Of a stretch of 64,000 nucleotides of DNA, positions 1 through 64,000 are shown one piece after another. The DNA comes from Stenotrophomonas sp. NA06056 (GTDB lineage Bacteria > Pseudomonadota > Gammaproteobacteria > Xanthomonadales > Xanthomonadaceae). Made by a program: the position numbers and the translations under genes. The DNA is taken from assembly GCF_013364355.1 (NCBI RefSeq), contig NZ_CP054931.1, positions 3,100,001-3,164,000 on the forward strand, in the 5' to 3' direction. The notes below the pieces were generated by a model, which searched no databases, was not told where the DNA came from, and was given only the letters and a program-made list of their open reading frames with translations. Numbering within the stretch: position 1 is the first letter of the stretch; each line of letters opens with the position of its first letter.

Positions 1-849
1 GCCCGGCAGCTGTTGCCTGCATGCGACGCAGTGGTCGACAGCGCACGCTTGGGGCGGCTGGCCATTGCCAGCCTGCACGCCGAGCTGGCCTGCGCGCCGA
101 AACCCGGCCTGGTGACGCCGTTCAACAGCGGCAGCCATGACGACATGGATGCCAGCACCTTCCTGCGCAGTCTGTTCGCGCTGCGTCACTACTTCACTGC
201 GGTAGCCAGGGCCGGTGCCGCGGGGACCTCGTTCACGGTGCTGCGCGATCACGGCATTGCCGCCGAAGCGGCCATGCTGGCCGCCACCGCCGGCATCAAC
301 ACCCATCGCGGTGCCATCTTCAGCCTTGGCCTGCTGGTGGCCGCCGCTGCGGCGTGCCGGCGCGCGCATGGCCAGGCCGTGTCCGGCGCCCAGGTGTGCC
401 TGGCGGTCCAGCAGTGGAACGACGCGCTCATCGCAGCTCCGCTGGACCCGCACAGCCCGGGACAGCGCGCGCGTGCACGCCATGGGGTCAGCGGTGTGCG
501 CGAGCAGGCTGCCGCCGGCTACCCGGTGCTGCGCGAGCTGGCCCTGCCTACCCTGCGCCATGCGCTGGACAGTGGCCTGTCCCGCGACGCCGCGCTGTGC
601 CAGACGCTGATGCAGCTGATGGCACAGGTAGACGATCTGAACCTGCTGCACCGGGGTGGCGCCGAAGGGCTTCGCTGGGCGCAGCAACAAGCCAGCGCAT
701 TCCTTTCCTCGGGCGGCGCCTTCGCGCCGGACTGGCGCATGCGCCTGCAGTCCATCGGCGATGCATTCGTGGAGCGGCGACTCAGCCCCGGAGGCAGTGC
801 CGATCTGCTGGCTTGTGCCTGGTTCCTGCTGCAGCAGGAGGGCGCATGA
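1..849 (+). CDS. mdcB: Triphosphoribosyl-dephospho-CoA synthase MdcB (5' end possibly outside window)
   Basis: Makes the precursor of the phosphoribosyl-dephospho-CoA prosthetic group of the acyl carrier subunit of malonate decarboxylase (CitG/MdcB family). The reading frame is open from base 1, and possible internal starts are TTG at 13 and GTG at 31, so the true start may be upstream. Family-like stretches are the KPGLVTPFNSGSH segment near the N-terminus, the NTHRGAIFSLG segment around residue 97 and the DDLNLLHRGG segment near residue 207. All are typical of CitG/MdcB ATP:dephospho-CoA transferases. The gene overlaps the next one by four bases (ATGA), which supports an operon with mdcH. 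The upstream mdc genes (decarboxylase subunits) would lie just outside the window. Confidence 0.9.
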   Translation, partial: ARQLLPACDAVVDSARLGRLAIASLHAELACAPKPGLVTPFNSGSHDDMDASTFLRSLFALRHYFTAVARAGAAGTSFTVLRDHGIAAEAAMLAATAGINTHRGAIFSLGLLVAAAAACRRAHGQAVSGAQVCLAVQQWNDALIAAPLDPHSPGQRARARHGVSGVREQAAAGYPVLRELALPTLRHALDSGLSRDAALCQTLMQLMAQVDDLNLLHRGGAEGLRWAQQQASAFLSSGGAFAPDWRMRLQSIGDAFVERRLSPGGSADLLACAWFLLQQEGA

Positions 850-1766
850 GCCTGGCCCTGCTCTGCCCGGGACAAGGTGCACAGCATCCGGCGATGTTCG
901 ACCACGTGCGTGGCATCGCCGCTGCACGCGCGGTACTGGACGCGGCGGGTGACGTGCTGGGACGCGACGTGTTCGCTGCCGCAGCCGCCGACAATCGCTT
1001 CGACAACGCACAGGCGCAACCGCTGCTGTGCGCCGCCAGCATCGCGCAGTGGCTTGTCCTGCGCGATGCCATGCCGAACCCGATCGCGGTGGCCGGGTAC
1101 AGCATCGGCGAACTGGCGGCGCACGCCATTGCTGGCAGTTTCGATGCCACCACCTGCCTTTCTCTGTCGGCCCAGCGCGCGCACCTGATGGATACCGTCA
1201 GTCCCACCGGTGCAGGTATGCAGGCGATCCTCGGCCTGGATCGACAGACGCTGCAGCCCCTATGTGATGCGCACGGCGCGTATGTGGCCATCGCCAATGG
1301 CGCAGATCATTTCATCATCGGCGGCACGCAGCAGCCCCTGCAATCAGTGGCCGCTGCCGCGCACGCGCAGGGCGCAGAGGTACGCCCACTGCCGGTGCAT
1401 GTGCCAGCGCACACGCCACTACTGTTGGCGGCAGTCGAACCGTTTGCTGCGGCGCTGCAGGCGACCACCCTGCATGCCCCTCGCCTGCCGCTGCTGGCCG
1501 GCATCGATGCACGGCCGGTGCGCGACACCACGACGACGGTGCATACGCTGTCCGCGCAGCTGGCGCAGACCATCGAATGGGCACAGGTGATGCGCCAGGC
1601 CTTCGAGCGCGGCGCGCGGGTGTTCCTGCAGCTGGGCCCGGGCAACGCACTGGCACGCATGATCGCACCGGCCTATCCGTGCTGCGAAGTGCGCGCGGTC
1701 GAGGAATTCCAGAGCCTGGACGGCGCGGCGGTGTGGGTCCGCAGCGCGCTGCAGCGGCTGCAGTAA
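846..1766 (+). CDS. mdcH: Malonate decarboxylase subunit epsilon (malonyl-CoA:ACP transacylase)
   Basis: Transfers malonyl groups to the acyl carrier protein subunit (MdcC) to charge malonate decarboxylase. The 306-residue product has the acyltransferase fold signature: CPGQGAQ at the N-terminus, the nucleophile elbow GYSIGE (Ser at about residue 84), a VHVPAHTP segment holding the expected second histidine, and a C-terminal QLGPGNALARM segment. Start ATG overlaps the stop of mdcB (ATGA), indicating translational coupling. FabD-type transacylases of fatty acid synthesis share this fold, but the position directly after mdcB makes MdcH the better call. Confidence 0.9.
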   Translation: MSLALLCPGQGAQHPAMFDHVRGIAAARAVLDAAGDVLGRDVFAAAAADNRFDNAQAQPLLCAASIAQWLVLRDAMPNPIAVAGYSIGELAAHAIAGSFDATTCLSLSAQRAHLMDTVSPTGAGMQAILGLDRQTLQPLCDAHGAYVAIANGADHFIIGGTQQPLQSVAAAAHAQGAEVRPLPVHVPAHTPLLLAAVEPFAAALQATTLHAPRLPLLAGIDARPVRDTTTTVHTLSAQLAQTIEWAQVMRQAFERGARVFLQLGPGNALARMIAPAYPCCEVRAVEEFQSLDGAAVWVRSALQRLQ

Positions 1767-1777
1767 TGGGTTTGAGC

Positions 1778-1804
1778 AGTACGTAACGCGCAATACGTAA
1801 CAGG
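1778..1804 (+). repeat. Short direct repeat TACGTAAC with 14-bp period
   Basis: TACGTAAC occurs at 1780-1787 and again at 1794-1801, between the mdcH stop and the carrier gene start at 1868. It could be a regulator half-site pair for the carrier gene, for example for the GntR protein encoded at 3292-4011, but nothing beyond its position supports that. Confidence 0.35.
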
Positions 1805-1867
1805 CCATACCCCGGGATGGCGGGCTTCCATCCGTGCAGTACGCGAATCAGGTGTCTGGGAGGGCGC

Positions 1868-3235
1868 ATGACTCCACAAATTGCAACGATCATCGGTCTG
1901 GTGATCATGTTCATCGTCGCCACCGCGATGCCGATCAACATGGGTGCCGTCGCCTTCGCGCTGGCCTTCATTGTCGGCGGGCTGTGGGTCGACATGGGAG
2001 GCAAGGAAGTCCTCGCCGGCTTCCCGGGCGACCTGTTCCTGACCCTGGTCGGCATCACCTACCTGTTCGCCATCGCGCAGAAGAACGGCACCATCGATCT
2101 GCTGGTGCACTGGGCGGTCAAAGCGGTACGCGGCCATATCGTGGCCATCCCGTGGGTGATGTTCGTGATCACCGCCGTGCTGACTGCCTTCGGTGCGCTG
2201 GGCCCGGCCGCGGTGGCGATCATCGGCCCGGTCGCGCTGCGCTTTGCCAAGCAGTACAACATCAATCCGCTGATGATGGGCCTGCTGGTGATTCATGGTG
2301 CTCAGGCGGGCGGCTTCTCGCCGATCAGCGTGTACGGCAGCATCACCAACGGCGTGGTGCAGAAGGCCGGGCTGGAAGTCACCGAAATGGCGGTGTTCCT
2401 GACCAGCCTCGGCTTCAACTTCATGATGGCGACGATCTGCTTCTTCGCCTTCGGCGGCATCGCGCTGCTGCGTCGCGGTTCGATCACTGCTGCGGGCACG
2501 GTTGGGACGGCGGAACTGGCGATGGCCGGTGGTCCGCAGGCCTCGTCGCGGCAGTTCGCCATCGAGGGCCACGGTGCATTGGTCGCTGCCGGCGGCGGCA
2601 CCCTCTCCAACGATCCGGTGGCACTGGATGCGGTGGGCATGACCCGCGAGCGGTTGTTCACCCTGGTCGGCCTGCTCGGCCTGGGCGTGGCCGCGCTGAT
2701 CTACAACCTCAATGTCGGCCTGGTCTCGATCACCGTTGCGGTGGTGCTGGCACTGCTGTCGCCGCAGAGCCAGAAGGGTGCGGTGGATGGCATCAGCTGG
2801 TCCACGGTGCTGCTGATCTGCGGCGTGGTCACCTACATCGGCGTGCTGGAACATGCCGGTGCCGTGGACTTCATCGGCCACGGCGTCTCCAGCATCGGTA
2901 TCCCGCTGCTGGGCGCGTTGCTGGTCTGCTACGTGGGTGGCATCGTCTCCGCATTCGCTTCGTCGGCAGCGGTGCTGGGTGCCACCATCCCACTGGCGGT
3001 GCCGTTCCTGATGCAGGGTCATCTGAGTGCCGCCGGCGTGATCTGTGCGTTGGCCGTGTCCTCCACCATCGTCGATGTCAGTCCGTTCTCGACCAACGGC
3101 GCACTGGTAGTGGCCTCTGCCGCGAAGGAAGAACGCGAAACGCTGTTCCGCCGCTTCCTGGTCTACAGCGGCCTGGTGGTGGCATTCGGCCCGCTGCTGG
3201 CCTGGCTGGTGTTCGTGGTGCCGGGCTGGATGTAG
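1868..3235 (+). CDS. MatC-like dicarboxylate (malonate) carrier, SLC13/ion-transporter superfamily
   Basis: Predicted inner-membrane carrier of 455 residues with about 12 hydrophobic segments. The first third matches the MatC N-terminal family (segments FPGDLFLTLVGITYLFAIAQ and GALGPAAVAIIGPVAL). The C-terminal SSTIVDVSPFSTNGALVV segment resembles the substrate-binding Ser-Pro-Phe-Ser-Thr-Asn loop of this superfamily. Located 100 bp after mdcH, it is the likely malonate importer for the mdc operon. This arrangement replaces the more usual MdcLM/MadLM pair. The start ATG at 1868 follows GGGAGGGC; a further in-frame start at 1817 exists but would add a non-hydrophobic tail. The substrate is inferred from context. 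Confidence 0.8.
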   Translation: MTPQIATIIGLVIMFIVATAMPINMGAVAFALAFIVGGLWVDMGGKEVLAGFPGDLFLTLVGITYLFAIAQKNGTIDLLVHWAVKAVRGHIVAIPWVMFVITAVLTAFGALGPAAVAIIGPVALRFAKQYNINPLMMGLLVIHGAQAGGFSPISVYGSITNGVVQKAGLEVTEMAVFLTSLGFNFMMATICFFAFGGIALLRRGSITAAGTVGTAELAMAGGPQASSRQFAIEGHGALVAAGGGTLSNDPVALDAVGMTRERLFTLVGLLGLGVAALIYNLNVGLVSITVAVVLALLSPQSQKGAVDGISWSTVLLICGVVTYIGVLEHAGAVDFIGHGVSSIGIPLLGALLVCYVGGIVSAFASSAAVLGATIPLAVPFLMQGHLSAAGVICALAVSSTIVDVSPFSTNGALVVASAAKEERETLFRRFLVYSGLVVAFGPLLAWLVFVVPGWM

Positions 3236-3244
3236 ACGCCATGC

Positions 3245-3273
3245 GGTGGTGCCTGCCAGCGGCCGGCACCACC
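3245..3273. repeat. Short inverted repeat (REP-like hairpin) after the carrier gene
   Basis: GGTGGTGCC at 3245-3253 is exactly complementary to GGCACCACC at 3265-3273, with a GC-rich loop. It lies between the carrier stop and the GntR start at 3292. It may act as a transcript 3' hairpin or simply be a solitary palindromic repeat, and it occupies most of the space available for a GntR promoter. Confidence 0.55.
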
Positions 3274-3291
3274 TGGCGTTACACTTTGCGC

Positions 3292-4011
3292 ATGGCCATC
3301 GCTCCCGCTCCGCGTACACCGAAGAAGCGTGCCCCTCTGTACGAAGAGGTGGCCGAACATGTGCGCGAGCGGATCTACGACTACCGCCTGCCCCCGGGCG
3401 AGTGGATCGACGAACCGGCGCTGTGCGAGGAACTGGGCATCAGCCGCACACCACTGCGAGAGGCGTTGAAGCTGCTCGCCGCTGAAGGCCTGGTGCAGAT
3501 CGATGCGGGCCGCGGTGCGCGGGTCACCCGGCTCACGCTGGAAGATCTCAACCAGCTGTTCCCGGTGATGGCGATGCTCGAAGGCCGCTGCGCGCATGAA
3601 GCGGTCAAGCATATCGACGACGCCGGCGTGCAGCAGCTGGAAGAGCTGCACGCAGCGATGGAAACGGCGGCCGCAGACGGCAACATCGCCGAGTACTACC
3701 GCAACAACTACCTCATCCACGAGACGGTGCAGCACTACGCCGGCAACCCGTGGTTGATCCGCATCACCCACGACCTGCACCGCATCCTGAAGATGCATCG
3801 CGGCCGCCAGCTGTTGGCCCCGGGGCGCACCGCGCAGTCGCTGGCCGAACACCGCGAATTGATGGACTGCTTCCGCCAGCGCGATGCCGCAGCCGCCGAA
3901 CGCACGATGGAGCGCCACCTGCTCAGCCAGGGCCAGGCCTTGGCCGCGTATGTGGCCAGCGGTGGATTGTTGAACGTGCCGGCGCCGTTGCCGACCGAGG
4001 GCGGAAGCTGA
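3292..4011 (+). CDS. GntR/FadR-family transcriptional regulator, probable regulator of the mdc operon
   Basis: 239-residue DNA-binding regulator. Residues about 15-80 form the winged helix (PLYEEVAEHVRERI, then ELGISRTPLREALKLLAAEGLV). The rest is an all-helical FCD-type effector domain. The gene follows the malonate carrier on the same strand, as mdcY (GntR-type) does in some malonate operons, so a malonate-responsive repressor is a reasonable inference. I start it at ATG 3292. Upstream in-frame codons would read back through the carrier gene and the hairpin. Confidence 0.8.
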   Translation: MAIAPAPRTPKKRAPLYEEVAEHVRERIYDYRLPPGEWIDEPALCEELGISRTPLREALKLLAAEGLVQIDAGRGARVTRLTLEDLNQLFPVMAMLEGRCAHEAVKHIDDAGVQQLEELHAAMETAAADGNIAEYYRNNYLIHETVQHYAGNPWLIRITHDLHRILKMHRGRQLLAPGRTAQSLAEHRELMDCFRQRDAAAAERTMERHLLSQGQALAAYVASGGLLNVPAPLPTEGGS

Positions 4012-4020
4012 GTTCAAGGG

Positions 4021-4090
4021 GTTGCCGACCAGCGGCCGGTATTACCAGGGCGAGGCCAAGTCACGGTAGTGCCGGCCGCTGGCCGGCAAC
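4021..4090. repeat. SMAG-like paired palindromic repeat (GCCGGCC type)
   Basis: Two arms, 4021-4046 and 4065-4090, are near-complementary to each other (GTTGCCG...GGTATTACC against GGTAGTGCC...CGGCAAC), each with its own small palindrome GGCCGCTGGCC or similar. The GTAG tetranucleotide beside a GC-rich stem is the hallmark of Stenotrophomonas SMAG repeats. Confidence 0.65.
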
Positions 4091-4103
4091 CTGGAAACCC
4101 GCC

Positions 4104-4442
4104 TCAATCGCCACCGCCGCAGCTGCCGCCGTCACCGCCCCCACCGCTGTCGCCGCTGCTGCAGTCCGAACTGCTGTAGCTGTGGTGGCTGTTGCTGTCT
4201 CCGGAATAGCCGCCGGAGAAATCGGCAGGCCCACCGCCGCTGCCATCGTGCCGTGCGGGTGAGCCATCGGCAGTAGCCATCGCCATGCACAGGATCGCTC
4301 CGACCAGAGGCAGCAGCCATACCACCAGCAGCTGCCCGGCACGGCTGCTGACGGGAAGGTCGTCGCGCCCCAGCACCACGAAGCTGGCCACCAGGTTCAG
4401 CCCCAGCACCAGGGCGATCAGGACGAGGGTCACAGCCAACAT
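4104..4442 (-). CDS. Small membrane protein with Gly/Ser/Cys-rich C-terminal tail
   Basis: 112 residues. Two hydrophobic segments (about 2-25 and 37-56) are followed by a low-complexity hydrophilic tail rich in Gly, Ser, Asp and His that ends in CGGGD. A clear AAGGAG ribosome site sits just before the ATG at 4442, which supports the gene being real. The PLVGAILCM stretch in the second segment hints at a PLD-nuclease N-terminal-like (PLDc_N) membrane anchor. I do not recognise a function. The tail contains two Cys residues in Gly-rich context and several His residues, so metal binding or surface exposure is possible but unproven. Confidence 0.7.
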   Translation of the reverse strand: MLAVTLVLIALVLGLNLVASFVVLGRDDLPVSSRAGQLLVVWLLPLVGAILCMAMATADGSPARHDGSGGGPADFSGGYSGDSNSHHSYSSSDCSSGDSGGGGDGGSCGGGD

Positions 4443-4596
4443 GGCGCAGCTCCTTGCGACGGGTGAGGGCCCGCAGACAATACCACCGCCGCCAGTTCGC
4501 CCTGCCTGTCATGAAGATGGGACAATGTAGGGCGCGCCGGCCTGCCCTCGGGGCCGCCGGCCCCCCTGCACCACACGGAAGAAGAAGAACAACAAC

Positions 4597-5544
4597 ATGC
4601 TGAAAGTCATTTTCGATACCGACCCGGGCGTCGACGACGCGCTGGCGCTGCTGTACCTGCACAAGCACCCGCAGATCGACCTGATCGGCGTCACCACCAC
4701 CTTCGGCAATGCCTCGGTGGAGTCGACCACCCACAATGCGCTGTACCTGAAGCAGGCCTGGGGCCTGTCCGCGCCGATCGCGCGTGGCGCTGAAGGCCCG
4801 CTGCAGCCCGAAGCCACCCCGGAAGCCTGGCCGGTGCACATCCATGGCCACAACGGCTTGGGCAACCACCCGGTGCCGGAGGCCCTGGATGTGGCCGCCG
4901 ACAGCCGCCCGGCCCACCAGCTGATCATCGACCTGGTCCGCGCCCATCCGGGCGAAGTGACTCTGGTGGCGGTCGGCCGCATGACCAACCTGGCGCTGGC
5001 CCTGCAGCAGGCCCCGGACATCGCTGGCCTGGTGCGTGGCGTGGTGCTGATGGGCGGTGCGTTCCATGTCAACGGCAACATCACCCCGGCGGCCGAAGCC
5101 AACATCTGGGGCGATGCTGAAGCCGCCGACATCGTGTTCACCGCCCATTGGCCGGTGACCGCCATCGGCCTGGACGTGACCACCCGCGTGGAAATGGACC
5201 GTGACGGCCTGGACAAGCTGGCCGCGATCGGTGGCGCCGATGCCGAACTGGTCCGCGCCCTGTCGCAGGACTACGTCGACTTCTACCTGCAGGCCGGCCA
5301 CAAGGGCATGGTCGTGCACGACTGCTGCGCCTGCATCGCGTTGACCCGCCCGGAGCTGTTCCAGTTCGAGCGTGCCAGCGTGCGCGTGGCCACCGACGGC
5401 GTTGCCCGTGGCATGACCATTCCGAAGCCGGAAGGCATGGGCTTCGGCCCCAGCGTGTGGGACGGCCACGTGCTGCAGTCGATTGCCATTGGCGTGGATG
5501 CGGCTGCGGTGCTGGCCGACATCGAGCAGACCCTGAAGGTCTAA
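4597..5544 (+). CDS. Inosine/uridine-preferring nucleoside hydrolase
   Basis: Hydrolyses the N-glycosidic bond of ribonucleosides for base and ribose salvage, in the cytosol. The 315-residue protein begins with the calcium-binding aspartate cluster DTDPGVDDA (residues 7-15), diagnostic for the IU-nucleoside hydrolase family. It keeps GVTTTFGN around residue 31, LVAVGRMTNLALAL near residue 125, LMGGAF around residue 149 and NIWGDAEAA with the catalytic-site Asn/Asp near 170. Length is normal for the family (about 310). The purine or pyrimidine preference cannot be read from the sequence. The adjacent MFS gene is convergent, so it is not an operon partner. Confidence 0.9.
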   Translation: MLKVIFDTDPGVDDALALLYLHKHPQIDLIGVTTTFGNASVESTTHNALYLKQAWGLSAPIARGAEGPLQPEATPEAWPVHIHGHNGLGNHPVPEALDVAADSRPAHQLIIDLVRAHPGEVTLVAVGRMTNLALALQQAPDIAGLVRGVVLMGGAFHVNGNITPAAEANIWGDAEAADIVFTAHWPVTAIGLDVTTRVEMDRDGLDKLAAIGGADAELVRALSQDYVDFYLQAGHKGMVVHDCCACIALTRPELFQFERASVRVATDGVARGMTIPKPEGMGFGPSVWDGHVLQSIAIGVDAAAVLADIEQTLKV

Positions 5545-5548
5545 GCGC

Positions 5549-6823
5549 TCACTGCCCGCCCCGGGACACGGGGCGGGTCTTCGGCGCGGTCTCTGGCAGC
5601 GTCCACAGCACCGGCAGCACCAGCACTGCCACCAGCGCGATCATCGCCCCCGGCGCCGCCGCCCAGCCGCTGCGTTCCACCCACCATTGCGCCAGCCACG
5701 GCGTTGCCCCGCCGAACACGGCGGTGGCCATGGTCACCCCCAGCGCCAATCCGCTGACCCGGCCCTCGCCCGGGAACTGTTCTGCCGTGGCTGGTGCCGC
5801 CACGGCACTGATACCGCCGGCCACGCAGGCCAGCACCACCGCCGCAAGTGCGATACCCAATGGCGCAGCAGTCGCCATCCAACCGAACATCGACAAGGGC
5901 AACAGCGCCGAAAGCACCGTCAGCGCCAGCAGCAGCGGGCGCCGCCCGAAGCGATCGGACAACGCGCCACACAGCGGGGTGATCGCGATCACCGCCACGG
6001 CGGCAATGGTTGACAGCCACAGCGCATCGCCTTCGTCATGTCCCTGCGCATGCAGGAACGCCGGCACGTAGGTGATGCCCACGTAGTAGGTGATCGAACC
6101 CAGCGCGGAAATCGCGAAGGTACGCGCCACGGCGCCAGGATGGTTGCGCAGGACATGCCGCAGCGGCGTGGCTGGAATGCTGCCTTCGCGTCGCTGCCGT
6201 TCGAACTCCGGCGATTCGTGCATGCCCGAACGCGCGATCAGGATCACCAGTGCCAGCGCTGCGCCGAAGAAGAACGGGATACGCCAACCCCAGCTGTCCA
6301 GCTGCGGCGCAGGCAACAGCGCCACGGTGGCTGCTGAGATTGCCACGGCCAGCAATGCGCCCACTTCGCTGGCCGCTGACGCCAACGAAGTGACCAGGCC
6401 ACGCCGTCGCGCCGGTGCACTTTCCAGCAGGTAAGCGACCACACCGGTGTATTCACCGCCCACCGAGAACGCCATCAGGCAGCGCAGGATCAACAGCAGC
6501 ACGCCGGCAGTCGCACCGGCGGTCGCGGCTGTCGGCAGCAGCGCGGTGGCCAGCATGGCAGCCGCCATCAGCGCCATCGAAGCCAGCAGCATCCAGCGCC
6601 GGCCCAGCCGGTCACCCAGGTGACCGAAGCACAGCGCACCGAGCGGACGCATCAGGTAGGACACCGCGAAACCGGCCAGGGTGACCAGCATGGCCTGCTC
6701 GCCGCCGCCGAAGAACACCCGCGACAGCACCGTGGCGAAGTACAGGTACAGGGTGAAGTCGTACCACTCCACCACCGTGGACAGGCCAGCCACCCACATC
6801 GAGCGCTGCCGCGCCGCGGTCAT
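5549..6823 (-). CDS. MFS transporter, metabolite:H+ symporter (MHS) family
   Basis: Predicted inner-membrane permease of 424 residues with 12 hydrophobic segments. The N-terminal VEWYDFTLYLYFATVLSR segment, the loop-2 motif GHLGDRLGRRWML and the AFSVGGEYTG segment are typical of the ProP/KgtP/ShiA group of H+-coupled organic acid or osmolyte importers. GALSDRFGRRP in the second half repeats the loop motif. The substrate cannot be assigned. It converges with the nucleoside hydrolase gene, with only 4 bp between stops. Confidence 0.85.
   Translation of the reverse strand: MTAARQRSMWVAGLSTVVEWYDFTLYLYFATVLSRVFFGGGEQAMLVTLAGFAVSYLMRPLGALCFGHLGDRLGRRWMLLASMALMAAAMLATALLPTAATAGATAGVLLLILRCLMAFSVGGEYTGVVAYLLESAPARRRGLVTSLASAASEVGALLAVAISAATVALLPAPQLDSWGWRIPFFFGAALALVILIARSGMHESPEFERQRREGSIPATPLRHVLRNHPGAVARTFAISALGSITYYVGITYVPAFLHAQGHDEGDALWLSTIAAVAVIAITPLCGALSDRFGRRPLLLALTVLSALLPLSMFGWMATAAPLGIALAAVVLACVAGGISAVAAPATAEQFPGEGRVSGLALGVTMATAVFGGATPWLAQWWVERSGWAAAPGAMIALVAVLVLPVLWTLPETAPKTRPVSRGGQ
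5555..5577. terminator. GC-rich hairpin at the convergent 3' ends
   Basis: CCCGCCCC at 5555-5562 pairs with GGGGCGGG at 5570-5577 around a 7-base loop, followed by TCTT. It lies 10 bases beyond the nucleoside hydrolase stop and within the last codons of the convergent MFS gene. It may end transcription from the left. Confidence 0.55.
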
Positions 6824-6908
6824 TGCGTATTCGCCTTCAACAGCCTCGCTCCCGTGGATGCAGGTTCGACGCAGCGTGTCATGGCTGGAGTGAAGTACCG
6901 GTCATCGG

Positions 6909-7922
6909 TCATCGGTCATCCATCGCCTGCATGTATTGCGTCTGATGGCCAGTGAAGCGCTCACCGTCAAAGCCGAAGCAGAACCGCCCTTCCTCGAACA
7001 CGCGGTAGACCAGCAGCGCGCCATCCAGACAGAACTGCTGCTGGTCCACGCCCGTCTCAAGCGTCCCGTAGCGGACGGCGTCGCCCCCCTTCCCCGCAGG
7101 TCCGGTGAAGGCGTCGATCGGCAGTGGCGTGGCTTGGCCGGTACGGGTGTCGACCAGCACCACCGAGCGCTGGAAGAATTCGGGGCGATCATCGACCTGT
7201 ACCAGCAGATAGTGCTGATTGAAATTGGGCGATTCGATGCGAAGTGCCTCCTCGATGCGCGCCCGGTGCTGCGCGTCGCAGAAGTCGACCGGGCTGTAGC
7301 GGTAACTGCAACCGTCATGGTCGTAGGGCAGGCTCATGCCGGAATAGCTGACGCTTCCCAAGCTACCCGCATCGTCACCCGGCTCCGGCGTGCTGCACAG
7401 CAGCCACGACTGTTGCGCATCCTCGGGATCGGCCATCAGCTTCGGCTCTTGGCCTTCCTCGTAGGCCGTGCCGCCCGGGAATTCCTGTCCGAAGTGCTGG
7501 CGGACGATGGGACGCGCCCTCTCCAGTGGCAGGCCGATCTTCGCCCCGCGGAACGAAACGAACGTCATCGTCGGCAGGATCACCTCTTGCACCGGAAGGC
7601 CTTTCCATTGCCCCCGCACGCAGAACGTGGCGATCTCGTTCTCTTCGTCCACCTTGCAGGGTTTCGGCGTGTTCGCGGCCAGCCAGGCATGGGCCGGATG
7701 CTCGGTTTGTTGATCGATGTACCAGCCGTCGAGTGCACAGGTCGGCAGCGCATCCAGCAGCGGAGAGAGGTCGGTGCGGGTGGTCGGCACCACGGCCGGT
7801 GTACCCGCAGACGTCTGTTCGCCCGGTACGTCTGGCGTGCGCTGGCAGGCCGCCAGCAACAGTGAACCGATCAGCAGCGCGACACGGCGCGCGCGTCCGG
7901 TTGAATGATGGCGTCCCTGCAT
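6909..7922 (-). CDS. Uncharacterised lipoprotein
   Basis: 337 residues starting with a short signal peptide and lipobox (LLLAAC, Cys about residue 26), so probably lipid-anchored in the periplasm. GGGAG precedes the ATG at 7922. The mature part is hydrophilic with several Cys residues and no recognised catalytic motif. I do not recognise the family. The gene stands alone between an MFS gene and a two-component system on the same strand. Confidence 0.75.
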   Translation of the reverse strand: MQGRHHSTGRARRVALLIGSLLLAACQRTPDVPGEQTSAGTPAVVPTTRTDLSPLLDALPTCALDGWYIDQQTEHPAHAWLAANTPKPCKVDEENEIATFCVRGQWKGLPVQEVILPTMTFVSFRGAKIGLPLERARPIVRQHFGQEFPGGTAYEEGQEPKLMADPEDAQQSWLLCSTPEPGDDAGSLGSVSYSGMSLPYDHDGCSYRYSPVDFCDAQHRARIEEALRIESPNFNQHYLLVQVDDRPEFFQRSVVLVDTRTGQATPLPIDAFTGPAGKGGDAVRYGTLETGVDQQQFCLDGALLVYRVFEEGRFCFGFDGERFTGHQTQYMQAMDDR

Positions 7923-8000
7923 TGCGTGGTGCTCCCTGATTTCAACACTCGCTGCAGATGATCGCCGATCCCGCAGTCATGCGGGAATGCAATCAGCGCG

Positions 8001-8025
8001 GTAGATTCACGCCATGCGTGGATGC
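8001..8025. repeat. GTAG palindromic repeat (ATCCACGC type, single copy)
   Basis: GTAG followed by an imperfect palindrome ATTCACGCCATGCGTGGAT at 8004-8022. The same element occurs as a four-copy group at 53203-53333. Here it lies between the sensor kinase stop and the lipoprotein start. Confidence 0.65.
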
Positions 8026-8052
8026 TCTCAAACAGGGTTCTGACCCCGCCGG

Positions 8053-9366
8053 TTACCCCGGCAGCTGCAGCACCGCCTGCAGGCCACCGCCCTCGCGATT
8101 GCGCAGCTTCAGCGAGCCGCCCAGCGACTGCGCCAATTGCACGGCGATGGCCAGGCCCAGGCCGGTGCCGCCGGTATCGCGGTTGCGCGAGCTTTCCAGT
8201 CGATGGAACGGCGCCAGCACCGCCTGCAGCTGGTACTCGGGAATTCCCGGCCCACGATCAGACACGCTGATCCACGCCCTGCCTGCGGCATCGCGACCGG
8301 CATCGATCTCGGCGCTGCCGGCATAGCGCAGAGCGTTGTCCACCAGGTTGCCAATCACCCGCCGCAGCGGCTGCGGCCAGGTCTGCACGGTCAGGCCCGC
8401 AGGCGCGCCACCGCTGACCGGCTTGCCCATGTCTTCATAGTCGCCCACCACGCTGGCCAGGAACGCGCCAAGATCCATCGCCACCGGCGCGCCACTGGCC
8501 ACGTGGCTGCTGCGCGCATAGGCCACGCCCTCGCGCACCAGTTGCCCCAGGTGGTCCAGGTCATCCAGCAGGCGCTGCTGGGTGGCATCATCGGGCAGCG
8601 TTTCCACACGCAGCTTCATGCGTGTGATCGGCGTCTGCAGATCATGCGAGATGGCAGCCAGGATCTGCAGCCGCTCGCTTACGTGACCCCGGATGCGCGC
8701 CTGCAATGCATTGAGCGCAGCCGCCGCCGTGGCCACTTCGGCGGGGCCATCCTCGGCCAGCATCGGTGCATCCTTGCCGGGCTGCAGATGCTCCACGGCG
8801 TGCGACAGCTGTTGCAGCGGGCGCAGCGCCAGCCGCACCGCCAGCCACGCACACAACAGCAGCAGGGCCAGCTGCGCCAGCAGCACGGCCGGCAGCCAGC
8901 GCGCCAGCGGCAGGCCCGATGGCGTGACCTCGATGGTCAGCGGTGAACCGTCGTGCAGGCGCAGTTCCACTTCGAACCGTTCCGGCAGACGTGCCACCTG
9001 GCGTGCCTGCAGCGGATAGCGATGTTCCAGGCTGTCATCGATGATGGCGGTGACCTGGCGCGCCCGATCGGTTTCCAGTGCGGGCCCGGCCTCTGCCGGG
9101 CGCAGCAGGTAGCGGTAGGTGCGCCGCTCCAGCCTCGGCACCCAGGCTTGGCGCTGATCGGCTGGCAGGTGTTCCAGCAGGGCCACGCTCACTGCCACAT
9201 CCTCGTCCAGGTTGCGCAGCATCATGCTGCGCGTGGCCTGGTAGCGTTCGTAGAACAACAGCCCAAAGGACAGCGCGTGGGCCAGTGTCAGCCCGCCCAG
9301 CAGCAACAGCAGCAGGCGCGCCGACAGCGTGCGCGGCCACAGCAGGCGGCCCGCGCGGGCGTTCAT
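8053..9366 (-). CDS. Sensor histidine kinase, EnvZ-like
   Basis: 437-residue membrane kinase. A first membrane helix (about 15-38), a periplasmic domain of about 120 residues, a second helix near 158-180 and a HAMP linker are followed by the H-box ISHDLQTPITRMK (phospho-His near residue 240) and an HATPase_c domain with N-box NLVDNALRYA, DRGPGIP and the GGTGLGLAI lid. Its start overlaps the stop of the response regulator gene by four bases (ATGA), so the two form a coupled pair. The periplasmic stimulus is unknown. The thioredoxin-like and hydrolase genes upstream on the same strand could be targets or co-transcribed. Confidence 0.9.
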   Translation of the reverse strand: MNARAGRLLWPRTLSARLLLLLLGGLTLAHALSFGLLFYERYQATRSMMLRNLDEDVAVSVALLEHLPADQRQAWVPRLERRTYRYLLRPAEAGPALETDRARQVTAIIDDSLEHRYPLQARQVARLPERFEVELRLHDGSPLTIEVTPSGLPLARWLPAVLLAQLALLLLCAWLAVRLALRPLQQLSHAVEHLQPGKDAPMLAEDGPAEVATAAAALNALQARIRGHVSERLQILAAISHDLQTPITRMKLRVETLPDDATQQRLLDDLDHLGQLVREGVAYARSSHVASGAPVAMDLGAFLASVVGDYEDMGKPVSGGAPAGLTVQTWPQPLRRVIGNLVDNALRYAGSAEIDAGRDAAGRAWISVSDRGPGIPEYQLQAVLAPFHRLESSRNRDTGGTGLGLAIAVQLAQSLGGSLKLRNREGGGLQAVLQLPG

Positions 9367-10103
9367 TCCTCTGGCCCCAGCAGCTGCACCGGCGCGCTGA
9401 ACACATAGCCTTCGCTGCGCACGGTCTTGATATAGGTGGGCTCACGCGCATCATCGCCCAGGCGCTGGCGCACGCGGCTGACCAGCAGGTCGATGGAGCG
9501 GTCGAACAGTTCGGCATCGCGGCCCTGGGTAAGGCTGAGCAGCTGGTCGCGGGTGAGCACGCGGTTGGCGTGGTCGAGGAACACGCGCAGCAGGCGGAAC
9601 TCCGCGCCGCTGAGCGGATAGGCGGTATCCTGCGCATCCAGCAGATGACGCGCGGTGGTATCCAGGCGCCAGTCACCAAAGGCCAGCTGGCGGCCGGCTT
9701 CGCTCACCTGCAGATTGGGCGGCAGCATCTGCGTGCGGCGTATCACCGCGTTGATGCGTGCCAGCAGTTCACGCGAGGAGAACGGCTTGGTCACGTAGTC
9801 GTCGGCGCCCATTTCCAGGCCGATGATGCGATCGGTTTCGTCGTCGCGGGCAGTCAGCAGTACCACCGGCACCGCACGATGCTTGCCGGCACGCAGGTTG
9901 CGGCACAGGCTCAAGCCATCTTCGCCGGGCATCATCACGTCCAGCACCACCAGGTCCACCGCATGGGTGTCCATCAGCGCGCGCATCGCGCGGCCGCCAT
10001 CGGCCTGGCTGACGCGCAGGCCATTGCGCTGCAGGTAGTCGGCCAGCATCTGACGGATGTCGCTGTCATCGTCGACGACAAGGATGTGCGGTACGTGATT
10101 CAT
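9363..10103 (-). CDS. Response regulator, OmpR/PhoB family
   Basis: 246 residues: receiver domain (acidic DDD near residue 11, phospho-acceptor Asp in LVVLDVMMPG, conserved KPF lysine) and a C-terminal winged helix (LSGAEFRLLRVFLDHANRVL, then DRSIDLLVSRVRQRL and YIKTVRSEGYVF). Partner of the kinase at 8053-9366 through ATGA overlap. I prefer ATG at 10103 over a TTG at 10130, because the protein then begins MNHVPHILVVDDD as is normal for the family. Confidence 0.9.
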   Translation of the reverse strand: MNHVPHILVVDDDSDIRQMLADYLQRNGLRVSQADGGRAMRALMDTHAVDLVVLDVMMPGEDGLSLCRNLRAGKHRAVPVVLLTARDDETDRIIGLEMGADDYVTKPFSSRELLARINAVIRRTQMLPPNLQVSEAGRQLAFGDWRLDTTARHLLDAQDTAYPLSGAEFRLLRVFLDHANRVLTRDQLLSLTQGRDAELFDRSIDLLVSRVRQRLGDDAREPTYIKTVRSEGYVFSAPVQLLGPEE

Positions 10104-10160
10104 TGCGTTCTCGATGGAGGCGGAGGACAAGGCCGCGCGGCGCGGCCATGGTAGCGCGGC

Positions 10161-10706
10161 TCAGGGACTGGCCAGCAGGCGCTGGATCTCGCTTTCGGTA
10201 CGTGCGTAGTCGCCTTCGCCGTAGTGGCGGTAGACCACCCGACCCTGCCGGTCGACCAGGTACAGCGCCGGCCAGAACCGGTTGCCCCAGGCGTTCCAGA
10301 TCCGGTACTGGTTGTCCTGCACCACCGGCCAGGTGATGTCGAGGCGGCGGATCGCATGGCGTACGTTGCCCTGCAGGCCCTCATAGGCGAACTCGGGCGT
10401 ATGCACGCCGATCACGTGCAGGCCCTTCGGTGCGTAACGGGCATGCCATTGGTGCACGTACGGTGCGATGTTGAGGCAGTTGCTGCAGCCATAGGTCCAG
10501 AACTCGACCAGCACCACCTGCCCACGCAGCTGCCCAAGGGTGAGTGGCGGGCTGTTGTGCCACGGCCCACCGCCGTTGAAGCCTGCGGCCGGAGCAGGCC
10601 CGGCCGGCTGCGCGCCGGCCTCCGGGCTGGGCCAGGCCAGCAGCAGCGCGGCGCCTCCCAGCAGGGCCAGCAGGAGCGGCACGGTGTAGGCACGGAATGT
10701 GGCCAT
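10161..10706 (-). CDS. Exported thioredoxin-like (redoxin/TlpA-type) protein
   Basis: 181 residues with one N-terminal hydrophobic segment (7-25) that exports or anchors it, then a thioredoxin fold with redox motif GCSNC inside VEFWTYGCSNC and the cis-proline segment FWPALYLVDRQG. The sequence VIGVHTPEFAYE is typical of the DipZ/TlpA-like group. A likely role is thiol-disulfide or peroxide chemistry in the periplasm. Only 3 bp separate it from the upstream hydrolase gene on the same strand, so the two are probably one transcript. Confidence 0.85.
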   Translation of the reverse strand: MATFRAYTVPLLLALLGGAALLLAWPSPEAGAQPAGPAPAAGFNGGGPWHNSPPLTLGQLRGQVVLVEFWTYGCSNCLNIAPYVHQWHARYAPKGLHVIGVHTPEFAYEGLQGNVRHAIRRLDITWPVVQDNQYRIWNAWGNRFWPALYLVDRQGRVVYRHYGEGDYARTESEIQRLLASP

Positions 10707-10709
10707 TGC

Positions 10710-11504
10710 TCAGCCTCCCTGCTCGGCCAGCGGCAGCTCGGCGGGTTTCACGCCAGCGGCTTCCAGAATGCTGTCGGCCACCTGCGCCGGGTGCGAAAGC
10801 AGCGACACGTGGCTGCTGCCGATCGACTGCAACTGTGCGCCGATGCGCTGCGCGGTGGCGACCTGCAGCTGCGGCGCCAGCATGCGGTCATTGCGGCTGA
10901 CCACATACCAGCTCGGCTTGCTGCGCCATGCTGCAGTGGTCACCGCTTCGCCCAGTGCGCTGGCCTTCAACGGCACCTGCGTGCTGTACAGCAGGGCGGT
11001 AGTCTTCTTCATCACGTCCGGTGCGAAGTCCTTGGCGATGGCGTCCGCCGGCAGGGTCAGGTAGCCGTCCTTCTCCTGCAGGCGGGTCAACCCCGGGCCG
11101 ACCGGGAAGCCTTCGCCCTGCTGCGCCGACGACTGGCCGACATCCGGCGCGAAGGCGGCCACGTAGACCAGCGCCTGCACCTTGGGGTCGTTGCCGGCTT
11201 CGGTGATGACCGTACCGCCCCAGCTGTGGCCGACCAGCACCACCTTGCCGGGTGCTGCGGCAATCGCGCGGCGGGTAGCCGCCACATCCTCGGCCAGCGA
11301 AGTGAGCGGATTCTGCACGGCCACCGCAGGCAGCTTCCAGTCTTGCAGGGTGCTGATGACCTTGTTCCAGCTGGAGCCATCGGCGAAGGCGCCGTGAACC
11401 AGGATGACCGTGGGCGGCACGCTTGCGTCGGTCTGGGCAGCGAAGGCAGGGGCGGCGGCGCCGGCAAGAGCCAGGGCCGCGGTGAGCAGGGTGGTGCGGA
11501 TCAT
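10710..11504 (-). CDS. Exported alpha/beta hydrolase
   Basis: 264 residues: signal peptide (1-22, ending AFA) and an alpha/beta-hydrolase fold with oxyanion region VILVHGAF, nucleophile elbow GHSWGG (Ser near 100) and terminal His in [10 protein letters not shown]. It resembles the EstC/salicylate-esterase-like group of esterases. I start it at ATG 11504 because the signal peptide [16 protein letters not shown] then begins directly. An in-frame ATG at 11534 adds ten non-hydrophobic residues. It is divergent from the bufferin-like operon across a 322-bp region with three copies of a motif, so shared control is possible. Confidence 0.85.
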
Positions 11505-11826
11505 GGGGTGCGCTCCGGTGTTGGGAGTGGCCATTTCCGCCTGCGGGTGTATCGGTGCTGTTTCGCTGCGGCGCCGAGTTGTACCGGACTGTAGGACAGC
11601 GGCGGCTTCCTACAGTTGGATACATTCGGCTGCCGGGTGGACAAGGTTCCCCGCACGCGGGCGCGCAACCCGCCGATGCACCCCGACGCGGCGTTTTTGT
11701 ATCCAACTGTACGAAACCCCTGCCGCAGCCACAGTCGCTGACAAAACCCCGGGCATCGGCACACGTTGCCGATACCTGCGTGGCCCGAAATGGCCTCCAT
11801 CGACCACCGGCCCGCAGGACACACCC
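11505..11826. promoter_or_regulatory. Divergent control region with three copies of a TTGTA-N6-CTGTA-like motif
   Basis: Gene-free stretch of 322 bp between the exported hydrolase (left) and the DoxX-bufferin operon (right). TACAGTTGGATACA at 11611-11624 is the exact reverse complement of TGTATCCAACTGTA at 11698-11711. A related copy, TTGTACCGGACTGTAGGA, is at 11579-11596. Read outward, the common form is about TTGTAyCCrACTGTAsGA: two copies point right and one points left toward the hydrolase. A dimeric regulator or an ECF-type sigma factor could read it. No classical -35/-10 pair was obvious. Confidence 0.55.
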
Positions 11827-12471
11827 ATGATCAGCACCGCCTCCTCCCTCTACACCCCACGCCTGGATGCCGTCGGCCGCTGGCTTTCGCCGCTGGCCCT
11901 GCGTGCGCTGCTGGCCTGGGAGTTTTTTGAATCGGGCCGCGAGAAGCTGGGCGGGCAGAACTGGTTCGCCGACCTGGAAGGGCGCTTCCCGTTCCCGTTC
12001 TCCACCCTGCCCGCTTCGCTCAACTGGCAGCTCGCCACCTGGCTGGAACTGGTGGGCGCGGTGATGCTGCTGCTGGGCCTGGCCACGCGCTCGGTGGCCT
12101 ACATCTTCTGGGTGCTGACCATCGTCGCGATTGCCGCCGTGCACTGGCCCGACCAGTGGAACGGCCTGGACGAACTCTGGCAGGGCTATGCGATCACCGA
12201 CCAGGGCTACGGCAACTTCAAGCTGCCGCTGCTGTTCCTGGCCATGCTGCTGCCGCTGATCCTCAACGGTGGCGGCGCGCTCAGCGTCGACCGCCTGCTG
12301 GCCGGCCCGCAACGCGCCACGGCCCACAATGACGGCCTCGGCTGGGGCGTCAGCCTGATCGCCCTGCTGCTGCCGGTCGCCGCGCTGCTGCCGGGCATCG
12401 GCTTCGGTGGCGCCCTGCTCGGCGGTGCCCTGCTGCTGGCCCATGTGCTGCGCCGTCGCCGCGGCGCCTGA
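11827..12471 (+). CDS. DoxX-family membrane protein, first gene of bufferin-like operon
   Basis: 214-residue inner-membrane protein with about five hydrophobic segments. The segments [36 protein letters not shown] and [21 protein letters not shown] fit the DoxX family. DoxX proteins are common companions of DUF692/DUF2063 genes in metal-stress operons, which is exactly the context here (precursor, DUF692, DUF2063 downstream). The biochemical role of DoxX in these operons is not settled; a membrane redox role has been suggested. The ATG at 11827 is 102 bp upstream of the precursor gene. Confidence 0.85.
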
Positions 12472-12572
12472 TCCGCCTCCGCCCTTTCCCACCCTTCCTC
12501 GCATCGCATTCCGTCGCCTTCCCGCGGCGTCCATCCCGCACGCCCTGCGTGCACATCCAAGGAGTCACCACC

Positions 12573-13049
12573 ATGTCCGTCTCGACCAAGAACACCGCTG
12601 CTTCCCGTCTGCCGCGCATCGGCGCCATCGGCATCGCCCTGGCTGGCGGCCTGCTGCTGGCCGGCCAGGCCGCCGCGATCCAGCCGCTGGCGATCAGTGC
12701 CGTGGCCATGAGCGCCGCCGCCGAAGGCAAGTGCGGTGAAGGCAAGTGCGGCGCCAACAAGGCCGCCACCAGCAAGCCCGCCGGCAAGGCCAAGGTGGCC
12801 GAAGGCCAGTGTGGCGAAGGCAAGTGCGGCGACGCTTCATTTGCCCGTACCGACCGTGACCACGACGGCCGGGTCTCGCGTGCCGAGTTCAACGCCGTGG
12901 CCGCCAAGCGTGCCGCCGAATTCGACCGCATCGACACCGACCACGACGGCTACATCAGCGAACAGGAAGCGCACGACTACCTGCGCAGCGTCTACACCGC
13001 CCACGGCAAGCCGATGCCGAAGGGCCTGTTCTCCCGCGTCAACGACTGA
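12573..13049 (+). CDS. Exported EGKCG-motif precursor (HvfA/bufferin-like) fused to two EF-hands
   Basis: 158 residues. A signal peptide (about 1-35, cut near QAAA) is followed by a segment holding four Cys in two tandem pairs: [10 protein letters not shown] at 51-60 and [10 protein letters not shown] at 77-86. Two canonical EF-hand loops follow, [12 protein letters not shown] at 94-105 and [12 protein letters not shown] at 121-132, with acidic residues at positions 1, 3, 5 and 12. EGKCG repeats are the substrate motif of HvfA-type precursors, whose Cys are converted by DUF692 (MNIO) enzymes to thiooxazole-type rings that bind copper. The DUF692 and DUF2063 genes follow at once. I start at ATG 12573, preceded by AAGGAG. 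The EF-hand fusion is the unusual part; modification is inferred, not visible. Confidence 0.85.
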
Positions 13050-13104
13050 TTGCCCCTCAACTGCGCCGCCCTCGTGGCGGCGCCTCTGCCCTGGAGTACC
13101 GCGC

Positions 13105-13950
13105 ATGTCCCTGCCCCTGCCTTCCGCCAGCGCCGGCCTTGGCCTGCGCCGTGGCCTGATCGATGAGCTGCTGACGATGCCGGCCGATGCCGTCGACTTC
13201 CTCGAAGTGTCGCCGGACAACTGGATCGGCGTCGGCGGTGCCCACGGTGCCGCACTGCGCCAGCTGAGCGAGCGCCATCGCCTGACCTGCCACGGCCTGT
13301 CGCTGTCGCTGGGCGGCCCGGACCCGCTGGATCGCACGCTGCTCGCGCAGACCCGTGCCTTCCTCGATCTGCACCAGGTGCAGCTGTACAGCGAACACCT
13401 GAGCTACTGCGCCGCCGGCGGCCATGTCTACGATCTGCTGCCGCTGCCGTTCACCGCCGAGGCCGTGCACCACGTCGCCGGTCGCATCGCGCAGGTGCAG
13501 GACACGCTGGGCCGACGCATCGCGGTGGAGAACATCTCCTACTACGCGGTGCCTGGTGCGGACATGAGCGAGATCGATTTCATCAATGCCGTACTGGCCG
13601 AAGCCGACTGCGATCTGCTGCTGGACGTCAACAATGTCTTCGTCAACGCCTGCAACAATGGCTACGACGCCTTCGATTTCCTGGCCCGCGTGCCTGGCCA
13701 TCGCGTTGCCTCGCTGCATGTGGCCGGCCACTTCGACGAGGACGATGGTTTCAAGATCGACACCCATGGCGCGCCGGTGAAGGGCGTGGTCTGGGCGCTG
13801 CTGCGCGAGGCCTATGCGCGTGTCGGCGTGCGCCCCACCCTGCTGGAACGCGATTTCAACTTCCCGCCGCTGGTCGAACTGCTGGCCGAGGTCACGCAGA
13901 TCCGCCAGGCCCAGGCCGAGGTGCTGCTGCCGGAGATGGTCCATGGCTGA
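13105..13950 (+). CDS. bufB: DUF692 multinuclear non-haem iron oxidase (MNIO), BufB/HvfB-like
   Basis: 281-residue TIM-barrel enzyme that modifies Cys residues of a peptide precursor using several iron ions and oxygen. The metal-ligand motifs of the family are all present: [10 protein letters not shown] near residue 33, [11 protein letters not shown] near 62, YSEHLSYCA near 96, VENISYY near 143, [13 protein letters not shown] near 172 and SLHVAGHF near 203, with PTLLERDFN near the end. It lies 55 bp after the EF-hand precursor and overlaps the DUF2063 gene by eight bases, so the three are an operon. The predicted substrate is the EGKCG region of the neighbouring precursor. Confidence 0.9.
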
Positions 13951-14677
13951 GTCGCTGGCCACCCTGCAGCAGCGCTGGGCCGACCACGTGCGCGACCCGT
14001 CGATGCCCGCGCCCAATGGCATCGAAGCACGGCGGATGGCGGTCTATCGCCGCCTCTGCATCGACAGCCTGGACAGCCTGTTGGCCGGCAGCCTGCCGCG
14101 CCTGCAGGCGCAGCTGGGCGCTGCCCGCTGGCGCGAAACAGTCGAACACTACTACGCACGTCATGCCTGCCACACGCCTTTGTTCCCGCAGATCGCCGGC
14201 GAATTCGCCGCGTGGCTGGCCATGCAGGACGCGTTCGCGCTGCCCGGCTGGGCGGCGGAACTGGCGCACTACCAAAGCACGCAGCAGGCGCTGCACATCG
14301 AAGCGCGCGATGCCGGGCATTCGTTGCGGTACACGCCTGCGGGCAGCGACGTGCTGGCGCTGTCGCCGCTGGTGCGGGTACTGGGCTACCAGTGGCCGGT
14401 GCATGAGGACGCCGCGCTGGACGATGCCGCCGCCAGCGAGCCGACGCTTCTGCTGCTGCGCCGCCTGGCGAACTACCAGCTGCAGGTCGAGGAACTGGCA
14501 CCGCTGGCGTATGCGCTGCTGTCGGCCTTTGGCGATGACGGTAGTCGCGTGGATGACGCCCTGCAGGCGCTGGCCGAGGCACATGACGTGACCGCGGATG
14601 CACTGCACGTGGTGGCCGCGCCTGTGCTGGGCGAACTGTGCGCAGCCGGCGTGTTGGTTGTGCTGACCGGGTTCTGA
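13943..14677 (+). CDS. bufC: DUF2063 partner protein, BufC/HvfC-like
   Basis: 244 residues. The N-terminal half is the DUF2063 (putative DNA-binding, in fact partner) domain, with segments [20 protein letters not shown] and EFAAWLAMQ. The C-terminal half is a second, variable domain. In HvfBC/BufBC systems this protein binds the MNIO enzyme and presents the precursor. The start overlaps the DUF692 stop by eight bases, which makes a stoichiometric complex likely. No catalytic motif is seen, as expected. Confidence 0.9.
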
Positions 14678-14679
14678 GA

Positions 14680-14703
14680 TTGCCGGCCGGCGGCCGGCAC
14701 TAC
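14680..14703. repeat. GTAG/CTAC palindromic repeat (GCCGGCC type)
   Basis: A single GC-rich palindrome (TTGCCGGCCGGCGGCCGGCA) followed by CTAC, 3 bp after the DUF2063 stop. It may also form the 3' hairpin of the bufferin-like transcript. Confidence 0.6.
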
Positions 14704-14728
14704 CCACTTCTATTTCGAGGTTTGAACA

Positions 14729-15367
14729 ATGGCTTTTTCCAATACTTCCTTCCTGCACGGCTGGCGCCTGTTCCTGGCCATTGCCGTGGTGCTCATCGCC
14801 TTTGCGCTGGCCGCGTTCGCCCTGCACGCCGACGTGGCCGAAGGCAGTCGCGCGGCGATCCGGGTTACTGCACGCACGTCGTTCCTTCTTTTCCTGATCA
14901 CGTTCACCGCATCCTCGTTCGCCAGCCTGCTGCCGGGGCCGACCAGCCGCTTCCTGCTGCGCGAACGCCGGATGATCGGCCTGTCGTTTGCGTTCTCGCA
15001 CCTGCTGCATGCCATCGCGATCACCGCGTTCGGCATCCTCAACCCGGCGTTCTGGCCGGCACGTTCGGCCCTGGCCAATCTGCCTGGCACGGTGGGCTAT
15101 GTGGCCATCCTCGCGCTGGCGATCACCTCGCACCGCGGCATCGCCCGGCGCATGGGCCCCACCGCATGGCGACGCCTGCACGTCACCGGCATGTGGATCA
15201 TCGCCGCGGTGTTCACCTACTCGTACTTCAAGCGCGTGCCCGGCAACTTCTGGTACGCGGTGCCTTCGGCGCTGCTGTTCACGGCCTTCGTGGTGCGCGC
15301 GATCGCAAAGCGGGCACAGTCGCTGCGGCGGAATGTGCCTGCGCGAGCAGCACTGCGGAGTTCGTAG
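14729..15367 (+). CDS. Ferric-reductase-like transmembrane haem protein
   Basis: 212 residues with about six hydrophobic segments. His residues lie inside membrane segments: SFAFSHLLHAIAITAF near residue 90 and RRLHVTGMWIIAAVF near 150. These fit the bis-His haem-b ligands of the ferric-reductase-like transmembrane (MsrQ/YedZ-like) fold, without an attached flavin domain. It follows the bufferin-like operon on the same strand after a palindromic repeat, so it may be read through from it or be independent. A link to copper/iron redox handling is only contextual. Confidence 0.7.
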   Translation: MAFSNTSFLHGWRLFLAIAVVLIAFALAAFALHADVAEGSRAAIRVTARTSFLLFLITFTASSFASLLPGPTSRFLLRERRMIGLSFAFSHLLHAIAITAFGILNPAFWPARSALANLPGTVGYVAILALAITSHRGIARRMGPTAWRRLHVTGMWIIAAVFTYSYFKRVPGNFWYAVPSALLFTAFVVRAIAKRAQSLRRNVPARAALRSS

Positions 15368-15381
15368 AACAGCGGGCTCCC

Positions 15382-15443
15382 TGTAGAACCGAGCCCATGC
15401 TCGGCTGCCTCTGCTTCAGCCGAGCATGGGCTCGGCTCTACAG
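15382..15443. repeat. SMAG-like paired palindromic repeat
   Basis: GTAGAACCGAGCCCATGCTCGG and its near-inverse CCGAGCATGGGCTCGGCTCTAC form a long cruciform-type pair between convergent genes. It could also act as a bidirectional transcript end. Confidence 0.75.
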
Positions 15444-15842
15444 AGGGATCCCAGCACGATAGGCAGCGTAGGCATCGAGGATCTTCTTCATCCTTGCACG
15501 CTGCTTGACGCCCATCGGCACCCGCTGCACACGTTTCAGCAGCGTCTTCCACATGTATCCGGAACGGAAGAAGAACGGCCGCACCTCAAGGAAGGTCAGC
15601 ACGACATCCACCGTATTCGGATCGTGTCCGGCAAGTTGCCTCAGCGCGTTGGCGTAGCCACCCGGGAACGCGAGCCGTTCATAGCGGTGATTGAATTCAG
15701 CGCAGGCTGCCGCATGCCGCTGCATCTCTTCCGGGCCACGCCAGCGCGCGCCAGCTGCAACGCGGATGGCCTGGCGCAGCCGGTTGATCTCGTCCGCATT
15801 GGCACGGATCAGGCGTTCCATGGGCGCGCGGGTATCAGACAT
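15438..15842 (-). CDS. Hypothetical protein
   Basis: 134 residues, soluble, rich in Arg and aromatic residues in the middle (LEVRPFFFRSGYMWKTLLKR). I do not recognise the family. GGAAGG lies just upstream of ATG 15842 and that start is preferred over the ATG at 15854, which sits inside the ribosome site. The reading frame ends inside a palindromic repeat, so its last codons come from the repeat. Confidence 0.6.
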   Translation of the reverse strand: MSDTRAPMERLIRANADEINRLRQAIRVAAGARWRGPEEMQRHAAACAEFNHRYERLAFPGGYANALRQLAGHDPNTVDVVLTFLEVRPFFFRSGYMWKTLLKRVQRVPMGVKQRARMKKILDAYAAYRAGIPL

Positions 15843-15917
15843 GGTTCCTTCCATGTGGTGCGTCGGGGGTCAGAGCTCTTTGCAGTCAGTGGCAAACGGC
15901 TCCGCCCCCGTTCTGCG

Positions 15918-17066
15918 TCACCGCGCGCGACGCAGCGTGATCAACGTGATCTCCGACGGCACACCGATGCGCGCCGGGAAGCCGGCCCACAGGCCAGCCC
16001 CGTTGCTTACGTACAGCGTCATGCCGTCCACCGTGTAACGGCCTGAGACGAATCCACCGTTGGCGCGCTTCACCAGCTGGTCCATGCCGATGATCTGGCC
16101 GCCATGGGTATGTCCGGAAAGCTGCAGCTTCACCCCGCGTGCCGCCGCTTCGCGTGCATTGCGCGGCCGATGGTCAAGAAGGATCACCGGCGCGACCGGG
16201 TCGGCACCGGCCAGCGCTGCTTCCAGGTCGGGCAATGGCAGGCCATAACGGGAGGCCACCGGGTCGGTCACCCCGGCGATGGTCAGCGCAGCATCGCCAC
16301 GGCGCACCAGGATGTGGCTGTTTTCCAACACCTGCATGTGCAGCGCGCGGAACGCCTGCATCCATTCGCTGTACTGCGCGTAATACTCGTGGTTGCCGGT
16401 GATGGCGATCACCCCGTCCGGCGCACGCAGATCCGCCAGTGGCGTGTAATCGTTGCGGCGCGCCTGCACCGTGCCGTCAATGAGGTCGCCGGTGATCACC
16501 ACCAGGTCCGGTTGCAGCGCATTGCTTTCAGCCACGACCTGGCGCACCCAGTCGCCGGTGAGCAGGCGGCTGGCATGGATGTCGGTGAGCTGCAGCACGC
16601 GGTAGCCATCGAAGGCCTGCGGCAGCCCGGCAATGGCCACCTCGATCTGTCGCGGCTTGGGCACGGCCATGCCCTGGCTTACGCCAAAGGCGCTGAGCAG
16701 CAGTGCCAGCACCGCCGCCGACGGGCGTAGCGCCTTGCTGCGCAGTGCAGAGACGGCGCGCGGGGCGCGCAACAGGCGTGCGGCCAACAGACCAGCGTCC
16801 AGCACCAGCAGCGCCAGGGCCAGCAGCAGAACGGCGGTGGAGCCGGTGGCCAGCGTGGCAATGGCCATCTTCGGAATTTCCGGCGAGGCCATCGTGCCCC
16901 AGAAGCTGGCGACGATGCGTAGTTGCACGGCCATGCCCACCAGCAGCACGGACAGCCCCCCCTTCAACCAGACGGGCAGGCGCAGCGGCCAGAACAGGCG
17001 CCAGGCCACATACAGGCCCATCAGAAAACCAATCGTACTCAGCACTGCGACAATCCAGAACGGCAA
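15918..17066 (-). CDS. Membrane-anchored metallophosphoesterase (YaeI-like)
   Basis: 382 residues with about four N-terminal membrane segments (residues 1-140), then a calcineurin-like phosphoesterase domain. The dimetal motifs are complete: LTDIHASR, VVITGDLIDG, AITGNHEYY and LSGHTHGGQI. Similar proteins (YkuE/YaeI) act on membrane lipids such as UDP-diacylglucosamine or are uncharacterised. The exact substrate is unknown. The gene stands alone. Confidence 0.88.
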   Translation of the reverse strand: MPFWIVAVLSTIGFLMGLYVAWRLFWPLRLPVWLKGGLSVLLVGMAVQLRIVASFWGTMASPEIPKMAIATLATGSTAVLLLALALLVLDAGLLAARLLRAPRAVSALRSKALRPSAAVLALLLSAFGVSQGMAVPKPRQIEVAIAGLPQAFDGYRVLQLTDIHASRLLTGDWVRQVVAESNALQPDLVVITGDLIDGTVQARRNDYTPLADLRAPDGVIAITGNHEYYAQYSEWMQAFRALHMQVLENSHILVRRGDAALTIAGVTDPVASRYGLPLPDLEAALAGADPVAPVILLDHRPRNAREAAARGVKLQLSGHTHGGQIIGMDQLVKRANGGFVSGRYTVDGMTLYVSNGAGLWAGFPARIGVPSEITLITLRRAR

Positions 17067-17102
17067 ACAGGCCCGTCATGGTGACGGCAGAAGATGGCAA
17101 TG

Positions 17103-17132
17103 GATAGAGCCGGGCACGGGCTCGGCCCTATC
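17103..17132. repeat. Short palindrome between phosphoesterase and TerC genes
   Basis: GATAGAGCCGGGC and GCTCGGCCCTATC form an imperfect inverted repeat 5 bp after the TerC-gene stop on the minus strand. It could end that transcript. Confidence 0.5.
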
Positions 17133-17136
17133 GTCG

Positions 17137-18675
17137 TCACGCTTCCGGCAGGCGTTCCACCCGCAACCGCGTGATGCGGCGCTTCTCCATCGCCAGCACG
17201 GTGATGCGGATACCGGCCACATCCAGCGTGTCGCCTATGTCGGGCAGGCGCCCCAGCTGTTCCAGCACCAGCCCGGAGATGGTCATGTAGTCCGCACTGC
17301 GCGGCAGTGACACGCCGGCCAGCCGCTGCAGGTCGTCCAGGGTCAGCGCGCCGTCGGCGTCCCAGCAGTCCTCGCCCTGCGACACCACGCCATAGCGCTC
17401 GTCCTGGGTATCGGCCAGGTCACCGGCGATGGCCGCCAGCAGGTCGTTGGCGGTCACCAGGCCTTCCACGCTACCGTACTCGTCCACCGCCACCGCCAAC
17501 GGCACCGGGTGCTGGCGGATCAGCTCCAGGGCCTGCAGCGCACTGGCGCTGGACAGCACGTACTGCGGCTCGCGCAGGTTGCCTTCCAGTTGCAGCGGCT
17601 TGCCCTGCAGCAGGTCGGCCAGCAGGTCGCGGCTCTGCACCACGCCACGCAGGCTGTCCAGGTCGCCCTCGCCCACCAGCATCCGCGTATGCGGGGACGC
17701 CACCAGGCGTGCGACCATGTCGTCGTGGCCGCGCGTCATGTCGATCCACTGCACGTCGGCACGTACGGTCATCACGCTGGAAACCGGACGGTCGGCCAGG
17801 CCCAGCACGCTGCGGATCATCTCTTGCTCGGCCGGCTGCAAGCGCTCTTCGGTACTGCCGTGCTCATCGGCTTCTTCTTCATGCTGTCCATTGGCCTGGC
17901 GCGCACCCAGCAGGCGCAGCACTGCATCAGCGGTACGCTGGCGGAACGGCTGGCGCTGCTCGTTGCGCTCGCGGTTGAAACGTATCCACTGGTTGAACGC
18001 TTCCACCAGGATCGAGAACGCGATGGCCGCGTACAGGTAGCCCTTCGGAATCTTGTAGCCCAAGCCCTCGGCCACCAGGCTGAAACCGATCATCAGCAGG
18101 AAGCCCAGGCACAGCACCACCACGGTCGGGTGCTTGTTGACGAAGCGGGTCAGTGGCTTGCTGGCCAGCAGCATCAGCGCCATCGCGATGGTGACTGCCG
18201 CATACATCACGCCGAGGTTGTCGACCATGCCGACGGCGGTGATCACCGAGTCCAGCGAAAACACCGCATCAAGCACCACGATCTGCGCCACCACCATCGC
18301 GAAGCTGGCATAGACCTTCTTGCCATCTTCATGATGCTCGCGGCCTTCCAGCCGCTCATGCAGCTCCATCGTGCCCTTGAACAGCAGGAACAAGCCGCCG
18401 CCCAGCAGGATCAGGTCACGCCCGGAGAAACTGTGCTCGAACAGCGTGATCAGCGGCTCGGTCAGTTTCATGATCCAAGCCAGCGCGGCCAGCAGCACCA
18501 ATCGCATCAGCAGCGCCAATGCCAGGCCGATCACCCGCGCACGGTCGCGCTGGTGTGGCGGCAGCTTGTCGGCCAGGATCGCAATGAACACCAGGTTGTC
18601 GATGCCGAGAACAATCTCCAGCACGACCAGGGTTGCAAGGCCCATCCATATCGAGGGGTCAGCCAACCATTCCAT
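17137..18675 (-). CDS. TerC-family membrane protein with CBS pair and CorC/HlyC domain
   Basis: 512 residues. Residues 1-235 form a seven-helix TerC domain with the acidic motif [21 protein letters not shown] and the second half-site [15 protein letters not shown]. Residues about 290-410 form a CBS pair ([13 protein letters not shown] and later [17 protein letters not shown]). The C-terminus is a CorC/HlyC transporter-associated domain. This is the YoaE/YegH architecture, associated with manganese or other metal-ion homeostasis. Substrate and direction are not shown by the sequence. Confidence 0.88.
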
Positions 18676-18721
18676 TTCAGGTCCGTTTCGTCAGTAAGGG
18701 GAAAGTGATGCGGTGCAGGGC

Positions 18722-18946
18722 TCAGTCGCCTTCCTGCACCGATGTGGGGTCATGCCCAAGCAGGTCGCCGGGGCTGCATTGCAGTTCGCGGCAGATCGCA
18801 TCGAGCGTGGAAAAGCGGATCGCACGTGCCTTGCCGGTCTTCAGGATCGACAGGTTGGCCAGAGTGATGTCGATGCGCCCGGCCAGCTCGGACAAGGTCA
18901 TGCCGCGCTGCTGCAGCATGCGGTCGAGGGTGATGATGATCGCCAT
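18722..18946 (-). CDS. Small XRE/Cro-type regulator (YozG-like)
   Basis: 74 residues, almost entirely one helix-turn-helix domain (RMLQQRGMTLSELAGRIDITLANLSILKTGKARAI, then the LDAICRELQCSPGDLL tail). It lies 13 bp after the DUF2975 gene. This pair, a DUF2975 membrane protein followed by a short XRE regulator, is recurrent in bacteria. It probably controls its own operon. Confidence 0.85.
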   Translation of the reverse strand: MAIIITLDRMLQQRGMTLSELAGRIDITLANLSILKTGKARAIRFSTLDAICRELQCSPGDLLGHDPTSVQEGD

Positions 18947-18959
18947 CAGATCATGCTCA

Positions 18960-19508
18960 TCAGATCACGCTGTCCAGATCGTCGCGCATCGCTGCGCCGA
19001 CGGTGAACACGCGGGCCAGCACGAACAGCATCAGCACTGCGATCAGGCCGGTGATCGACATGCCACCGCCCACCTCCATCCACGTGAAGTCCGGCCCCAT
19101 CCAACTGGCATACAGGCCGATCACGATGGACAGCACCTCCATCACCAGCATCAGCCAGGCCATGCGTTGCAGGCGCACGGCGTTGGCATGGGTGAAGGGG
19201 CGTTCGTTGGCCGCAGACCGCAGCAATCGCGCCAGATGGCGCAGGAAGATCAGGCACAGCACCAGCAGCGCGACGATGGCGGCCAGGCCCATGCAGAAAT
19301 GCAGGAACAGATGCGAACCATGCACGGCCGCCGCCTGCATGTCATGCACGCTGTCCAGCAGCCAACGGCGGTCATAGGCCACCAGCGGCACCGCCAGCAG
19401 CGCGGCCAGGATGCCCAGCCAGCACATGGCGCGCACCGCCTGCACGGCGGTCTGGGCCAGGGTGAACAAGCCGCGCGCGGGAAGGGCGCGGGCGGGACGA
19501 GCGGTCAA
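18960..19508 (-). CDS. DUF2975-family membrane protein
   Basis: 182 residues with four hydrophobic segments (about 25-46, 68-90, 112-134, 150-172). The loop RSAANERPFTHANAVRLQRMAWLML matches the DUF2975 signature 'PF...N...L...'. Function is unknown. It is co-transcribed with the XRE gene just downstream, suggesting a membrane protein and cognate regulator. Confidence 0.8.
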   Translation of the reverse strand: MTARPARALPARGLFTLAQTAVQAVRAMCWLGILAALLAVPLVAYDRRWLLDSVHDMQAAAVHGSHLFLHFCMGLAAIVALLVLCLIFLRHLARLLRSAANERPFTHANAVRLQRMAWLMLVMEVLSIVIGLYASWMGPDFTWMEVGGGMSITGLIAVLMLFVLARVFTVGAAMRDDLDSVI

Positions 19509-19550
19509 GCAGCCTCCGATGTGAGGCGGCCCTGCCGCCTCGGGGTGGAT

Positions 19551-19570
19551 TTATCGATAAACGATATATC
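19551..19570. promoter_or_regulatory. Candidate operator upstream of DUF2975-XRE pair
   Basis: An AT-rich island in GC-rich surroundings contains TATCG-ATAAA-CGATA (19552-19566) as an inverted repeat, overlapping the palindrome TTATCGATAA and followed by TATATC. It is 43 bp upstream of the DUF2975 start on the minus strand, a sensible place for autoregulation by the XRE protein. Confidence 0.5.
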
Positions 19571-19612
19571 ACATCCGCAGGCTGTTGGCTGAACCGTCTG
19601 CCTTGGCAAGCG

Positions 19613-20212
19613 CTACCGGATGGGTGCCGCTGGAGGTGCAGGCGACGCGGCCTGTTCACGCATCGCCTCGCCCGGGGTGGCCGAGGCCATCGCCTGCACC
19701 CCTGCTTCGGCGGCCTGCCGGGTAACCAGCCGGAAGCGCACGCGCAGCTTGCTCTCGCCCGGCGTTGCCCAGCCGTACTGGATCGCCACCTGGTCGCCGG
19801 ACAATGGACCGCGCGAGGGCAGCGAGCGGATCTGCAGCGGTTTCGGTGCGGCCTGCATCAGCCGCGCGAAGCCCTTCTGCACCACCGCCGGGTCGGCCTT
19901 CTCGGCATACACGGTGCAGGTGCCATCGTCGGCCCAGCTGACCGCATAGCGGCCACTGGCCAACGGTACCATCCACGCCATGCCCGGCTGGCCCTGCAGC
20001 AGCGTGGCGGCCTCGGCCGGCTGCAGCGGCGCCAGACCATTGGCATCCATCAGCGACTGCAGCCGCGCCGGTGCACCGATGTGCTGCATGCAGGCGGTGT
20101 CGAACAGTTCGCTGAAGGGATCCTGCGCCGGTACCTTCGGCGCACGCACGGGCTGGGCCATCACCACGATCGGCAGCAGCAGGCCAGCCATCAGCCAGGG
20201 CGCAGGGCGCAT
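19613..20212 (-). CDS. Exported protein of unknown function
   Basis: 199 residues with a signal peptide (1-20, MRPAPWLMAGLLLPIVVMAQ). The mature chain has two Cys (in FDTACMQH and DGTCTVY) and a repeated 'W..D..C.VYA' style core, with no recognised catalytic motif. GGAG precedes the ATG at 20212, favouring it over the ATG at 20272. The gene is divergent from the ArsR-type regulator at 20344. Confidence 0.7.
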   Translation of the reverse strand: MRPAPWLMAGLLLPIVVMAQPVRAPKVPAQDPFSELFDTACMQHIGAPARLQSLMDANGLAPLQPAEAATLLQGQPGMAWMVPLASGRYAVSWADDGTCTVYAEKADPAVVQKGFARLMQAAPKPLQIRSLPSRGPLSGDQVAIQYGWATPGESKLRVRFRLVTRQAAEAGVQAMASATPGEAMREQAASPAPPAAPIR

Positions 20213-20287
20213 CGAAACTCCAGGGAACGGAAAGCAGCGGGGAGGATGGCAAAGCCAGATGGCAGAACGCAATGGGCGAGACCGTGC

Positions 20288-20316
20288 TTGACATCACTCT
20301 CGGCCGGGGGGACTAT
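20288..20316 (+). promoter_or_regulatory. Sigma-70-like promoter of the ArsR/DUF2867 pair
   Basis: A perfect -35 box TTGACA (20288-20293), 17-bp spacer and -10-like GACTAT (20311-20316) lie directly before the palindromic operator and 28 bp before the ATG. Confidence 0.6.
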
Positions 20317-20338
20317 CAGTTAACGAATTAGTTAACTG
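20317..20338. promoter_or_regulatory. 22-bp palindromic operator of the ArsR-family regulator
   Basis: CAGTTAAC (20317-20324), six-base spacer GAATTA, GTTAACTG (20331-20338): a perfect inverted repeat immediately downstream of the -10 element and 5 bp before the regulator ATG. Occupancy would block transcription, as expected for autorepression by a winged-helix dimer. Confidence 0.7.
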
Positions 20339-20343
20339 CCACC

Positions 20344-20655
20344 ATGGACCGCATCTTCGAAGCCCTGGCCTCCACCGCACGTCGACAGATCCTGGCCTAC
20401 CTCAGCGCCGGCGAACTCAGCGCGGGCGAGCTGGCCGAGCGCTTCGACTTCAGCAAGCCGGCACTCTCCAGCCATCTGCGCATCCTGGAAGACGCCGGCC
20501 TGATCGAACGCGAGAAGCGCGGCCAGTTCGTGTACTTCCGGCAGGTGCCCGACCACCTCGCCAACACACTGTTTTCCTGGGCCGCCGAAGTCTGTCCGGT
20601 CGGTGGCCCGCTGAAGCGCGAAGCGCGCGCACGCCGCAAGACCCCCGCCCGCTGA
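20344..20655 (+). CDS. ArsR/SmtB-family transcriptional repressor (SdpR-like)
   Basis: 103 residues: winged helix with LASTARRQILAYLSAGELSAGELAERF and recognition helix SKPALSSHLRILEDAGLI. There are no paired metal-binding Cys in the alpha-3 or C-terminal helices (one Cys only, in AAEVCPVGG), so a non-metal signal is likely. It precedes a DUF2867-type gene by 11 bp, a common pairing. The operator in its promoter suggests self-repression. Confidence 0.85.
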   Translation: MDRIFEALASTARRQILAYLSAGELSAGELAERFDFSKPALSSHLRILEDAGLIEREKRGQFVYFRQVPDHLANTLFSWAAEVCPVGGPLKREARARRKTPAR

Positions 20656-20666
20656 GGAGCACTGCG

Positions 20667-22052
20667 ATGCCCGGTTCGACCCGCACCAGCCGTTCGTTCC
20701 CGAGTATCCAGCTTCCGGCACAGGACGGCGGTGGCCCGGTGGAAGTCATCCTGATCGCGCAACTCGGCATCGGTGCCGGCGATGCGCTGGTGAGCGATGC
20801 CGGCCAGCGCCAGCGTCACCATCCGGCCTTCATCGATGCACTGGACGAGCCTTCGGCGCGACTGGGTGGCATGCACCTGCAGCACGGCGATGCGTCATCG
20901 CTGTACAGCTTCGTGGTGGGTGCCGGTGGCCATCCCTTCCATCGTCATGCCGGGCCACGCATGTTCACCGCCATCGCCGGCAGTGCGGGTGCTGAACTGC
21001 GGTTTGCCAGCGCATCCGATGGGCAGCTGGCGGACGATCCCTCATACTTCCTGCGGTCGCTGCGTCGTGTCCGCATCCCACCGGACTGCCTGTTCACCGT
21101 GCGCTTCGGTGGCGGCACCTGGCATCAGTTCGCCTCGAACAGTCCGGCACACCCTGCCCTGTTCGCACTTTCGTGCCACAGCAATGAGCTGGCCGGGGCA
21201 ATGAGCGAACACGCACGCGCGCAGGCACAGGCCAATGCCGCAGACATCCCCAGCCTGACCGACGTGCTGCCCGCAGCGCATTGGCCCAGCGCAGCCACAC
21301 TGGCGGCCACGCCGTTGCTGCAACTGTCACTGCAGGCGGCAGCGCCCAGCCTGCGCGCGCGCCTGTGTGCGCAGACGCGTACGCTGCTCGGGCCGCTGCG
21401 TCGCTTCAGCCTGGAGCCACTGCGCGGATTCGTGGAACGGGCAACGCCGGCGTACCCGGTCTGCAGCAGCGCAGCACCGACGCAGGGGATGCTCGCCGGC
21501 GCACTGCCACACAGTCACTACAACGACACGACCACGCTGACGCTGCACAACGGGCAGACCGGTCATCGCTCCGCCTCTGCCCTGCTGGCCGACGTACTGG
21601 ACGGATTCCTGCGCAACCCGCCAGCGGGCGTCGGCCGCTTGATGGCCCTGCGCAATCGTCTGGTTGCGCCGCTGCGTCTACGCACCTCTCCGCTGGGCTG
21701 CCCGGTGTCGTCACTGCTGTCCACCGATCGCAGCCGCGTCTTCGGCGGACGTTTCCCGGTGCTGGATGCGCAGGTGGATGTGGATGACCGGTGTGCCGAA
21801 GTGCTGCTCGGTGCCGATGACCGCCATCTGCGGTTCCGCAGCAGCGTACGCGTGGAGTTCAGCGAGGACGGCCAGGTTGAGATCAGTCTGGGCTCGCGGG
21901 TGCAGACGCTCAATGCGTTCGGCCGCTTCTACATGGCGATGATCGACAGCGCGCATCGGCATTACGTCGCACCGGCACTGCTGCGCCGTGCAGTGGAACA
22001 TGCGCTGGCGCCGGAACTTGCGGCGTGGTCGGGCGAGCCTGCGCACTCCTGA
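20667..22052 (+). CDS. Cupin-like/DUF2867 two-domain protein
   Basis: 461 residues. The first 180 look cupin-like: a FVVGAGGHPFHRHAGPRMFT metal-site style stretch near residue 88, with FGGGTWHQFA near 150. The C-terminal part (about 265-455) matches DUF2867 in layout, with LLADVLDGFLRNPP, RLMALRNRLVAPLRLRTSP and a late FGRFYMAMIDSAHRHYVAPALLRRAVEHAL segment. It may bind a small hydrophobic or redox compound. Both Cys-poor domains are cytosolic. It is co-transcribed with the ArsR-type repressor. Confidence 0.75.
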   Translation: MPGSTRTSRSFPSIQLPAQDGGGPVEVILIAQLGIGAGDALVSDAGQRQRHHPAFIDALDEPSARLGGMHLQHGDASSLYSFVVGAGGHPFHRHAGPRMFTAIAGSAGAELRFASASDGQLADDPSYFLRSLRRVRIPPDCLFTVRFGGGTWHQFASNSPAHPALFALSCHSNELAGAMSEHARAQAQANAADIPSLTDVLPAAHWPSAATLAATPLLQLSLQAAAPSLRARLCAQTRTLLGPLRRFSLEPLRGFVERATPAYPVCSSAAPTQGMLAGALPHSHYNDTTTLTLHNGQTGHRSASALLADVLDGFLRNPPAGVGRLMALRNRLVAPLRLRTSPLGCPVSSLLSTDRSRVFGGRFPVLDAQVDVDDRCAEVLLGADDRHLRFRSSVRVEFSEDGQVEISLGSRVQTLNAFGRFYMAMIDSAHRHYVAPALLRRAVEHALAPELAAWSGEPAHS

Positions 22053-22093
22053 CCGATGGATGCAAGGCAAGGCGCCCCGTGCGGGTTCCGTGA

Positions 22094-22525
22094 TCAGACC
22101 ACGATTTCGCCCTCGTCCTCGCCATCCCAGTAATGGATGCGGCTGGCATGCACGTGGATCAGCACCAGCCCCGGTGTATCCACGCCTTGTTCGAACCAGC
22201 GCTCCAGATCCTTCACCCAGTGCTGGGCCATCGTGCCGCGATCGCGCACCAGCGCTGCCCTGCCCTGCACGTGCACGAACAGCGGCGGCTTGCCCAGCAG
22301 CGACTTGCTGCCGGTAAGACCCAGCGCCACGTTCGGGTCAGCGCTGATCTCGCGCACCATGTCGGTGTTTTCCATGGTGAAGAACCAGCTGTCGCCGTCG
22401 TAGTCCACATCGCCGTTGTTGCTCATCGGGCGGCCCGCGATCTGGCCACCGGCGTGGGTCTGCAACATGGTGAAATCGATGCCGGCCATCTTCTTGGCCA
22501 GTTCGGGCAGGGTGAGCGTAGTCAT
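22094..22525 (-). CDS. Pyridoxamine 5'-phosphate oxidase-like (general stress) protein
   Basis: 143 residues of the flavin-binding split-barrel fold: DFTMLQTHAGGQIAGRPMSNN, DGDSWFFTMENTDMVREI and NVALGLTGSKS. This is the pattern of the general-stress-26/PPOX group, which binds FMN or F420 and often lacks PNPOx activity. ATG 22525 is preferred because it begins at the fold. The longer frame to 22672 overlaps the acetyltransferase. Confidence 0.82.
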   Translation of the reverse strand: MTTLTLPELAKKMAGIDFTMLQTHAGGQIAGRPMSNNGDVDYDGDSWFFTMENTDMVREISADPNVALGLTGSKSLLGKPPLFVHVQGRAALVRDRGTMAQHWVKDLERWFEQGVDTPGLVLIHVHASRIHYWDGEDEGEIVV

Positions 22526-22668
22526 GGGCAGTGCCTTCAACAGGTGGGCGCCCAGCGTCGGCCCAGTGCGGTGACCGAGGCGTGGATGGATGCTGCCGGT
22601 TTCTTCACGCGGCAAGCCTGCCCGGCGCGCCTCGTGCAGCGCACTCGCGCTTCCGCGACCGTCAACCT

Positions 22669-23169
22669 TCAATACGGATAGCGGAACACCAGATCGTCCG
22701 GATCGCTGCGCACCGCTGTCCCATCCAACACCCCGCCAAGGCGAACGGCCACGGCCTGCGAGGCATGGTTGTCCGGCGCCATGTAGCTGACCAGTGTCGG
22801 CAGGCCACGCACCACGAATGCCCAGTCACGCAGCGCCGCTGCAGCTTCGCTGGCGAACCCGTGTCCTTCCTGCCCGGCATACAGCAACCAGCCCAGCTCC
22901 TGTTCCGGGAACAACGGGCCATGGTTGATGCCCACCTGGCCGATGCACTCGCCCGTGTCGCGGCGCTCGATCATCAAGGCACCGTGTCCGAACAGATGCC
23001 AGCTGGCCAGGTCGTGGCAGAACTGCCCCCACGCGGCGACCTCACCGAACGGCCCGCCCATGCCGCGTGCCCGGGGCGAGGCAAGGAATGCGGCATATAC
23101 GGGAAAATCGTCCAGGCGCTGCGCGCGCAGGCGCAGGCGTGGTGTTTCCAGCAACGGGATGTCGATCAT
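22669..23169 (-). CDS. GNAT acetyltransferase, RimJ/RimL-like
   Basis: 166 residues beginning LETPRLRLRAQRLDDF, the classic N-terminal strand of the RimJ/RimL (acetyltransf_3) group. The central LLYAGQEGHGFASEAAAALRDWAF segment holds the acetyl-CoA-binding pyrophosphate loop (Q-x-x-G-x-G/A), though the second Gly is replaced by Phe-Ala. The acceptor is unknown. Confidence 0.82.
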   Translation of the reverse strand: MIDIPLLETPRLRLRAQRLDDFPVYAAFLASPRARGMGGPFGEVAAWGQFCHDLASWHLFGHGALMIERRDTGECIGQVGINHGPLFPEQELGWLLYAGQEGHGFASEAAAALRDWAFVVRGLPTLVSYMAPDNHASQAVAVRLGGVLDGTAVRSDPDDLVFRYPY

Positions 23170-23180
23170 GCGTGCGTGGG

Positions 23181-23624
23181 TCAGTACACCGCCAGGAAGC
23201 CGCAGCCCCGGCGTTGTGGTTGGCCTTCAACCGTCACCTGCACGCTGGCCGATGTCTCCACGCCTTCGGCATTGCGGCAGGGCTCGCGCTTGATCTCGAC
23301 GATGGTCGGCTGCTTGCCCAGCTCACCGTTGAGCACCGTCAACGAACTGGGTGCACCGGCCGGTTGGCCGAGATAGAGCAACGTACCGGTGCTGCTGCGG
23401 CCGGCAATGGTAAGCGTGGAATCGTGATTGCCCTTGCCGGTGGAGGCGATTTCAATGGACCAGCCCTCACCGCCGCCGGTAAAGGCAGGCACCGGACTGG
23501 CATCGGCGGCAATCGACGGATGACGCGGCGCATCGGCGCCTGCATCGGCTTGCGGTGCGCTGCTGGCGCAGCCAGCGAACAGGCCCGCCACCAGCGTGGC
23601 AGTCACAACGGAACGCAGGGTCAT
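23181..23624 (-). CDS. Small lipoprotein
   Basis: 147 residues with a signal peptide and lipobox LFAGC (Cys near 18). The mature protein (about 130 residues) contains a C-terminal QRRGCGFLAVY and a second Cys in IKREPCRN, which may pair. It resembles the COG3650/META-like outer membrane lipoproteins with 'YxGxxxxxxLtV' layout, but I do not claim the family. GGAGGAG precedes ATG 23624. The next gene upstream starts 72 bp away. Confidence 0.7.
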   Translation of the reverse strand: MTLRSVVTATLVAGLFAGCASSAPQADAGADAPRHPSIAADASPVPAFTGGGEGWSIEIASTGKGNHDSTLTIAGRSSTGTLLYLGQPAGAPSSLTVLNGELGKQPTIVEIKREPCRNAEGVETSASVQVTVEGQPQRRGCGFLAVY

Positions 23625-23696
23625 GGCGTACTCCTCCGGCAGACGAGCGGCCAGTCTAGGCAGCAATGCGTGCGCTGGCGATGAACGAGACCACCC

Positions 23697-25439
23697 TCAG
23701 CGTGCCCCGCGCCCACCCGTAGCCACCTGCACCCGGTCGCGGCCAAGCGATTTGGCCGCGTACATGGCCGTGTCGGCAGCACGTACCAGTGCGTGCCAGC
23801 CAATCGGATCAAGCGTGCCTTGGGCAACTCCGAAGCTGGCAGTGACCCGCAGGGTGTCGCCACTGCTCAGCACGATGTCCTTGCCGCGCAGTGCCACCCG
23901 CAGCGACTCGGCCAGCTGCCGGCCACTGGCCAGATCGCCCTCGGCCAACAGCACCAGGAACTCCTCGCCGCCGTATCGGGCGATGCAGTCGTCGCGGCGC
24001 AGGTGGCTGCGCAGCAACTGCGCCACCTGCACCAGTACATCGTCACCGGCCGCATGGCCCTGCCCATCGTTGATCGACTTGAAGTGATCGACGTCCAGCA
24101 GAATCACCACCGCCTGCACGCTTCCATCGGCATATCGCTGTCGTACCAGCTCCTCCAGCGAGCGCCGGTTCAACAGGCCGGTCAGCTGATCGGTATCGGC
24201 CAGTTCGCGCAGTTCACGGGTCAATGCCGAACGCTGGTGCGACTTTGCCCGCAACACCTCGATGGCATCGAACAGGCGCTGCATTTCCGCCATCGGGTGG
24301 GTGGCATGCTGCTCGGTGCCCGGCGTATCCGAGGCGATCTGGATCACCTGCCTCTGCGCCTGCAGCAACGGCCGCAGGATCTGCACGTGGGCAATGCGCA
24401 GCGCCAGCGCAAGCAGCAGCAGCGTCCCCAGCGCGGTGGCAGCCAGTATGGCCAGGCGCACCGCCTCCTTGTTCCGGGTCTGCTCGAAGCGTGCAATCGA
24501 AACGCCCAGGTAACCATCGCGCAGCGCTTCCAGGGATTGCAGGGTCGGCACGTAGCGTGAGGTGAACTCGGCTGCCGTCCAAGGTGGCGGCACGCCGCGC
24601 CGGCCATCGTCGATCAATTGTTCCACCATCGGCAACGACTGGCCGAAGAACTGGCGGCGCGCCATGTCCCAATGCCAGGACAGCGTCGGCTCGCTGCGGA
24701 ACACCGACTCGTGGCTGGCCGCCAACCGCCACAGCTCCAGGAGGCGGCCTTCGGTCTGCTGCGCGGCGCGTACCTGCGACTCGCGCCACGCGCCGGGCAC
24801 GGCCAGCGGCGCCATCACGTTCGATGCCAGGCGGCCACCATGCTCGCGCAGGTCGATCAGGATCTGCCCCTGCATGGCAGGAATCGCGGCTTCTCGATCG
24901 GCAGCGACCAGATCGCTGATCTGCACCGAGGTCAGCGCCTGCAGCCGGTCATAGACAGCGAACATGCTGTTGATCGCGTGCCCTACCTGCTCGGCCGAGC
25001 GCTCGCCTCTGGGCAGCCCGGCGACCCGGTCCACTGCAGCGCGCGCAGTCTGCAGCCGACGCCGCGCTTCATGCAGGCGTGGTGTTTCGTCCACCACCCG
25101 CGGGTCGGTCTGGAACACGGTCTGCAGGTGCTGCGTCGCGGCGTCCACCCGCTGCCGGGCGACCGCCAGTTGTGCGGCGAGCCGGCGCTGCTCCCGCGCA
25201 TCGGCGATATCCGCCCCGAGCAGGCTGTTGGCCGGTCCACGCTCGGCCGACACCAGATTGGCCAGCTCGAAGGTCAGCCGCAACTGCTGCAGGCTGACCA
25301 GGTTCGCCTCGGCCTCGGTGTAGCGCTGAGTACCCTGTACCAGCGCGATGGCCATCAGCGGCAGCGTGCACAGCACGAACAGGCCACCGAGGATCCAGAG
25401 CCAGGTCTGCAGTCCGTTTGGCGATGCCCTGCGGCCCAT
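23697..25439 (-). CDS. Membrane diguanylate cyclase (GGDEF)
   Basis: 580 residues: membrane segment at 13-34, a long helical extracytoplasmic domain to about 325, a second membrane helix (LAILAATALGTLLLLALALRI), then GGDEF from about 405. Active site is GGEEF. The inhibitory I-site RxxD (RRDD) lies exactly five residues before it, so product inhibition is likely. The DTDQLTGLLNRR start and DVDHFKSIND metal Asp are present. Makes c-di-GMP from GTP in response to an unknown periplasmic cue. Confidence 0.92.
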   Translation of the reverse strand: MGRRASPNGLQTWLWILGGLFVLCTLPLMAIALVQGTQRYTEAEANLVSLQQLRLTFELANLVSAERGPANSLLGADIADAREQRRLAAQLAVARQRVDAATQHLQTVFQTDPRVVDETPRLHEARRRLQTARAAVDRVAGLPRGERSAEQVGHAINSMFAVYDRLQALTSVQISDLVAADREAAIPAMQGQILIDLREHGGRLASNVMAPLAVPGAWRESQVRAAQQTEGRLLELWRLAASHESVFRSEPTLSWHWDMARRQFFGQSLPMVEQLIDDGRRGVPPPWTAAEFTSRYVPTLQSLEALRDGYLGVSIARFEQTRNKEAVRLAILAATALGTLLLLALALRIAHVQILRPLLQAQRQVIQIASDTPGTEQHATHPMAEMQRLFDAIEVLRAKSHQRSALTRELRELADTDQLTGLLNRRSLEELVRQRYADGSVQAVVILLDVDHFKSINDGQGHAAGDDVLVQVAQLLRSHLRRDDCIARYGGEEFLVLLAEGDLASGRQLAESLRVALRGKDIVLSSGDTLRVTASFGVAQGTLDPIGWHALVRAADTAMYAAKSLGRDRVQVATGGRGAR

Positions 25440-25494
25440 CGATGTATCCTCTGGCGTGAGGATCAGTGTAGCGCTGCACCCGCGTGAAGACGGG

Positions 25495-26520
25495 TCAAAT
25501 CCAGCGCTGGTCCACCAGTTCGCGCTTCACATAGGCGTAGAACACCGGCGCAGCCACCAACCCGGGCAGGCCGAAGGCCGCTTCCATCACCAGCATGGCC
25601 AGCAGCAGTTCCCAGGCGCGCGCCTGGATCTCGCCGCCAACAATGCGCGCGTTGAGAAAGTACTCCAGCTTGTGGATCACCACCAGGTACAGCAGCGCAG
25701 CCACGGCCACATAGAACGACACCGACAGGGCCACGATGGTGATGATGGTGTTGGAGATGATGTTGCCCACCACCGGCAGCAACCCGGCGATGAAGGTGAT
25801 CAGCACCAGCGTCTTCGACAGCGGCAGGTGCACGCCGAACAGCGGCAGCACACCCAGCAGGAAAACAGCGGTGAACACGGTGTTGAGCAGCGAGATCTTG
25901 ACCTGGGCGAACACCACCTGGCGGAACGCGGTGGCCAGGCGGCTGGTGCGTCCGATCAGCTCCTGCGCCAGGGGGCCCATCTTCGGCAGCGGCAGTTCGT
26001 CGTACAGCGCGATCATCGCACCCAGCACCATGCCGATCAGCACGCGCACGCCTACCTGCACCACCGATGTACCGGCCACGCCCAATTGCCGCTGGTGCTC
26101 GGCGGCCCACTCGTTCACCGCCGCACGCAGTGCCGTCAGGTCTTCGGGGATGTAGGGCTGCAACAGGGCCGGCACCTGGTGCCGGGAGGTGTTGAGGATG
26201 TCCATCAACCGCGCCAGCAACACGTCAGGCCCACCGGTCTCGTTGCGGAAGAACGAAGCCACGCCGATACCAGCCAGCACCAACGCGCTGATGATCACCG
26301 CCGACAGCACGATCACCGCGATCGCCCGTGCCCGCCCGGGACGCAGCTTGCCTTCCACGGTAGAGGCCAGCACATGGGTCAGCTGGAACACCAGCAGGCC
26401 GGAAAGCAGGGTCACCACCAGGCCAAGCTTCAGTGCCAGCCACATGCCCAGCAGCATCATCAGCCAGGCCGCGATCCTCGGGACAGGGGGCTTGGGCTGG
26501 GCAACGAGGGCGTCTTGCAT
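25495..26520 (-). CDS. AI-2E family transporter (PerM-like)
   Basis: 341 residues with seven to eight hydrophobic segments. The family signature is visible in the last third: FIAGLLPVVGNIISNTIITIVAL, then VIHKLEYFLNARIVGGEIQARAWELLLAMLVMEAAFGLPGLVAAP. This superfamily includes autoinducer-2 and Na+/H+ exporters; the substrate here is unknown. Confidence 0.87.
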   Translation of the reverse strand: MQDALVAQPKPPVPRIAAWLMMLLGMWLALKLGLVVTLLSGLLVFQLTHVLASTVEGKLRPGRARAIAVIVLSAVIISALVLAGIGVASFFRNETGGPDVLLARLMDILNTSRHQVPALLQPYIPEDLTALRAAVNEWAAEHQRQLGVAGTSVVQVGVRVLIGMVLGAMIALYDELPLPKMGPLAQELIGRTSRLATAFRQVVFAQVKISLLNTVFTAVFLLGVLPLFGVHLPLSKTLVLITFIAGLLPVVGNIISNTIITIVALSVSFYVAVAALLYLVVIHKLEYFLNARIVGGEIQARAWELLLAMLVMEAAFGLPGLVAAPVFYAYVKRELVDQRWI

Positions 26521-26629
26521 GGGGGCACGTCCGGGCGGGGTGGCCCATGGTAGAGGATCGCCCCTGCCAGCGTATCAAACTGAATTGATTGCCCGAATCG
26601 TCATCGACGATACCTGGGCCAGCTTGGCG

Positions 26630-27001
26630 TCACTTGGCAGCACACTGCATCCAATTGATGTCGATGCTGGACCATATGATCTGTTCAGCACCAAGACCGA
26701 GGCCATGAAGGATCTCCTGCAATGCAATGCGCGGATCGGATTGACTATCGATCCTTACGGTGAAGCCCGCATCAGGTTCGGCGTCATGGGCGATCAGTTC
26801 AGCAACGGCCCCTGACGGCAACCGGATTCCCATCGACCGCCACGCTCCCATGCCGGGCTCACTCCCCCTCAGCAGCGACTGCCCCAGACGACGTGTCAGG
26901 AATACGTCGTCCACTCTCATGACCGCAAGCTCGATATAGCCGCCACCCGGCCATGAGTCGCCCGGTTGCATCGCGGCAATCCCACGATCATCACTTCTCA
27001 T
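26630..27001 (-). CDS. Hypothetical protein
   Basis: 123 residues, hydrophilic, no signal peptide or known motif. The codon pattern looks ordinary but the gene appears less GC-rich by eye than its neighbours. An internal ATG at 26971 is an alternative start. It sits between the AI-2E transporter and a diguanylate cyclase on the same strand. I do not recognise it. Confidence 0.5.
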   Translation of the reverse strand: MRSDDRGIAAMQPGDSWPGGGYIELAVMRVDDVFLTRRLGQSLLRGSEPGMGAWRSMGIRLPSGAVAELIAHDAEPDAGFTVRIDSQSDPRIALQEILHGLGLGAEQIIWSSIDINWMQCAAK

Positions 27002-27061
27002 CTCGAATCTCGGCGGCCATTGGATTGAGTGAGTCTGGTCTGTTTCAGCGGGCCCGCGCGC

Positions 27062-28114
27062 TCACTCGCCGTAGCTGGCGGTGTTCTTGCCCTGTCGCTT
27101 GGCGTGGTAGAGCGCGCGATCGGCCTGCGCCAGCCAGTCTTCGACGCTGCCGCCGCACGGCGTGGCGGCAATGCCGATGCTCACGCTGAACTCGATGCCC
27201 GGCGTGGCCTGGCGGGCGGCCTCGAGCAGGTGCAGACGCACTCGCTCAGCCACATGCATCGCGTCCACCGGTGCGCAGTCGTGCAGCAGCACGACGAATT
27301 CGTCGCCCCCCAGGCGGGCCGGCGTATCGCCTGGCCGCGCGAACTTGCACAGGGTCGAGGCGATGTGCCGCAGCACTTCGTCGCCGGCGCGATGCCCATG
27401 CGAATCATTGATGTGCTTGAAGTCATCCACATCAAGCATCAGCAGACAGGCGAAGCCGCCATGCCCTTGCGCCTTGTCCAGCGCCTGCTGCGCGCGCAGG
27501 ATCAGGAAACCGCGGTTGGCCAGCTCGACCAGCGGATCCATCCGGCTCAGGCGCTGCAGTTGACGGTTCTGCGATTTCACCCGCCGCGCCAGCTGCCAGC
27601 TGAGGATGCTGAGTCCAATGCCGTAGACGAACAGGAACGGCACGCAGAGCACGATCGTTCGCTGCGAGGACACGGGTTGATAGGGGAACCCAAGCGCCCA
27701 CCAGGTGAGCGCGAACCCCATCATCAGCGCCAACGTGGCACGCACCGCCAGGCGCACACCACCGGCGGCGATCTTGTCGGCCACCAGCAACGCGGCGAAC
27801 AGTGCGCTGGGCACCGCGCTCAGCCCCATGAAGGCGATCCATCCACCGCCGAACAGGGAATCGGCCACCATGCAGCGGAACTGGACCACGGCAGGCTGGC
27901 GCGAGCGGTGGGTCAGCACAAGCACCAGTGCCGGCCACGCCAGCGCGTTGAGCAGTAGCAGGGCCCAAGCCAACGCGCCGTCCTGGCGTTCGAGGATGAT
28001 CGAGGCGATGGGGACGGCGCCCAACCCGTTGCCGACGAAGCGCATCCAGCCGATACGGCGCGCCGCGCCGACGCCTTCGACAGCGCCCTCCGTCGAGTCA
28101 GTCAAAAACGACAT
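27062..28114 (-). CDS. Membrane diguanylate cyclase (GGDEF)
   Basis: 350 residues: five or six membrane segments in the first 185 residues (MASE-like sensor), then GGDEF with active site LGGDEFVVLLHDC, substrate motif DVDDFKHIND and start LVELANR. The I-site position reads ARPGDTPARLGGDEF: RPGD is an RxxD motif five residues before GGDEF, so product inhibition is again plausible. I prefer ATG 28114, preceded by AAGGGGG, over ATG 28138. Confidence 0.9.
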   Translation of the reverse strand: MSFLTDSTEGAVEGVGAARRIGWMRFVGNGLGAVPIASIILERQDGALAWALLLLNALAWPALVLVLTHRSRQPAVVQFRCMVADSLFGGGWIAFMGLSAVPSALFAALLVADKIAAGGVRLAVRATLALMMGFALTWWALGFPYQPVSSQRTIVLCVPFLFVYGIGLSILSWQLARRVKSQNRQLQRLSRMDPLVELANRGFLILRAQQALDKAQGHGGFACLLMLDVDDFKHINDSHGHRAGDEVLRHIASTLCKFARPGDTPARLGGDEFVVLLHDCAPVDAMHVAERVRLHLLEAARQATPGIEFSVSIGIAATPCGGSVEDWLAQADRALYHAKRQGKNTASYGE

Positions 28115-28230
28115 TGCCGCCCCCTTGAGCGATCGCACCTTCCACTACGGCCCTTGCCGTGCCCTCTGCCGCGAGTCTGACAGCTTTCGATCAATTCGGG
28201 ATCAAGATCGAGCAGGGCTGCAGGCGTCCG

Positions 28231-28962
28231 TCATCGCGCAGCCACCGCTCCCGATGCATTGGCGAGCACGGCCGCCTCCTGATCACCCTTGCGCTCGCTG
28301 TAGCGATCCACCAGGTAGTCCGAACGGTCGCGTGTGAGAAGGGTGAACTTGACCAGCTCCTCCATTACATCCACCACCCGGTCGTAATACGCCGAGGGTT
28401 TCATCCGTCCGTTTTCGTCGAACTCCTGCCATGCCTTGGCCACCGAAGACTGGTTGGGGATGGTCAGCATGCGCATCCATCGCCCCAGCACGCGCAGCGT
28501 GTTGACCGTGTTGAACGACTGCGAACCGCCACTGACCTGCATCACCGCCAGCGTCCTGCCCTGCGTCGGGCGCACGCTGCCATCTTCCAGCGGCAGCCAG
28601 TCGATCTGGTTCTTGAACACGCCGGTGAGCGTGCCGTGGCGCTCCGGGCTGATCCAGACCTGGCCTTCGGACCACTGGGACCATGCGCGCAGGCGCTGCA
28701 CTTCAGGGTGATCGGCGCCGACGCTGTCGAGCATGGGCAACGCGTGCGGGTCGAACACCCGGGTCTCGCAGCCAAGGTGGCGCAGCAGGTGCTCGGCCTC
28801 CAGCGCCAGCTTGCGGCTGAACGACTGCGGGCGCAGCGAGCCATACAGCAGCAGGATCCGCGGCGGGTGCGTGCGGCCGGTGCCCAGCAGGGTCGGGTCG
28901 GGCTGGGGAAGCAACGCTTCGGCCAGATTCGGGAGGGAGGCACTTGCGATGGGTTCATTCAT
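28231..28962 (-). CDS. arsH: Arsenical resistance flavoprotein ArsH
   Basis: 243-residue NADPH:FMN oxidoreductase that oxidises trivalent organoarsenicals or reduces other substrates. The flavodoxin-like P-loop [18 protein letters not shown] and the segments [47 protein letters not shown] and the C-terminal [17 protein letters not shown] are typical ArsH. It is transcribed away from arsR, and the two start codons are only 17 bp apart, so they share one control region. Confidence 0.93.
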
Positions 28963-28973
28963 TCGACTATTCT
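28944..28973 (+). promoter_or_regulatory. Candidate arsR promoter (leaderless-type spacing)
   Basis: TTGCGA (28944-28949), 18-bp spacer and TATTCT (28968-28973) precede the arsR ATG at 28980 by only six bases. If used, transcription would start at or near the ATG, giving a leaderless message. No purine-rich ribosome site is visible before either divergent ATG. The element also covers the beginning of arsH. Confidence 0.4.
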
Positions 28974-28979
28974 AGAAAT

Positions 28980-29309
28980 ATGGAAACAAAGAATGCAATC
29001 GCCGCCCTCACCGCGCTTGGCCATGCCACACGCCTGGCCGCCTTCCGCTTGCTGGTGGAAGCCGGCCCGGCCGGCCGCATGGCCGGCGACATCGGCACCG
29101 CCCTGCAGGTGCCACCGGCCACGCTCAGCTTCCATCTGAAGGAGCTGCTGCAGGCCGGGCTGGTCGAGAGCGAGAGTCAGGGCCGCAATGTCTGCTACCG
29201 CGCCAACTTCAGTGCCATGACCGGCCTGATCGATTACCTCACCCGCAACTGCTGCGCAGGCTCGCCCGACCCGGCCTGCAGCCCCACGTCCCCTGATTGC
29301 GCCTGCTGA
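28980..29309 (+). CDS. arsR: Arsenic-responsive repressor ArsR (C-terminal Cys type)
   Basis: 109 residues of winged helix (ALGHATRLAAFRLLVEAGP, recognition helix PPATLSFHLKELLQAGLV). The classic ELCVCDL metal box of E. coli ArsR is absent. Instead Cys cluster at the C-terminus: C91-C92, C100, C107 and C109, plus C72. This resembles the Acidithiobacillus ferrooxidans type, which binds As(III) with a C-terminal vicinal Cys pair and a further Cys. It controls the downstream arsC-acr3 genes and probably arsH. Confidence 0.92.
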   Translation: METKNAIAALTALGHATRLAAFRLLVEAGPAGRMAGDIGTALQVPPATLSFHLKELLQAGLVESESQGRNVCYRANFSAMTGLIDYLTRNCCAGSPDPACSPTSPDCAC

Positions 29310-29324
29310 CCGGAGATCCGCTTC

Positions 29325-29831
29325 GTGACCCCCCAACGCATCCTGTTCCTGTGCACGGGCAATTCCGCCCGCAGTGTTCTTGCCGAAGCCACGCTGCGGA
29401 CGTGGGCCGGCCACCGCTTCGAGGTGTTCAGCGCCGGCAGTCAGCCAACCGGCGAGGTCAATCCATTCGCCCTGGCCCAACTGCAGGCCGAGGGCATCGC
29501 CACCGCAGGCCTGCGCAGCAAATCGTGGGACGAGTTCGCTGATGGCGCGCCGATGGACCTGGTGATCACCGTCTGCGATGCCGCGGCCGCCGAGGCGTGC
29601 CCGGTGGTGTTCGGCGACTTCGTGCGTACGCACTGGGGCTTGCCCGATCCAGCCGCCGTCGAGGGCAGCGCCGATGACAAGGCGGCGGCGTTCGCGCAGG
29701 CACATGCGATCGTCAAGGCACGGTTGCTGGCCCTGCTGGCATTGCCCGCTGCCACCTGGTCCGACCGCGGGCAGTTGAAAGACGCGCTGGATCGCATTGG
29801 TTTCGTGCAAGCCGAAGACGGCCAGGCGTGA
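29325..29831 (+). CDS. arsC: Arsenate reductase ArsC, low-molecular-weight phosphatase type
   Basis: 168 residues. Reduces arsenate to arsenite. The P-loop CTGNSAR begins at Cys10 and the other two redox Cys are at about 84 and 92 (ITVCD..., EACPV). The FGDFVRTHWGLPDP segment carries the catalytic Asp of the LMW-phosphatase fold. It starts at GTG 29325, 15 bp after arsR, and overlaps the acr3 start by four bases (GTGA), so the genes are one operon. Confidence 0.93.
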   Translation: MTPQRILFLCTGNSARSVLAEATLRTWAGHRFEVFSAGSQPTGEVNPFALAQLQAEGIATAGLRSKSWDEFADGAPMDLVITVCDAAAAEACPVVFGDFVRTHWGLPDPAAVEGSADDKAAAFAQAHAIVKARLLALLALPAATWSDRGQLKDALDRIGFVQAEDGQA

Positions 29832-30868
29832 GCGCGCCGGCACCGATGGGGTTGTTCGAGCGCTACCTGACCCTGTGGGTGGCGCTGTGCATCGTCGCCG
29901 GCACCCTGCTTGGCCACGCCCTGCCGCACCCATTTGCAGCGCTGGCCTCGGCGGAGGTGGCCAAGGTCAACCTGCCCATTGCGGTACTGATCTGGCTGAT
30001 GATCATTCCGATGCTGCTGCGGGTCGACTTCAGTGCGATGCGCCAGCTCGGCCAGCATTGGAAAGGCATCGGGGTGACGTTGTTCATCAACTGGGCGGTC
30101 AAGCCGTTCTCGATGGCACTGCTGGGCTGGTTCTTCCTGCGCCACGTGTTTGCCGATGCGCTGCCCCCCGCACAGGTCGACAGTTACATCGCCGGGCTGA
30201 TCCTGCTGGCGGCAGCGCCCTGCACCGCGATGGTCTTCGTGTGGAGCAATCTGTGCCGCGGCGATGCCAACTTCACCCTCAGCCAGGTGGCGTTGAACGA
30301 CGCGATCATGGTGGTGGCGTATGCACCGGTGGTGGCGCTGCTGCTGGGCCTGTCGGCGATCAGCGTGCCGTGGGACACGCTGCTGCTGTCGGTGTCGCTG
30401 TACATCATCGCGCCGGTGCTGTTGGCCGCACTGCTGCGGCGCTGGCTGCTGGCACGCAGCGGGGAAGCTGGCCTGCAGTCCGCGCTGCGAAAGCTGGGAC
30501 CCGTCTCGCTGCTGGCCTTGCTGCTGACGCTGGTGCTGCTGTTCGGCTTCCAGGGCGAGCAGATCGTGCGGCAGCCGCTGGTCATCGCCATCCTGGCGGT
30601 GCCAATCCTGATCCAGGTGTACTTCAACTCAGGGCTGGCCTACCTGCTCAACCGACGCCTGGGCGTCGCGCACTGCGTGGCCGGTCCTTCGGCGCTGATC
30701 GGGGCCAGCAACTTCTTTGAGCTGGCCGTGGCCACCGCCGTGGGCCTGTTCGGCGTGCACTCCGGCGCAGCGCTGGCGACGGTGGTCGGCGTGCTGATCG
30801 AAGTGCCGGTGATGTTGTCGGTGGTGCGCATCGTCAATGCGTCGCGCGGGTGGTATGAGCGGCGCTGA
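29828..30868 (+). CDS. acr3: Arsenite efflux permease, ACR3 family
   Basis: 346-residue, ten-helix inner-membrane carrier that exports As(OH)3. The family signature is present: KPFSMALLGWFF, APCTAMVFVWSNLCRGDANFTLSQVALNDAIM with the essential Cys, and the GASNFFELAVATAVGLFG and GVLIEVPVMLSVV segments. It starts at GTG, translationally coupled to arsC. Together with arsR, arsC and arsH it forms a full arsenic resistance locus. Confidence 0.93.
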   Translation: MSAPAPMGLFERYLTLWVALCIVAGTLLGHALPHPFAALASAEVAKVNLPIAVLIWLMIIPMLLRVDFSAMRQLGQHWKGIGVTLFINWAVKPFSMALLGWFFLRHVFADALPPAQVDSYIAGLILLAAAPCTAMVFVWSNLCRGDANFTLSQVALNDAIMVVAYAPVVALLLGLSAISVPWDTLLLSVSLYIIAPVLLAALLRRWLLARSGEAGLQSALRKLGPVSLLALLLTLVLLFGFQGEQIVRQPLVIAILAVPILIQVYFNSGLAYLLNRRLGVAHCVAGPSALIGASNFFELAVATAVGLFGVHSGAALATVVGVLIEVPVMLSVVRIVNASRGWYERR

Positions 30869-31000
30869 AGCAGCGGCGCGCCATGCGCTTGTCGGCACGT
30901 TCGCCGCGCAACGGGTCTCAACACCGACTTCACCCGCGATGGGATTCGATGGCCGCACAGGTTCTCGACCTCCATCCCGCTGCCCCCTGAGGACGTCGCC

Positions 31001-31393
31001 GTGAACACATCACTCCACTCCCTTGCGAAGCTGGCTGCCCGCGTGTTGCTGATGCTGCTGTTCCTGGTATCCGGCCTGGGCAAGCTGTCCGACCCGGCGG
31101 GCACACAGGGCTACATGGCGGCGATGGGCCTTCCCGGCATCCTGCTGTGGCCTACCATCGTGTTCGAGATCGGCACGGCCCTGTGCATCCTGTTCGGCTT
31201 CCAGACCCGGGCGGTGGCAGCGGTGCTTGCCGCCTTCAGCCTGGTCACGGCGTTCATTTTCCACCAGCAGCTTGCAGACCCGGTGCAGCAGATCATGTTC
31301 CTGAAGAATCTGGCCATCGCCGGCGGCTTCCTGCTGCTGGCATGCAGCGGGCCAGGTCGTTACAGCGTGGACGCAACGCGCGGCAGGGCCTGA
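31001..31393 (+). CDS. DoxX-family membrane protein
   Basis: 130 residues with four hydrophobic segments. ARVLLMLLFLVSGLGKLSDPAGTQGYMA and the RAVAAVLAAFSLVTAFIFH segment are typical DoxX, of the short YphA/MhqP type. It starts with GTG, preceded by TGAGGA. A preceding intergenic gap of 132 bp makes membership of the ars operon uncertain. It may protect thiols or quinones, by analogy only. Confidence 0.83.
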   Translation: MNTSLHSLAKLAARVLLMLLFLVSGLGKLSDPAGTQGYMAAMGLPGILLWPTIVFEIGTALCILFGFQTRAVAAVLAAFSLVTAFIFHQQLADPVQQIMFLKNLAIAGGFLLLACSGPGRYSVDATRGRA

Positions 31394-31432
31394 GGGGCCA
31401 AAGCGCGGCATCACGCAGCTCCGGTGATGCCC

Positions 31433-32440
31433 TCAGCTGCGTCCGGGCGAAGCCGTAGAGCCCCGCAGCATCAGGCTGAACTCCAGCGTCTGCTGACGCG
31501 GGACGTCCACCTGTTCGATGATGGCGAGCAGCAGATTGACCGCGCGCTCACCGATCTCCCGCATCGGCTGCCTGATCGTCGTCAAGGGAGGCGTCAAGTA
31601 ACGCGATGAACCCAGGTCGTCGAAGCCGACGATGGACAGATCGTCCGGCACGCGGATGCCCAGATCCCTGCAGGCTGCCAAAGTGCCCAGCGCCATCTGG
31701 TCGCTGAAGCAGAAGATCGCGGTGGGTGCCGGCGCGACGGCCAACAGTGCCATCGCAGCCGCATGGCCGGATTCCACGGAGAAGTCGCCCGGCACGACGC
31801 TGAGGTGGCGCAGGCGGCCACGCGCCCTGCCGGCGGCCCGAACCCCTTCCAGCCGTTGCGTGTGCAAGGGATTGTCAGGCGGTCCACCTACTACCGCGAT
31901 CCGCTCGTGCCCCAAGCCGTACAGATGGTCCATCACCGCGCGCGCAGCAGCTGCGTTGTCGATGTGGACGCTGGGGATGCCCAGCGCGGGGTCGAACTCG
32001 CATCCGTTGACCACCGGCGCAGCGGCACCCCGCTGCTGGACGATGTCGCGCGCCGTCGGCGGCAGCCGATGCCCCAGCACGATCAGGCCATCGGCCTCGT
32101 TGCGCCGGAGCATCTGCGCGTAACGCTCCTCGCGCTCGGGCAGGTTCTGGGTATCACCCAGCAGGACGGCGTAGCCGACGGCCTGCGCCGCGTCCTCCGC
32201 GCCCTGCAGGATCTGGGCGAAGAACGGATTGGCGATATCCGGGACGGTGACCAGGATCTTGCCGCTGCGCTGGGTCTTGAGCGTCCTGGCCACCGTGTTG
32301 GGCACATAGCCCAGCGCCGCCGCGGCCTGTTCGATGCGCGTACGCGTGGCGGGCAGCACTTTGTCCGGCCGGGACAGCGCCCGCGACACCGTGCCGGCCG
32401 AGACGCCGACGTGCTTTGCGATGTCGTAGATGGTGGCCAT
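31433..32440 (-). CDS. LacI-family repressor, probable regulator of the 3-keto-glycoside locus
   Basis: 335 residues. DNA-binding head MATIYDIAKHVGVSAGTVSRALSRPDKVLPATRTRI with hinge helix NTVARTLKTQ, then a periplasmic-binding-type effector domain (ANPFFAQILQGAEDAA, PTAIFCFSDQMALG, SIVGFDDL). ATG 32440 follows GGAAGAGG and is preferred over ATG 32473. The palindrome ATGCAATCGATTGCAT lies between it and the divergent isomerase gene, and its core recurs before the minus-strand arm of the locus at 41168, which suggests the operator. Confidence 0.9.
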   Translation of the reverse strand: MATIYDIAKHVGVSAGTVSRALSRPDKVLPATRTRIEQAAAALGYVPNTVARTLKTQRSGKILVTVPDIANPFFAQILQGAEDAAQAVGYAVLLGDTQNLPEREERYAQMLRRNEADGLIVLGHRLPPTARDIVQQRGAAAPVVNGCEFDPALGIPSVHIDNAAAARAVMDHLYGLGHERIAVVGGPPDNPLHTQRLEGVRAAGRARGRLRHLSVVPGDFSVESGHAAAMALLAVAPAPTAIFCFSDQMALGTLAACRDLGIRVPDDLSIVGFDDLGSSRYLTPPLTTIRQPMREIGERAVNLLLAIIEQVDVPRQQTLEFSLMLRGSTASPGRS

Positions 32441-32461
32441 GGCGTTACCTCTTCCTTCCGC

Positions 32462-32474
32462 TGTGCAGTGCACA
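32462..32474. promoter_or_regulatory. Perfect 13-bp palindrome near the LacI start
   Basis: TGTGCAGTGCACA, an odd-centred palindrome 21 bp upstream of the LacI-gene ATG and 30 bp from the larger operator. It could be a second site for the repressor, but the sequence differs from the ATGCAATCGATTGCAT operator. Confidence 0.35.
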
Positions 32475-32504
32475 ACAGGTCTTTCGAATGCCCCTGCTAG
32501 GATA

Positions 32505-32520
32505 ATGCAATCGATTGCAT
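32505..32520. promoter_or_regulatory. LacI-type operator ATGCAATCGATTGCAT (copy 1)
   Basis: A perfect 16-bp palindrome with a central CG, as LacI/GalR-family operators have. It lies 15 bp before the TTG start at 32536 and 64 bp from the LacI ATG on the other strand. The central 14 bp (TGCAATCGATTGCA) recur at 41168-41181. Confidence 0.7.
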
Positions 32521-32535
32521 CGAGGGCGAATCATC

Positions 32536-33588
32536 TTGAAAACGCTCAAGGGTCCAGCGCTGTTCCTGGCGCAGTTCATCGGCGACACACCTCCCTTTGA
32601 TCGGCTGGACACGCTGGCCGGATGGGCCGCGGGCCTGGGCTATTCTGGCCTACAAGTGCCGACCGGCGCGCCTCAGCTGTTCGATCTGGCCAAGGCGGCG
32701 CACAGCCAGGCGTACTGCGACGACATCGCCGGCATGCTGACCGGACACGGCCTGCAGATCACCGAGCTGTCCACCCACCTGCAGGGGCAGCTGGTTGCCG
32801 TCCATCCTGCCTATGACAGCCTGTTCGACGGGTTCGCGCCGCCGGACAAACGCGGCGATCCTGCCGCCCGCCAGGCCTGGGCGGTGGAGCAACTGCTGCT
32901 GGCCGCCAAAGCCAGCCAGCGCCTTGGGCTGACGGCGCATGCCACGTTCTCCGGCGCGCTGGCCTGGCCCTACTTCTATCCCTGGCCACAACGCCCACCT
33001 GGGCTGGTGGAGGAAGCCTTCGCCGAACTCGGCCGTCGCTGGCGTCCCATCCTGGATGCGTTCGACGCGTGCGGCGTGGACCTGTGCTTCGAGATCCACC
33101 CGGGCGAGGACCTGCACGACGGCGCGACCTTCGAGCGCTTCCTTGACGTGGTGAACCATCATCCCCGCGCGAAGATCCTGTACGACCCCAGCCATATGCT
33201 GCTGCAGCAGATGGACTACCTCGGCTTCATCGACCGCTACCACGCTCGCATCGGCATTTTCCACGTGAAGGATGCGGAGTACCACGCCAGCGCCAGCAGT
33301 GGCGTGTATGGCGGCTACCAGAACTGGATTGATCGTCCGGGCCGGTTCCGCTCACTCGGCGATGGCCAGATCGACTTCAAGGCGATCTTCTCGAAGTTCG
33401 CGCAGTACGACTTCCCCGGCTGGGCAGTGCTGGAGTGGGAGTGCTGCCTGAAGCACCCCGAGGACGGCGCACGGGAGGGTGCCGCCTTCATCCGCGACCA
33501 CATCATCCGCGTGACCGAACGCGCCTTCGACGACTTTGCCGACAGCGGCACGGACGCCGCTTCACTGCACCGCATGCTGGGAATCTGA
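32536..33588 (+). CDS. Sugar phosphate isomerase/epimerase-like TIM-barrel protein (xylose isomerase-like)
   Basis: 350 residues, cytosolic. The xylose-isomerase-like/AP-endonuclease-2 fold is shown by ELSTHLQGQLVAVHP, HATFSGALAWP, VDLCFEIHPGEDLHDG (metal Glu and His), ILYDPSHMLLQQMDY and IFHVKDAEYHA. The C-terminal half ends with AVLEWECC. Starts at TTG 32536, with GAGGGCG upstream. Probably isomerises or cleaves 3-keto-sugar intermediates together with the other members of this locus. The exact reaction is not visible. Confidence 0.85.
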   Translation: MKTLKGPALFLAQFIGDTPPFDRLDTLAGWAAGLGYSGLQVPTGAPQLFDLAKAAHSQAYCDDIAGMLTGHGLQITELSTHLQGQLVAVHPAYDSLFDGFAPPDKRGDPAARQAWAVEQLLLAAKASQRLGLTAHATFSGALAWPYFYPWPQRPPGLVEEAFAELGRRWRPILDAFDACGVDLCFEIHPGEDLHDGATFERFLDVVNHHPRAKILYDPSHMLLQQMDYLGFIDRYHARIGIFHVKDAEYHASASSGVYGGYQNWIDRPGRFRSLGDGQIDFKAIFSKFAQYDFPGWAVLEWECCLKHPEDGAREGAAFIRDHIIRVTERAFDDFADSGTDAASLHRMLGI

Positions 33589-33615
33589 GCCGATACCGCC
33601 CCGGGAGGGCAAGCC

Positions 33616-34833
33616 ATGACGCACGCCATGTCGCGCTTGGGCGCGATGATGTTTCTGCAGTTCTTCATCTGGGGAGCGTGGTTCGTGACCCTGGGTACCT
33701 ACCTGGTGCAGGGCCCGCTGCAGGCCAGCGCAAGCCAGGTGGCGACGGCCTTCCTCAGCCAATCCATCGGTGCCATTGTCGCGCCCTTCCTGGTCGGCCT
33801 GATCGCCGATCGCTACTTCGCCGCGCAACGCATCCTTGCAGTGCTGCACCTGGCCGGCGCGGCGCTGATGTGGCTGGCGTCCACGGCGACCAGCTTCGAC
33901 ACGTTCTTTGCCTGCGTGATGGGCTACATGCTGCTGTTCATGCCGACACTGGCGCTGGCCAACAGCGTGGCGATGCGGCACATGCAATCGCCCGAGAAGC
34001 AGTTCCCGCTGGTGCGGGTGGCCGGCAGCGTCGGCTGGATCGTGGCCGGCGTATTGATCGGCTGGCTGGGCTGGGAACAGGCGCACCGACTCGAACTGAC
34101 CTTCCGGATGGCGGCGATGGCGTCGCTGGCGCTGGGCCTGTATGCGTTCACCCTGCCGCACACGCCGCCACTGGCGCAGCAACGCGATGCCGGTCTTGGG
34201 CAGATACTGGGGCTGGATTCGCTGCGGCTGCTGAAGTCGCGCTCGTACCTGGTGTTCTTCCTGTCGTCCATCGCCATCTGCATACCGCTGGCGTTCTACT
34301 ACAACTTCACCAACCCGTACCTCAATGATCTCGGTGTGCGCGGCGCCGCCGGTCTGCAATCGCTGGGCCAGGTCTCTGAAGTCCTGCTGATGCTGGCCAT
34401 GCCATTCCTGTTCGTGCGGCTGGGGGTGAAGACGATGCTGGCGGTGGGCATGGCCGCATGGGTGGTGCGTTATGTCATGTTCGCCTTTGGCGATGCGGGC
34501 GGCGGATTCTCGCTGCTGGTGATCGGCATCGTGCTGCACGGCATCTGCTACGACTTCTTCTTCGTTACCGGGCAGATCTACACCGATGCGCATGCCGGCC
34601 CCGCCGCACGCAGCAGCGCGCAGGGCTTCATCACCCTGGCCACCTACGGCGTGGGCATGTTGATCGGCACCTTCCTGTCCGGCGCGGTGGTGGAGCACTT
34701 CACCACGGCAGCGGGACCGGACTGGCAGCAGATCTGGCTGTTCCCGGCCGGCGTCGCGCTGATCGTGCTGATCGCCTTCCTCTTGCTGTTCCGCGACCGC
34801 CCGGTGGTCGCGGCCGCGCCTTCCACTCGCTGA
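33616..34833 (+). CDS. Nucleoside:H+ symporter family (NHS) permease, sugar importer candidate
   Basis: 405-residue 12-helix permease. The pattern LGAMMFLQFFIWGAWFVTLGTYL, AFLSQSIGAIVAPFLVGLIADRYFAAQRILAVLH and LHGICYDFFFVTGQIYTD fits the NHS branch of the major facilitator superfamily (NupG-like). In 3-keto-glycoside and inositol-type loci such permeases are commonly carbohydrate importers. It lies 27 bp after the isomerase gene. Confidence 0.85.
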   Translation: MTHAMSRLGAMMFLQFFIWGAWFVTLGTYLVQGPLQASASQVATAFLSQSIGAIVAPFLVGLIADRYFAAQRILAVLHLAGAALMWLASTATSFDTFFACVMGYMLLFMPTLALANSVAMRHMQSPEKQFPLVRVAGSVGWIVAGVLIGWLGWEQAHRLELTFRMAAMASLALGLYAFTLPHTPPLAQQRDAGLGQILGLDSLRLLKSRSYLVFFLSSIAICIPLAFYYNFTNPYLNDLGVRGAAGLQSLGQVSEVLLMLAMPFLFVRLGVKTMLAVGMAAWVVRYVMFAFGDAGGGFSLLVIGIVLHGICYDFFFVTGQIYTDAHAGPAARSSAQGFITLATYGVGMLIGTFLSGAVVEHFTTAAGPDWQQIWLFPAGVALIVLIAFLLLFRDRPVVAAAPSTR

Positions 34834-34845
34834 GGATCTCAACCG

Positions 34846-35970
34846 ATGCCAAAGCTTGGAATCGCCATCGTCGGCACCGGCATGATCGGCGCTGTGCATC
34901 GTCGCGCAGCGCTGCTTGCGGGGGCGGACATCCGCGGCGTGGCCGCATCTTCTGCGCAACGCGCACGCGACGTGGCACAGGCGTGGGGTGTCCCGCGTGC
35001 CTATCGGGATATCGAGGACGTGGTTGCCGATCCACAGGTACAGGTCGTGCACGTCTGCACACCCAACCATCTGCATCGCCCCATGGCGCAGGCCGCACTG
35101 CAGGCCGGCAAGCACGTGATCTGCGAGAAGCCGCTGGCGACCACGCTGGAGGATGCGCAGGCGCTGGCTGCACTGGCGGCTTCGGCCGGACTGATCGCCA
35201 CGGTACCCTTCGTCTACCGCTACCACCCGGTGGTCCGCGAGGCGCGTGCACGCATCGCACAGGGCGAACTGGGGCCGCTGCACCTGATCCATGGCAGCTA
35301 CCTGCAGGACTGGCTGCTTGACCCCGCAAGCAACAACTGGCGTGTGGACCCGGCACTGGGCGGCGCATCACGCGTGTTCGCCGACATCGGCTCGCACTGG
35401 TGCGACCTGGTGGAATGGGTCAGCGGCGAGCGTTTCACCGAGGTCAGCGCGGCGTTCGACACGGTGATCGCCGAACGCGGCAGCATCACCGGGCAGAGCT
35501 TCAGCACACCGACGGCGGGAGGCGCGAAGCAGACAGTGGCGAGCGAGGACGTGGCGGCGGCGATGTTCAGGACCGATGCCGGTACGCTGACTTCGTTGAC
35601 CGTCAGCCAGGTATCGGCCGGGCGCCACAACCGGCTCTGGTTCGAGATCGATGGTGCCAGGGCCAGTGTGGCCTTCAACCAGGAAGACGCCGAGCGGCTG
35701 TGGATCGGCTTGCCCGACCAGCGCGAGGAAATCTTCGTGCGTGGCCCCGGCGCTGGCAGTGCCGAACAAAGGCGGCTGTCGGTGCTGCCGGCCGGGCACG
35801 CGCAGGGCTACGGCCAGTGCTTCGAGGCGTTCATCGCCGACACCTATCGCGCCATCGAAGGCGAATGCCCCGAGGGCCTGCCCACCTTTGACGATGGCGT
35901 GCGTTCGGCACGGATCGTCGACCGCGTCATCGCATCGGCCAGGTCGCGCGCCTGGACCGCCATCGGTTGA
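34846..35970 (+). CDS. Gfo/Idh/MocA-family oxidoreductase
   Basis: 374 residues: Rossmann NAD(P) domain GIAIVGTGMIGAVHRRAAL, the catalytic EKPLATT motif in HVICEKPLATTLEDAQALA, and a C-terminal beta-sheet domain. GGASRVFADIGSHWCDLVEW supplies the catalytic Asp and His of the DxxxH type. It reversibly oxidises or reduces a sugar hydroxyl and is the natural partner of 3-keto-sugar chemistry. It follows the permease by 12 bp. Confidence 0.9.
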   Translation: MPKLGIAIVGTGMIGAVHRRAALLAGADIRGVAASSAQRARDVAQAWGVPRAYRDIEDVVADPQVQVVHVCTPNHLHRPMAQAALQAGKHVICEKPLATTLEDAQALAALAASAGLIATVPFVYRYHPVVREARARIAQGELGPLHLIHGSYLQDWLLDPASNNWRVDPALGGASRVFADIGSHWCDLVEWVSGERFTEVSAAFDTVIAERGSITGQSFSTPTAGGAKQTVASEDVAAAMFRTDAGTLTSLTVSQVSAGRHNRLWFEIDGARASVAFNQEDAERLWIGLPDQREEIFVRGPGAGSAEQRRLSVLPAGHAQGYGQCFEAFIADTYRAIEGECPEGLPTFDDGVRSARIVDRVIASARSRAWTAIG

Positions 35971-35989
35971 ATCCCGGGAGGAACGCTTG

Positions 35990-36856
35990 ATGAACAACCC
36001 TGTACGCAGAACCGTGGCCCTTGCACTCCTGTTGCTCACTGCCCTGCCCGTTCTCGCAGGCGAAGCCGCCGCCGCGCAGAAGCCCATCGCAGTGCAGATG
36101 TATTCACTGCGCAATGCCGGTTCGCTCGACCAGCAGTTGAAGATCGTCCACGACGCGGGCGTGCACGCGGTGGAAACAGTGGGCACGCAGGGCGTCAGTG
36201 CCACCGAACTCAAGCAGCTGCTGGACCGGTATTCGATCAAGGCGATTTCGTCACACGTGGCACTGGCTGAACTGCGCAAGGACCTGGACGGCGTGGTGGC
36301 GTTCAACCGCTCGATCGGCAACACCATGCTGGTGGTGCCTTACCTGGATGCGAAGGATCGGCCGGCCGATGCCGCAGGGTGGACCGCACTGGGCCAGGAA
36401 CTGGGCCGCATCGCGAAGCAGGTGCGTACCAAAGGCATGCGCCTGGCCTACCACAACCACGACTTCGAGCTGGTCGACGTCGATGGCAAGACAGGCCTGG
36501 AACTGCTGTTCGCAGCCGCAGGACCCGACCTGCTGACCGAACTGGACCTGGCCTGGGTGGCGCGCTCCGGGCACAACCCGGCGGTGATGCTGGGCAAGTT
36601 CCGCGGCCGCCTGTTCGCGGTGCACGCCAAGGACAATGCTCCGCAGGGCCAGGCCGAAGACGAGGATGGTTTTGCCGCCGTCGGCCAGGGCGTACTGGAC
36701 TGGAACGCGATCCTGCCGGCCGCATCCGCTGCCGGCGTGCAGTGGTACATCCTCGAACACGACCAGCCGCGTGATCCGGCCAAGGTGATCCAGACCGGCG
36801 CGGACTACCTGCGTGAACACCTGACCGTCAGCCCGCCCGCCAGCGCACAGCACTAG
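35990..36856 (+). CDS. Exported xylose isomerase-like TIM-barrel protein
   Basis: 288 residues with a clear signal peptide (about 1-28, ending AAAA), so periplasmic. The barrel motifs VQMYSLRNAGSLDQQL, HAVETVG, GMRLAYHNHDFEL, LTELDLAWVARSG and LFAVHAKDNAP match the sugar phosphate isomerase/epimerase family. A periplasmic location fits action on 3-keto-glycosides before uptake, as suggested for homologues that cleave 3-keto-glycosidic bonds. GGGAGGAA precedes ATG 35990. Confidence 0.87.
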   Translation: MNNPVRRTVALALLLLTALPVLAGEAAAAQKPIAVQMYSLRNAGSLDQQLKIVHDAGVHAVETVGTQGVSATELKQLLDRYSIKAISSHVALAELRKDLDGVVAFNRSIGNTMLVVPYLDAKDRPADAAGWTALGQELGRIAKQVRTKGMRLAYHNHDFELVDVDGKTGLELLFAAAGPDLLTELDLAWVARSGHNPAVMLGKFRGRLFAVHAKDNAPQGQAEDEDGFAAVGQGVLDWNAILPAASAAGVQWYILEHDQPRDPAKVIQTGADYLREHLTVSPPASAQH

Positions 36857-36874
36857 CCTGCAAAGGAGCCCCTC

Positions 36875-37171
36875 ATGAAGACGATGTTGAAACTGGCGGC
36901 AATGCTGTGCGGTGCGACGCTTGCCACCACCGCCTGGTGCAAGGATGACCCCGCCGCCGGTGCCAAGCTCTACACCGCCAACTGCACGGCCTGCCATGGC
37001 GCCGATCGTGCCGGCATGCCGGGCGCGTTCCCGGCGCTCACCGACATCAGCAAGCGGCTGGATGCCGCGCAGATCAAGGACAAGATCAGGAAGGGCGGCG
37101 GACTGATGCCGCCCTTCGCCCAGCTGTCGCAACAGGAGATCGACGACCTCGCCAGCTACCTGGCAAAGTAG
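36875..37171 (+). CDS. Small c-type cytochrome, electron acceptor candidate for the GMC dehydrogenase
   Basis: 98 residues with a signal peptide (1-22) and one haem site CTACH (Cys37, Cys40, His41). Met78 in GGGLMPPF is the expected sixth ligand. It is a class I cytochrome c. It is the last gene of the plus-strand arm, opposite the minus-strand dehydrogenase genes, and would carry electrons from the periplasmic dehydrogenase to the respiratory chain. Confidence 0.9.
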   Translation: MKTMLKLAAMLCGATLATTAWCKDDPAAGAKLYTANCTACHGADRAGMPGAFPALTDISKRLDAAQIKDKIRKGGGLMPPFAQLSQQEIDDLASYLAK

Positions 37172-37181
37172 TCGCCTGGTG

Positions 37182-37940
37182 TTACAGCTCGCGCACCCAG
37201 ATGTTGCGGTAGCTGACCTTGGAATCATGCTCCTGCAGATGGATCGGCGCGCACGCATGCGGCGAATATGAGGGCGCACCGATGTACTCGGTCCTGCCCG
37301 CCAGCACGGTGTCGTCCTGCACCAGCACGCCGTTGTGCAGGACGGTGATGCGCGCGGGCGAGATGAGCCCGCCGCCCGACGAGAAACGCGGGGCCTTCCA
37401 CACGATGTCGTAAACCTGCCATTGCCCCGGCGCGCGCGAGGCGTTCACCAACGGCATGGCCTGCTTGTAGATGGAGCCGGCCTGGCCGTTGGCATAGGTG
37501 GGGTTGTTGTAGCTGTCGAGCACCTGCAGCTCATAAAGCTCCTGCAGGAAGATGCCGCTGTTGCCCCGGTTCTGGCCGTCGAAGCCCTTGGTTTTGACAG
37601 GCGTGCGCCATTCGACATGCAGCTGGATGTCGCAGAAGCGCTGCTTGCTGCGGATGCCCTTGCTGCCCGGCACGATGGTCATGGCGCCGTCGGCGACGGT
37701 CCAGGGTACGCGACCGCCCTGCTCGGACTCCCAGCGCGAAAGATCCTTGCCATCGAACAACACGATCGCGTCGGAAGGCGCTTTGCCCGGAGGCGTCGCC
37801 ACGGCTGCCGGCACCGGCGTCCACACCTCGGTCTTCTTCGGGTCGCGCGCGGGATCGATGTCGGCCTGCGCGAACGCAGGTGCGGCGGCCAGCACGCCGG
37901 CGGCGATCAACAGTGGCTTGAGCATCGGAGTGCGCTCCAT
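37182..37940 (-). CDS. DUF1080 (3-keto-disaccharide hydrolase-type) exported protein
   Basis: 252 residues: signal peptide (about 1-24) and a concanavalin-like DUF1080 domain, seen in IVLFDGKDLSRWE, WTVADGAMTIVPG, FCDIQLHVEWRTP, GQNRGNSGIFLQELYELQVLDSY and IHLQEHDSKVSYRNIWVREL. DUF1080 proteins are reported to cleave 3-keto-glycosides. I start at ATG 37940, which shares a base with the upstream stop (TGATG). ATG 37925 is the alternative. It ends 10 bp from the convergent cytochrome gene. Confidence 0.87.
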   Translation of the reverse strand: MERTPMLKPLLIAAGVLAAAPAFAQADIDPARDPKKTEVWTPVPAAVATPPGKAPSDAIVLFDGKDLSRWESEQGGRVPWTVADGAMTIVPGSKGIRSKQRFCDIQLHVEWRTPVKTKGFDGQNRGNSGIFLQELYELQVLDSYNNPTYANGQAGSIYKQAMPLVNASRAPGQWQVYDIVWKAPRFSSGGGLISPARITVLHNGVLVQDDTVLAGRTEYIGAPSYSPHACAPIHLQEHDSKVSYRNIWVREL

Positions 37941-38515
37941 CAGCTGGTTCCCCACGCAGGTGTGCCGGGGGTATAGGCCAGGTCGCCGTCATAGCGGCCC
38001 GGCACGGCAACGTACTGAAGCACGCCGGTCGCGCCGACTTTGGATGTGAAGAAGCCGAAGATGGCCAGCTGCTTGATCATCGTGAAGTAATGCGGCATCG
38101 CTTCGCCCTCTTCAGGAGTGCCGGTCTCGGTCACATCGGCATGGCGTGCCTTGGCTTCTGCGTCCAGACCACGCAGCAGTTCGGTGCGGGCCTCCGGCGT
38201 GAGCGACACGAAGCGACCACCGGCGCGCGTGTCGATGTCGGCCAGGCCGGCGCGGAAGGTCGCCTGCTGCCGGGCGGTGTAGCAGTCGCTGACGAACGTC
38301 GCCATGAACGCGCCGGCACCCGCGTCCTTCGCGCCTGGCGTCCGTGTCCTCGGCAGGATGGTTTCGGCGATCTCGTCCAAGGTGCCGATATCGGCGTCGG
38401 AGAACGCAGGCATTGCCCCGGCAGCCGGCACCTTGCCCTGCACCAGCGCAGGCAGGCCCACCATCGCTGCGCCGGTGGCGGCGACAATCATCTTCAGCAG
38501 TTCGCGGCGATCCAT
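37940..38515 (-). CDS. Gluconate 2-dehydrogenase subunit 3-family (GMC dehydrogenase small subunit)
   Basis: 191 residues beginning MDRRELLKMIVAATGAAMVG, a signal-like start of the twin-arginine type although the pair is Arg-Arg-Glu rather than the full motif. The body (FSDADIGTLDEIAETILPRTRTPGA, then FVSDCYTA) matches the gamma/hitch-hiker subunit of membrane or periplasmic FAD dehydrogenases. In known systems this subunit helps export the large subunit, which lacks its own signal. Both ends are coupled by TGATG overlaps. Confidence 0.88.
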   Translation of the reverse strand: MDRRELLKMIVAATGAAMVGLPALVQGKVPAAGAMPAFSDADIGTLDEIAETILPRTRTPGAKDAGAGAFMATFVSDCYTARQQATFRAGLADIDTRAGGRFVSLTPEARTELLRGLDAEAKARHADVTETGTPEEGEAMPHYFTMIKQLAIFGFFTSKVGATGVLQYVAVPGRYDGDLAYTPGTPAWGTS

Positions 38516-40200
38516 CACAGGTTCCCCGCTTTCAGTTCGCGCACGGCGTGGTCGGCCGCGCGCGCGGTCAGCGCCATGTAGGTCAACGAAGGATTCACGC
38601 AGGCGCTGGAGGTCATGCACGCACCGTCGGTGACATAGACGTTGGGCGCATCCCAGACCTGGTTGTGTGCATTCAGTACGGAGCTTCTGCGGTCACGTCC
38701 CATCCGCGCGGTTCCCATTTCGTGGATACCCTTGCCCGGCGCGTAGTCGCTGTCGTGCATCTTCACGTCCTTGACACCCGCCGCCTCCAGCATCTCGGCC
38801 GCATCGGCGGCCATGTCCTTGCGCATCGCCAGTTCGTTGGCGCGCATGGCGACGTCCATCGCCAGCACCGGCAGCCCCCACTTGTCCTTGCGCTCCCGGT
38901 CCAGGCGGATCGTGTTGTCGTGGTGCGGCAGCATCTCGCCGAAGCCGGTCATACCGATGCGCCAGTCACCGGGCACGGTCAGTGCCTCCTTCAGATCCGC
39001 ACCGATGTTCAACTCGGCGATCTCGCGCGACCAGCCGGTGCGGCTGGCACCGCCCTGGTAGCCGAACCCGCGCAGGTAGCCGCGCTTGTCGGCGGCGACG
39101 TTGCGGAACCGTGGAATGTAGAAGCCACACGGACGGCGGCCGAAGTAGTACTTGTCCTCGTAGCCCTCGACCCGGCCGGAAGCACCTGCACCGAAATGAT
39201 GGTCCATCACGTTGTGCCCGAGCTCGCCCGACGAAGAGCCCAGTCCCCCCTCCCAGACATCGGTGGCCGAGTTCATCAGCAGCCACGTCGAGTTGAAGGA
39301 GGATGCGTTGAGAAAGATCACCTTGGCCGTGTACTGGTAGGTCTGGCCGGTTTCGGCATCGATGACCTCCACGCCCCGCGCACGCTTGCGGTCCTTGTCG
39401 TACAGCACTTCCTTGACGATCGAGAACGGCCGCAGCGTCAGATTGCCGGTCTTCATTGCCGCCGGCAGCGTTGCCGCCTGGGTCGAGAAGTAGGCACCGA
39501 AGGGACAGCCCAGGATGCACTTGTTGCGGTACTGGCAGTTGACACGCCCCTGTTCGGGCATGGGCTTGGTGATGTTGGCAGTGCGCGAGTGGATCATATG
39601 GCGCGTTCCACCAAAGGCCTTCTTGATCCGCGCGGCCACGTCCTTCTCGACGATGTTCAATGGAATCGGCGGCAGGAACTCGCCATCCGGCAACACATCC
39701 AACCCTTCGCGCGTGCCAGCGATGCCGGCGAACTTCTCCACATGGTCGTACCAGGGCGCGATGTCGGCATAGCGGATCGGCCAGTCGGCGGCGATGCCGT
39801 CCTTGAGATTCGCCTCGAAGTCGAGGTCGGAGAAGCGATAGCTCTGCCGGCCCCACATCAACGAGCGGCCACCGACGTGGTAACCACGGAACCAATCGAA
39901 TCGCTTGGTCTCGATGTAAGGCGACTCCTGTTCGTCAGCCCACATGCCCTGCAGATTCTCGGCCAGAGCGTAGTCGCGCATCAGCACCGGAAAGTCTGCC
40001 TTCATCGCCTGTGTAGGCCGATTGCGATGCGGGAAATCCCACGGCTCCTTCATCGCATTGACGTAGTCCTTGACGTGTTCGATGTTGCGTCCGCGCTCCA
40101 ACATCAGCACCTTGAGGCCCTTCTCGGTCAGCTCCTTCGCCGCCCAACCGCCACTGATTCCCGAGCCAACAACGATGGCGTCGTAATGATTATCTGCCAT
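38515..40200 (-). CDS. GMC-family FAD dehydrogenase large subunit (probable glycoside 3-dehydrogenase)
   Basis: 561 residues without an own signal peptide, as usual for the large subunit co-exported with a subunit 3. FAD-binding AIVVGSGISGGWAAKEL is at 8-24. A Cys cluster C222-x5-C228-x3-C232 in NCQYRNKCILGCPFGA resembles the iron-sulfur ligand region of FAD-GDH/fructose dehydrogenase large subunits. The GMC C-terminal site is present (IHEMGTARMG, with later MTSSACVNPSLTYMALTAR). In this locus the likely reaction is oxidation of a glycoside at C3; the sugar itself is not known. Confidence 0.88.
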   Translation of the reverse strand: MADNHYDAIVVGSGISGGWAAKELTEKGLKVLMLERGRNIEHVKDYVNAMKEPWDFPHRNRPTQAMKADFPVLMRDYALAENLQGMWADEQESPYIETKRFDWFRGYHVGGRSLMWGRQSYRFSDLDFEANLKDGIAADWPIRYADIAPWYDHVEKFAGIAGTREGLDVLPDGEFLPPIPLNIVEKDVAARIKKAFGGTRHMIHSRTANITKPMPEQGRVNCQYRNKCILGCPFGAYFSTQAATLPAAMKTGNLTLRPFSIVKEVLYDKDRKRARGVEVIDAETGQTYQYTAKVIFLNASSFNSTWLLMNSATDVWEGGLGSSSGELGHNVMDHHFGAGASGRVEGYEDKYYFGRRPCGFYIPRFRNVAADKRGYLRGFGYQGGASRTGWSREIAELNIGADLKEALTVPGDWRIGMTGFGEMLPHHDNTIRLDRERKDKWGLPVLAMDVAMRANELAMRKDMAADAAEMLEAAGVKDVKMHDSDYAPGKGIHEMGTARMGRDRRSSVLNAHNQVWDAPNVYVTDGACMTSSACVNPSLTYMALTARAADHAVRELKAGNL

Positions 40201-40227
40201 GGGTCTATCACCTGGGTGGATATCGTT

Positions 40228-41118
40228 TCAGACGTCGCAGAGGCGGATCGCCTCGCGCAGCGAGCCGACGGGATCAGGCGCTGCAGGCATGAATTCCTGC
40301 GCCAGATACCCATCGAAACCGGTGTCGCGGATCGCGCGACAGATGGCGGGGTAATTCAGCTCCTGCTGGTCCCCGATCTCATGCCGTCCAGGCACGCCAG
40401 CGGTGTGGTAATGCTTGAAGCACGCGTGGTGCCTGCCGATGGTGGCGATGATGTCGCCCTCCATGATCTGCATGTGGTAGATGTCGTACAGCAGGCCGAA
40501 GTTGTCCGAGCCGAGCCGCTGGCACAGCTCCACGCCCCATGCGGAGTGGTCGCACAGGTAGTCGTGGTGATCGACCCTGGAGTTGAGCAGTTCCATCACC
40601 AGCACCACGCCGCGCCTCTCGGCATGCCCGAGGATGCGCTTGAGGCCGGCCTCGGCATTGACCATGCCGTCCTGCGGGTCCATACCGTTGCGGTTGCCGG
40701 AGAAGCAGATGAGATTGCGGTAACCGGCATCAGCGACCAGATCGATGTGTCGCGTGTAGCGCTCCACCAGCTGGTCGTGGAACTCACGGCCGGCAAAGCC
40801 CTTGGTAAGACCCAGCTCCGCGCCGTTGCACATCGAGCTGTAGACGCCATTCGCCTTCAGTGTGGGCCAGTCTTCCGGGCCGACCAGGTCGATCGCGGCG
40901 AAGCCGATGTCCTTCACCGTCGCGCAGAGCTGGGCGACTGACAGCTGCGGAAAGGTCCAGCGGGCCACGGAGTGCTTCAGGTTGCCCTTGAGTGGCGCAG
41001 TGGCTGCAAACGCAGGCAGAACGCCCGCTGCGCCAAGGCCAAGACTGCCGGCAACCGCGATGCGCAGCGCATCGCGCCGCGTGAGCCCCGGGCCCGGTCT
41101 GATCGAATGGATGGACAT
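40228..41118 (-). CDS. Exported hydroxypyruvate isomerase-like TIM-barrel protein
   Basis: 296 residues with a twin-arginine signal (LTRRDALRIAVAGSLGLGA, ending PAFAA), so probably folded before export. The barrel shows VARWTFPQLSVAQLC, IGFAAIDLVGP, NLICFSGNRNGMDP, GVVLVMELLNSRVDHHDYLCD, LLYDIYHMQIMEGD and CFKHYHTAGVPGRHEI, all of the hydroxypyruvate isomerase/AP-endonuclease-2 type. It is the first gene of the minus-strand arm and follows a copy of the LacI-type operator. It is the third protein of this fold in the locus. Confidence 0.87.
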   Translation of the reverse strand: MSIHSIRPGPGLTRRDALRIAVAGSLGLGAAGVLPAFAATAPLKGNLKHSVARWTFPQLSVAQLCATVKDIGFAAIDLVGPEDWPTLKANGVYSSMCNGAELGLTKGFAGREFHDQLVERYTRHIDLVADAGYRNLICFSGNRNGMDPQDGMVNAEAGLKRILGHAERRGVVLVMELLNSRVDHHDYLCDHSAWGVELCQRLGSDNFGLLYDIYHMQIMEGDIIATIGRHHACFKHYHTAGVPGRHEIGDQQELNYPAICRAIRDTGFDGYLAQEFMPAAPDPVGSLREAIRLCDV

Positions 41119-41167
41119 CCACCTGCCGGCCTCCCAACCGGTATCAAACGCAACGATTTCGCCGCAA

Positions 41168-41181
41168 TGCAATCGATTGCA
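41168..41181. promoter_or_regulatory. LacI-type operator core TGCAATCGATTGCA (copy 2)
   Basis: Perfect 14-bp palindrome, the same as the core of the site at 32505-32520. It is 49 bp upstream of the ATG of the minus-strand TIM-barrel gene, in an AT-richer patch. It would bring the GMC-DUF1080 arm under the LacI protein encoded 9 kb away. Confidence 0.7.
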
Positions 41182-41332
41182 CCATAGGGGAGGAAATTGT
41201 TCATTTGCAAGACGCAGTGCAAGAAAGCGGATGCTGCGGGGCACAACGTCAGGGCCGATTCCGGCGCCATCGCAACTGAGCGGCTGAAGGTGTACAGCGC
41301 ACCGTCGCTGCGGGAAGCGAACGCGCGCGGAC

Positions 41333-42205
41333 TCAGGGCATCTCGCGTGCACCCTGCGCACGGGCCAGTGCGCGCAGGTGTTGATGCCAGCGCGGCTCGA
41401 GTTCCGCATAGCTGCCGATGAGCTGCTGGAATGCTGCAGGATCTCCGCGACGGCGCAGAAGCAGCAGGGCTTGCTGACGATGGGCCTGACCATTGCCGTC
41501 CATCAGGAAGTGGACCAGGCTCCACCACGCCAGGTAATAGCCGTTCACGTGTTCTGCGACCGGCGGCCCGCTGTCCTCCACCAGTTGGCGCAGGGTGGGC
41601 AGCAGCGCATTGTCGAGGCTGGGGCGCCCGGCGGCGTCGAAGCGCAGTTGGCCCAGCCACCAGACCGGATAGCTGGCCGGGTCCGGCGCGCCCACGTGCA
41701 GCACTCTGCCCGAAAGCCGGCTGGCGCCGAAGTAGCAGGCCATGCCTTCGTTCATCCAGCGTCGCGGCGCCAGCCCACTGGCTTCGGCCAGCAGTTGGTG
41801 GGTCACTTCATGCAGCATCCACTGATGTGGCGCATCGCCCTCGCCCGGGTAGGCAAAGGCATGGGGCCGACGGTAGTACGCCTCGGCCCATGGACTGCTG
41901 CGGTTGTGTGCTTTGAAGTCGACCTGATCGCGATACAGCACCAATTGGAAGGGCCCAGCGGTGCCCTGCTGTCACACGGTCATCGCATAGGACCGATGCA
42001 GCGCCTCTGCGGCCATGCCGACCGCAGCGGTCTGTTCGGGGGTTGCCGCGCTGTGGATGACGAAATGCGGTGTGCGCGTCATCGTCGCAGGCAGGCCGGG
42101 CGGCGCGGCCGTAGGTGCTTCGTGCTGACCACCGCCGCTACCGGCGTCGCCGCAGCCGCCGAGAATCAGCAGCAGGGCCACGGCGGCAATGCGGAAGGGC
42201 ATCAT
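41333..42205 (-). pseudogene. Lipoprotein with HExxH motif (DUF1570-like), interrupted by in-frame TGA
   Basis: A 291-codon frame on the minus strand is intact except for a TGA at 41974-41972. Upstream lies a lipoprotein signal (LLLILGGCG) and a RTPHFVIHSAATPEQTAAVGMAAEALHRSYAMTV segment. In the same frame after TGA come QLVLYRDQVDFKAHNRSS and HEVTHQLLAEASG (HExxH zinc motif), WMNEGMACYFG and a helical tail. The two parts together match DUF1570-like peptidase lipoproteins in order and length. No frame change is needed, so a point nonsense mutation is the simplest reading, for example CGA to TGA. Translation from 41944 alone (TTG) would lack a signal. Confidence 0.75.
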
Positions 42206-42223
42206 GTGCGCCCACGCTACAAC

Positions 42224-42262
42224 AAAAAACCCCGGCAGGCGCTGGGCCTTGCCGGGGTTCTG
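42224..42262 (-). terminator. Rho-independent terminator of ssb
   Basis: On the minus strand the stem CCCCGGCA (42257-42250) pairs with TGCCGGGG (42237-42230), followed by TTTTTTG. It lies 22 bp after the ssb stop and before the lipoprotein start. Confidence 0.85.
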
Positions 42263-42283
42263 CAGGCCGGAGCCTGGCGGGAA

Positions 42284-42859
42284 TCAGAACGGAATATCGT
42301 CGTCAGCGAAGTCGTCCATCGGCGGCGCCGACTGCTGCGGCTGCTGCTGCGGACGCTGCTGGCCGTAGCCGCCGCCTTGGTTGCCGCCCTGGTTGTAACC
42401 ACCGCCCTGGCCGCCACGCGCGTTGCCGCCGCCACCGCCGCCGTACTCCTGGCGCGGGGCCTGCTGGCGCTGCGGACGCTCGCCGCCGCCGAAGTTGCCA
42501 CCACCGCCGCCACCGCCGCCTTCACCGCGGCCGCCCAGCATCTGCATTTCGTCGGCAATGATGTCGGTGGAGTACTTCTCCACGCCGTCCTGACCGGTGT
42601 ACTTGTCGTAACGCAGGCTGCCTTCGACGTACACCGAGCTGCCCTTGCGCAGGTACTCACCCGCAATTTCGCCGAGCTTGCCGAAGAACACCACGCGGTG
42701 CCACTCGGTACGCTCCTGCTGGTTGCCATCCTTGTCCTTGCGGACGCTGGTGGTGGCAAGGCTGATGCGGGTGATCGCCATGCCGCCCTGGGTGTACTTC
42801 ACGTCCGGGTCGTTGCCGAGGTTGCCGACCAGGATGACTTTGTTGATGCCGCGCGCCAT
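42284..42859 (-). CDS. ssb: Single-stranded DNA-binding protein
   Basis: 191 residues: OB-fold ([67 protein letters not shown]), a Gly/Gln-rich disordered linker and the acidic C-terminal tip [10 protein letters not shown] that recruits partner proteins. Binds ssDNA in replication and repair. Length is normal for the family. It is followed by a strong terminator. Confidence 0.97.
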
Positions 42860-43140
42860 AGGTACCTTCGTCCGTTGTCCAAGGGCAGGCCGCCAGTGAT
42901 AGCACGTCCCCGGCCGGGGGTGCAGAGCGCTGGGGTCGCCCCCGGGAAATTTGGGGGATGCAAGAACGGGCCATCTTACCATCCCCTTGGCCGGCACCTG
43001 GGTCAGGAAAGCTCCCAGCCAGGGCCGGAATCGGACCCGAAGCCCTGTCGCAGGGGCCTGCGCGCACCCTGCCCTGGCACCGGCGCCAGCCCAATGGCGC
43101 CGCATGGCATCATTCCCCGATCATCCCCCTTCCGGCCCCC

Positions 43141-44172
43141 ATGACCATCAAAGGCAAAGCCACCTCCCTGGACATCGCCCACCTGGCCGGGGTCTCCCAG
43201 CCCACGGTGTCGCGGGCCCTGCGCGGCAGCCCGATGGTCAACGCCGAGACCCGCGAGCGCATCCTGCGCATCGCCCGCGAGCTGAACTACAAGGTCGACA
43301 AGAACGCCTCCAGCCTGCGCCTGCGCAATGCCGGCACCCTTGCCCTGCTGTTCTTCGAGGACCCGACCAATGACGATTCGCTGATCAACCCCTTCTTCCA
43401 CTCGATGCTGGGGTCGATCACCCGTGCCTGCGCGCTGCACGGGCAGGACCTGCTGGTGTCCTTCCAGCAGCTGTCCACCGACTGGCAGGCCGATTACGAA
43501 GACAGCAACAAGGCCGATGGCATCATCCTGCTCGGCTATGGCGACTACCACGAGTCGCGCGACCGACTGCAGCGGCTGGTGGAGCAAGGCACCCACTTCG
43601 TGCGCTGGGGGGCGGCGCTGCCCGGCCAGCCGGGCGTGTCGATCGGCAGCGACAATTTCCAGGGCGGACATGACATTACTGCTCACCTGCTGCAACAGGG
43701 CTGCCGCCGCATCGCCTTCCTCGGCCATGCGTCCAGCCATTACCCGGAATTCGAGGAGCGCTATCGCGGCCACGTCGAAGCGCTGCGTGCGCACGGCCTG
43801 GTCGCCGACCCGGCGCTGCAGCACGATGCCATCACCACCGAGGCGTCCGGACACGAGGCCTGCCTGGCGCTGCTGGCCCAGGACCGCTCCATCGATGCGG
43901 TCTGCGCCGCCAGCGACCTGATTGCCATCGGCGCGGTGCGCGCCCTGCGCGATCAGGGCCTGCGGGTGCCGCAGGACGTGGCGGTGACCGGCTTCGACGA
44001 CATCCCGCTGGCGGCCTCGGTGTCGCCGCCACTGACCACCGTGCAGCAGGACACCAAGCAGGCCGGCCAGCTGCTGGTGGAGAAGCTGCTGGCGCTGATC
44101 GGCCGGCAGCCGGTGGAAGGCCAGAGCATTCCGGTGAAGCTGGTGGTGCGGGAATCGTCGCTGCGCGCGTAG
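43141..44172 (+). CDS. LacI-family transcriptional regulator
   Basis: 343 residues: LDIAHLAGVSQPTVSRALRGSPMVNAETRERI head, hinge NASSLRLRNAGTLALLF, then a sugar-binding-type domain (NPFFHSMLGSITRACALHGQDLLVSFQQLS, AVCAASDLIAIGAVRALRD, VAVTGFDDIPLAASVSPPLTTV). No metabolic gene lies next to it. The alpha-glucan locus 10 kb to the right contains an unassigned LacI-like palindrome (TACGTA centre), so this could be its repressor, but that is an inference from proximity only. Confidence 0.88.
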   Translation: MTIKGKATSLDIAHLAGVSQPTVSRALRGSPMVNAETRERILRIARELNYKVDKNASSLRLRNAGTLALLFFEDPTNDDSLINPFFHSMLGSITRACALHGQDLLVSFQQLSTDWQADYEDSNKADGIILLGYGDYHESRDRLQRLVEQGTHFVRWGAALPGQPGVSIGSDNFQGGHDITAHLLQQGCRRIAFLGHASSHYPEFEERYRGHVEALRAHGLVADPALQHDAITTEASGHEACLALLAQDRSIDAVCAASDLIAIGAVRALRDQGLRVPQDVAVTGFDDIPLAASVSPPLTTVQQDTKQAGQLLVEKLLALIGRQPVEGQSIPVKLVVRESSLRA

Positions 44173-44177
44173 CCTTC

Positions 44178-44254
44178 TGTAGTGCCGAGCCATGCTCGGC
44201 AGCATGCGTAAGACGCAAGGCCATAGGCAGCCGAGCATGGGCTCGGCTCTACAG
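44178..44254. repeat. SMAG-like paired palindromic repeat
   Basis: TGTAGTGCCGAGCCATGCTCGG and CCGAGCATGGGCTCGGCTCTACA in inverted arrangement between convergent genes. Confidence 0.75.
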
Positions 44255-44265
44255 GACCTACGCCA

Positions 44266-46320
44266 CTACGCGCCGCCCGGCATCGCCGTGCGTACCGCCA
44301 TGCTGAATTCATCCAGCAGGAACGGCTTGGCGATCATCGCCATGCCTTCATCGAGGAAAGCCGCGCGTTCCTGCGCCTTCTCCGCATAGCCGGTCATGAA
44401 CAGGATCGGCAGCGCCGGCCGCGATTGCCGCGCGATCTCCGCCAACTGGCGCCCGTTGAGCCCCGGCAGCCCGACGTCGGTGACCAGCAGGTCGATGGTC
44501 TGCGTCGAAGCCAGTATCGGGATGGCTGCATCGGCATCACCCACCACCTGGGCGTGATACCCCAGGTCCTCCAGCACCACCGTCACCAGCATCCGCACCT
44601 GCTCGTCATCCTCCACCACCAGGATGGACTGGCCGGCACCCCGCCGGATTGGCTGCGAGGGCGCAGGCGCGTCCTCGGCTACCACTTCGGACAGCGGAAT
44701 GAACAACAACACCGTCGTACCCTCGCCCACGTTGGACTGGATGGCGATGTGGCCGCCGGACTGCTGCATGAAGCCATACACCATCGACATGCCCAGCCCC
44801 GTGCCCTTGCCGATGGGCTTGGTGGTGAAGAACGGCTCGAACGCGCGCTCGACCACTTCCGGCGCCATGCCGGCACCGGTATCGGCCACCGCCACCATCG
44901 CGTAGTCGCCAGCAGGCACGGCCCTGTATTCCCCCTCACGCACGCTCACTGCCGATGCACGCAGGGTCAGGTCACCACCGTGTGGCATCGCATCGCGCGC
45001 GTTGATCGCCAGGTTCAACAGCGCGCTCTCGAACTGGTTGGCATCCAGCGTGGCGTGCAACGGCAGCGGTGAGGGCTCGGCGCGGAGACGCACGGCTTCA
45101 CCCAGGGTGCTGTGCAGCAGGTGCTGCACCGACACCAGCAGCGTGTTGATCTCCACCGGCCGCGCATCCAGCGACTGCCGTCGGGAGAACGCCAGCAGGC
45201 GCTGGGTCAGTGCCGCCGCACGCTGGGCCGAGGCGGTGGCAGTGTCGAGGAAACGTTCGAGGTCGTCGACCCGGCCCATGTCCAGACGCAGGCGCACGAT
45301 GTCCAGCGCGGACAGGATGCCGGTCAGCATGTTGTTGAAGTCGTGGGCGATGCCGCCGGTCAGCTGGCCGATCGCTTCCATCTTCTGCGACTGCCGCAGC
45401 GCGGCATCGCTGGCCTCGCGCGCGGCCATCTGTGCTTCCAGTTCATGGGTACGCTCGGCCACCATCGCCTCCAGCGCGTGCGCATGCTGTTGGCTGCTGG
45501 CAAGGGCCAGCTTGGCGGCGGTGATATCGGTGACAAACACGTGGAAGCCGTCGATGCGGCCTTCGGCATTCCGGCGCGGCGAATAACGCACTTCGCAGTC
45601 CCGACGGCCGTACACGCGATGTGGCCAGACGATTTCGAACACCGCCTCGCGGCCAGCCAACGCTGCCTCCATTGCCGGGCGACGCTGCTGCCACACCGGC
45701 TCGCCGATGACCTCGCGTACATGCCTGCCGATCACTTCTCCGGTGGCCAGTTCGAACCAGCTCTCATAGGCCTTGTTGGCGAAGCGGAAACACAGCGCGC
45801 GGTCCACGAACGCGATCAGCACCGGCATCGCGTCGGCGATCAGGCGCAGTTCGGATTCGCTGCGTGCCAGTGCGGCGCGGCCATCGGCCAACGCGGTGAC
45901 CTGGTCGCGTACCACGAACTGCTTCGCGCGCGCGCGCAGCGCACCCTGCACTGCGCTGAGCAACGACATGCTGCCCAACGGCCGATCCATTTCCACCACG
46001 TTGATCGAGCTGGGCAGCAAGGGTTCGCGGGTGGATCGCCGGTAGGAGCGCGCCGAGCGCAGCAGGATGAACGGAATATCCGACCAGGCCGGCTGCTGCT
46101 GCAGCGCCTGCTGCAACATATCGCTGCCGCGCGCCACCGCTTCCTGGGTCACCACCACCAGCCCGGTGCAGTCATCGAACTGGCCGGCCAGCACCTCCAG
46201 GTCGGCTGCGATGTGCGTTTTCAGGCCAGCGTTGGCCAGTACCGTCGCGATGCTGTCGGCATCGCGGCCGAAGGGAGCAACGATGCGGACAACCGTGCCG
46301 CCATCATCGCTATCGGACAT
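44266..46320 (-). CDS. Hybrid histidine kinase coupled to KaiC-like ATPase
   Basis: 684 residues, no membrane segment. Order: receiver-like domain (1-130, VRIVAPFGRDADSI...), PAS domain (about 150-280, LRLIADAMPVLIAFVDRALCFRFANKAYESWFEL), coiled coil, HisKA H-box GGIAHDFNNMLTGIL, HATPase (NLAINARDAMPHGG, DTGAGM, GTGLGMSMVYG), then a C-terminal receiver with LLVTDVGLPGLNG as phospho-acceptor. The start overlaps the KaiC-gene stop by 11 bp. The pair suggests that KaiC-like phosphorylation or ATP state feeds into this kinase. It starts at ATG 46320. Confidence 0.88.
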   Translation of the reverse strand: MSDSDDGGTVVRIVAPFGRDADSIATVLANAGLKTHIAADLEVLAGQFDDCTGLVVVTQEAVARGSDMLQQALQQQPAWSDIPFILLRSARSYRRSTREPLLPSSINVVEMDRPLGSMSLLSAVQGALRARAKQFVVRDQVTALADGRAALARSESELRLIADAMPVLIAFVDRALCFRFANKAYESWFELATGEVIGRHVREVIGEPVWQQRRPAMEAALAGREAVFEIVWPHRVYGRRDCEVRYSPRRNAEGRIDGFHVFVTDITAAKLALASSQQHAHALEAMVAERTHELEAQMAAREASDAALRQSQKMEAIGQLTGGIAHDFNNMLTGILSALDIVRLRLDMGRVDDLERFLDTATASAQRAAALTQRLLAFSRRQSLDARPVEINTLLVSVQHLLHSTLGEAVRLRAEPSPLPLHATLDANQFESALLNLAINARDAMPHGGDLTLRASAVSVREGEYRAVPAGDYAMVAVADTGAGMAPEVVERAFEPFFTTKPIGKGTGLGMSMVYGFMQQSGGHIAIQSNVGEGTTVLLFIPLSEVVAEDAPAPSQPIRRGAGQSILVVEDDEQVRMLVTVVLEDLGYHAQVVGDADAAIPILASTQTIDLLVTDVGLPGLNGRQLAEIARQSRPALPILFMTGYAEKAQERAAFLDEGMAMIAKPFLLDEFSMAVRTAMPGGA

Positions 46321-47806
46321 CGGACTGGCCCAGCAGCGCCGCGCTGTCGCCGACGAATTCGGGCGTGCCGGTGAGGATGCCCTGGAAGTCGGCCAATGCG
46401 GCGCTGACCGTAATGCCACGGCCGTCGATCTTCAGTTCGCGGATAGTGTCTTCATGCGCACCACCGCGGTTCTTGATCACCGAAATCGCCTTGCGGATAC
46501 GTCCCTTGGCTTCGAAGAAGCGGAACAGCACCACCGCATCGGCGATGTAGGACACGTTGAGGCTGCCGGTGGACATGGTGCCGACCAGCCCGTGCTGCGG
46601 GTTGATCATGAAGGTCACCACGCCCTTCTGGTTCAGGTAGGACAGCATCTCGTGCAGCTGCAGCATCAGCTGTTTTTCCTGCGGCATGGCGGTCACATAG
46701 CCGTTGAGGCTGTCGATCACCAGCACGCTGCAGTTGCGTTCCTCCACGGCCTTGCGCAGGTTCCAGGAGAATTCCCCTGGTGACACTTCGGCCGGGTCGA
46801 TCTGCAGGATTTCCAGCAGCCCTGAACGCAGGTGCTTATCCAGGTCGATGTCCAGCGCAGAAGCACGCGCCAGCAGCGTGCCGACCCGTTCGTCGAATTC
46901 GAAGATGCAGCTGCGCTCACCGCGCTCGCAGGCGGCCCACACGTATTGCAGTGCCACGTTGGTCTTGCCGCTGCCGGCCGGGCCGGTCAGCAGCGTGGAG
47001 GTACCGCGCAGCGGACCGCCACCCAGCAGCCGATCGATCTCGGCTACCCCGCTGCTGATGGGCGTTCCGACGAACCGGCCATGATGCTCGGAGGCGATCA
47101 GGCGCGGGAAGATCTGCAGCCCACCCCGTCGGATCACCATGTCGTGGTATCCGGCAATGAAATCGACACCCCGCAGCTTCTGCACCTGCATGCGGCGGCG
47201 CGCAGGGCCGAAGTCCAGCGTCAGTCGCTCCAGCGACAGCACGCCGTGGCACAGGCTGTGCAGCTGGCCATCGCGTTCATCGCCGGTGGACGTCAGGTCG
47301 TCCACCAGGATGACCGTGGCGCTCTTGGGCGCGAAGAACTGCTTGAGGGCGAGGATCTGCCGGCGATAGCGCAGCGAATCCTGCGCCAGCAGGCGCAGTT
47401 CGGACAGCGAATCGAACACCACGCGGGTCGGCCCGATGCTGTCCACCTTGGACATGATCAGGTTGACCGTCTCGTCCAGCTCCATTTCCCACGAGTGCAG
47501 CACCGACTGCAGGCGGCCATTACCCATGGCCCCTTCGGCCGAGCCCAGCTCGAACAGGTGCAGGTCATCCAGCGACCAGCCATGGGCGGCGGCGACTTCG
47601 CGCAGTTCCTCGGCCGTTTCCGAGAGCGTGATGTACAGGCAGCGTTCGCCGCGTTGCAGCCCCTCCAGCAGGAACTGCAGCGACAAGGTGGTCTTGCCGG
47701 AGCCGGGCGGGCCTTCCAACAGGTACAGGCGCGCCTGCGGCAATCCGCCGCCCAGAATGCTGTCCAGCCCTTCTACCCCGGTTACGATCCGCATGTGCGC
47801 CTGCAT
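46310..47806 (-). CDS. KaiC-like double-ATPase/kinase without KaiA or KaiB nearby
   Basis: 498 residues, two tandem RecA/KaiC domains with Walker A motifs GPPGSGKT (32-39) and GPAGSGKT (275-282). In the second domain, the stretch SLNVSYIAD (415-423) aligns by eye with the HISTITD phosphosites (S431/T432) of cyanobacterial KaiC. The pair becomes Ser419-Tyr420 here. A KaiC of this type would autophosphorylate or act as a signalling ATPase. It is coupled to the hybrid kinase gene by an 11-bp overlap. Start ATG 47806, with a second in-frame ATG at 47794. Confidence 0.88.
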   Translation of the reverse strand: MQAHMRIVTGVEGLDSILGGGLPQARLYLLEGPPGSGKTTLSLQFLLEGLQRGERCLYITLSETAEELREVAAAHGWSLDDLHLFELGSAEGAMGNGRLQSVLHSWEMELDETVNLIMSKVDSIGPTRVVFDSLSELRLLAQDSLRYRRQILALKQFFAPKSATVILVDDLTSTGDERDGQLHSLCHGVLSLERLTLDFGPARRRMQVQKLRGVDFIAGYHDMVIRRGGLQIFPRLIASEHHGRFVGTPISSGVAEIDRLLGGGPLRGTSTLLTGPAGSGKTNVALQYVWAACERGERSCIFEFDERVGTLLARASALDIDLDKHLRSGLLEILQIDPAEVSPGEFSWNLRKAVEERNCSVLVIDSLNGYVTAMPQEKQLMLQLHEMLSYLNQKGVVTFMINPQHGLVGTMSTGSLNVSYIADAVVLFRFFEAKGRIRKAISVIKNRGGAHEDTIRELKIDGRGITVSAALADFQGILTGTPEFVGDSAALLGQSDVR

Positions 47807-48120
47807 GGCAATGACAAAAGAGGGTCAGAGCCTAGCGACGCCGCTGTGGACGGATTGTGTGATCCAGCGCACCGATGGCAACGCATTCAGGAATTTTTCA
47901 CGGCCGCCGCTTCAATGCACCGGCGATCCGCAGTTAGGCTATGCGGGCGCAGTCCGCGCAGCACTCCCTCGCGCCAGGAGAAGGCCTTTGTCCTCCGCCA
48001 GCAGTTCCCACACCGCACCGGTGACGGCGGCGAACGGCGTGCTGCACCCGGGCTGAGGCCCACGCTGCCCTGCCCTCGCACCGGCAATGCCCTTCCGGGC
48101 AATTCCCTGTCGAGGTTCCC
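47807..48120. other. 314-bp gene-free region
   Basis: Lies between the divergent KaiC-like and acetyltransferase genes. It should hold both promoters. I see a small hairpin ATGCCC-TTCC-GGGCAA near 48090-48105, and no clear -35/-10 pair or ORF with coding character. Confidence 0.4.
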
Positions 48121-48585
48121 ATGCTCATTCCCGCGTCCGCACACGATGTGCGCGCTCTGCTGTCCTGCACTGATGCCGCTGAGGAAGCGGTCGCCCCGCC
48201 CGAAGTCATCGCCATGCTGGCCGATCTCACCGCCGCCATCGAGCCGCAGTTTGCGCCGGCCGCATGGCGGATCGTCGAGGCGGCACGCACGGTGGGCCTG
48301 CTGTCCCTGACCTGCACGCCGCAGGCCGGCGTTCTCACCCTCGGCTATGGCATCGCCCCGGCCCATCAGGGACGCGGCTTGGCGGGCGCTGCACTGGCCG
48401 AGTTCGTGCAATGGGCGTGGACGCAGCCACGCATCCACGTGCTGGCGGCCGAAACCGCCGTGGGCAACCTGCCCTCGCAGGCGGTGCTGCGCCGGAACGG
48501 TTTCCGCACGGTCGGCCAGCGCGTGGATGCCGAGGATGGCGCACTGCTGTGCTGGCGGCTGGACCGCTCGCCAAAGGCACCATGA
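48121..48585 (+). CDS. GNAT acetyltransferase
   Basis: 154 residues. The acetyl-CoA motif is IAPAHQGRGLAGAALAEFV (GIAPAHQGRGLA, the Q/R-x-x-G-x-G/A loop), with AVGNLPSQAVLRRNGFRTVG as the typical C-terminal helix-strand pair. Substrate unknown. Confidence 0.82.
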   Translation: MLIPASAHDVRALLSCTDAAEEAVAPPEVIAMLADLTAAIEPQFAPAAWRIVEAARTVGLLSLTCTPQAGVLTLGYGIAPAHQGRGLAGAALAEFVQWAWTQPRIHVLAAETAVGNLPSQAVLRRNGFRTVGQRVDAEDGALLCWRLDRSPKAP

Positions 48586-48657
48586 CCAAAGGGGCATGAC
48601 GGCGCCCCCGTTCAGCGCGATAAACAGCAGATCAACACACGGAAAGGTGTACGTCGC

Positions 48658-49560
48658 ATGCTGAAGATCGATTCGCTGTCCAAGACGTACGCCAACGGCG
48701 TGCACGCGTTGAACGGGGTCACCCTGGATATTCCCCGCGGCATGTTCGGCCTGCTCGGGCCCAACGGCGCGGGGAAATCCTCGCTGATGCGCACCCTGGC
48801 CACCCTGCAGGAGGCCGACAGCGGCAGTGCCACCCTGACCATTCCCGGTGAATCACCGATCAACATACTGCGCGACAAGGACGCCGTGCGCCGTCGCCTG
48901 GGTTATCTGCCGCAGGATTTCGGGGTGTACCCAAAGGTCAGCGCGCTGGACCTGCTGGAGCACTTTGCCGTACTGAAGGGACTGACCCAGCGCGGCCAGC
49001 GCCGCGAGGTGGTCGATGGGCTGCTGCAGCAGGTGAACCTGTGGGATGCACGCAAGCGCAAGCTGGGCACCTACTCCGGCGGCATGCGCCAGCGCTTCGG
49101 CATTGCCCAGGCGCTGCTGGGCGACCCGCGCCTGGTGATCGTCGACGAGCCCACCGCCGGGCTCGACCCGGAAGAGCGCAACCGCTTCCTCAACCTGCTG
49201 GCGGCCATCGGCGAAAACGTGGCGGTGATCCTGTCCACCCACATCGTCGAAGACGTGACCGACCTGTGCCCGACCATGGCGATCATGAACAAGGGCCAGG
49301 TGCTGCTGACCGGTCGCCCCAGCGACGCGATCGAGGCGCTGCAGCAGCAGGTCTGGCGCAAGCAGGTGGAGCCGTCTGAACTGGCTGACCATGAGGCACG
49401 CTACACGGTGCTGTCCTCGCGCCTGGTGGGTGGGCGCCCGGTGATCCACGTGCACAGTGCCAACGACCCCGGCGACGGCTTTGCGGCCGTGGCTCCCGAT
49501 CTCGAGGATGTGTATTTCCAGCGCCTGCGCCTGCAGGCCCGTGCCCGCGCGGCAGCCTGA
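48658..49560 (+). CDS. ABC transporter ATP-binding protein
   Basis: 300 residues with all NBD motifs: GPNGAGKSS (Walker A near 35), YLPQDFGVYP Q-loop, YSGGMRQRFGIAQALL signature and VIVDEPTAGLDPEE Walker B. A C-terminal 60-residue extension follows. It lies 12 bp before the permease-peptidase gene and together they form one ABC-2 type exporter. Confidence 0.92.
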   Translation: MLKIDSLSKTYANGVHALNGVTLDIPRGMFGLLGPNGAGKSSLMRTLATLQEADSGSATLTIPGESPINILRDKDAVRRRLGYLPQDFGVYPKVSALDLLEHFAVLKGLTQRGQRREVVDGLLQQVNLWDARKRKLGTYSGGMRQRFGIAQALLGDPRLVIVDEPTAGLDPEERNRFLNLLAAIGENVAVILSTHIVEDVTDLCPTMAIMNKGQVLLTGRPSDAIEALQQQVWRKQVEPSELADHEARYTVLSSRLVGGRPVIHVHSANDPGDGFAAVAPDLEDVYFQRLRLQARARAAA

Positions 49561-49572
49561 GCGGAGCACCCC

Positions 49573-52500
49573 ATGATCCTCACCTTCTTTCGTTTCGAGC
49601 TGCGCGAGCAGCTGCGTTCTCCGCTGCTGTGGCTGCTGGCCGGGCTGTTCGCCCTGCTCGCCTTCGGCGCCGCCTCCAGCGACGCGGTGCAGATCGGTGG
49701 CGGCAGCGGCAACGTGCACAGCAACGCGCCCACCGTGATCGCTCAGATGCTGGGCATCTTCACCCTGCTCGGCATGCTGGTCACCGCATTGTTCGTCAGC
49801 AATGCGCTGCTGCGTGACTTTGAACTGGGCACCGCCGAGCTGATCTTCGCCAGCCCGGTGAAGCGTCGCGACTATCTGGCCGGGCGCATCGCCGCCGCGC
49901 TGGCGGCCGGGCTGCTGGTCTATGTGCTGATCGCGTTCGGCCTGTGGCTGGCGCCGTTCATGCCCTGGGTCGATCCCGAACGCATGGGCCCGATCAGCTG
50001 GCACGGCTACGCCTGGACCTTTGCGGTCATCGTCATTCCCAACCTGCTGTTCACCACCGCGCTGCTGTCGCTGCTGGCCGCGTTGACCCGCTCGATCCTG
50101 TGGGTCTACATCGGGCTTGTGGCCTACCTGGTGCTGTACGGTGCCAGCGCCGCTCTGCTGCGCGACATCGACAACACCTGGATCGCGGTGCTGAGCGAGC
50201 CGCTGGGCATGCGCGCGCTGTCGCGCACCATCCGCTACTGGTCCACCGAAGAGCGCAACAGCGGCATTCCGGAACTGGCCGGCTACCTTCTGGCCAACCG
50301 CGCTCTGTGGCTGGGTGTGGCTGCTGCGCTGTTCGCGGCCACCTTCGCTCTGTTCCGTACCGAACGCAGCGGCAGCAGTCGCCGGCGCTGGGGCCGCAAG
50401 CAGACGCAGCCGGTTTCCGATGCCGGCGCTGTCCGCCCCAGCCGCATGACGCTTCCGCGGGTGGTACCGGCATTCACTGCGACCACGGCAGCGCAGCAGT
50501 TCCTGCGCCAGGTCCGCTTCGATACAGGCGGCGTGCTGCGTAGTGTGCCCTTCATCGTGCTGCTGGTGCTGGGGCTGGCCAACTTCCTGCCCAGTGCGCT
50601 GTTCCGGCAGACGCTGTACGGCACCTCCATCTGGCCGGTCACCTCGCAGATGATCATGGCCCTGCAGGGCGCCTTCAGCTGGTTGCTGATCATCATCGTG
50701 CTGTTCTTCGCCGGTGAACTGGTATGGAAGGAGCGCGGCGCACGCATCAACGAGGTGACCGATGCGATGCCGGTACCCAACTGGGTGCCGCTGCTGGCCA
50801 AGTTTGTCGCCCTGCTGGCAGTGATCGCCTGCTTCCAGGCAGCCGGCGCGCTGGCCGCCATGGGCGTGCAGCTGGCCAAGGGCTACACCCATCTCGAACC
50901 GCTGCTGTACCTGCGCAGTCTCGCGCTGGATTCGGTGGTGTATATCCTGATGGGCGGGCTGGCGCTGGTGCTGCAGGTGCTGACCAACAACAAGTTCTTC
51001 GGCTATGCGCTGCTGATCGTGGTGATGATCGGCCAAGGCGTGCTGGGGATGCTCGACTACACGCAGAACATCTACAACTTCGGCAGTTGGCCGATCGCTC
51101 CCTATTCGGACATGAACGGCTACGGCCACTTCCTGACCGGGCAGCTGGCCTTCCAGGGCTACTGGGCGCTGTTCCTGCTGGCATTGATGTGCCTGGCATC
51201 GGCGTTCTGGGTACGCGGCGTCAGCCAGGGTCTGCGCCAGCGGCTTGCCCTGGCCGGGCGGCGCCTGCGTGGCCCGACCGGCGCGATGGCAGCGCTGGCC
51301 GCCGTCGCGTTCATCGCAGTAGGCGGCTGGCTGTACTGGAGCACCAACATCCGCAACGATTTCCTTTCGCCGGACCAGCAGTTGGACCTGCAGGCCCGTT
51401 ACGAACGCGAACTGTCGAAATACCGCAACCTGCCGCAGCCGCGCATCATCGCCGTGGACAACCGGGTGGACCTGCATCCCGAAACCCAGTCGATGGTGAT
51501 CGACGCCAACTGGACGATCCGCAATACCCACGCCGCGCCCATCCAGGAGGTGCACGTGGCCACGGCCGACGACAAACAGCTGGTAGCCGTCGACCTGGGC
51601 GGACAGACGCTGTCGATGCACGACGCCGACCTTGGCTACCGCATCTATCGCCTGGCCACGCCGTTGCAGCCGGGCGAAGAGCGCCGCATCCATTTCCGTG
51701 TGGTGCAGCAGCCCCATGGCATCACCGCGGATCAGGCGCCGAGCAACATCGTCGACAACGGCAGCTTCTTCAACAGCCGCGTACTGCCGTCCTTCGGCTA
51801 CAATGAAAGAGTTGAGATCAGCGACCGCAACGAGCGGCGCAAGCGTGACCTCGGCGAGCCACGGCGCATGCCCAAGCTGGAGGACGAAGCCGCACGCGCG
51901 AACACCTACGTCACCAACGACGCCGACTGGCTCGACTTCCGCAGCACCATCTGCACGGCCCCGGACCAGGTGGCGCTGGCCCCCGGCTACCTGCAGCACG
52001 AGACCACGGTGAACGGGCGGCGCTGCTTCAGCTATGCGATGGACCGGCCGATGCTGAACTTCTACGCCTACCTGTCGGCACGCTGGGAGGTTCGCCGGGC
52101 GAAGTACAAGGACATCCCGATCGAGGTGTATTTCGATCCCGCCCATGGCTACAACGTGGACCGCATGATCGACGCGGTTCAGAAGTCGCTGGCCTACTAC
52201 GAAGCCAACTTCACTCCGTACCAGCATCGCCAGGTACGCATCATCGAGTTCCCGGGCTACCAGCGCTTCGCCCAGTCCTTCGCCAACACCATTCCCTATT
52301 CGGAGTCGATCGGCTTCATCGCCGACCTGCGCGACCCGGACAAGGTGGACTATGTGTTCTACGTGACCGCCCACGAAGTCGCGCACCAGTGGTGGGCGCA
52401 CCAGGTGATCGGCGCCAACGTGCAGGGCGCAACCGTGCTGTCCGAATCGCTGTCGCAGTATTCGGCACTGATGGTGATGGAGCAGGAATATGGTCGCCAG

Positions 52501-53157
52501 CACATGCGCCAGTTCCTCAAGCGCGAGCTGGATGGCTACCTGTCCGGGCGCGGTGGCGAGGCCATCGAGGAGCTGCCGCTGGAGCGTGTGGAGAACCAGC
52601 AGTACATCCACTACCAGAAGGGCTCGCTGGTGTTCTACCGCCTGCGCGAGGAAATCGGCGAGGAGGCGCTGAACCGCGCCCTGAAGCGTTTCCTGCAGGA
52701 CAAGGGCTACCAGCAGCCGCCGTACACCACCTCGCGGGAGCTGCTGGCCTACATCCGCGCCGAAACGCCCGCCAACCGCCAACAGCTGGTCACCGACCTG
52801 TTCGAGAAGATGAGCTTCTACGACAACCGGGTGTTGGCCGCCAGCGCGCGCAAGCGTGAGGATGGCCGCTACGACGTGACCCTGGACCTGCATGCCAGCA
52901 AGCAGTACGCCGATGGCAAGGGCAAGGAGACCGCCGGCAAGATGGATGACTGGGTGGAGATCGGCGTGTTCGCCAATGGCCCTTCCGGAAAGGAGCGCGA
53001 CCAGAAGGTGCTGTACCTGCAGCGTCACCACATCACCACGGGCGAGCCGAAGATCACGGTGACGGTGGACGCGAGGCCGGATGAGGCGGGCTTCGATCCA
53101 TACAACAAGCTGATCGACCGGGTGAGCGTTGACAACCGGCGCAAAGTGACGATGTGA
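49573..53157 (+). CDS. ABC-2 permease fused to M1-family aminopeptidase domain
   Basis: 1194 residues. The first half (to about 590) holds about 12 hydrophobic segments in two sets, as two fused ABC-2 permease modules. The second half, from about residue 600, is an exported gluzincin: HEVAHQWW at residue 934 with the downstream Glu in ATVLSESLSQY, the HExxH-x18-E pattern of M1 peptidases. Such permease-M1 fusions occur with an ABC ATPase as here. It may process or release peptides at the membrane. The role is unknown. Confidence 0.87.
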   Translation: MILTFFRFELREQLRSPLLWLLAGLFALLAFGAASSDAVQIGGGSGNVHSNAPTVIAQMLGIFTLLGMLVTALFVSNALLRDFELGTAELIFASPVKRRDYLAGRIAAALAAGLLVYVLIAFGLWLAPFMPWVDPERMGPISWHGYAWTFAVIVIPNLLFTTALLSLLAALTRSILWVYIGLVAYLVLYGASAALLRDIDNTWIAVLSEPLGMRALSRTIRYWSTEERNSGIPELAGYLLANRALWLGVAAALFAATFALFRTERSGSSRRRWGRKQTQPVSDAGAVRPSRMTLPRVVPAFTATTAAQQFLRQVRFDTGGVLRSVPFIVLLVLGLANFLPSALFRQTLYGTSIWPVTSQMIMALQGAFSWLLIIIVLFFAGELVWKERGARINEVTDAMPVPNWVPLLAKFVALLAVIACFQAAGALAAMGVQLAKGYTHLEPLLYLRSLALDSVVYILMGGLALVLQVLTNNKFFGYALLIVVMIGQGVLGMLDYTQNIYNFGSWPIAPYSDMNGYGHFLTGQLAFQGYWALFLLALMCLASAFWVRGVSQGLRQRLALAGRRLRGPTGAMAALAAVAFIAVGGWLYWSTNIRNDFLSPDQQLDLQARYERELSKYRNLPQPRIIAVDNRVDLHPETQSMVIDANWTIRNTHAAPIQEVHVATADDKQLVAVDLGGQTLSMHDADLGYRIYRLATPLQPGEERRIHFRVVQQPHGITADQAPSNIVDNGSFFNSRVLPSFGYNERVEISDRNERRKRDLGEPRRMPKLEDEAARANTYVTNDADWLDFRSTICTAPDQVALAPGYLQHETTVNGRRCFSYAMDRPMLNFYAYLSARWEVRRAKYKDIPIEVYFDPAHGYNVDRMIDAVQKSLAYYEANFTPYQHRQVRIIEFPGYQRFAQSFANTIPYSESIGFIADLRDPDKVDYVFYVTAHEVAHQWWAHQVIGANVQGATVLSESLSQYSALMVMEQEYGRQHMRQFLKRELDGYLSGRGGEAIEELPLERVENQQYIHYQKGSLVFYRLREEIGEEALNRALKRFLQDKGYQQPPYTTSRELLAYIRAETPANRQQLVTDLFEKMSFYDNRVLAASARKREDGRYDVTLDLHASKQYADGKGKETAGKMDDWVEIGVFANGPSGKERDQKVLYLQRHHITTGEPKITVTVDARPDEAGFDPYNKLIDRVSVDNRRKVTM

Positions 53158-53166
53158 TGTGAGCGG

Positions 53167-53190
53167 GGTGCCGGCCTTCGGGTCGGCACC
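53167..53190 (+). terminator. UUCG-loop hairpin after the permease-peptidase gene
   Basis: GGTGCCGGCC-TTCG-GGTCGGCACC folds into a 10-bp stem with one G-T wobble and the extra-stable UUCG loop, 9 bp after the stop. It is followed by GTTTGC rather than a long T run. Confidence 0.65.
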
Positions 53191-53202
53191 GTTTGCGGAA
53201 AC

Positions 53203-53333
53203 ATCCACGCATGGCGTGGATCTACTGGGATGCATCCACGCATGGCGTGGATCTACTGGGATGCGTCCACGCATGGCGTGGATCTGCCCGAACGATGCGA
53301 TGGCGGAAGTAGATCCACGCCATGCGTGGATGC
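53203..53333. repeat. Tandem GTAG palindromic repeat cluster (three direct, one inverted)
   Basis: ATCCACGCATGGCGTGGAT at 53203-53221 and 53234-53252, with a one-base variant (GTCCACGC...) at 53265-53283, repeat with an exact 31-bp period. A fourth, inverted copy ATCCACGCCATGCGTGGAT is at 53313-53331, preceded by GTAG. Each unit is itself a hairpin. It lies in the 200-bp gap between the peptidase gene and the membrane-protein gene. Confidence 0.85.
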
Positions 53334-53358
53334 TGTACTGCCCGGCTGACGCCCTCGG

Positions 53359-53664
53359 CTACGCTGCGGGGCTCTGCGAACCGGCCTTCGGCCCCAGCAA
53401 GGCCAGCAGCACGTAGACCACGATCGAGGCGACGGTACCGAGCGCTGCCGGCAACCCGAACGCCCATGGCGACCGCCCCTGCAGCCTTGCCCAAGCGCCC
53501 AGATGCCAGGCCGCCCCCAGGTTGATCAGCCAGGCGATGACGAACACCGGCCACTGCACGAAACCGACCGCGCGCAGCAATGGCATGGCGATGAGTGCTG
53601 CAACGATGGCCGCGATCAGGAAGACCAGGGCGAGGCGGGAATGGCGTACCGACGTGGCGGTCAT
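53359..53664 (-). CDS. Small membrane protein
   Basis: 101 residues with three hydrophobic segments (about 11-33, 38-57, 71-92). It starts at ATG 53664, which overlaps the stop of the acetyltransferase gene by four bases (ATGA), so the two are translated together. The family is not recognised. Confidence 0.7.
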   Translation of the reverse strand: MTATSVRHSRLALVFLIAAIVAALIAMPLLRAVGFVQWPVFVIAWLINLGAAWHLGAWARLQGRSPWAFGLPAALGTVASIVVYVLLALLGPKAGSQSPAA

Positions 53665-54125
53665 GCGTCCAGCTCCCGTACCATCACCAGCACCCGATAG
53701 CCGTGGCTGTCGGCTTCCTGCAGGGGCCTCCAACCCAACCGCGCGTAAAGGCCGCCATCCAAGGCCTCCGTCTGCAGGTACAGATGCGAGACGCCCATGC
53801 GCACCGCCCGCGCTGCGGCCTGTTCGACCAATCCGCTGGCCAGCCCACGGCCACGATGACTGTCCGCCACGAACACGCTTCCCAGCCAGTGCTCGTATTG
53901 AGGGAACGCCTGCATCTCCCGGCGTTTAAGTTGCACCGCCCCGACCACCTGATCACCATCGAATGCGGCGATCAGATGCGGAAAGCCTTCGGCATCCTGC
54001 GGCTGGTTGAGCCGCTGCAGTTCCTGTTCCTGCGACAGGCCGGCATCCCGGCCCCATTGCGCGTTGTACCACTGTGCCAGCTGCCGTCTTTCCGGCGCGT
54101 CAGCCGGTAGCCCCCTGAATTCCAT
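53661..54125 (-). CDS. GNAT acetyltransferase
   Basis: 154 residues. The acetyl-CoA site is SVFVADSHRGRGLASGLVEQAAARA (R-G-R-G-L-A), followed by HLYLQTEALDGGLYARLGWRPL. I use ATG 54125 because GAGG lies eight bases upstream. A longer frame to 54197 has no visible ribosome site. Coupled to a small membrane protein by ATGA overlap. Confidence 0.82.
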   Translation of the reverse strand: MEFRGLPADAPERRQLAQWYNAQWGRDAGLSQEQELQRLNQPQDAEGFPHLIAAFDGDQVVGAVQLKRREMQAFPQYEHWLGSVFVADSHRGRGLASGLVEQAAARAVRMGVSHLYLQTEALDGGLYARLGWRPLQEADSHGYRVLVMVRELDA

Positions 54126-54215
54126 GGCGAAGCCTCGATCCCTTTGTATTGCAAGAGGATCACGTACGGCCGCCAATTGGAAGCGCACGAGCGACAACGT
54201 GACGCCGCGGAACGG

Positions 54216-54602
54216 TCAGCCCTGAGCGAAATCCTTCAGGATCTCGCCGACGCCGCTGGGCGAGATCTCAAAGCCCAGCGTGGTGCCCGGGTTGATCACC
54301 ACGCCGTACCCCCCCGGCACGCGACGCAGCACATCCAGCATCAACCAGCGGATCTGGTGTTCGGCCTGCTGGTTGAAGACACCCACTCGCGCCGGATCGG
54401 TGAACACCGCCACGTGCAGGGTGCCCTGCTTGTCGAACAGCAACGGATCGAAGCCGCTGCCGTCGGGGGTGACGAGGCTGCCGGTCAGCAGCACCACCTC
54501 GGAGGCGACGAAGGCTTCCATGAAGGCGCGGATCGGCACCGTGCCGTCCATCGCGGCCTTGAGCAGGGTTTCGATCGGGGTCTGCGGGGCAAGGTCGGTC
54601 AT
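54216..54602 (-). CDS. SseB N-terminal domain protein
   Basis: 128 residues: ETLLKAAMDGTVPIRAFMEAFVASEVVLL, FDPLLFDKQGTLHVAVFTDPARVG and GYGVVINPGTTLGFEISPSGVGEIL form the SseB N-terminal fold. SseB-domain proteins of this size are cytosolic and poorly characterised. Confidence 0.8.
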   Translation of the reverse strand: MTDLAPQTPIETLLKAAMDGTVPIRAFMEAFVASEVVLLTGSLVTPDGSGFDPLLFDKQGTLHVAVFTDPARVGVFNQQAEHQIRWLMLDVLRRVPGGYGVVINPGTTLGFEISPSGVGEILKDFAQG

Positions 54603-54636
54603 GGCGGCTGTGACAGGGAGGTAGGGGGGGGCCTAT

Positions 54637-54714
54637 TGTAGAGCCGAGCCCACGCTCGGCTGCGCTTCCACGAACTGTGGATGGCGGCAGCCGAGCGCGG
54701 GCTCGGCTCTACAA
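54637..54714. repeat. SMAG-like paired palindromic repeat
   Basis: TTGTAGAGCCGAGCCCACGCTCGG with the inverse CCGAGCGCGGGCTCGGCTCTACAA. It lies between the SseB gene and the amylase gene, after the latter's stop on the minus strand. Confidence 0.75.
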
Positions 54715-54732
54715 GCGCCCGGCCCGGACCTC

Positions 54733-56448
54733 TCAGCGCTTCAACCGCTGGTCGCGCGCCTGTTGATCGCCCATGGCCTTGTCCAGCTCGGCCTGCAGCG
54801 CCGGCTGCTTCACGTCCGCATCCAGTACAAACACCTTCACCCCGTGCGCAGGCACATCCGCCTTCAGCGCCCCCGTCACCTTCACCTGGCCACCATCCAG
54901 CGCGTCGCGCCAGGTCCCCGCCTGCAGGTAGCGGTCCACGTTGAAGGTCTTCGCGGCATCGCCCTTGTTCAACAACACCAGCGCAGTCTGCGCCACGTCG
55001 GCGTGCTGCAATACACGGAAGAACACCGCTTCATTGCCCTGCAGACGCTCGTTCACCTGCAGACCGCGCTGCAGCGCCGGCGTGGCCTCACGCAGCTTGG
55101 CGATGCGCTGCAGCGGCGCGAAGATCGGGCTCTGCGGGGCGGCATCCACGCGCGGCTGGCCGAAGTAGGCGCGGTTGCCGGCGTGTTCCGCACGGCCGCG
55201 CATGAAGCCGGTTTCCGAGCCGTAATAGACCACCGGAATGCCACGCGCGGTGAACAGCCAGTTGTGCGCGTCGATGAAGCCGCTGTCGCTGGCCTGCAGG
55301 CGCGGCATGTCGTGGTTGTCGTAGAAGCTCATCAGCTCGTACGGGTTGGCGTACGGGCCACCGGTCAGGTGCAGCGGCTCGGACAGTGTTTCAAAGCCCT
55401 TGCCGGCAGTGCCGAAGGTCTGCTCCAGCGCGCCGCGCAACGGGAAGTCGAGCACGCTGACATTGGCATTCGCCGGCCAGGTGTGTTCGGCGATGCTGGC
55501 GGCGTTGTAGTCGAACGCTTCGCCGAACATGAACATGCCCGGGTGCTGCGCGCGGATGCGGTTGACGAACTCGTGCCACCACGGATGCGGCAACCAGCCG
55601 ATGGTGTCGATGCGCAGCGCATCCACGCCCTGTGCGGTCCACTGCAGGTAGGCCCCTACCAGGTAGTCCATCACTGCCGGGTTGTCCTGGTTGAAGTCGC
55701 TCAGCTCGGCCAGGTTGCCATCGAAGATCGAGCCGTCCTTGCTGTCGACCGGTCCGATGTTGTTGTAGAAGGCGTGCAGCGGATTGTGCTTCGGGTCCAG
55801 CTTCTGCGGCGGCAGGTTCTGGTGGTCGGCAATCAGCGCGCCGTTCTTGTCGAAGATCTGGCCGAACTGCGGCTGCCGCTTCGGCATGGTCCACGCCGGC
55901 GACCCATGGTTGCCGACGATGTCCAGCACCACCTTCAGGCCGGCGCCATGCAGGCCTTTGGTCAACCCGGAAAAGTCCAGGTCTTTGCTCGGCAGGTGTT
56001 CATCAAGTTTGTAGAAGTTGATGCCCCAGTAGCCGTGGTAGCCGGTCTTGCCACGGTCGGTCAGGGTGCTGGTGCAGCTGATCGGTTTGCTGCCGGTGAA
56101 CGCTTCATCCGGGTTGTCGACGATGGGGGTGATCCATACCGCACCGAAACCGAGGTTGCGGATGTAGTCGGCGTTGTCGAGCACGCCACGGAAATCACCA
56201 CCGAGGTAGCCGATGTTGCCGTCCACCTTGTCCGGGCATGGCACCGGGATATCGAACGTACGGTGCTTGCCGCCCTGGTCGCGATGGTCGTTGGACGGAT
56301 CGCCGTTGACGAAGCGATCGGTGACCACGAAATACACCGCGTCGCTGGCGAACGGCTCGGTGGTGCCAACATAGGCAGGGCGTGGCGCAGCCGCGGCGTG
56401 GCCGGCAAACAGCACCAGGGAAACAGCAACAGACAGGGCACCACGCAT
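54733..56448 (-). CDS. Exported GH13 alpha-amylase-family enzyme
   Basis: 571 residues: signal peptide (1-20, LVLFAGHAAA) and a GH13 barrel. Motifs in order: VWITPIVDN, KVVLDIVGNHGS (region I), GVDALRIDTIGW (nucleophile Asp), MFMFGEAFD (acid Glu) and FYDNHDMPR (transition-state Asp). It should split alpha-1,4-glucans or related sugars in the periplasm. GGAGGTG precedes ATG 56448, which shares a base with the MFS stop (TGATG), so it is the third gene of a coupled operon. Confidence 0.92.
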   Translation of the reverse strand: MRGALSVAVSLVLFAGHAAAAPRPAYVGTTEPFASDAVYFVVTDRFVNGDPSNDHRDQGGKHRTFDIPVPCPDKVDGNIGYLGGDFRGVLDNADYIRNLGFGAVWITPIVDNPDEAFTGSKPISCTSTLTDRGKTGYHGYWGINFYKLDEHLPSKDLDFSGLTKGLHGAGLKVVLDIVGNHGSPAWTMPKRQPQFGQIFDKNGALIADHQNLPPQKLDPKHNPLHAFYNNIGPVDSKDGSIFDGNLAELSDFNQDNPAVMDYLVGAYLQWTAQGVDALRIDTIGWLPHPWWHEFVNRIRAQHPGMFMFGEAFDYNAASIAEHTWPANANVSVLDFPLRGALEQTFGTAGKGFETLSEPLHLTGGPYANPYELMSFYDNHDMPRLQASDSGFIDAHNWLFTARGIPVVYYGSETGFMRGRAEHAGNRAYFGQPRVDAAPQSPIFAPLQRIAKLREATPALQRGLQVNERLQGNEAVFFRVLQHADVAQTALVLLNKGDAAKTFNVDRYLQAGTWRDALDGGQVKVTGALKADVPAHGVKVFVLDADVKQPALQAELDKAMGDQQARDQRLKR

Positions 56449-57935
56449 CACACCACCTCCGGACGGGACGGAACCCGCAACACGCACAGACCCGCAATCA
56501 ACAGACTGCAGCCACCCAGCACCAGCACATGCATCGGCTGGCCACCCAGCCACGCGCGCAGAGCAAAACCGAGCGCGCTGGCCGCGACCAGCTGCGGGAT
56601 CACGATGAAGAAATTGAAGATGCCCATGTACACGCCCATCTTCGCCGCCGGCACGCTGTCCGACAGCAGCGCATAGGGCAGCGACAGGATCGAGGCCCAG
56701 GCAAAACCCACACCGACCATCGACAGCAGCAGCCACTGCGGATCGTCGATGAACATCATCGAGATCAGCCCTGCCCCGCCCAGCCACAGGTTGACCAGGT
56801 GGCTCCAGCGCAGGCCGATCGCCCGCACCATCGGCGGGATCAGCAGCGCGGCCAGTGCGGCGAAGCCGTTGTAGGCACCGAACAGCACACCCACCCAGTT
56901 GGCGCCTTCGTTGTAGGCCGCCGATTCGACGTCGGTGGAACCGAAGTGCATGCCCGCAACCGCGCGCGTGGTGAAGATCCACATCGCGAACAGTGCGAAC
57001 CACGAGAAGAACTGCACCCAGGCCAGCCGGCGCATGGTGATCGGCATCGCGCGAAGGTCACCGACGATGGCGGCCAGCATGTGCGTGCCCGGCAGTAGCC
57101 GCGCCGCCGCCAGCAGTGCGCCGTAGCCCGCGCACAGGCCGGCCAGCACGTACAGCATCCTGTCGCCCTGGCGCCACGCGATCAGCGCCGCCAGCAGCAT
57201 GCCCACACCCAGCCACAGCCCCACCTGCGACCACGGCGCCGGGCCGTTCACTGCGGCAGCGGCGTGGTGCGCCGGCGGTTCGGCGTCATCGAAGCCAGCC
57301 AGCTCAGTGGGCGAATACTCACGCGTGCTGACCACGGTCCAGGTGATCGCGGCCAGCAGCACCACCGCGCCGAAGTAGAACGCATAACGCACGGTATCGG
57401 GCACCTCCCCCGCCGCTGCTGTGTTGGCCACGCCGAAGTGAGCCAGGATGAACGGCAGGAAGCTGGCCACGATCGCGCCGACGCCGATGAAGAAGCTCTG
57501 CATCGCATAGCCGGTCGGACGCTGCCGCGGTGCCAGCTGGTCGCCCACGAAGGCACGGAACGGCTCCATCGACACGTTGATCGAGGCGTCCAGCACCCAC
57601 AACGTGCCGGCCGCGATCCACAGCGTCGGTGAGTTCGGCATCACCAGCAGGGCCAGCGTGGTCAGCACCGCGCCGATCATGAAGAACGGGCGGCGCCGTC
57701 CCCAGCGCGTCCAGGTGCGGTCGGACAGGTAGCCGATCACCGGCTGCACCAGCAGGCCGGTCAGCGGTGCGGCGATCCACAGCCCCGGCACCGCCTCCAT
57801 GTCCGCACCCAGCGTTTCGAAGATGCGGCTGGCGTTGGCGTTCTGCAGGGCAAAGCCGAACTGGATGCCAAGGAAGCCGAAGCACATGTTCCAGATCTGC
57901 CAGAACGACAATTGCGGCTTCGCAGGACGACTCAT
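56448..57935 (-). CDS. MFS transporter for maltose/maltodextrin (SLC45/MalT-like)
   Basis: 495-residue 12-helix permease. N-terminal FWQIWNMCFGFLGIQFGFALQNANASRIFETLGA and YLSDRTWTRWGRRRPFFMIG match the SLC45/MalT (MFS) family of alpha-glucoside importers. It is coupled at both ends by ATGA/TGATG overlaps to the glycosidase and amylase genes. Probably imports maltose or short maltodextrins into the cytosol. Confidence 0.88.
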   Translation of the reverse strand: MSRPAKPQLSFWQIWNMCFGFLGIQFGFALQNANASRIFETLGADMEAVPGLWIAAPLTGLLVQPVIGYLSDRTWTRWGRRRPFFMIGAVLTTLALLVMPNSPTLWIAAGTLWVLDASINVSMEPFRAFVGDQLAPRQRPTGYAMQSFFIGVGAIVASFLPFILAHFGVANTAAAGEVPDTVRYAFYFGAVVLLAAITWTVVSTREYSPTELAGFDDAEPPAHHAAAAVNGPAPWSQVGLWLGVGMLLAALIAWRQGDRMLYVLAGLCAGYGALLAAARLLPGTHMLAAIVGDLRAMPITMRRLAWVQFFSWFALFAMWIFTTRAVAGMHFGSTDVESAAYNEGANWVGVLFGAYNGFAALAALLIPPMVRAIGLRWSHLVNLWLGGAGLISMMFIDDPQWLLLSMVGVGFAWASILSLPYALLSDSVPAAKMGVYMGIFNFFIVIPQLVAASALGFALRAWLGGQPMHVLVLGGCSLLIAGLCVLRVPSRPEVV

Positions 57936-60124
57936 CGTGCGTCCTCTGCTGCCGCCACCGGCGCGACCTTCAACGCCTGCACCTGGGCCTGATTGAGCAC
58001 ACCGTCGCGCCCGCCCTTGCCGCCGGTGTAGTGCGCGAAGTGCTGCAGCGCGCTCATGTTGAAGCCCTCTTCCAGGGTGACCGTGCAGCGGCCCCTGGGT
58101 ACCGCGAAGGTTGCGGCGGTCGAGTCCTGCGCTGCCACGCTGTGCGGCAGCGCCACCGTGTGCCGCTGCGGCGCCTGGCCCTTGCACTGTACGGCCAGCT
58201 GTTTCACCGCCGCAGTCACACCGGTGTTGATCGGGCCGTTCGGGTTGCTGTACTGCAGGCGCAGGCGCACGTGGCCCGCCTTGGCGGCGTTGAACTGCCA
58301 CTGCCGGCTGCCCCGCAGCACCTGCTGCGGGCCAAGGCAGACCATCGGGCTGTGCAGTGACTCCAGTACACCTTCGCGACGGGTCAGGCTCAGGCAGTGC
58401 TGCAGGCCATCATCGCCGATGCGCACCTGACCCTTGCTGGCCGTGGCCGCAACACCGTCCTGCCACAGCACCTGTCCGGCGGCGACCGCGACGGTCCAGC
58501 CCTTGCCAGTGCGCTTTGCCTGCGGCGCCAGCGGCGTGGCCGGTGCACGTGCATTGGCATCGGCGCGCGGCACATCACGGCTCGCCGCTACGGGCGCGGC
58601 GACCAACTGCACGGTCGTCGTGGCACCGCGCGTGCGCGTCTTGCCCGCGACCAGCAAGCCAGCGCCCACCTGCTTCGGGCGCTCCAGCACATAGCGCTTG
58701 CCGCCCGACTCCAGACTGATCCGCTTCTGCTTTCCGAACAGTTCCGGCACCAGCTCGGCCGGCAGCTTGGGCTGCACGCGACCGTCGTCCTGCACGCCGA
58801 ACACACCCTCGGTCACCATCGACAGATAGCCGGCCACCGACCACAACTGGCGCTCGGAATTGACCACCGGGCCGCTCAAGGCGCCTTCGTCCACGTGCAC
58901 GGCCTGGGTGATCAGCTCGTAGTTCTCCATGTTGGAGCCGGCCAACGCCGCCCCCTGCATCAGCGAGCGGATTTCGGCGGCGATGCGCGGGGCGTCGTCC
59001 ACCTTGCGCGCCGCGCGCAGCGAGTACGCGCTGACGAACGGCCAGATCGCGCGGTTGTGGTAGATCGGCTGCTGCGCCTCCTGCGGCCATACCACCGGGC
59101 TGCCAGCGGCGCCCATCGGATAGGCCGCCAGCGCCCGGCGCGCACGCTCAGCAGGCAGCACGTCGGCGAGAATGCCCAGTGACAGGCCGAGCAGATCGAT
59201 CTTGGCGTACGGCACCGGGTGCGCCGCTTCGCCGATGTAACTCATGTACTGGCCCATGTCTTCGCGCCAGAACCGTGCGTCGATCTGCACCGCTAGTGCG
59301 TCGGCCCAGGCCTTGTACTGCTCGCTACGTTCGTCGCCCAGCTGCGCGGCCATCTGCTGCGCCAGGCGCAGGGCCCGGTAGTGCAGCACGTTGGTGGACA
59401 GTGCATAGGAGTCACCGATGAAGCGCACGTCCTCGCGCGTCCAGTCCGGATAGGTCTGCTCGCGCCAGTCGAGGAACGAGGTCTCGCCGCGATACAGGCC
59501 CATCTGCGCGTCGAATACCATCGCCCGGTCCTGCGCCAGGGTGCCCTGCAGCGCCTGCCAGACCTGCTCGGCAAACACAGGGTCATCCAGCAGGTGGCGA
59601 GCGGCGAGGAACCACACCACGCGGTCACTGCTGATCGGCCAGCTGCCGCCGGAGCCGGTGTCCTGGGCCACGAACAGGCCGGGCGTATGCCCGTCGCGCG
59701 CCGCCGACAACTTGAACTGCAGTGACTGCCGGGTGCGCTTCGGGTCCAGCTTCGCCAGCGCCAGGTCGGCAGCGAAGCTTACGTCGCGCGTCCACACATA
59801 CGGCCAGCGCGCGCCGGTCTGGAAGCACTCACACGGTACTGGGCGGCCTTCGTCGAAGGCCGGATCGCGGATGGCATCCACGCGATCCTGGTCCATTTCC
59901 TGCTGGGCAAGTGCGAACAGCGCGTCGAACATCACGCTGCCGGTCTGGCTACGCATGGGCGCGGCGGCGATGCGCACCTCGCCCTTGGGCGCATGCAGGA
60001 CGAAGCTGCCCTTGGCAGCGGATTCGGCGCGCGCCTGGCGGCCGTCGAATGTCAGGTCGGCCGCGTGCGCGGTCGTCCCCAGCGCTGCCCCCAGGGCAGC
60101 GGTCAGGCAAATGATCTTCAGCAT
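57932..60124 (-). CDS. Exported six-hairpin glycosidase-like (debranching-type) enzyme
   Basis: 730 residues with a signal peptide (1-21). The alpha/alpha-barrel core shows CFQTGARWPYVWTRDVSFAADLAL, TPGLFVAQDTGSGGSWPISSDRVVWFLAARHLL, TSFLDWREQTYPDWT and YHNRAIWPFVSAYSLRAAR, of the kind seen in glucoamylase/trehalase-like and glycogen-debranching enzymes. The last third is a beta-rich, Cys-containing domain (CLSLTRREGVLESLHSPMVCLG). It starts at ATG 60124, first in the minus-strand operon. The exact bond split is uncertain. Confidence 0.83.
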   Translation of the reverse strand: MLKIICLTAALGAALGTTAHAADLTFDGRQARAESAAKGSFVLHAPKGEVRIAAAPMRSQTGSVMFDALFALAQQEMDQDRVDAIRDPAFDEGRPVPCECFQTGARWPYVWTRDVSFAADLALAKLDPKRTRQSLQFKLSAARDGHTPGLFVAQDTGSGGSWPISSDRVVWFLAARHLLDDPVFAEQVWQALQGTLAQDRAMVFDAQMGLYRGETSFLDWREQTYPDWTREDVRFIGDSYALSTNVLHYRALRLAQQMAAQLGDERSEQYKAWADALAVQIDARFWREDMGQYMSYIGEAAHPVPYAKIDLLGLSLGILADVLPAERARRALAAYPMGAAGSPVVWPQEAQQPIYHNRAIWPFVSAYSLRAARKVDDAPRIAAEIRSLMQGAALAGSNMENYELITQAVHVDEGALSGPVVNSERQLWSVAGYLSMVTEGVFGVQDDGRVQPKLPAELVPELFGKQKRISLESGGKRYVLERPKQVGAGLLVAGKTRTRGATTTVQLVAAPVAASRDVPRADANARAPATPLAPQAKRTGKGWTVAVAAGQVLWQDGVAATASKGQVRIGDDGLQHCLSLTRREGVLESLHSPMVCLGPQQVLRGSRQWQFNAAKAGHVRLRLQYSNPNGPINTGVTAAVKQLAVQCKGQAPQRHTVALPHSVAAQDSTAATFAVPRGRCTVTLEEGFNMSALQHFAHYTGGKGGRDGVLNQAQVQALKVAPVAAAEDAR

Positions 60125-60273
60125 CGAAGCGGCAGACCGGCTTGCGCCTGTCGACCTCCCTCCCTCTCTGCACCGTTGTGGGTCCGCACTGCCGTTGCCG
60201 GCGTGCGGGCGCGGCACCTCCCTCAAGGTGCCCTGGCCCCATGGTAGACGCGGGGCTGTCTGCTGCGTCCAGC

Positions 60274-60287
60274 TGCATACGTATTCA
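60274..60287. promoter_or_regulatory. Shared operator candidate TGCATACGTATTCA (copy 1)
   Basis: Located in the 236-bp divergent region between the glycosidase operon and the GH97 gene. It is the exact reverse complement of the element at 62564-62577, with a palindromic TACGTA centre as in LacI-family sites. It should serve both divergent units. Confidence 0.65.
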
Positions 60288-60360
60288 TGGCGTGCGGCAC
60301 CGGCGCACCTGCCGCGCTGGCTTATGGTCCGGGTCTGTCAACGGCGCCTTGGGAGGGGTA

Positions 60361-62418
60361 ATGCCGACGTCACCCACAACGGTACGCGCAGTGTTCGCGC
60401 ATGCCTTCGGCCTGGCCCTGCTGGGGCTGACCGCACTGGCGCACGCCGCCGCACCGCAGATCGCCAGCGTCGAATCACCGGGCAAGGTACTGAAGGTCAG
60501 CCTGGTGCTGGACGGCGGTACCGCCCGCTACCGCGTCGAACGCCTCGGCCAGACCGTGGTGGCCGATTCAAAGCTGGGTTTTGAACTGCGTGATGGTCGC
60601 CTCGACCGCGACTTCAGCCTGCTCGCGCAGGAACGCCGCAGTGTCGACGACCGCTGGGAACAGCCGTGGGGCGAACGTCGCCTCACCCGCAACCACTTCA
60701 ACGAACTGACCGTGCACCTGGCCGAAACCACCGGCAGCAAGCGCCGGCTGGACCTGGTGTTCCGCGTGTACGACGACGGCCTCGGCTTCCGCTACGTGTT
60801 TCCCGAGCAGCCAAACCTGCGCGAGGCGCTCATCGATGACGAACTGACCGAGTTCGCCATCGCGCCGGAGTCCACCGCCTGGTGGATACCCGCTGGCGAG
60901 CCGATCCACTACGAATACCTGTACCAGCGCACGCCGCTGCGCGAAGTGCCGCTGGTACACACACCGATGACCCTGCGCAGCCACGATGGCCTGCACGTGG
61001 CCATCCATGAAGCGGCGCTGGTCGACTACGCGGGCATGTGGCTGCGACGTATCGAGGGTCAGCGCCTGCGCGCGCAGCTTTCGCCTTCGGCCGAAGGCTG
61101 GAAGGTACGCCGCGCCCTGCCCTTCGCCACGCCATGGCGCACCCTGCAGATTGCCGACCGCGCTGGCGGGCTGGTCGAGTCCGACCTGATCCTCAACCTC
61201 AACGAGCCCAATGCGCTGGGCGATGTGAGCTGGGTGAAACCGGCCAAGTACCTGGGTGTGTGGTGGTCAATGCACCTGGATGAGGAAAGCTGGGCGACCG
61301 GACCGAAGCATGCCGCGACCACAGCGAAGACGCGGAAGGTCATCGACTTCGCCGCCGCGCACGGCTTCCGTGGCGTGCTGGTGGAAGGCTGGAATCCGGG
61401 CTGGGATGGCAACTGGGTCGGCAACGGCTACGACTTCGATTTCACCCGCGCCACGCCGGATTTCGACATCGAAGCCCTTTCGGCGTACGGGTTGAAGAAG
61501 GGCGTGCACCTGATCGGCCACCATGAAACCGGCTGCGCGATCGAGCACTACGAAGATCAGCTGGGGGCCGCGCTGGACCTGTATGCGCGGCTGGGCGTGG
61601 ACCAGTTCAAGACCGGCTACGTCTGCGACGACGGCCAGGTTGATCGCCGCAATCCGACCGGTGGCCCGCTGTGGCGCGAGTGGCACGACGGGCAGTTCAT
61701 GGCTCGCCATCACCTGAAGGTGGTGCAGGAAGCCGCGCGCCGGCACCTGTCGGTGAACCCGCACGAACCGATCAAGGACACCGGCCTGCGCCGCACCTAT
61801 CCGAACTGGATCTCGCGCGAAGGCGCACGTGGCATGGAGTACAACGCCTGGGGCCAGCCACCGAACCCACCCGAGCATGAGGTCAACCTGGTGTTCACCC
61901 GCATGCTGGCCGGGCCGATGGATTACACCCCCGGCATCCTCAGCCTGAAGGGCCGCCACGGCCAGGCCATTCCCAGCACGCTGGCCCGCCAATTGGCCCT
62001 GTACGTGGTGCTGTACAGCCCGATCCAGATGGCCGCCGACCTGCCCGAGCACTACCTGCAGCACCGCGAGGCGTTCCGCTTCATCGAGGACGTCGCGGTG
62101 GACTGGGAACAGAGCCGCGTGCTCGATGGCGAGGTCGGCGACTACGTGACGATCGTGCGCCGCGACCGCAACAGCCGCGACTGGTTCCTCGGCAGCATCA
62201 CCGATGAGAATGGCCGCGTGCTGCCGGTGTCGCTGGGCTTCCTGGAACCGGGCGTGCGCTACCGCGCCGAGATCTACCGCGATGGCGATGGAGCGGATTT
62301 CCGCAGTGATCCGTTCGCCTTCAAGCGCGAGACCCACGAGGTCAGCAGCACCGATTCACTCACCCTGATGCTGGCCCCGGGCGGTGGGCAAGCGATCCGT
62401 TTCACACCGATCCGCTGA
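60361..62418 (+). CDS. Exported GH97 alpha-glucosidase (SusB-like)
   Basis: 685 residues: signal peptide (about 1-32), N-terminal beta-sandwich (VESPGKVLKVSLVLDGGTARYRVERLG, LDLVFRVYDDGLGFRYVFPEQ), catalytic barrel (YLGVWWSMHLDEESW, FRGVLVEGWNPGWDGNW, HLIGHHETGCAIEHYEDQ, VNPHEPIKDTGLRRTYPNWISREGARGMEYNAW) and C-terminal domain. The retained Glu residues, EGW and REGARGMEYN, fit the inverting SusB-type site. It releases glucose from alpha-glucans. TGGGAGGGG precedes the ATG. Confidence 0.93.
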   Translation: MPTSPTTVRAVFAHAFGLALLGLTALAHAAAPQIASVESPGKVLKVSLVLDGGTARYRVERLGQTVVADSKLGFELRDGRLDRDFSLLAQERRSVDDRWEQPWGERRLTRNHFNELTVHLAETTGSKRRLDLVFRVYDDGLGFRYVFPEQPNLREALIDDELTEFAIAPESTAWWIPAGEPIHYEYLYQRTPLREVPLVHTPMTLRSHDGLHVAIHEAALVDYAGMWLRRIEGQRLRAQLSPSAEGWKVRRALPFATPWRTLQIADRAGGLVESDLILNLNEPNALGDVSWVKPAKYLGVWWSMHLDEESWATGPKHAATTAKTRKVIDFAAAHGFRGVLVEGWNPGWDGNWVGNGYDFDFTRATPDFDIEALSAYGLKKGVHLIGHHETGCAIEHYEDQLGAALDLYARLGVDQFKTGYVCDDGQVDRRNPTGGPLWREWHDGQFMARHHLKVVQEAARRHLSVNPHEPIKDTGLRRTYPNWISREGARGMEYNAWGQPPNPPEHEVNLVFTRMLAGPMDYTPGILSLKGRHGQAIPSTLARQLALYVVLYSPIQMAADLPEHYLQHREAFRFIEDVAVDWEQSRVLDGEVGDYVTIVRRDRNSRDWFLGSITDENGRVLPVSLGFLEPGVRYRAEIYRDGDGADFRSDPFAFKRETHEVSSTDSLTLMLAPGGGQAIRFTPIR

Positions 62419-62447
62419 ACTGAACGGTCTTCCGGCCTGCGCGCCGC

Positions 62448-62521
62448 TGTAGCGCCCGAGCCCACGCTCGGGCCGCGGTGCGCAGCACCGGAACGCAACC
62501 GAGCATGGGCTCGGCGCTACG
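62448..62521. repeat. SMAG-like paired palindromic repeat
   Basis: CTGTAGCGCCCGAGCCCACGCTCGGG and CCGAGCATGGGCTCGGCGCTACGG in inverted arrangement, 30 bp after the GH97 stop. Confidence 0.7.
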
Positions 62522-62563
62522 GAACGATGCACCTGAAAGCGATTACAACCCTGCGAACGCCAT

Positions 62564-62577
62564 TGAATACGTATGCA
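62564..62577. promoter_or_regulatory. Shared operator candidate TGAATACGTATGCA (copy 2)
   Basis: Lies 125 bp upstream of the TonB-receptor ATG at 62702. Matches the site at 60274-60287 in inverse orientation. Confidence 0.65.
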
Positions 62578-62701
62578 GGGTGATTCCCACGAAGAACGCG
62601 CTGCCTACCATAGCGGCGACGACAGCGGCCACCGCGTCGCACGTCCTCGACAACATCGGGACGACCACGAATCGCACTACAACATTGCCTGGGAGGGGAA
62701 A

Positions 62702-64000
62702 ATGTTGAACCACAAGCGCAGTGCGCTGAGCATCGCGTTGGCCGTCGTACTGACGCCGTCGCTGGCAGCAGCACAGTCCACGCAGAGCACCGAAACCCCG
62801 GCAACCGGCACCGCAGCCACCAACCTGGATACCGTCCAGGTCACCGGCATCCGCCGCGGCATCGAAAGTGCCATCGCGACCAAGCAGGACGCCACCTCGG
62901 TGGTCGAAGCGATCTCCGCTGAAGACATCGGCAAGCTGCCTGATGTCAGCATCGCTGAATCGATCTCGCGCCTGCCCGGTCTTGCCGCACAGCGTGTGGC
63001 CGGCCGTGCGCAGGTGATCAGCGTGCGCGGCCTGTCACCGGATTTCGCCACCACCCTGCTCAACGGTCGTGAGGTGGTCAGCACCGGCGACAACCGTGGC
63101 GTCGAGTTCGACCAGTACCCGTCCGAGCTGGTGAACGGCGTGACCGTGTACAAGACCCCGGATGCGGCGCTGGTCGGCCAGGGCCTGTCGGGCACCATCG
63201 ACATGCAGACCGCACGTCCGCTCAGCTTCCCCGACCGTGTCATCGCGGTCAGCGGCCGCTACCAGAAGAGCTCGTTGGGCCGCGCCGCGGACACCGATCC
63301 GTACGGCAACCGCTTCAGCGCCAGCTACATCGACCAGTTCCTGGACAAGACGCTCGGCATCGCCATCGGCTACGCGCACAGCGACATGCCGATCCAGGAA
63401 AACCAGGTCGGCCTGTACGAACCGTGGACCACCGAGCACACCACCAACGGCAACCGCCCCGGCGTTGCCGCTGGCACCTATTTCACCGACGGCATCAAGG
63501 CGTTGCGCCGCACCGGCAACAACAAGCGCGACGGTGTCATGGCCACGATCCAGTTCCGGCCGAACAACAGCTGGACCAGCACCTTCGACGCGTTCCATAC
63601 CGAGGCGGAGCAGATCGACACCGCCAACCAGTTCGAGCTCAACCTCAGCAACTACAACGGCAACTACACCCCGGGCCTGCTGGTCAGCAATCCGCAGGTC
63701 AACGCCAATGGCACCTTCACCGGTGGCACCGCCAGTGGCGTGTACCCGCTGGTGCGCGGCATGTACAACAAGCGCAAGGACAAGATCGATGCGTTCGGCT
63801 GGAACAACGAGTTCACCTTCGGCAGCGTCAAGCTGGTTGCCGACCTGAACTATTCCAAGGCCACCCGTGACGAGCTGAACCTGGAAAACAACCTGCAGCT
63901 GACGCCGATGCCGCAGCTGGATACGGTGGGCGTGCAGTTCCGCCAGGATGGCTTCTCGCAGATCAGTCCGGGCCTGAACTACTCGAACCCGGACGCGCTG
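62702..64000 (+). CDS. TonB-dependent receptor, N-terminal part (3' end outside window)
   Basis: 433 codons to the window edge, no stop. A signal peptide (about 1-24, ending LAAA) is followed by a Thr-rich linker and VQVTGIRRGIESAIATKQDATSVVEAISAEDIGKLPDVSIAESISRLPGLAAQRVAGRAQVISVRGLSPDF, the plug domain of the outer-membrane CirA/TonB type of alpha-proteobacterial and Xanthomonadaceae carbohydrate receptors. TGGGAGGGG precedes the ATG. By position it would import maltodextrins for the GH97/GH13 enzymes. Confidence 0.92.
   Translation, partial: MLNHKRSALSIALAVVLTPSLAAAQSTQSTETPATGTAATNLDTVQVTGIRRGIESAIATKQDATSVVEAISAEDIGKLPDVSIAESISRLPGLAAQRVAGRAQVISVRGLSPDFATTLLNGREVVSTGDNRGVEFDQYPSELVNGVTVYKTPDAALVGQGLSGTIDMQTARPLSFPDRVIAVSGRYQKSSLGRAADTDPYGNRFSASYIDQFLDKTLGIAIGYAHSDMPIQENQVGLYEPWTTEHTTNGNRPGVAAGTYFTDGIKALRRTGNNKRDGVMATIQFRPNNSWTSTFDAFHTEAEQIDTANQFELNLSNYNGNYTPGLLVSNPQVNANGTFTGGTASGVYPLVRGMYNKRKDKIDAFGWNNEFTFGSVKLVADLNYSKATRDELNLENNLQLTPMPQLDTVGVQFRQDGFSQISPGLNYSNPDAL

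Follow-up and report, generated by a model that had tools for sequence, protein, structure and literature searches.

An HvfA/EfhP-type precursor carrying an EF-hand pair, and its candidate BfmRS-type control, in Stenotrophomonas sp. NA06056

The window analysed here, 64,000 nucleotides of Stenotrophomonas sp. NA06056 (contig NZ_CP054931.1, positions 3,100,001 to 3,164,000), carries an operon whose precursor gene is likely, judging from sequence, to encode a periplasmic RiPP of the HvfA family: a thiooxazole copper chelator equipped with a working Ca2+ module and placed under a BfmRS-type switch. On overall resemblance the protein belongs to the same family as EfhP of Pseudomonas aeruginosa. 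The features on which this reading is built are as follows.

8053 to 9366, minus strand: sensor histidine kinase, candidate BfmS orthologue (divergent unit)
9363 to 10130, minus strand: OmpR-type response regulator, candidate BfmR orthologue (divergent unit)
10161 to 10706, minus strand: ResA/DsbE-like thioredoxin-fold protein (divergent unit; 56.1 bits against a curated cut-off of 170)
10710 to 11534, minus strand: alpha/beta hydrolase, heading the divergent unit (profile match)
11580 to 11594, plus strand: operator-like site 1, TGTAYCNNACTGTAS
11610 to 11624, minus strand: operator-like site 2, reading TACAGTTGGATACA at 11611-11624 on the plus strand
11698 to 11712, plus strand: operator-like site 3, ending 114 bp ahead of hvfX
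11827 to 12471, plus strand: hvfX, opening the operon; membrane protein of the DoxX family (NF050144)
12573 to 13049, plus strand: precursor of HvfA/EfhP type, 158 aa, with a Sec-like signal peptide (by eye), four Cys and an EF-hand pair
12723 to 12752, plus strand: Cys block 1, residues 51-60
12801 to 12830, plus strand: Cys block 2, residues 77-86
12852 to 12887, plus strand: EF-hand loop 1, residues 94-105 (profile match, loop pattern, structure model)
12933 to 12968, plus strand: EF-hand loop 2, residues 121-132 (profile match, loop pattern, structure model)
13105 to 13950, plus strand: hvfB, MNIO (DUF692; PF05114, 338.7 bits; NF003818)
13943 to 14677, plus strand: hvfC, DUF2063 partner with an NGO1945 C-terminal domain, sharing 8 bp with the end of hvfB
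14729 to 15367, plus strand: ferric-reductase-like membrane protein (PF01794), 51 bp past hvfC

The operon and its precursor

The gene order is hvfX(DoxX)-precursor-hvfB(MNIO)-hvfC(DUF2063), followed by the ferric-reductase-like gene. HvfX, HvfB and HvfC adjoin the precursor and each exceeds its curated NCBIfam cut-off: NF050144 'HvfX' for the DoxX gene (137.5 against 80), NF003818 'HvfB' for the DUF692 gene (408.9 against 360) and NF050145 'HvfC' for the DUF2063 gene (191.8 against 142). The original prediction had described a Bufferin/HvfABC-like operon with DUF692 and DUF2063 genes after the precursor and a DoxX gene before it. Pfam and NCBIfam profile matches bear out this gene content, and the HvfABC-like assignment, with an EF-hand-fused precursor, stands; the strict bufferin label (DUF2282 precursor, BufB) does not, the operon's precursor having no DUF2282 profile match and the window MNIO scoring 267.1 bits against the 310 required by NF050167. 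The ferric-reductase-like gene was absent from the gene list of that prediction. Its product matches Ferric_reduct (PF01794; 37.7 bits, cut-off 28) and is MsrQ-like with a score far under the MsrQ cut-off; a matching gene was found at 9 of 26 loci of the type in which an EGKCG arm is followed by the EF-hands (arm-then-EF-hand), some stretches being too short to include it.

The coordinates and frame of the precursor, the position of Cys54, 59, 80 and 85 in EGKCG/EGQCG motifs and the two 12-residue loops at 94-105 and 121-132 are as first claimed. The protein, judged by eye to be exported and bearing repeated EGKCG motifs as HvfA-type precursors do, exceeds the cut-off of the domain model NF050137 'HvfA family' (36.2 bits against 19.5) and falls below that of the full-length HvfA equivalog NF050188 (31.7 against 95). 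Its two EF-hands lie C-terminal to a short EGKCG arm, the architecture of EfhP and of Buf_EGKC|EF-hand_5 chimaeras, and are recognized by two Pfam models (PF13405, 38 bits against 25; PF13202, 37.9 against 25.9). A XopAW-type type III effector (32 against 120 bits) and a lanmodulin (20.6 against 135 bits) were considered for the EF-hand precursor and rejected.

A full-length copy of the precursor, 75-100% identical, is present in 20 of 61 genomes of the genus, its own included, so that the assembly artefact envisaged in the original prediction, in which the fusion would be missing from close relatives, did not occur. Across the 20 aligned copies, none of the 20 residues of the two Cys blocks varies while 12 of their 20 codons vary synonymously, a pattern from which the blocks are under purifying selection; the linker between them varies at 12 of 16 residues, and EF loops 1 and 2 at 3 and 5 of 12 residues, respectively. 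Homologues numbered 1131 at E<=1e-3. Among the best 120 of these plus the window protein, a set picked by similarity to the query, the last Cys and the first Ca2+ ligand are separated by 9 residues in 120 of 121 cases, the exception (P0043) being a protein whose loop-1 pattern was not matched. This spacing is fixed despite a count of CG-type Cys ranging from 1 to 8 in the same 121 proteins, and loop-to-loop spacing is 27 in all 118 proteins with two recognized loops. Loop patterns indicate that the Ca2+ ligands are intact in the window protein and throughout the family. In a structure model of low overall confidence (mean pLDDT 59.3, pTM 0.39), residues 40-87 have pLDDT <50, helix E starts at residue 88 and the EF pair is folded (pLDDT 81-86 over residues 101-150).

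Relation to described systems and proposed mechanism

The window protein is one of the described Buf_EGKC|EF-hand_5 chimaeras, a kind that is already known. In the available sections of Antoine et al. 2025 (PMC12452194), EGKCG precursors span 31-506 residues and EF-hand chimaeras are named, with a proposed part in copper plus Ca2+ homeostasis or signalling; the earlier view, which took known precursors to be short peptides that bind copper, is thus outdated. The short EGKCG arm, the two EF-hands and the MNIO/DUF2063/DoxX neighbours are shared with the chimaeras of those sections, with no difference in kind.

EfhP (PA4107), a reported Ca2+ sensor, is operonic with PA4106 (DUF692) and PA4105 (DUF2063) and carries four EGKCG motifs (PMC11559002). 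The window protein shows 59% identity over 99% to P0034, a 155-aa P. aeruginosa homologue equated with EfhP on species and length. Common to both are the signal peptide, the EGKCG repeats, the two C-terminal EF-hands and the DUF692/DUF2063 neighbours, and the window operator resembles the P. aeruginosa BfmR motif. Unlike that of EfhP, the window operon is led by hvfX, is closed by the ferric-reductase-like gene, and has three operator sites and divergent two-component genes. According to the accessible parts of the EfhP reports, the protein binds Ca2+ at 13.7 uM, mutations at +X and -Z abolish this binding, and Ca2+ induction of pyocyanin is lost once binding is disabled. The protein behind the Ca2+ data was made in E. 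coli and devoid of its signal peptide, and the data are therefore uninformative on the modified form.

In HvfA and FonA, as described in the portions of the literature at hand, EGKCG-type motifs are turned into 5-thiooxazole and bind Cu, the signal peptide serving as leader. The window system resembles HvfA/oxazolin and fontiphorin (captophorins) in its EGKCG motifs and its MNIO with DUF2063 partner, and HvfA additionally in its Sec signal and DoxX-like HvfX. It differs in that those portions make no mention of EF-hands, and in that modification and Cu binding are shown for the captophorins whereas the window system is known from its sequence.

By analogy, we propose that envelope or metal stress would cause the divergently encoded BfmRS-type system to bind, in this species, the TACA-N4-GATACA sites and switch on hvfX-precursor-hvfB-hvfC. 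HvfBC would then act in the cytoplasm, turning all four Cys into 5-thiooxazoles with the signal peptide as the presumed leader, and the modified protein would be exported to the periplasm, where its disordered thiooxazole arm may bind Cu(I) and its folded EF-hand pair Ca2+ with micromolar affinity. In this scheme the last thiooxazole would come immediately ahead of helix E of EF-hand 1 at an invariant spacing, so that Ca2+ binding would probably affect how accessible the copper arm is, how it assembles or how it binds partners. The dual-metal sensing or Ca2+-controlled chelator suggested in the original prediction is plausible, and parts of the idea had been raised in print before, as a role in copper and Ca2+ homeostasis or signalling (PMC12452194) and as dual Ca2+/Fe sensing by EfhP (PMC11559002).

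The proposal bears on EfhP, an EF-hand protein of bacteria reported to act as a Ca2+ sensor. Should its Cys prove to be thiooxazoles, the structural and binding studies made with protein lacking both modification and leader would have to be repeated, and its link to metal uptake would gain a chemical explanation.

Layouts of the fusion and the role of the EF-hand pair

Loci were sampled from 112 stretches, leaving out weak, partial and near-duplicate places; near-identical Stenotrophomonas copies (L003-L021) and rows with identical MNIO were left out of typing and trees. There is a second layout, in which the EF-hand pair lies between EGKCG blocks beside phoU ('sandwich'); no other form is as common in the window's family. 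This layout appears to be new and finds no mention in the available sections of PMC12452194. A phoU gene occurs at 54 of 60 sandwich loci and at 18 of 41 loci with plain EGKCG precursors. Over the MNIO tree (92 rows, bootstrap not settled), presence of the EF-hands switches repeatedly; the trees fit gain or loss alike and the direction of the changes cannot be told from them. A first quick tree, from which 28 of 36 distant MNIO rows were left out, had joined long branches, and ten further rows (long or outgroup) were therefore removed before rebuilding and thinning to 92.

That the EF-hand pair comes and goes in this manner, and that plain precursors without it share the phoU neighbour with the sandwich form, would suit a constitutive folding or anchoring module: since the periplasm is Ca2+-rich, the pair would always be loaded and calcium would thus not regulate the copper arm. 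This explanation touches only the coupling step and can stand alongside the remainder of the mechanism; it has, in our estimate, somewhat under an even chance of being correct, the Ca2+ ligands being kept across the family and the EfhP +X/-Z mutations and pyocyanin data described above speaking against it. The sandwich precursors are a natural test case for the idea that closure of the EF-hands organises a copper site.

A different role was put forward by the EfhP authors, who suggested dual Ca2+/Fe sensing in which the EGKCG Cys may sense Fe (PMC11559002). The protein would then be chiefly a Ca2+ sensor, its Cys arm would sense iron or redox directly, and the MNIO would yield no copper chelator. 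In their work efhP deletion changes Ca2+ regulation of iron uptake, EfhP is tied to Ca2+ and Fe, not Cu, and the regulator studied is CarSR, not BfmRS (PMC11559002); the ferric-reductase-like gene of the operon and of the related loci points the same way. Against this stand the adjoining HvfB and HvfC genes and the motifs themselves, which are those made into Cu-binding 5-thiooxazole in HvfA and FonA as far as those reports are accessible, and we consider direct iron sensing unlikely and the copper-thiooxazole reading preferable.

Operator sites, candidate regulator and orphan fusions

The published BfmR motif is TACAA-N3-GATACA; position 5 is A in that motif and G in the window sites. The relaxed pattern TACA-N4-GATACA is matched exactly at two places upstream of the operon. 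Counting sites with <=1 mismatch at <=400 bp from the first gene, and leaving out L056 and L080, where the precursor lies behind hvfBC, this operator is found ahead of 23 of 26 arm-then-EF-hand operons versus 5 of 135 other MNIO loci (4/60 sandwich, 1/41 plain, 0/34 distant). The three operons scored without it are L037, L174 and L198. L037 carries exact boxes and was counted as a miss because its hvfX match, covering residues 112-176 only, gave a wrong start point; L198 is of the phoU-locus form. The operator also lies ahead of 29 of 31 operon-less (orphan) EF-hand fusion copies, as scored over a 500-bp span, in one orientation for one-mismatch sites and with distance measured up to where the tblastn match begins. 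Since the loci are related, both Fisher values (5e-20 and 1e-15) make the evidence look stronger than it is.

The operator tracks the Pseudomonas-type locus and not the precursor layout. The four boxed sandwich loci are the four Pseudomonas ones (L090, L092, L095, L097), and at three of them the response regulator is present as well. The sole boxed plain locus (L242) is in a Pseudomonas genome with an orphan fusion. For hvfBC pairs lacking an adjacent precursor, a box was found within 400 bp in only 8 of 17. Variants with N5 spacing (11/31 orphan loci; 2/2 loci whose precursor follows hvfBC), N3 spacing (2/31 orphans) and N6 spacing (3/60 sandwich and 2/17 hvfBC-only loci) indicate that the GATACA half-sites of Pseudomonas promoters go beyond a single defined box. 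The window response regulator is 69-79% identical to those near arm-then-EF-hand operons (matches of at least 240 residues, outside Stenotrophomonas). The BfmS assignment found no confirmation by name, Bfm appearing in the name of none of the 120 listed relatives of the kinase, many of which are nameless, and the solved 'BfmR' receiver domain 5hm6, one of 14 OmpR-type matches, proves nothing. An operator shared as a control switch by the EF-hand fusions appears to be new.

The 31 orphan fusions, all from Pseudomonas, have no MNIO in the examined stretch, which might suggest that the precursor is never modified and that the MNIO serves another substrate; this is highly improbable given that all 18 orphan genomes tested (of 31) have an MNIO elsewhere, more than 55% identical to the window HvfB, that the same operator occurs at 29 of the 31, and that precursor and MNIO genes are contiguous in the window. 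A broader and more tentative proposal, to which we give roughly one chance in three, is that EfhP-type sensors are copper-thiooxazole proteins with a Ca2+-gated metal arm, occurring in more than one layout (the arm ahead of the EF-hands under BfmR-type control, or the EF-hands flanked by two arms at the phoU locus) and repeatedly gained or lost, and that a distant hvfBC pair of the same regulon may act in trans to modify the Pseudomonas orphans. The shared operator makes modification, regulation and trans-modification of orphan copies directly testable. The same genome also has a plain hvfABCX operon (L002, G000:C1:2805920) with the same HvfA-HvfB-HvfC-HvfX set, which differs in its 118-aa precursor without EF-hands, its phoU neighbour and its gene order, A-B-C-X.

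Gene content of the locus and architecture of the precursor

The precursor is encoded in an operon facing a divergently transcribed unit:

11827-15367 (+): five-gene operon of hvfX (DoxX), the 158-residue precursor, hvfB (MNIO), hvfC (DUF2063) and a ferric-reductase-like gene
14729-15367 (+): the ferric-reductase-like gene, fifth in the operon
From 11534 (-): divergent unit of an alpha/beta hydrolase, a ResA/DsbE-like protein, an OmpR-type response regulator and a histidine kinase

On re-reading the sequence, the precursor coordinates (12573-13049), the four cysteines (54, 59, 80 and 85) and the EF-hand loops of the original prediction all proved exact, and family membership is near certain. 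Fusion of EF-hands to EGKCG motifs is already known as a kind, of which the window feature is a further member. The reported Ca2+ sensor EfhP (PA4107) of P. aeruginosa is described as operonic with PA4106 (DUF692) and PA4105 (DUF2063) (PMC4053335), and is reported to bind Ca2+ at 13.7 uM (PMC9132961); the binding and structure work reportedly used protein produced in E. coli with the signal peptide absent. Four EGKCG repeats were noted in EfhP by PMC11559002, where Fe sensing was proposed; the terms MNIO, DUF692, PA4106 and RiPP have no occurrence in its text. For plain EGKCG precursors, those lacking EF-hands, the chemistry is now given as 5-thiooxazole, with Cu binding (PMC13097082, PMC13419390), unlike the NCBIfam family name, which still reads oxazolone/thioamide. 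Among open-licence PMC papers, to which literature searching was confined, the portions covered of PMC12452194 describe the C-terminal EF-hand form only, and those of PMC8719888 and PMC8692599 hold nothing further on the fusion. What a specialist would take from this analysis, as against the known kind, is the operator and the sandwich form described below, both apparently new here.

By its nearest relatives the window belongs to Stenotrophomonas, S. maltophilia EA1 (93%) being the best named match. Of 61 genomes of the genus that were searched, 20 (the own genome included) carry a full-length copy of the precursor at 75-100% identity; the remaining matches are mostly other EF-hand or HvfA-like proteins with at most 72% identity and partial coverage. 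Across the 20 aligned copies, none of the 20 residues of the two Cys blocks varies, synonymous variation being present in 12 of their 20 codons; 12 of the 16 linker residues are variable. The protein database holds 1131 homologues at E<=1e-3. Among the best 120 of these, source names, where given, are often "HvfA family oxazolone/thioamide-modified RiPP metallophore" or "EF-hand domain-containing protein". Of these 120 plus the window protein, 120 of 121 share a distance of 9 residues from the last Cys to the first EF-hand ligand, despite a number of CG-type Cys that ranges from 1 to 8, and loop-to-loop spacing is 27 in all 118 with two recognised loops. In an AlphaFold2 model built from 33 sequences (mean pLDDT 59.3), residues 40-87 score below 50 and residues 88-143 fold as an EF-hand pair whose helix E begins at residue 88, three residues past Cys85; together with the 9-residue spacing, this places the last modifiable Cys directly against the calcium domain.

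The EF-hands very probably bind Ca2+ and, to judge by related precursors, the protein would quite probably form thiooxazoles and bind Cu(I). Coupling of the two binding activities is a tentative guess suggested by the fixed spacing, the ligand conservation and the recurrence of the combination; that the EF-hands are purely structural, with no such coupling, is about equally likely.

The ferric-reductase-like gene occurs in 9 of 26 window-type operons (the window, L037, L039, L042, L047, L086, L177, L186 and L216, L-numbers denoting fetched loci), and in L039, L042, L047 and L086 it lies with hvfX on the opposite strand. In the Stenotrophomonas loci L016 and L037 the hvfX match covers residues 112-176 only, so the gene looks shortened or broken, while the other operon genes are retained. 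The one other MNIO gene of the own genome lies at 2805920; its operon has the order A-B-C-X and a plain 118-residue HvfA.

Operator-like sites and a candidate regulator

Three sequence matches to TGTAYCNNACTGTAS lie between the divergent units:

11580-11594 (+): site 1
11610-11624 (-): site 2
11698-11712 (+): site 3

With at most one mismatch, these are the only such sites genome-wide, and 20/20 Stenotrophomonas loci have two or more copies when up to two mismatches are allowed. Sites 2 and 3, read in the opposite direction, contain TACAGTTGGATACA. The BfmR motif of P. aeruginosa is given as TACAA-N3-GATACA in PMC8025907, where efhP is also reported to show the strongest BfmR activation of any gene. 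Using the relaxed pattern TACA-N4-GATACA, with one mismatch allowed and no more than 400 bp from the first gene, the operator was found in 23/26 window-type operons (17 exact), 4/60 sandwich loci (none exact), 1/41 plain loci (exact), 8/17 hvfBC pairs without an adjacent EGKCG precursor and 0/34 distant MNIO loci. All of the box-bearing sandwich and plain loci belong to Pseudomonas genomes, so the operator marks a Pseudomonas/Stenotrophomonas-type locus rather than a layout; under these settings the remaining 56 sandwich loci have no box. The reversed pattern gave no match in any locus group; altered spacings were not all empty, the N5 variant occurring in 11/31 orphan loci.

These orphans are 31 EF-hand fusions without an MNIO gene in the fetched stretch, all in records titled Pseudomonas. 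The operator is present in 29 of them, 148-266 bp before the match (12 exact). All 18 orphan-bearing genomes examined (of 31) carry MNIO elsewhere, and in each of the 18 one such enzyme shares more than 55% identity with the HvfB of the window. Of 28 window-type entries, two pairs of which are one sequence each, 15 have a response regulator similar to that of the window on the same stretch, up to about 6 kb away; many of the stretches end too soon to include it. These regulators, from Stenotrophomonas, Lysobacter, Steroidobacter, Rheinheimera and Pseudomonas, are 69-97% identical over at least 240 residues, and a similar one is found near three Pseudomonas sandwich loci. We infer that the two-component system is a candidate BfmRS-like regulator and that split copies, with an orphan fusion apart from hvfBC, may remain in one regulon.

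We note that, among the orphan EfhP-type genes (L053, L060, L067 and others), many have only two CG-type Cys. The only other exact TACA-N4-GATACA sites in the own genome, G000:C1:989013 and 994917 (L260, L261), are 5.9 kb apart, near what were judged by eye to be TetR-like and TonB-receptor-like ORFs. A near-perfect inverted repeat, GGCATCG-GCACA-CGTTGCC, lies in the hvfX promoter (window 11752-11770) and is kept in most aligned Stenotrophomonas loci.

The sandwich layout and its distribution

A second precursor layout, seen at 60 distinct loci, has EGKCG blocks on either side of the EF-hand pair:

L088-L109 and L135-L253 (e.g. L089:5992-6432): sandwich loci, two EGKCG blocks flanking the EF-hand pair

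D1 and E12 are kept in both EF loops of all 60 precursors, 47 of which end in a fixed 10-residue motif followed by at most four residues. The 116 MNIO genes considered for the window's family (92 genomes) comprise 44 with sandwich, 35 with plain and 9 with C-terminal forms, 26 distant MNIOs and 2 with other forms; no genome of the 92, as read, has sandwich and plain loci together. On the MNIO tree (92 rows, 200 bootstrap trees), 16 changes are required to explain the sandwich label, starred branches forcing no fewer than 8 of them, and a single branch sets the label apart in 0% of bootstrap trees. phoU adjoins 54/60 sandwich, 18/41 plain and 1/26 window-type loci. The scattered label and the phoU counts together argue that the EF-hand pair was gained or lost repeatedly, much of this beside phoU. 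The window's type is a separate locus, under apparently different control from the phoU-side loci.

Most of the sandwich loci in Xanthomonadaceae adjoin phoU, and a related sandwich without phoU occurs in four Pseudomonas loci (L090, L092, L095, L097). At the MNIO locus L194 the precursor has a single Cys, placed after the EF-hand pair, and the EF-hand part of the fusion in L102 looks broken. A Stenotrophomonas-like phoU-hvfABCX locus (L111) was found on a contig labelled Bacillus subtilis SK7B5, probably through contamination or mislabelling.
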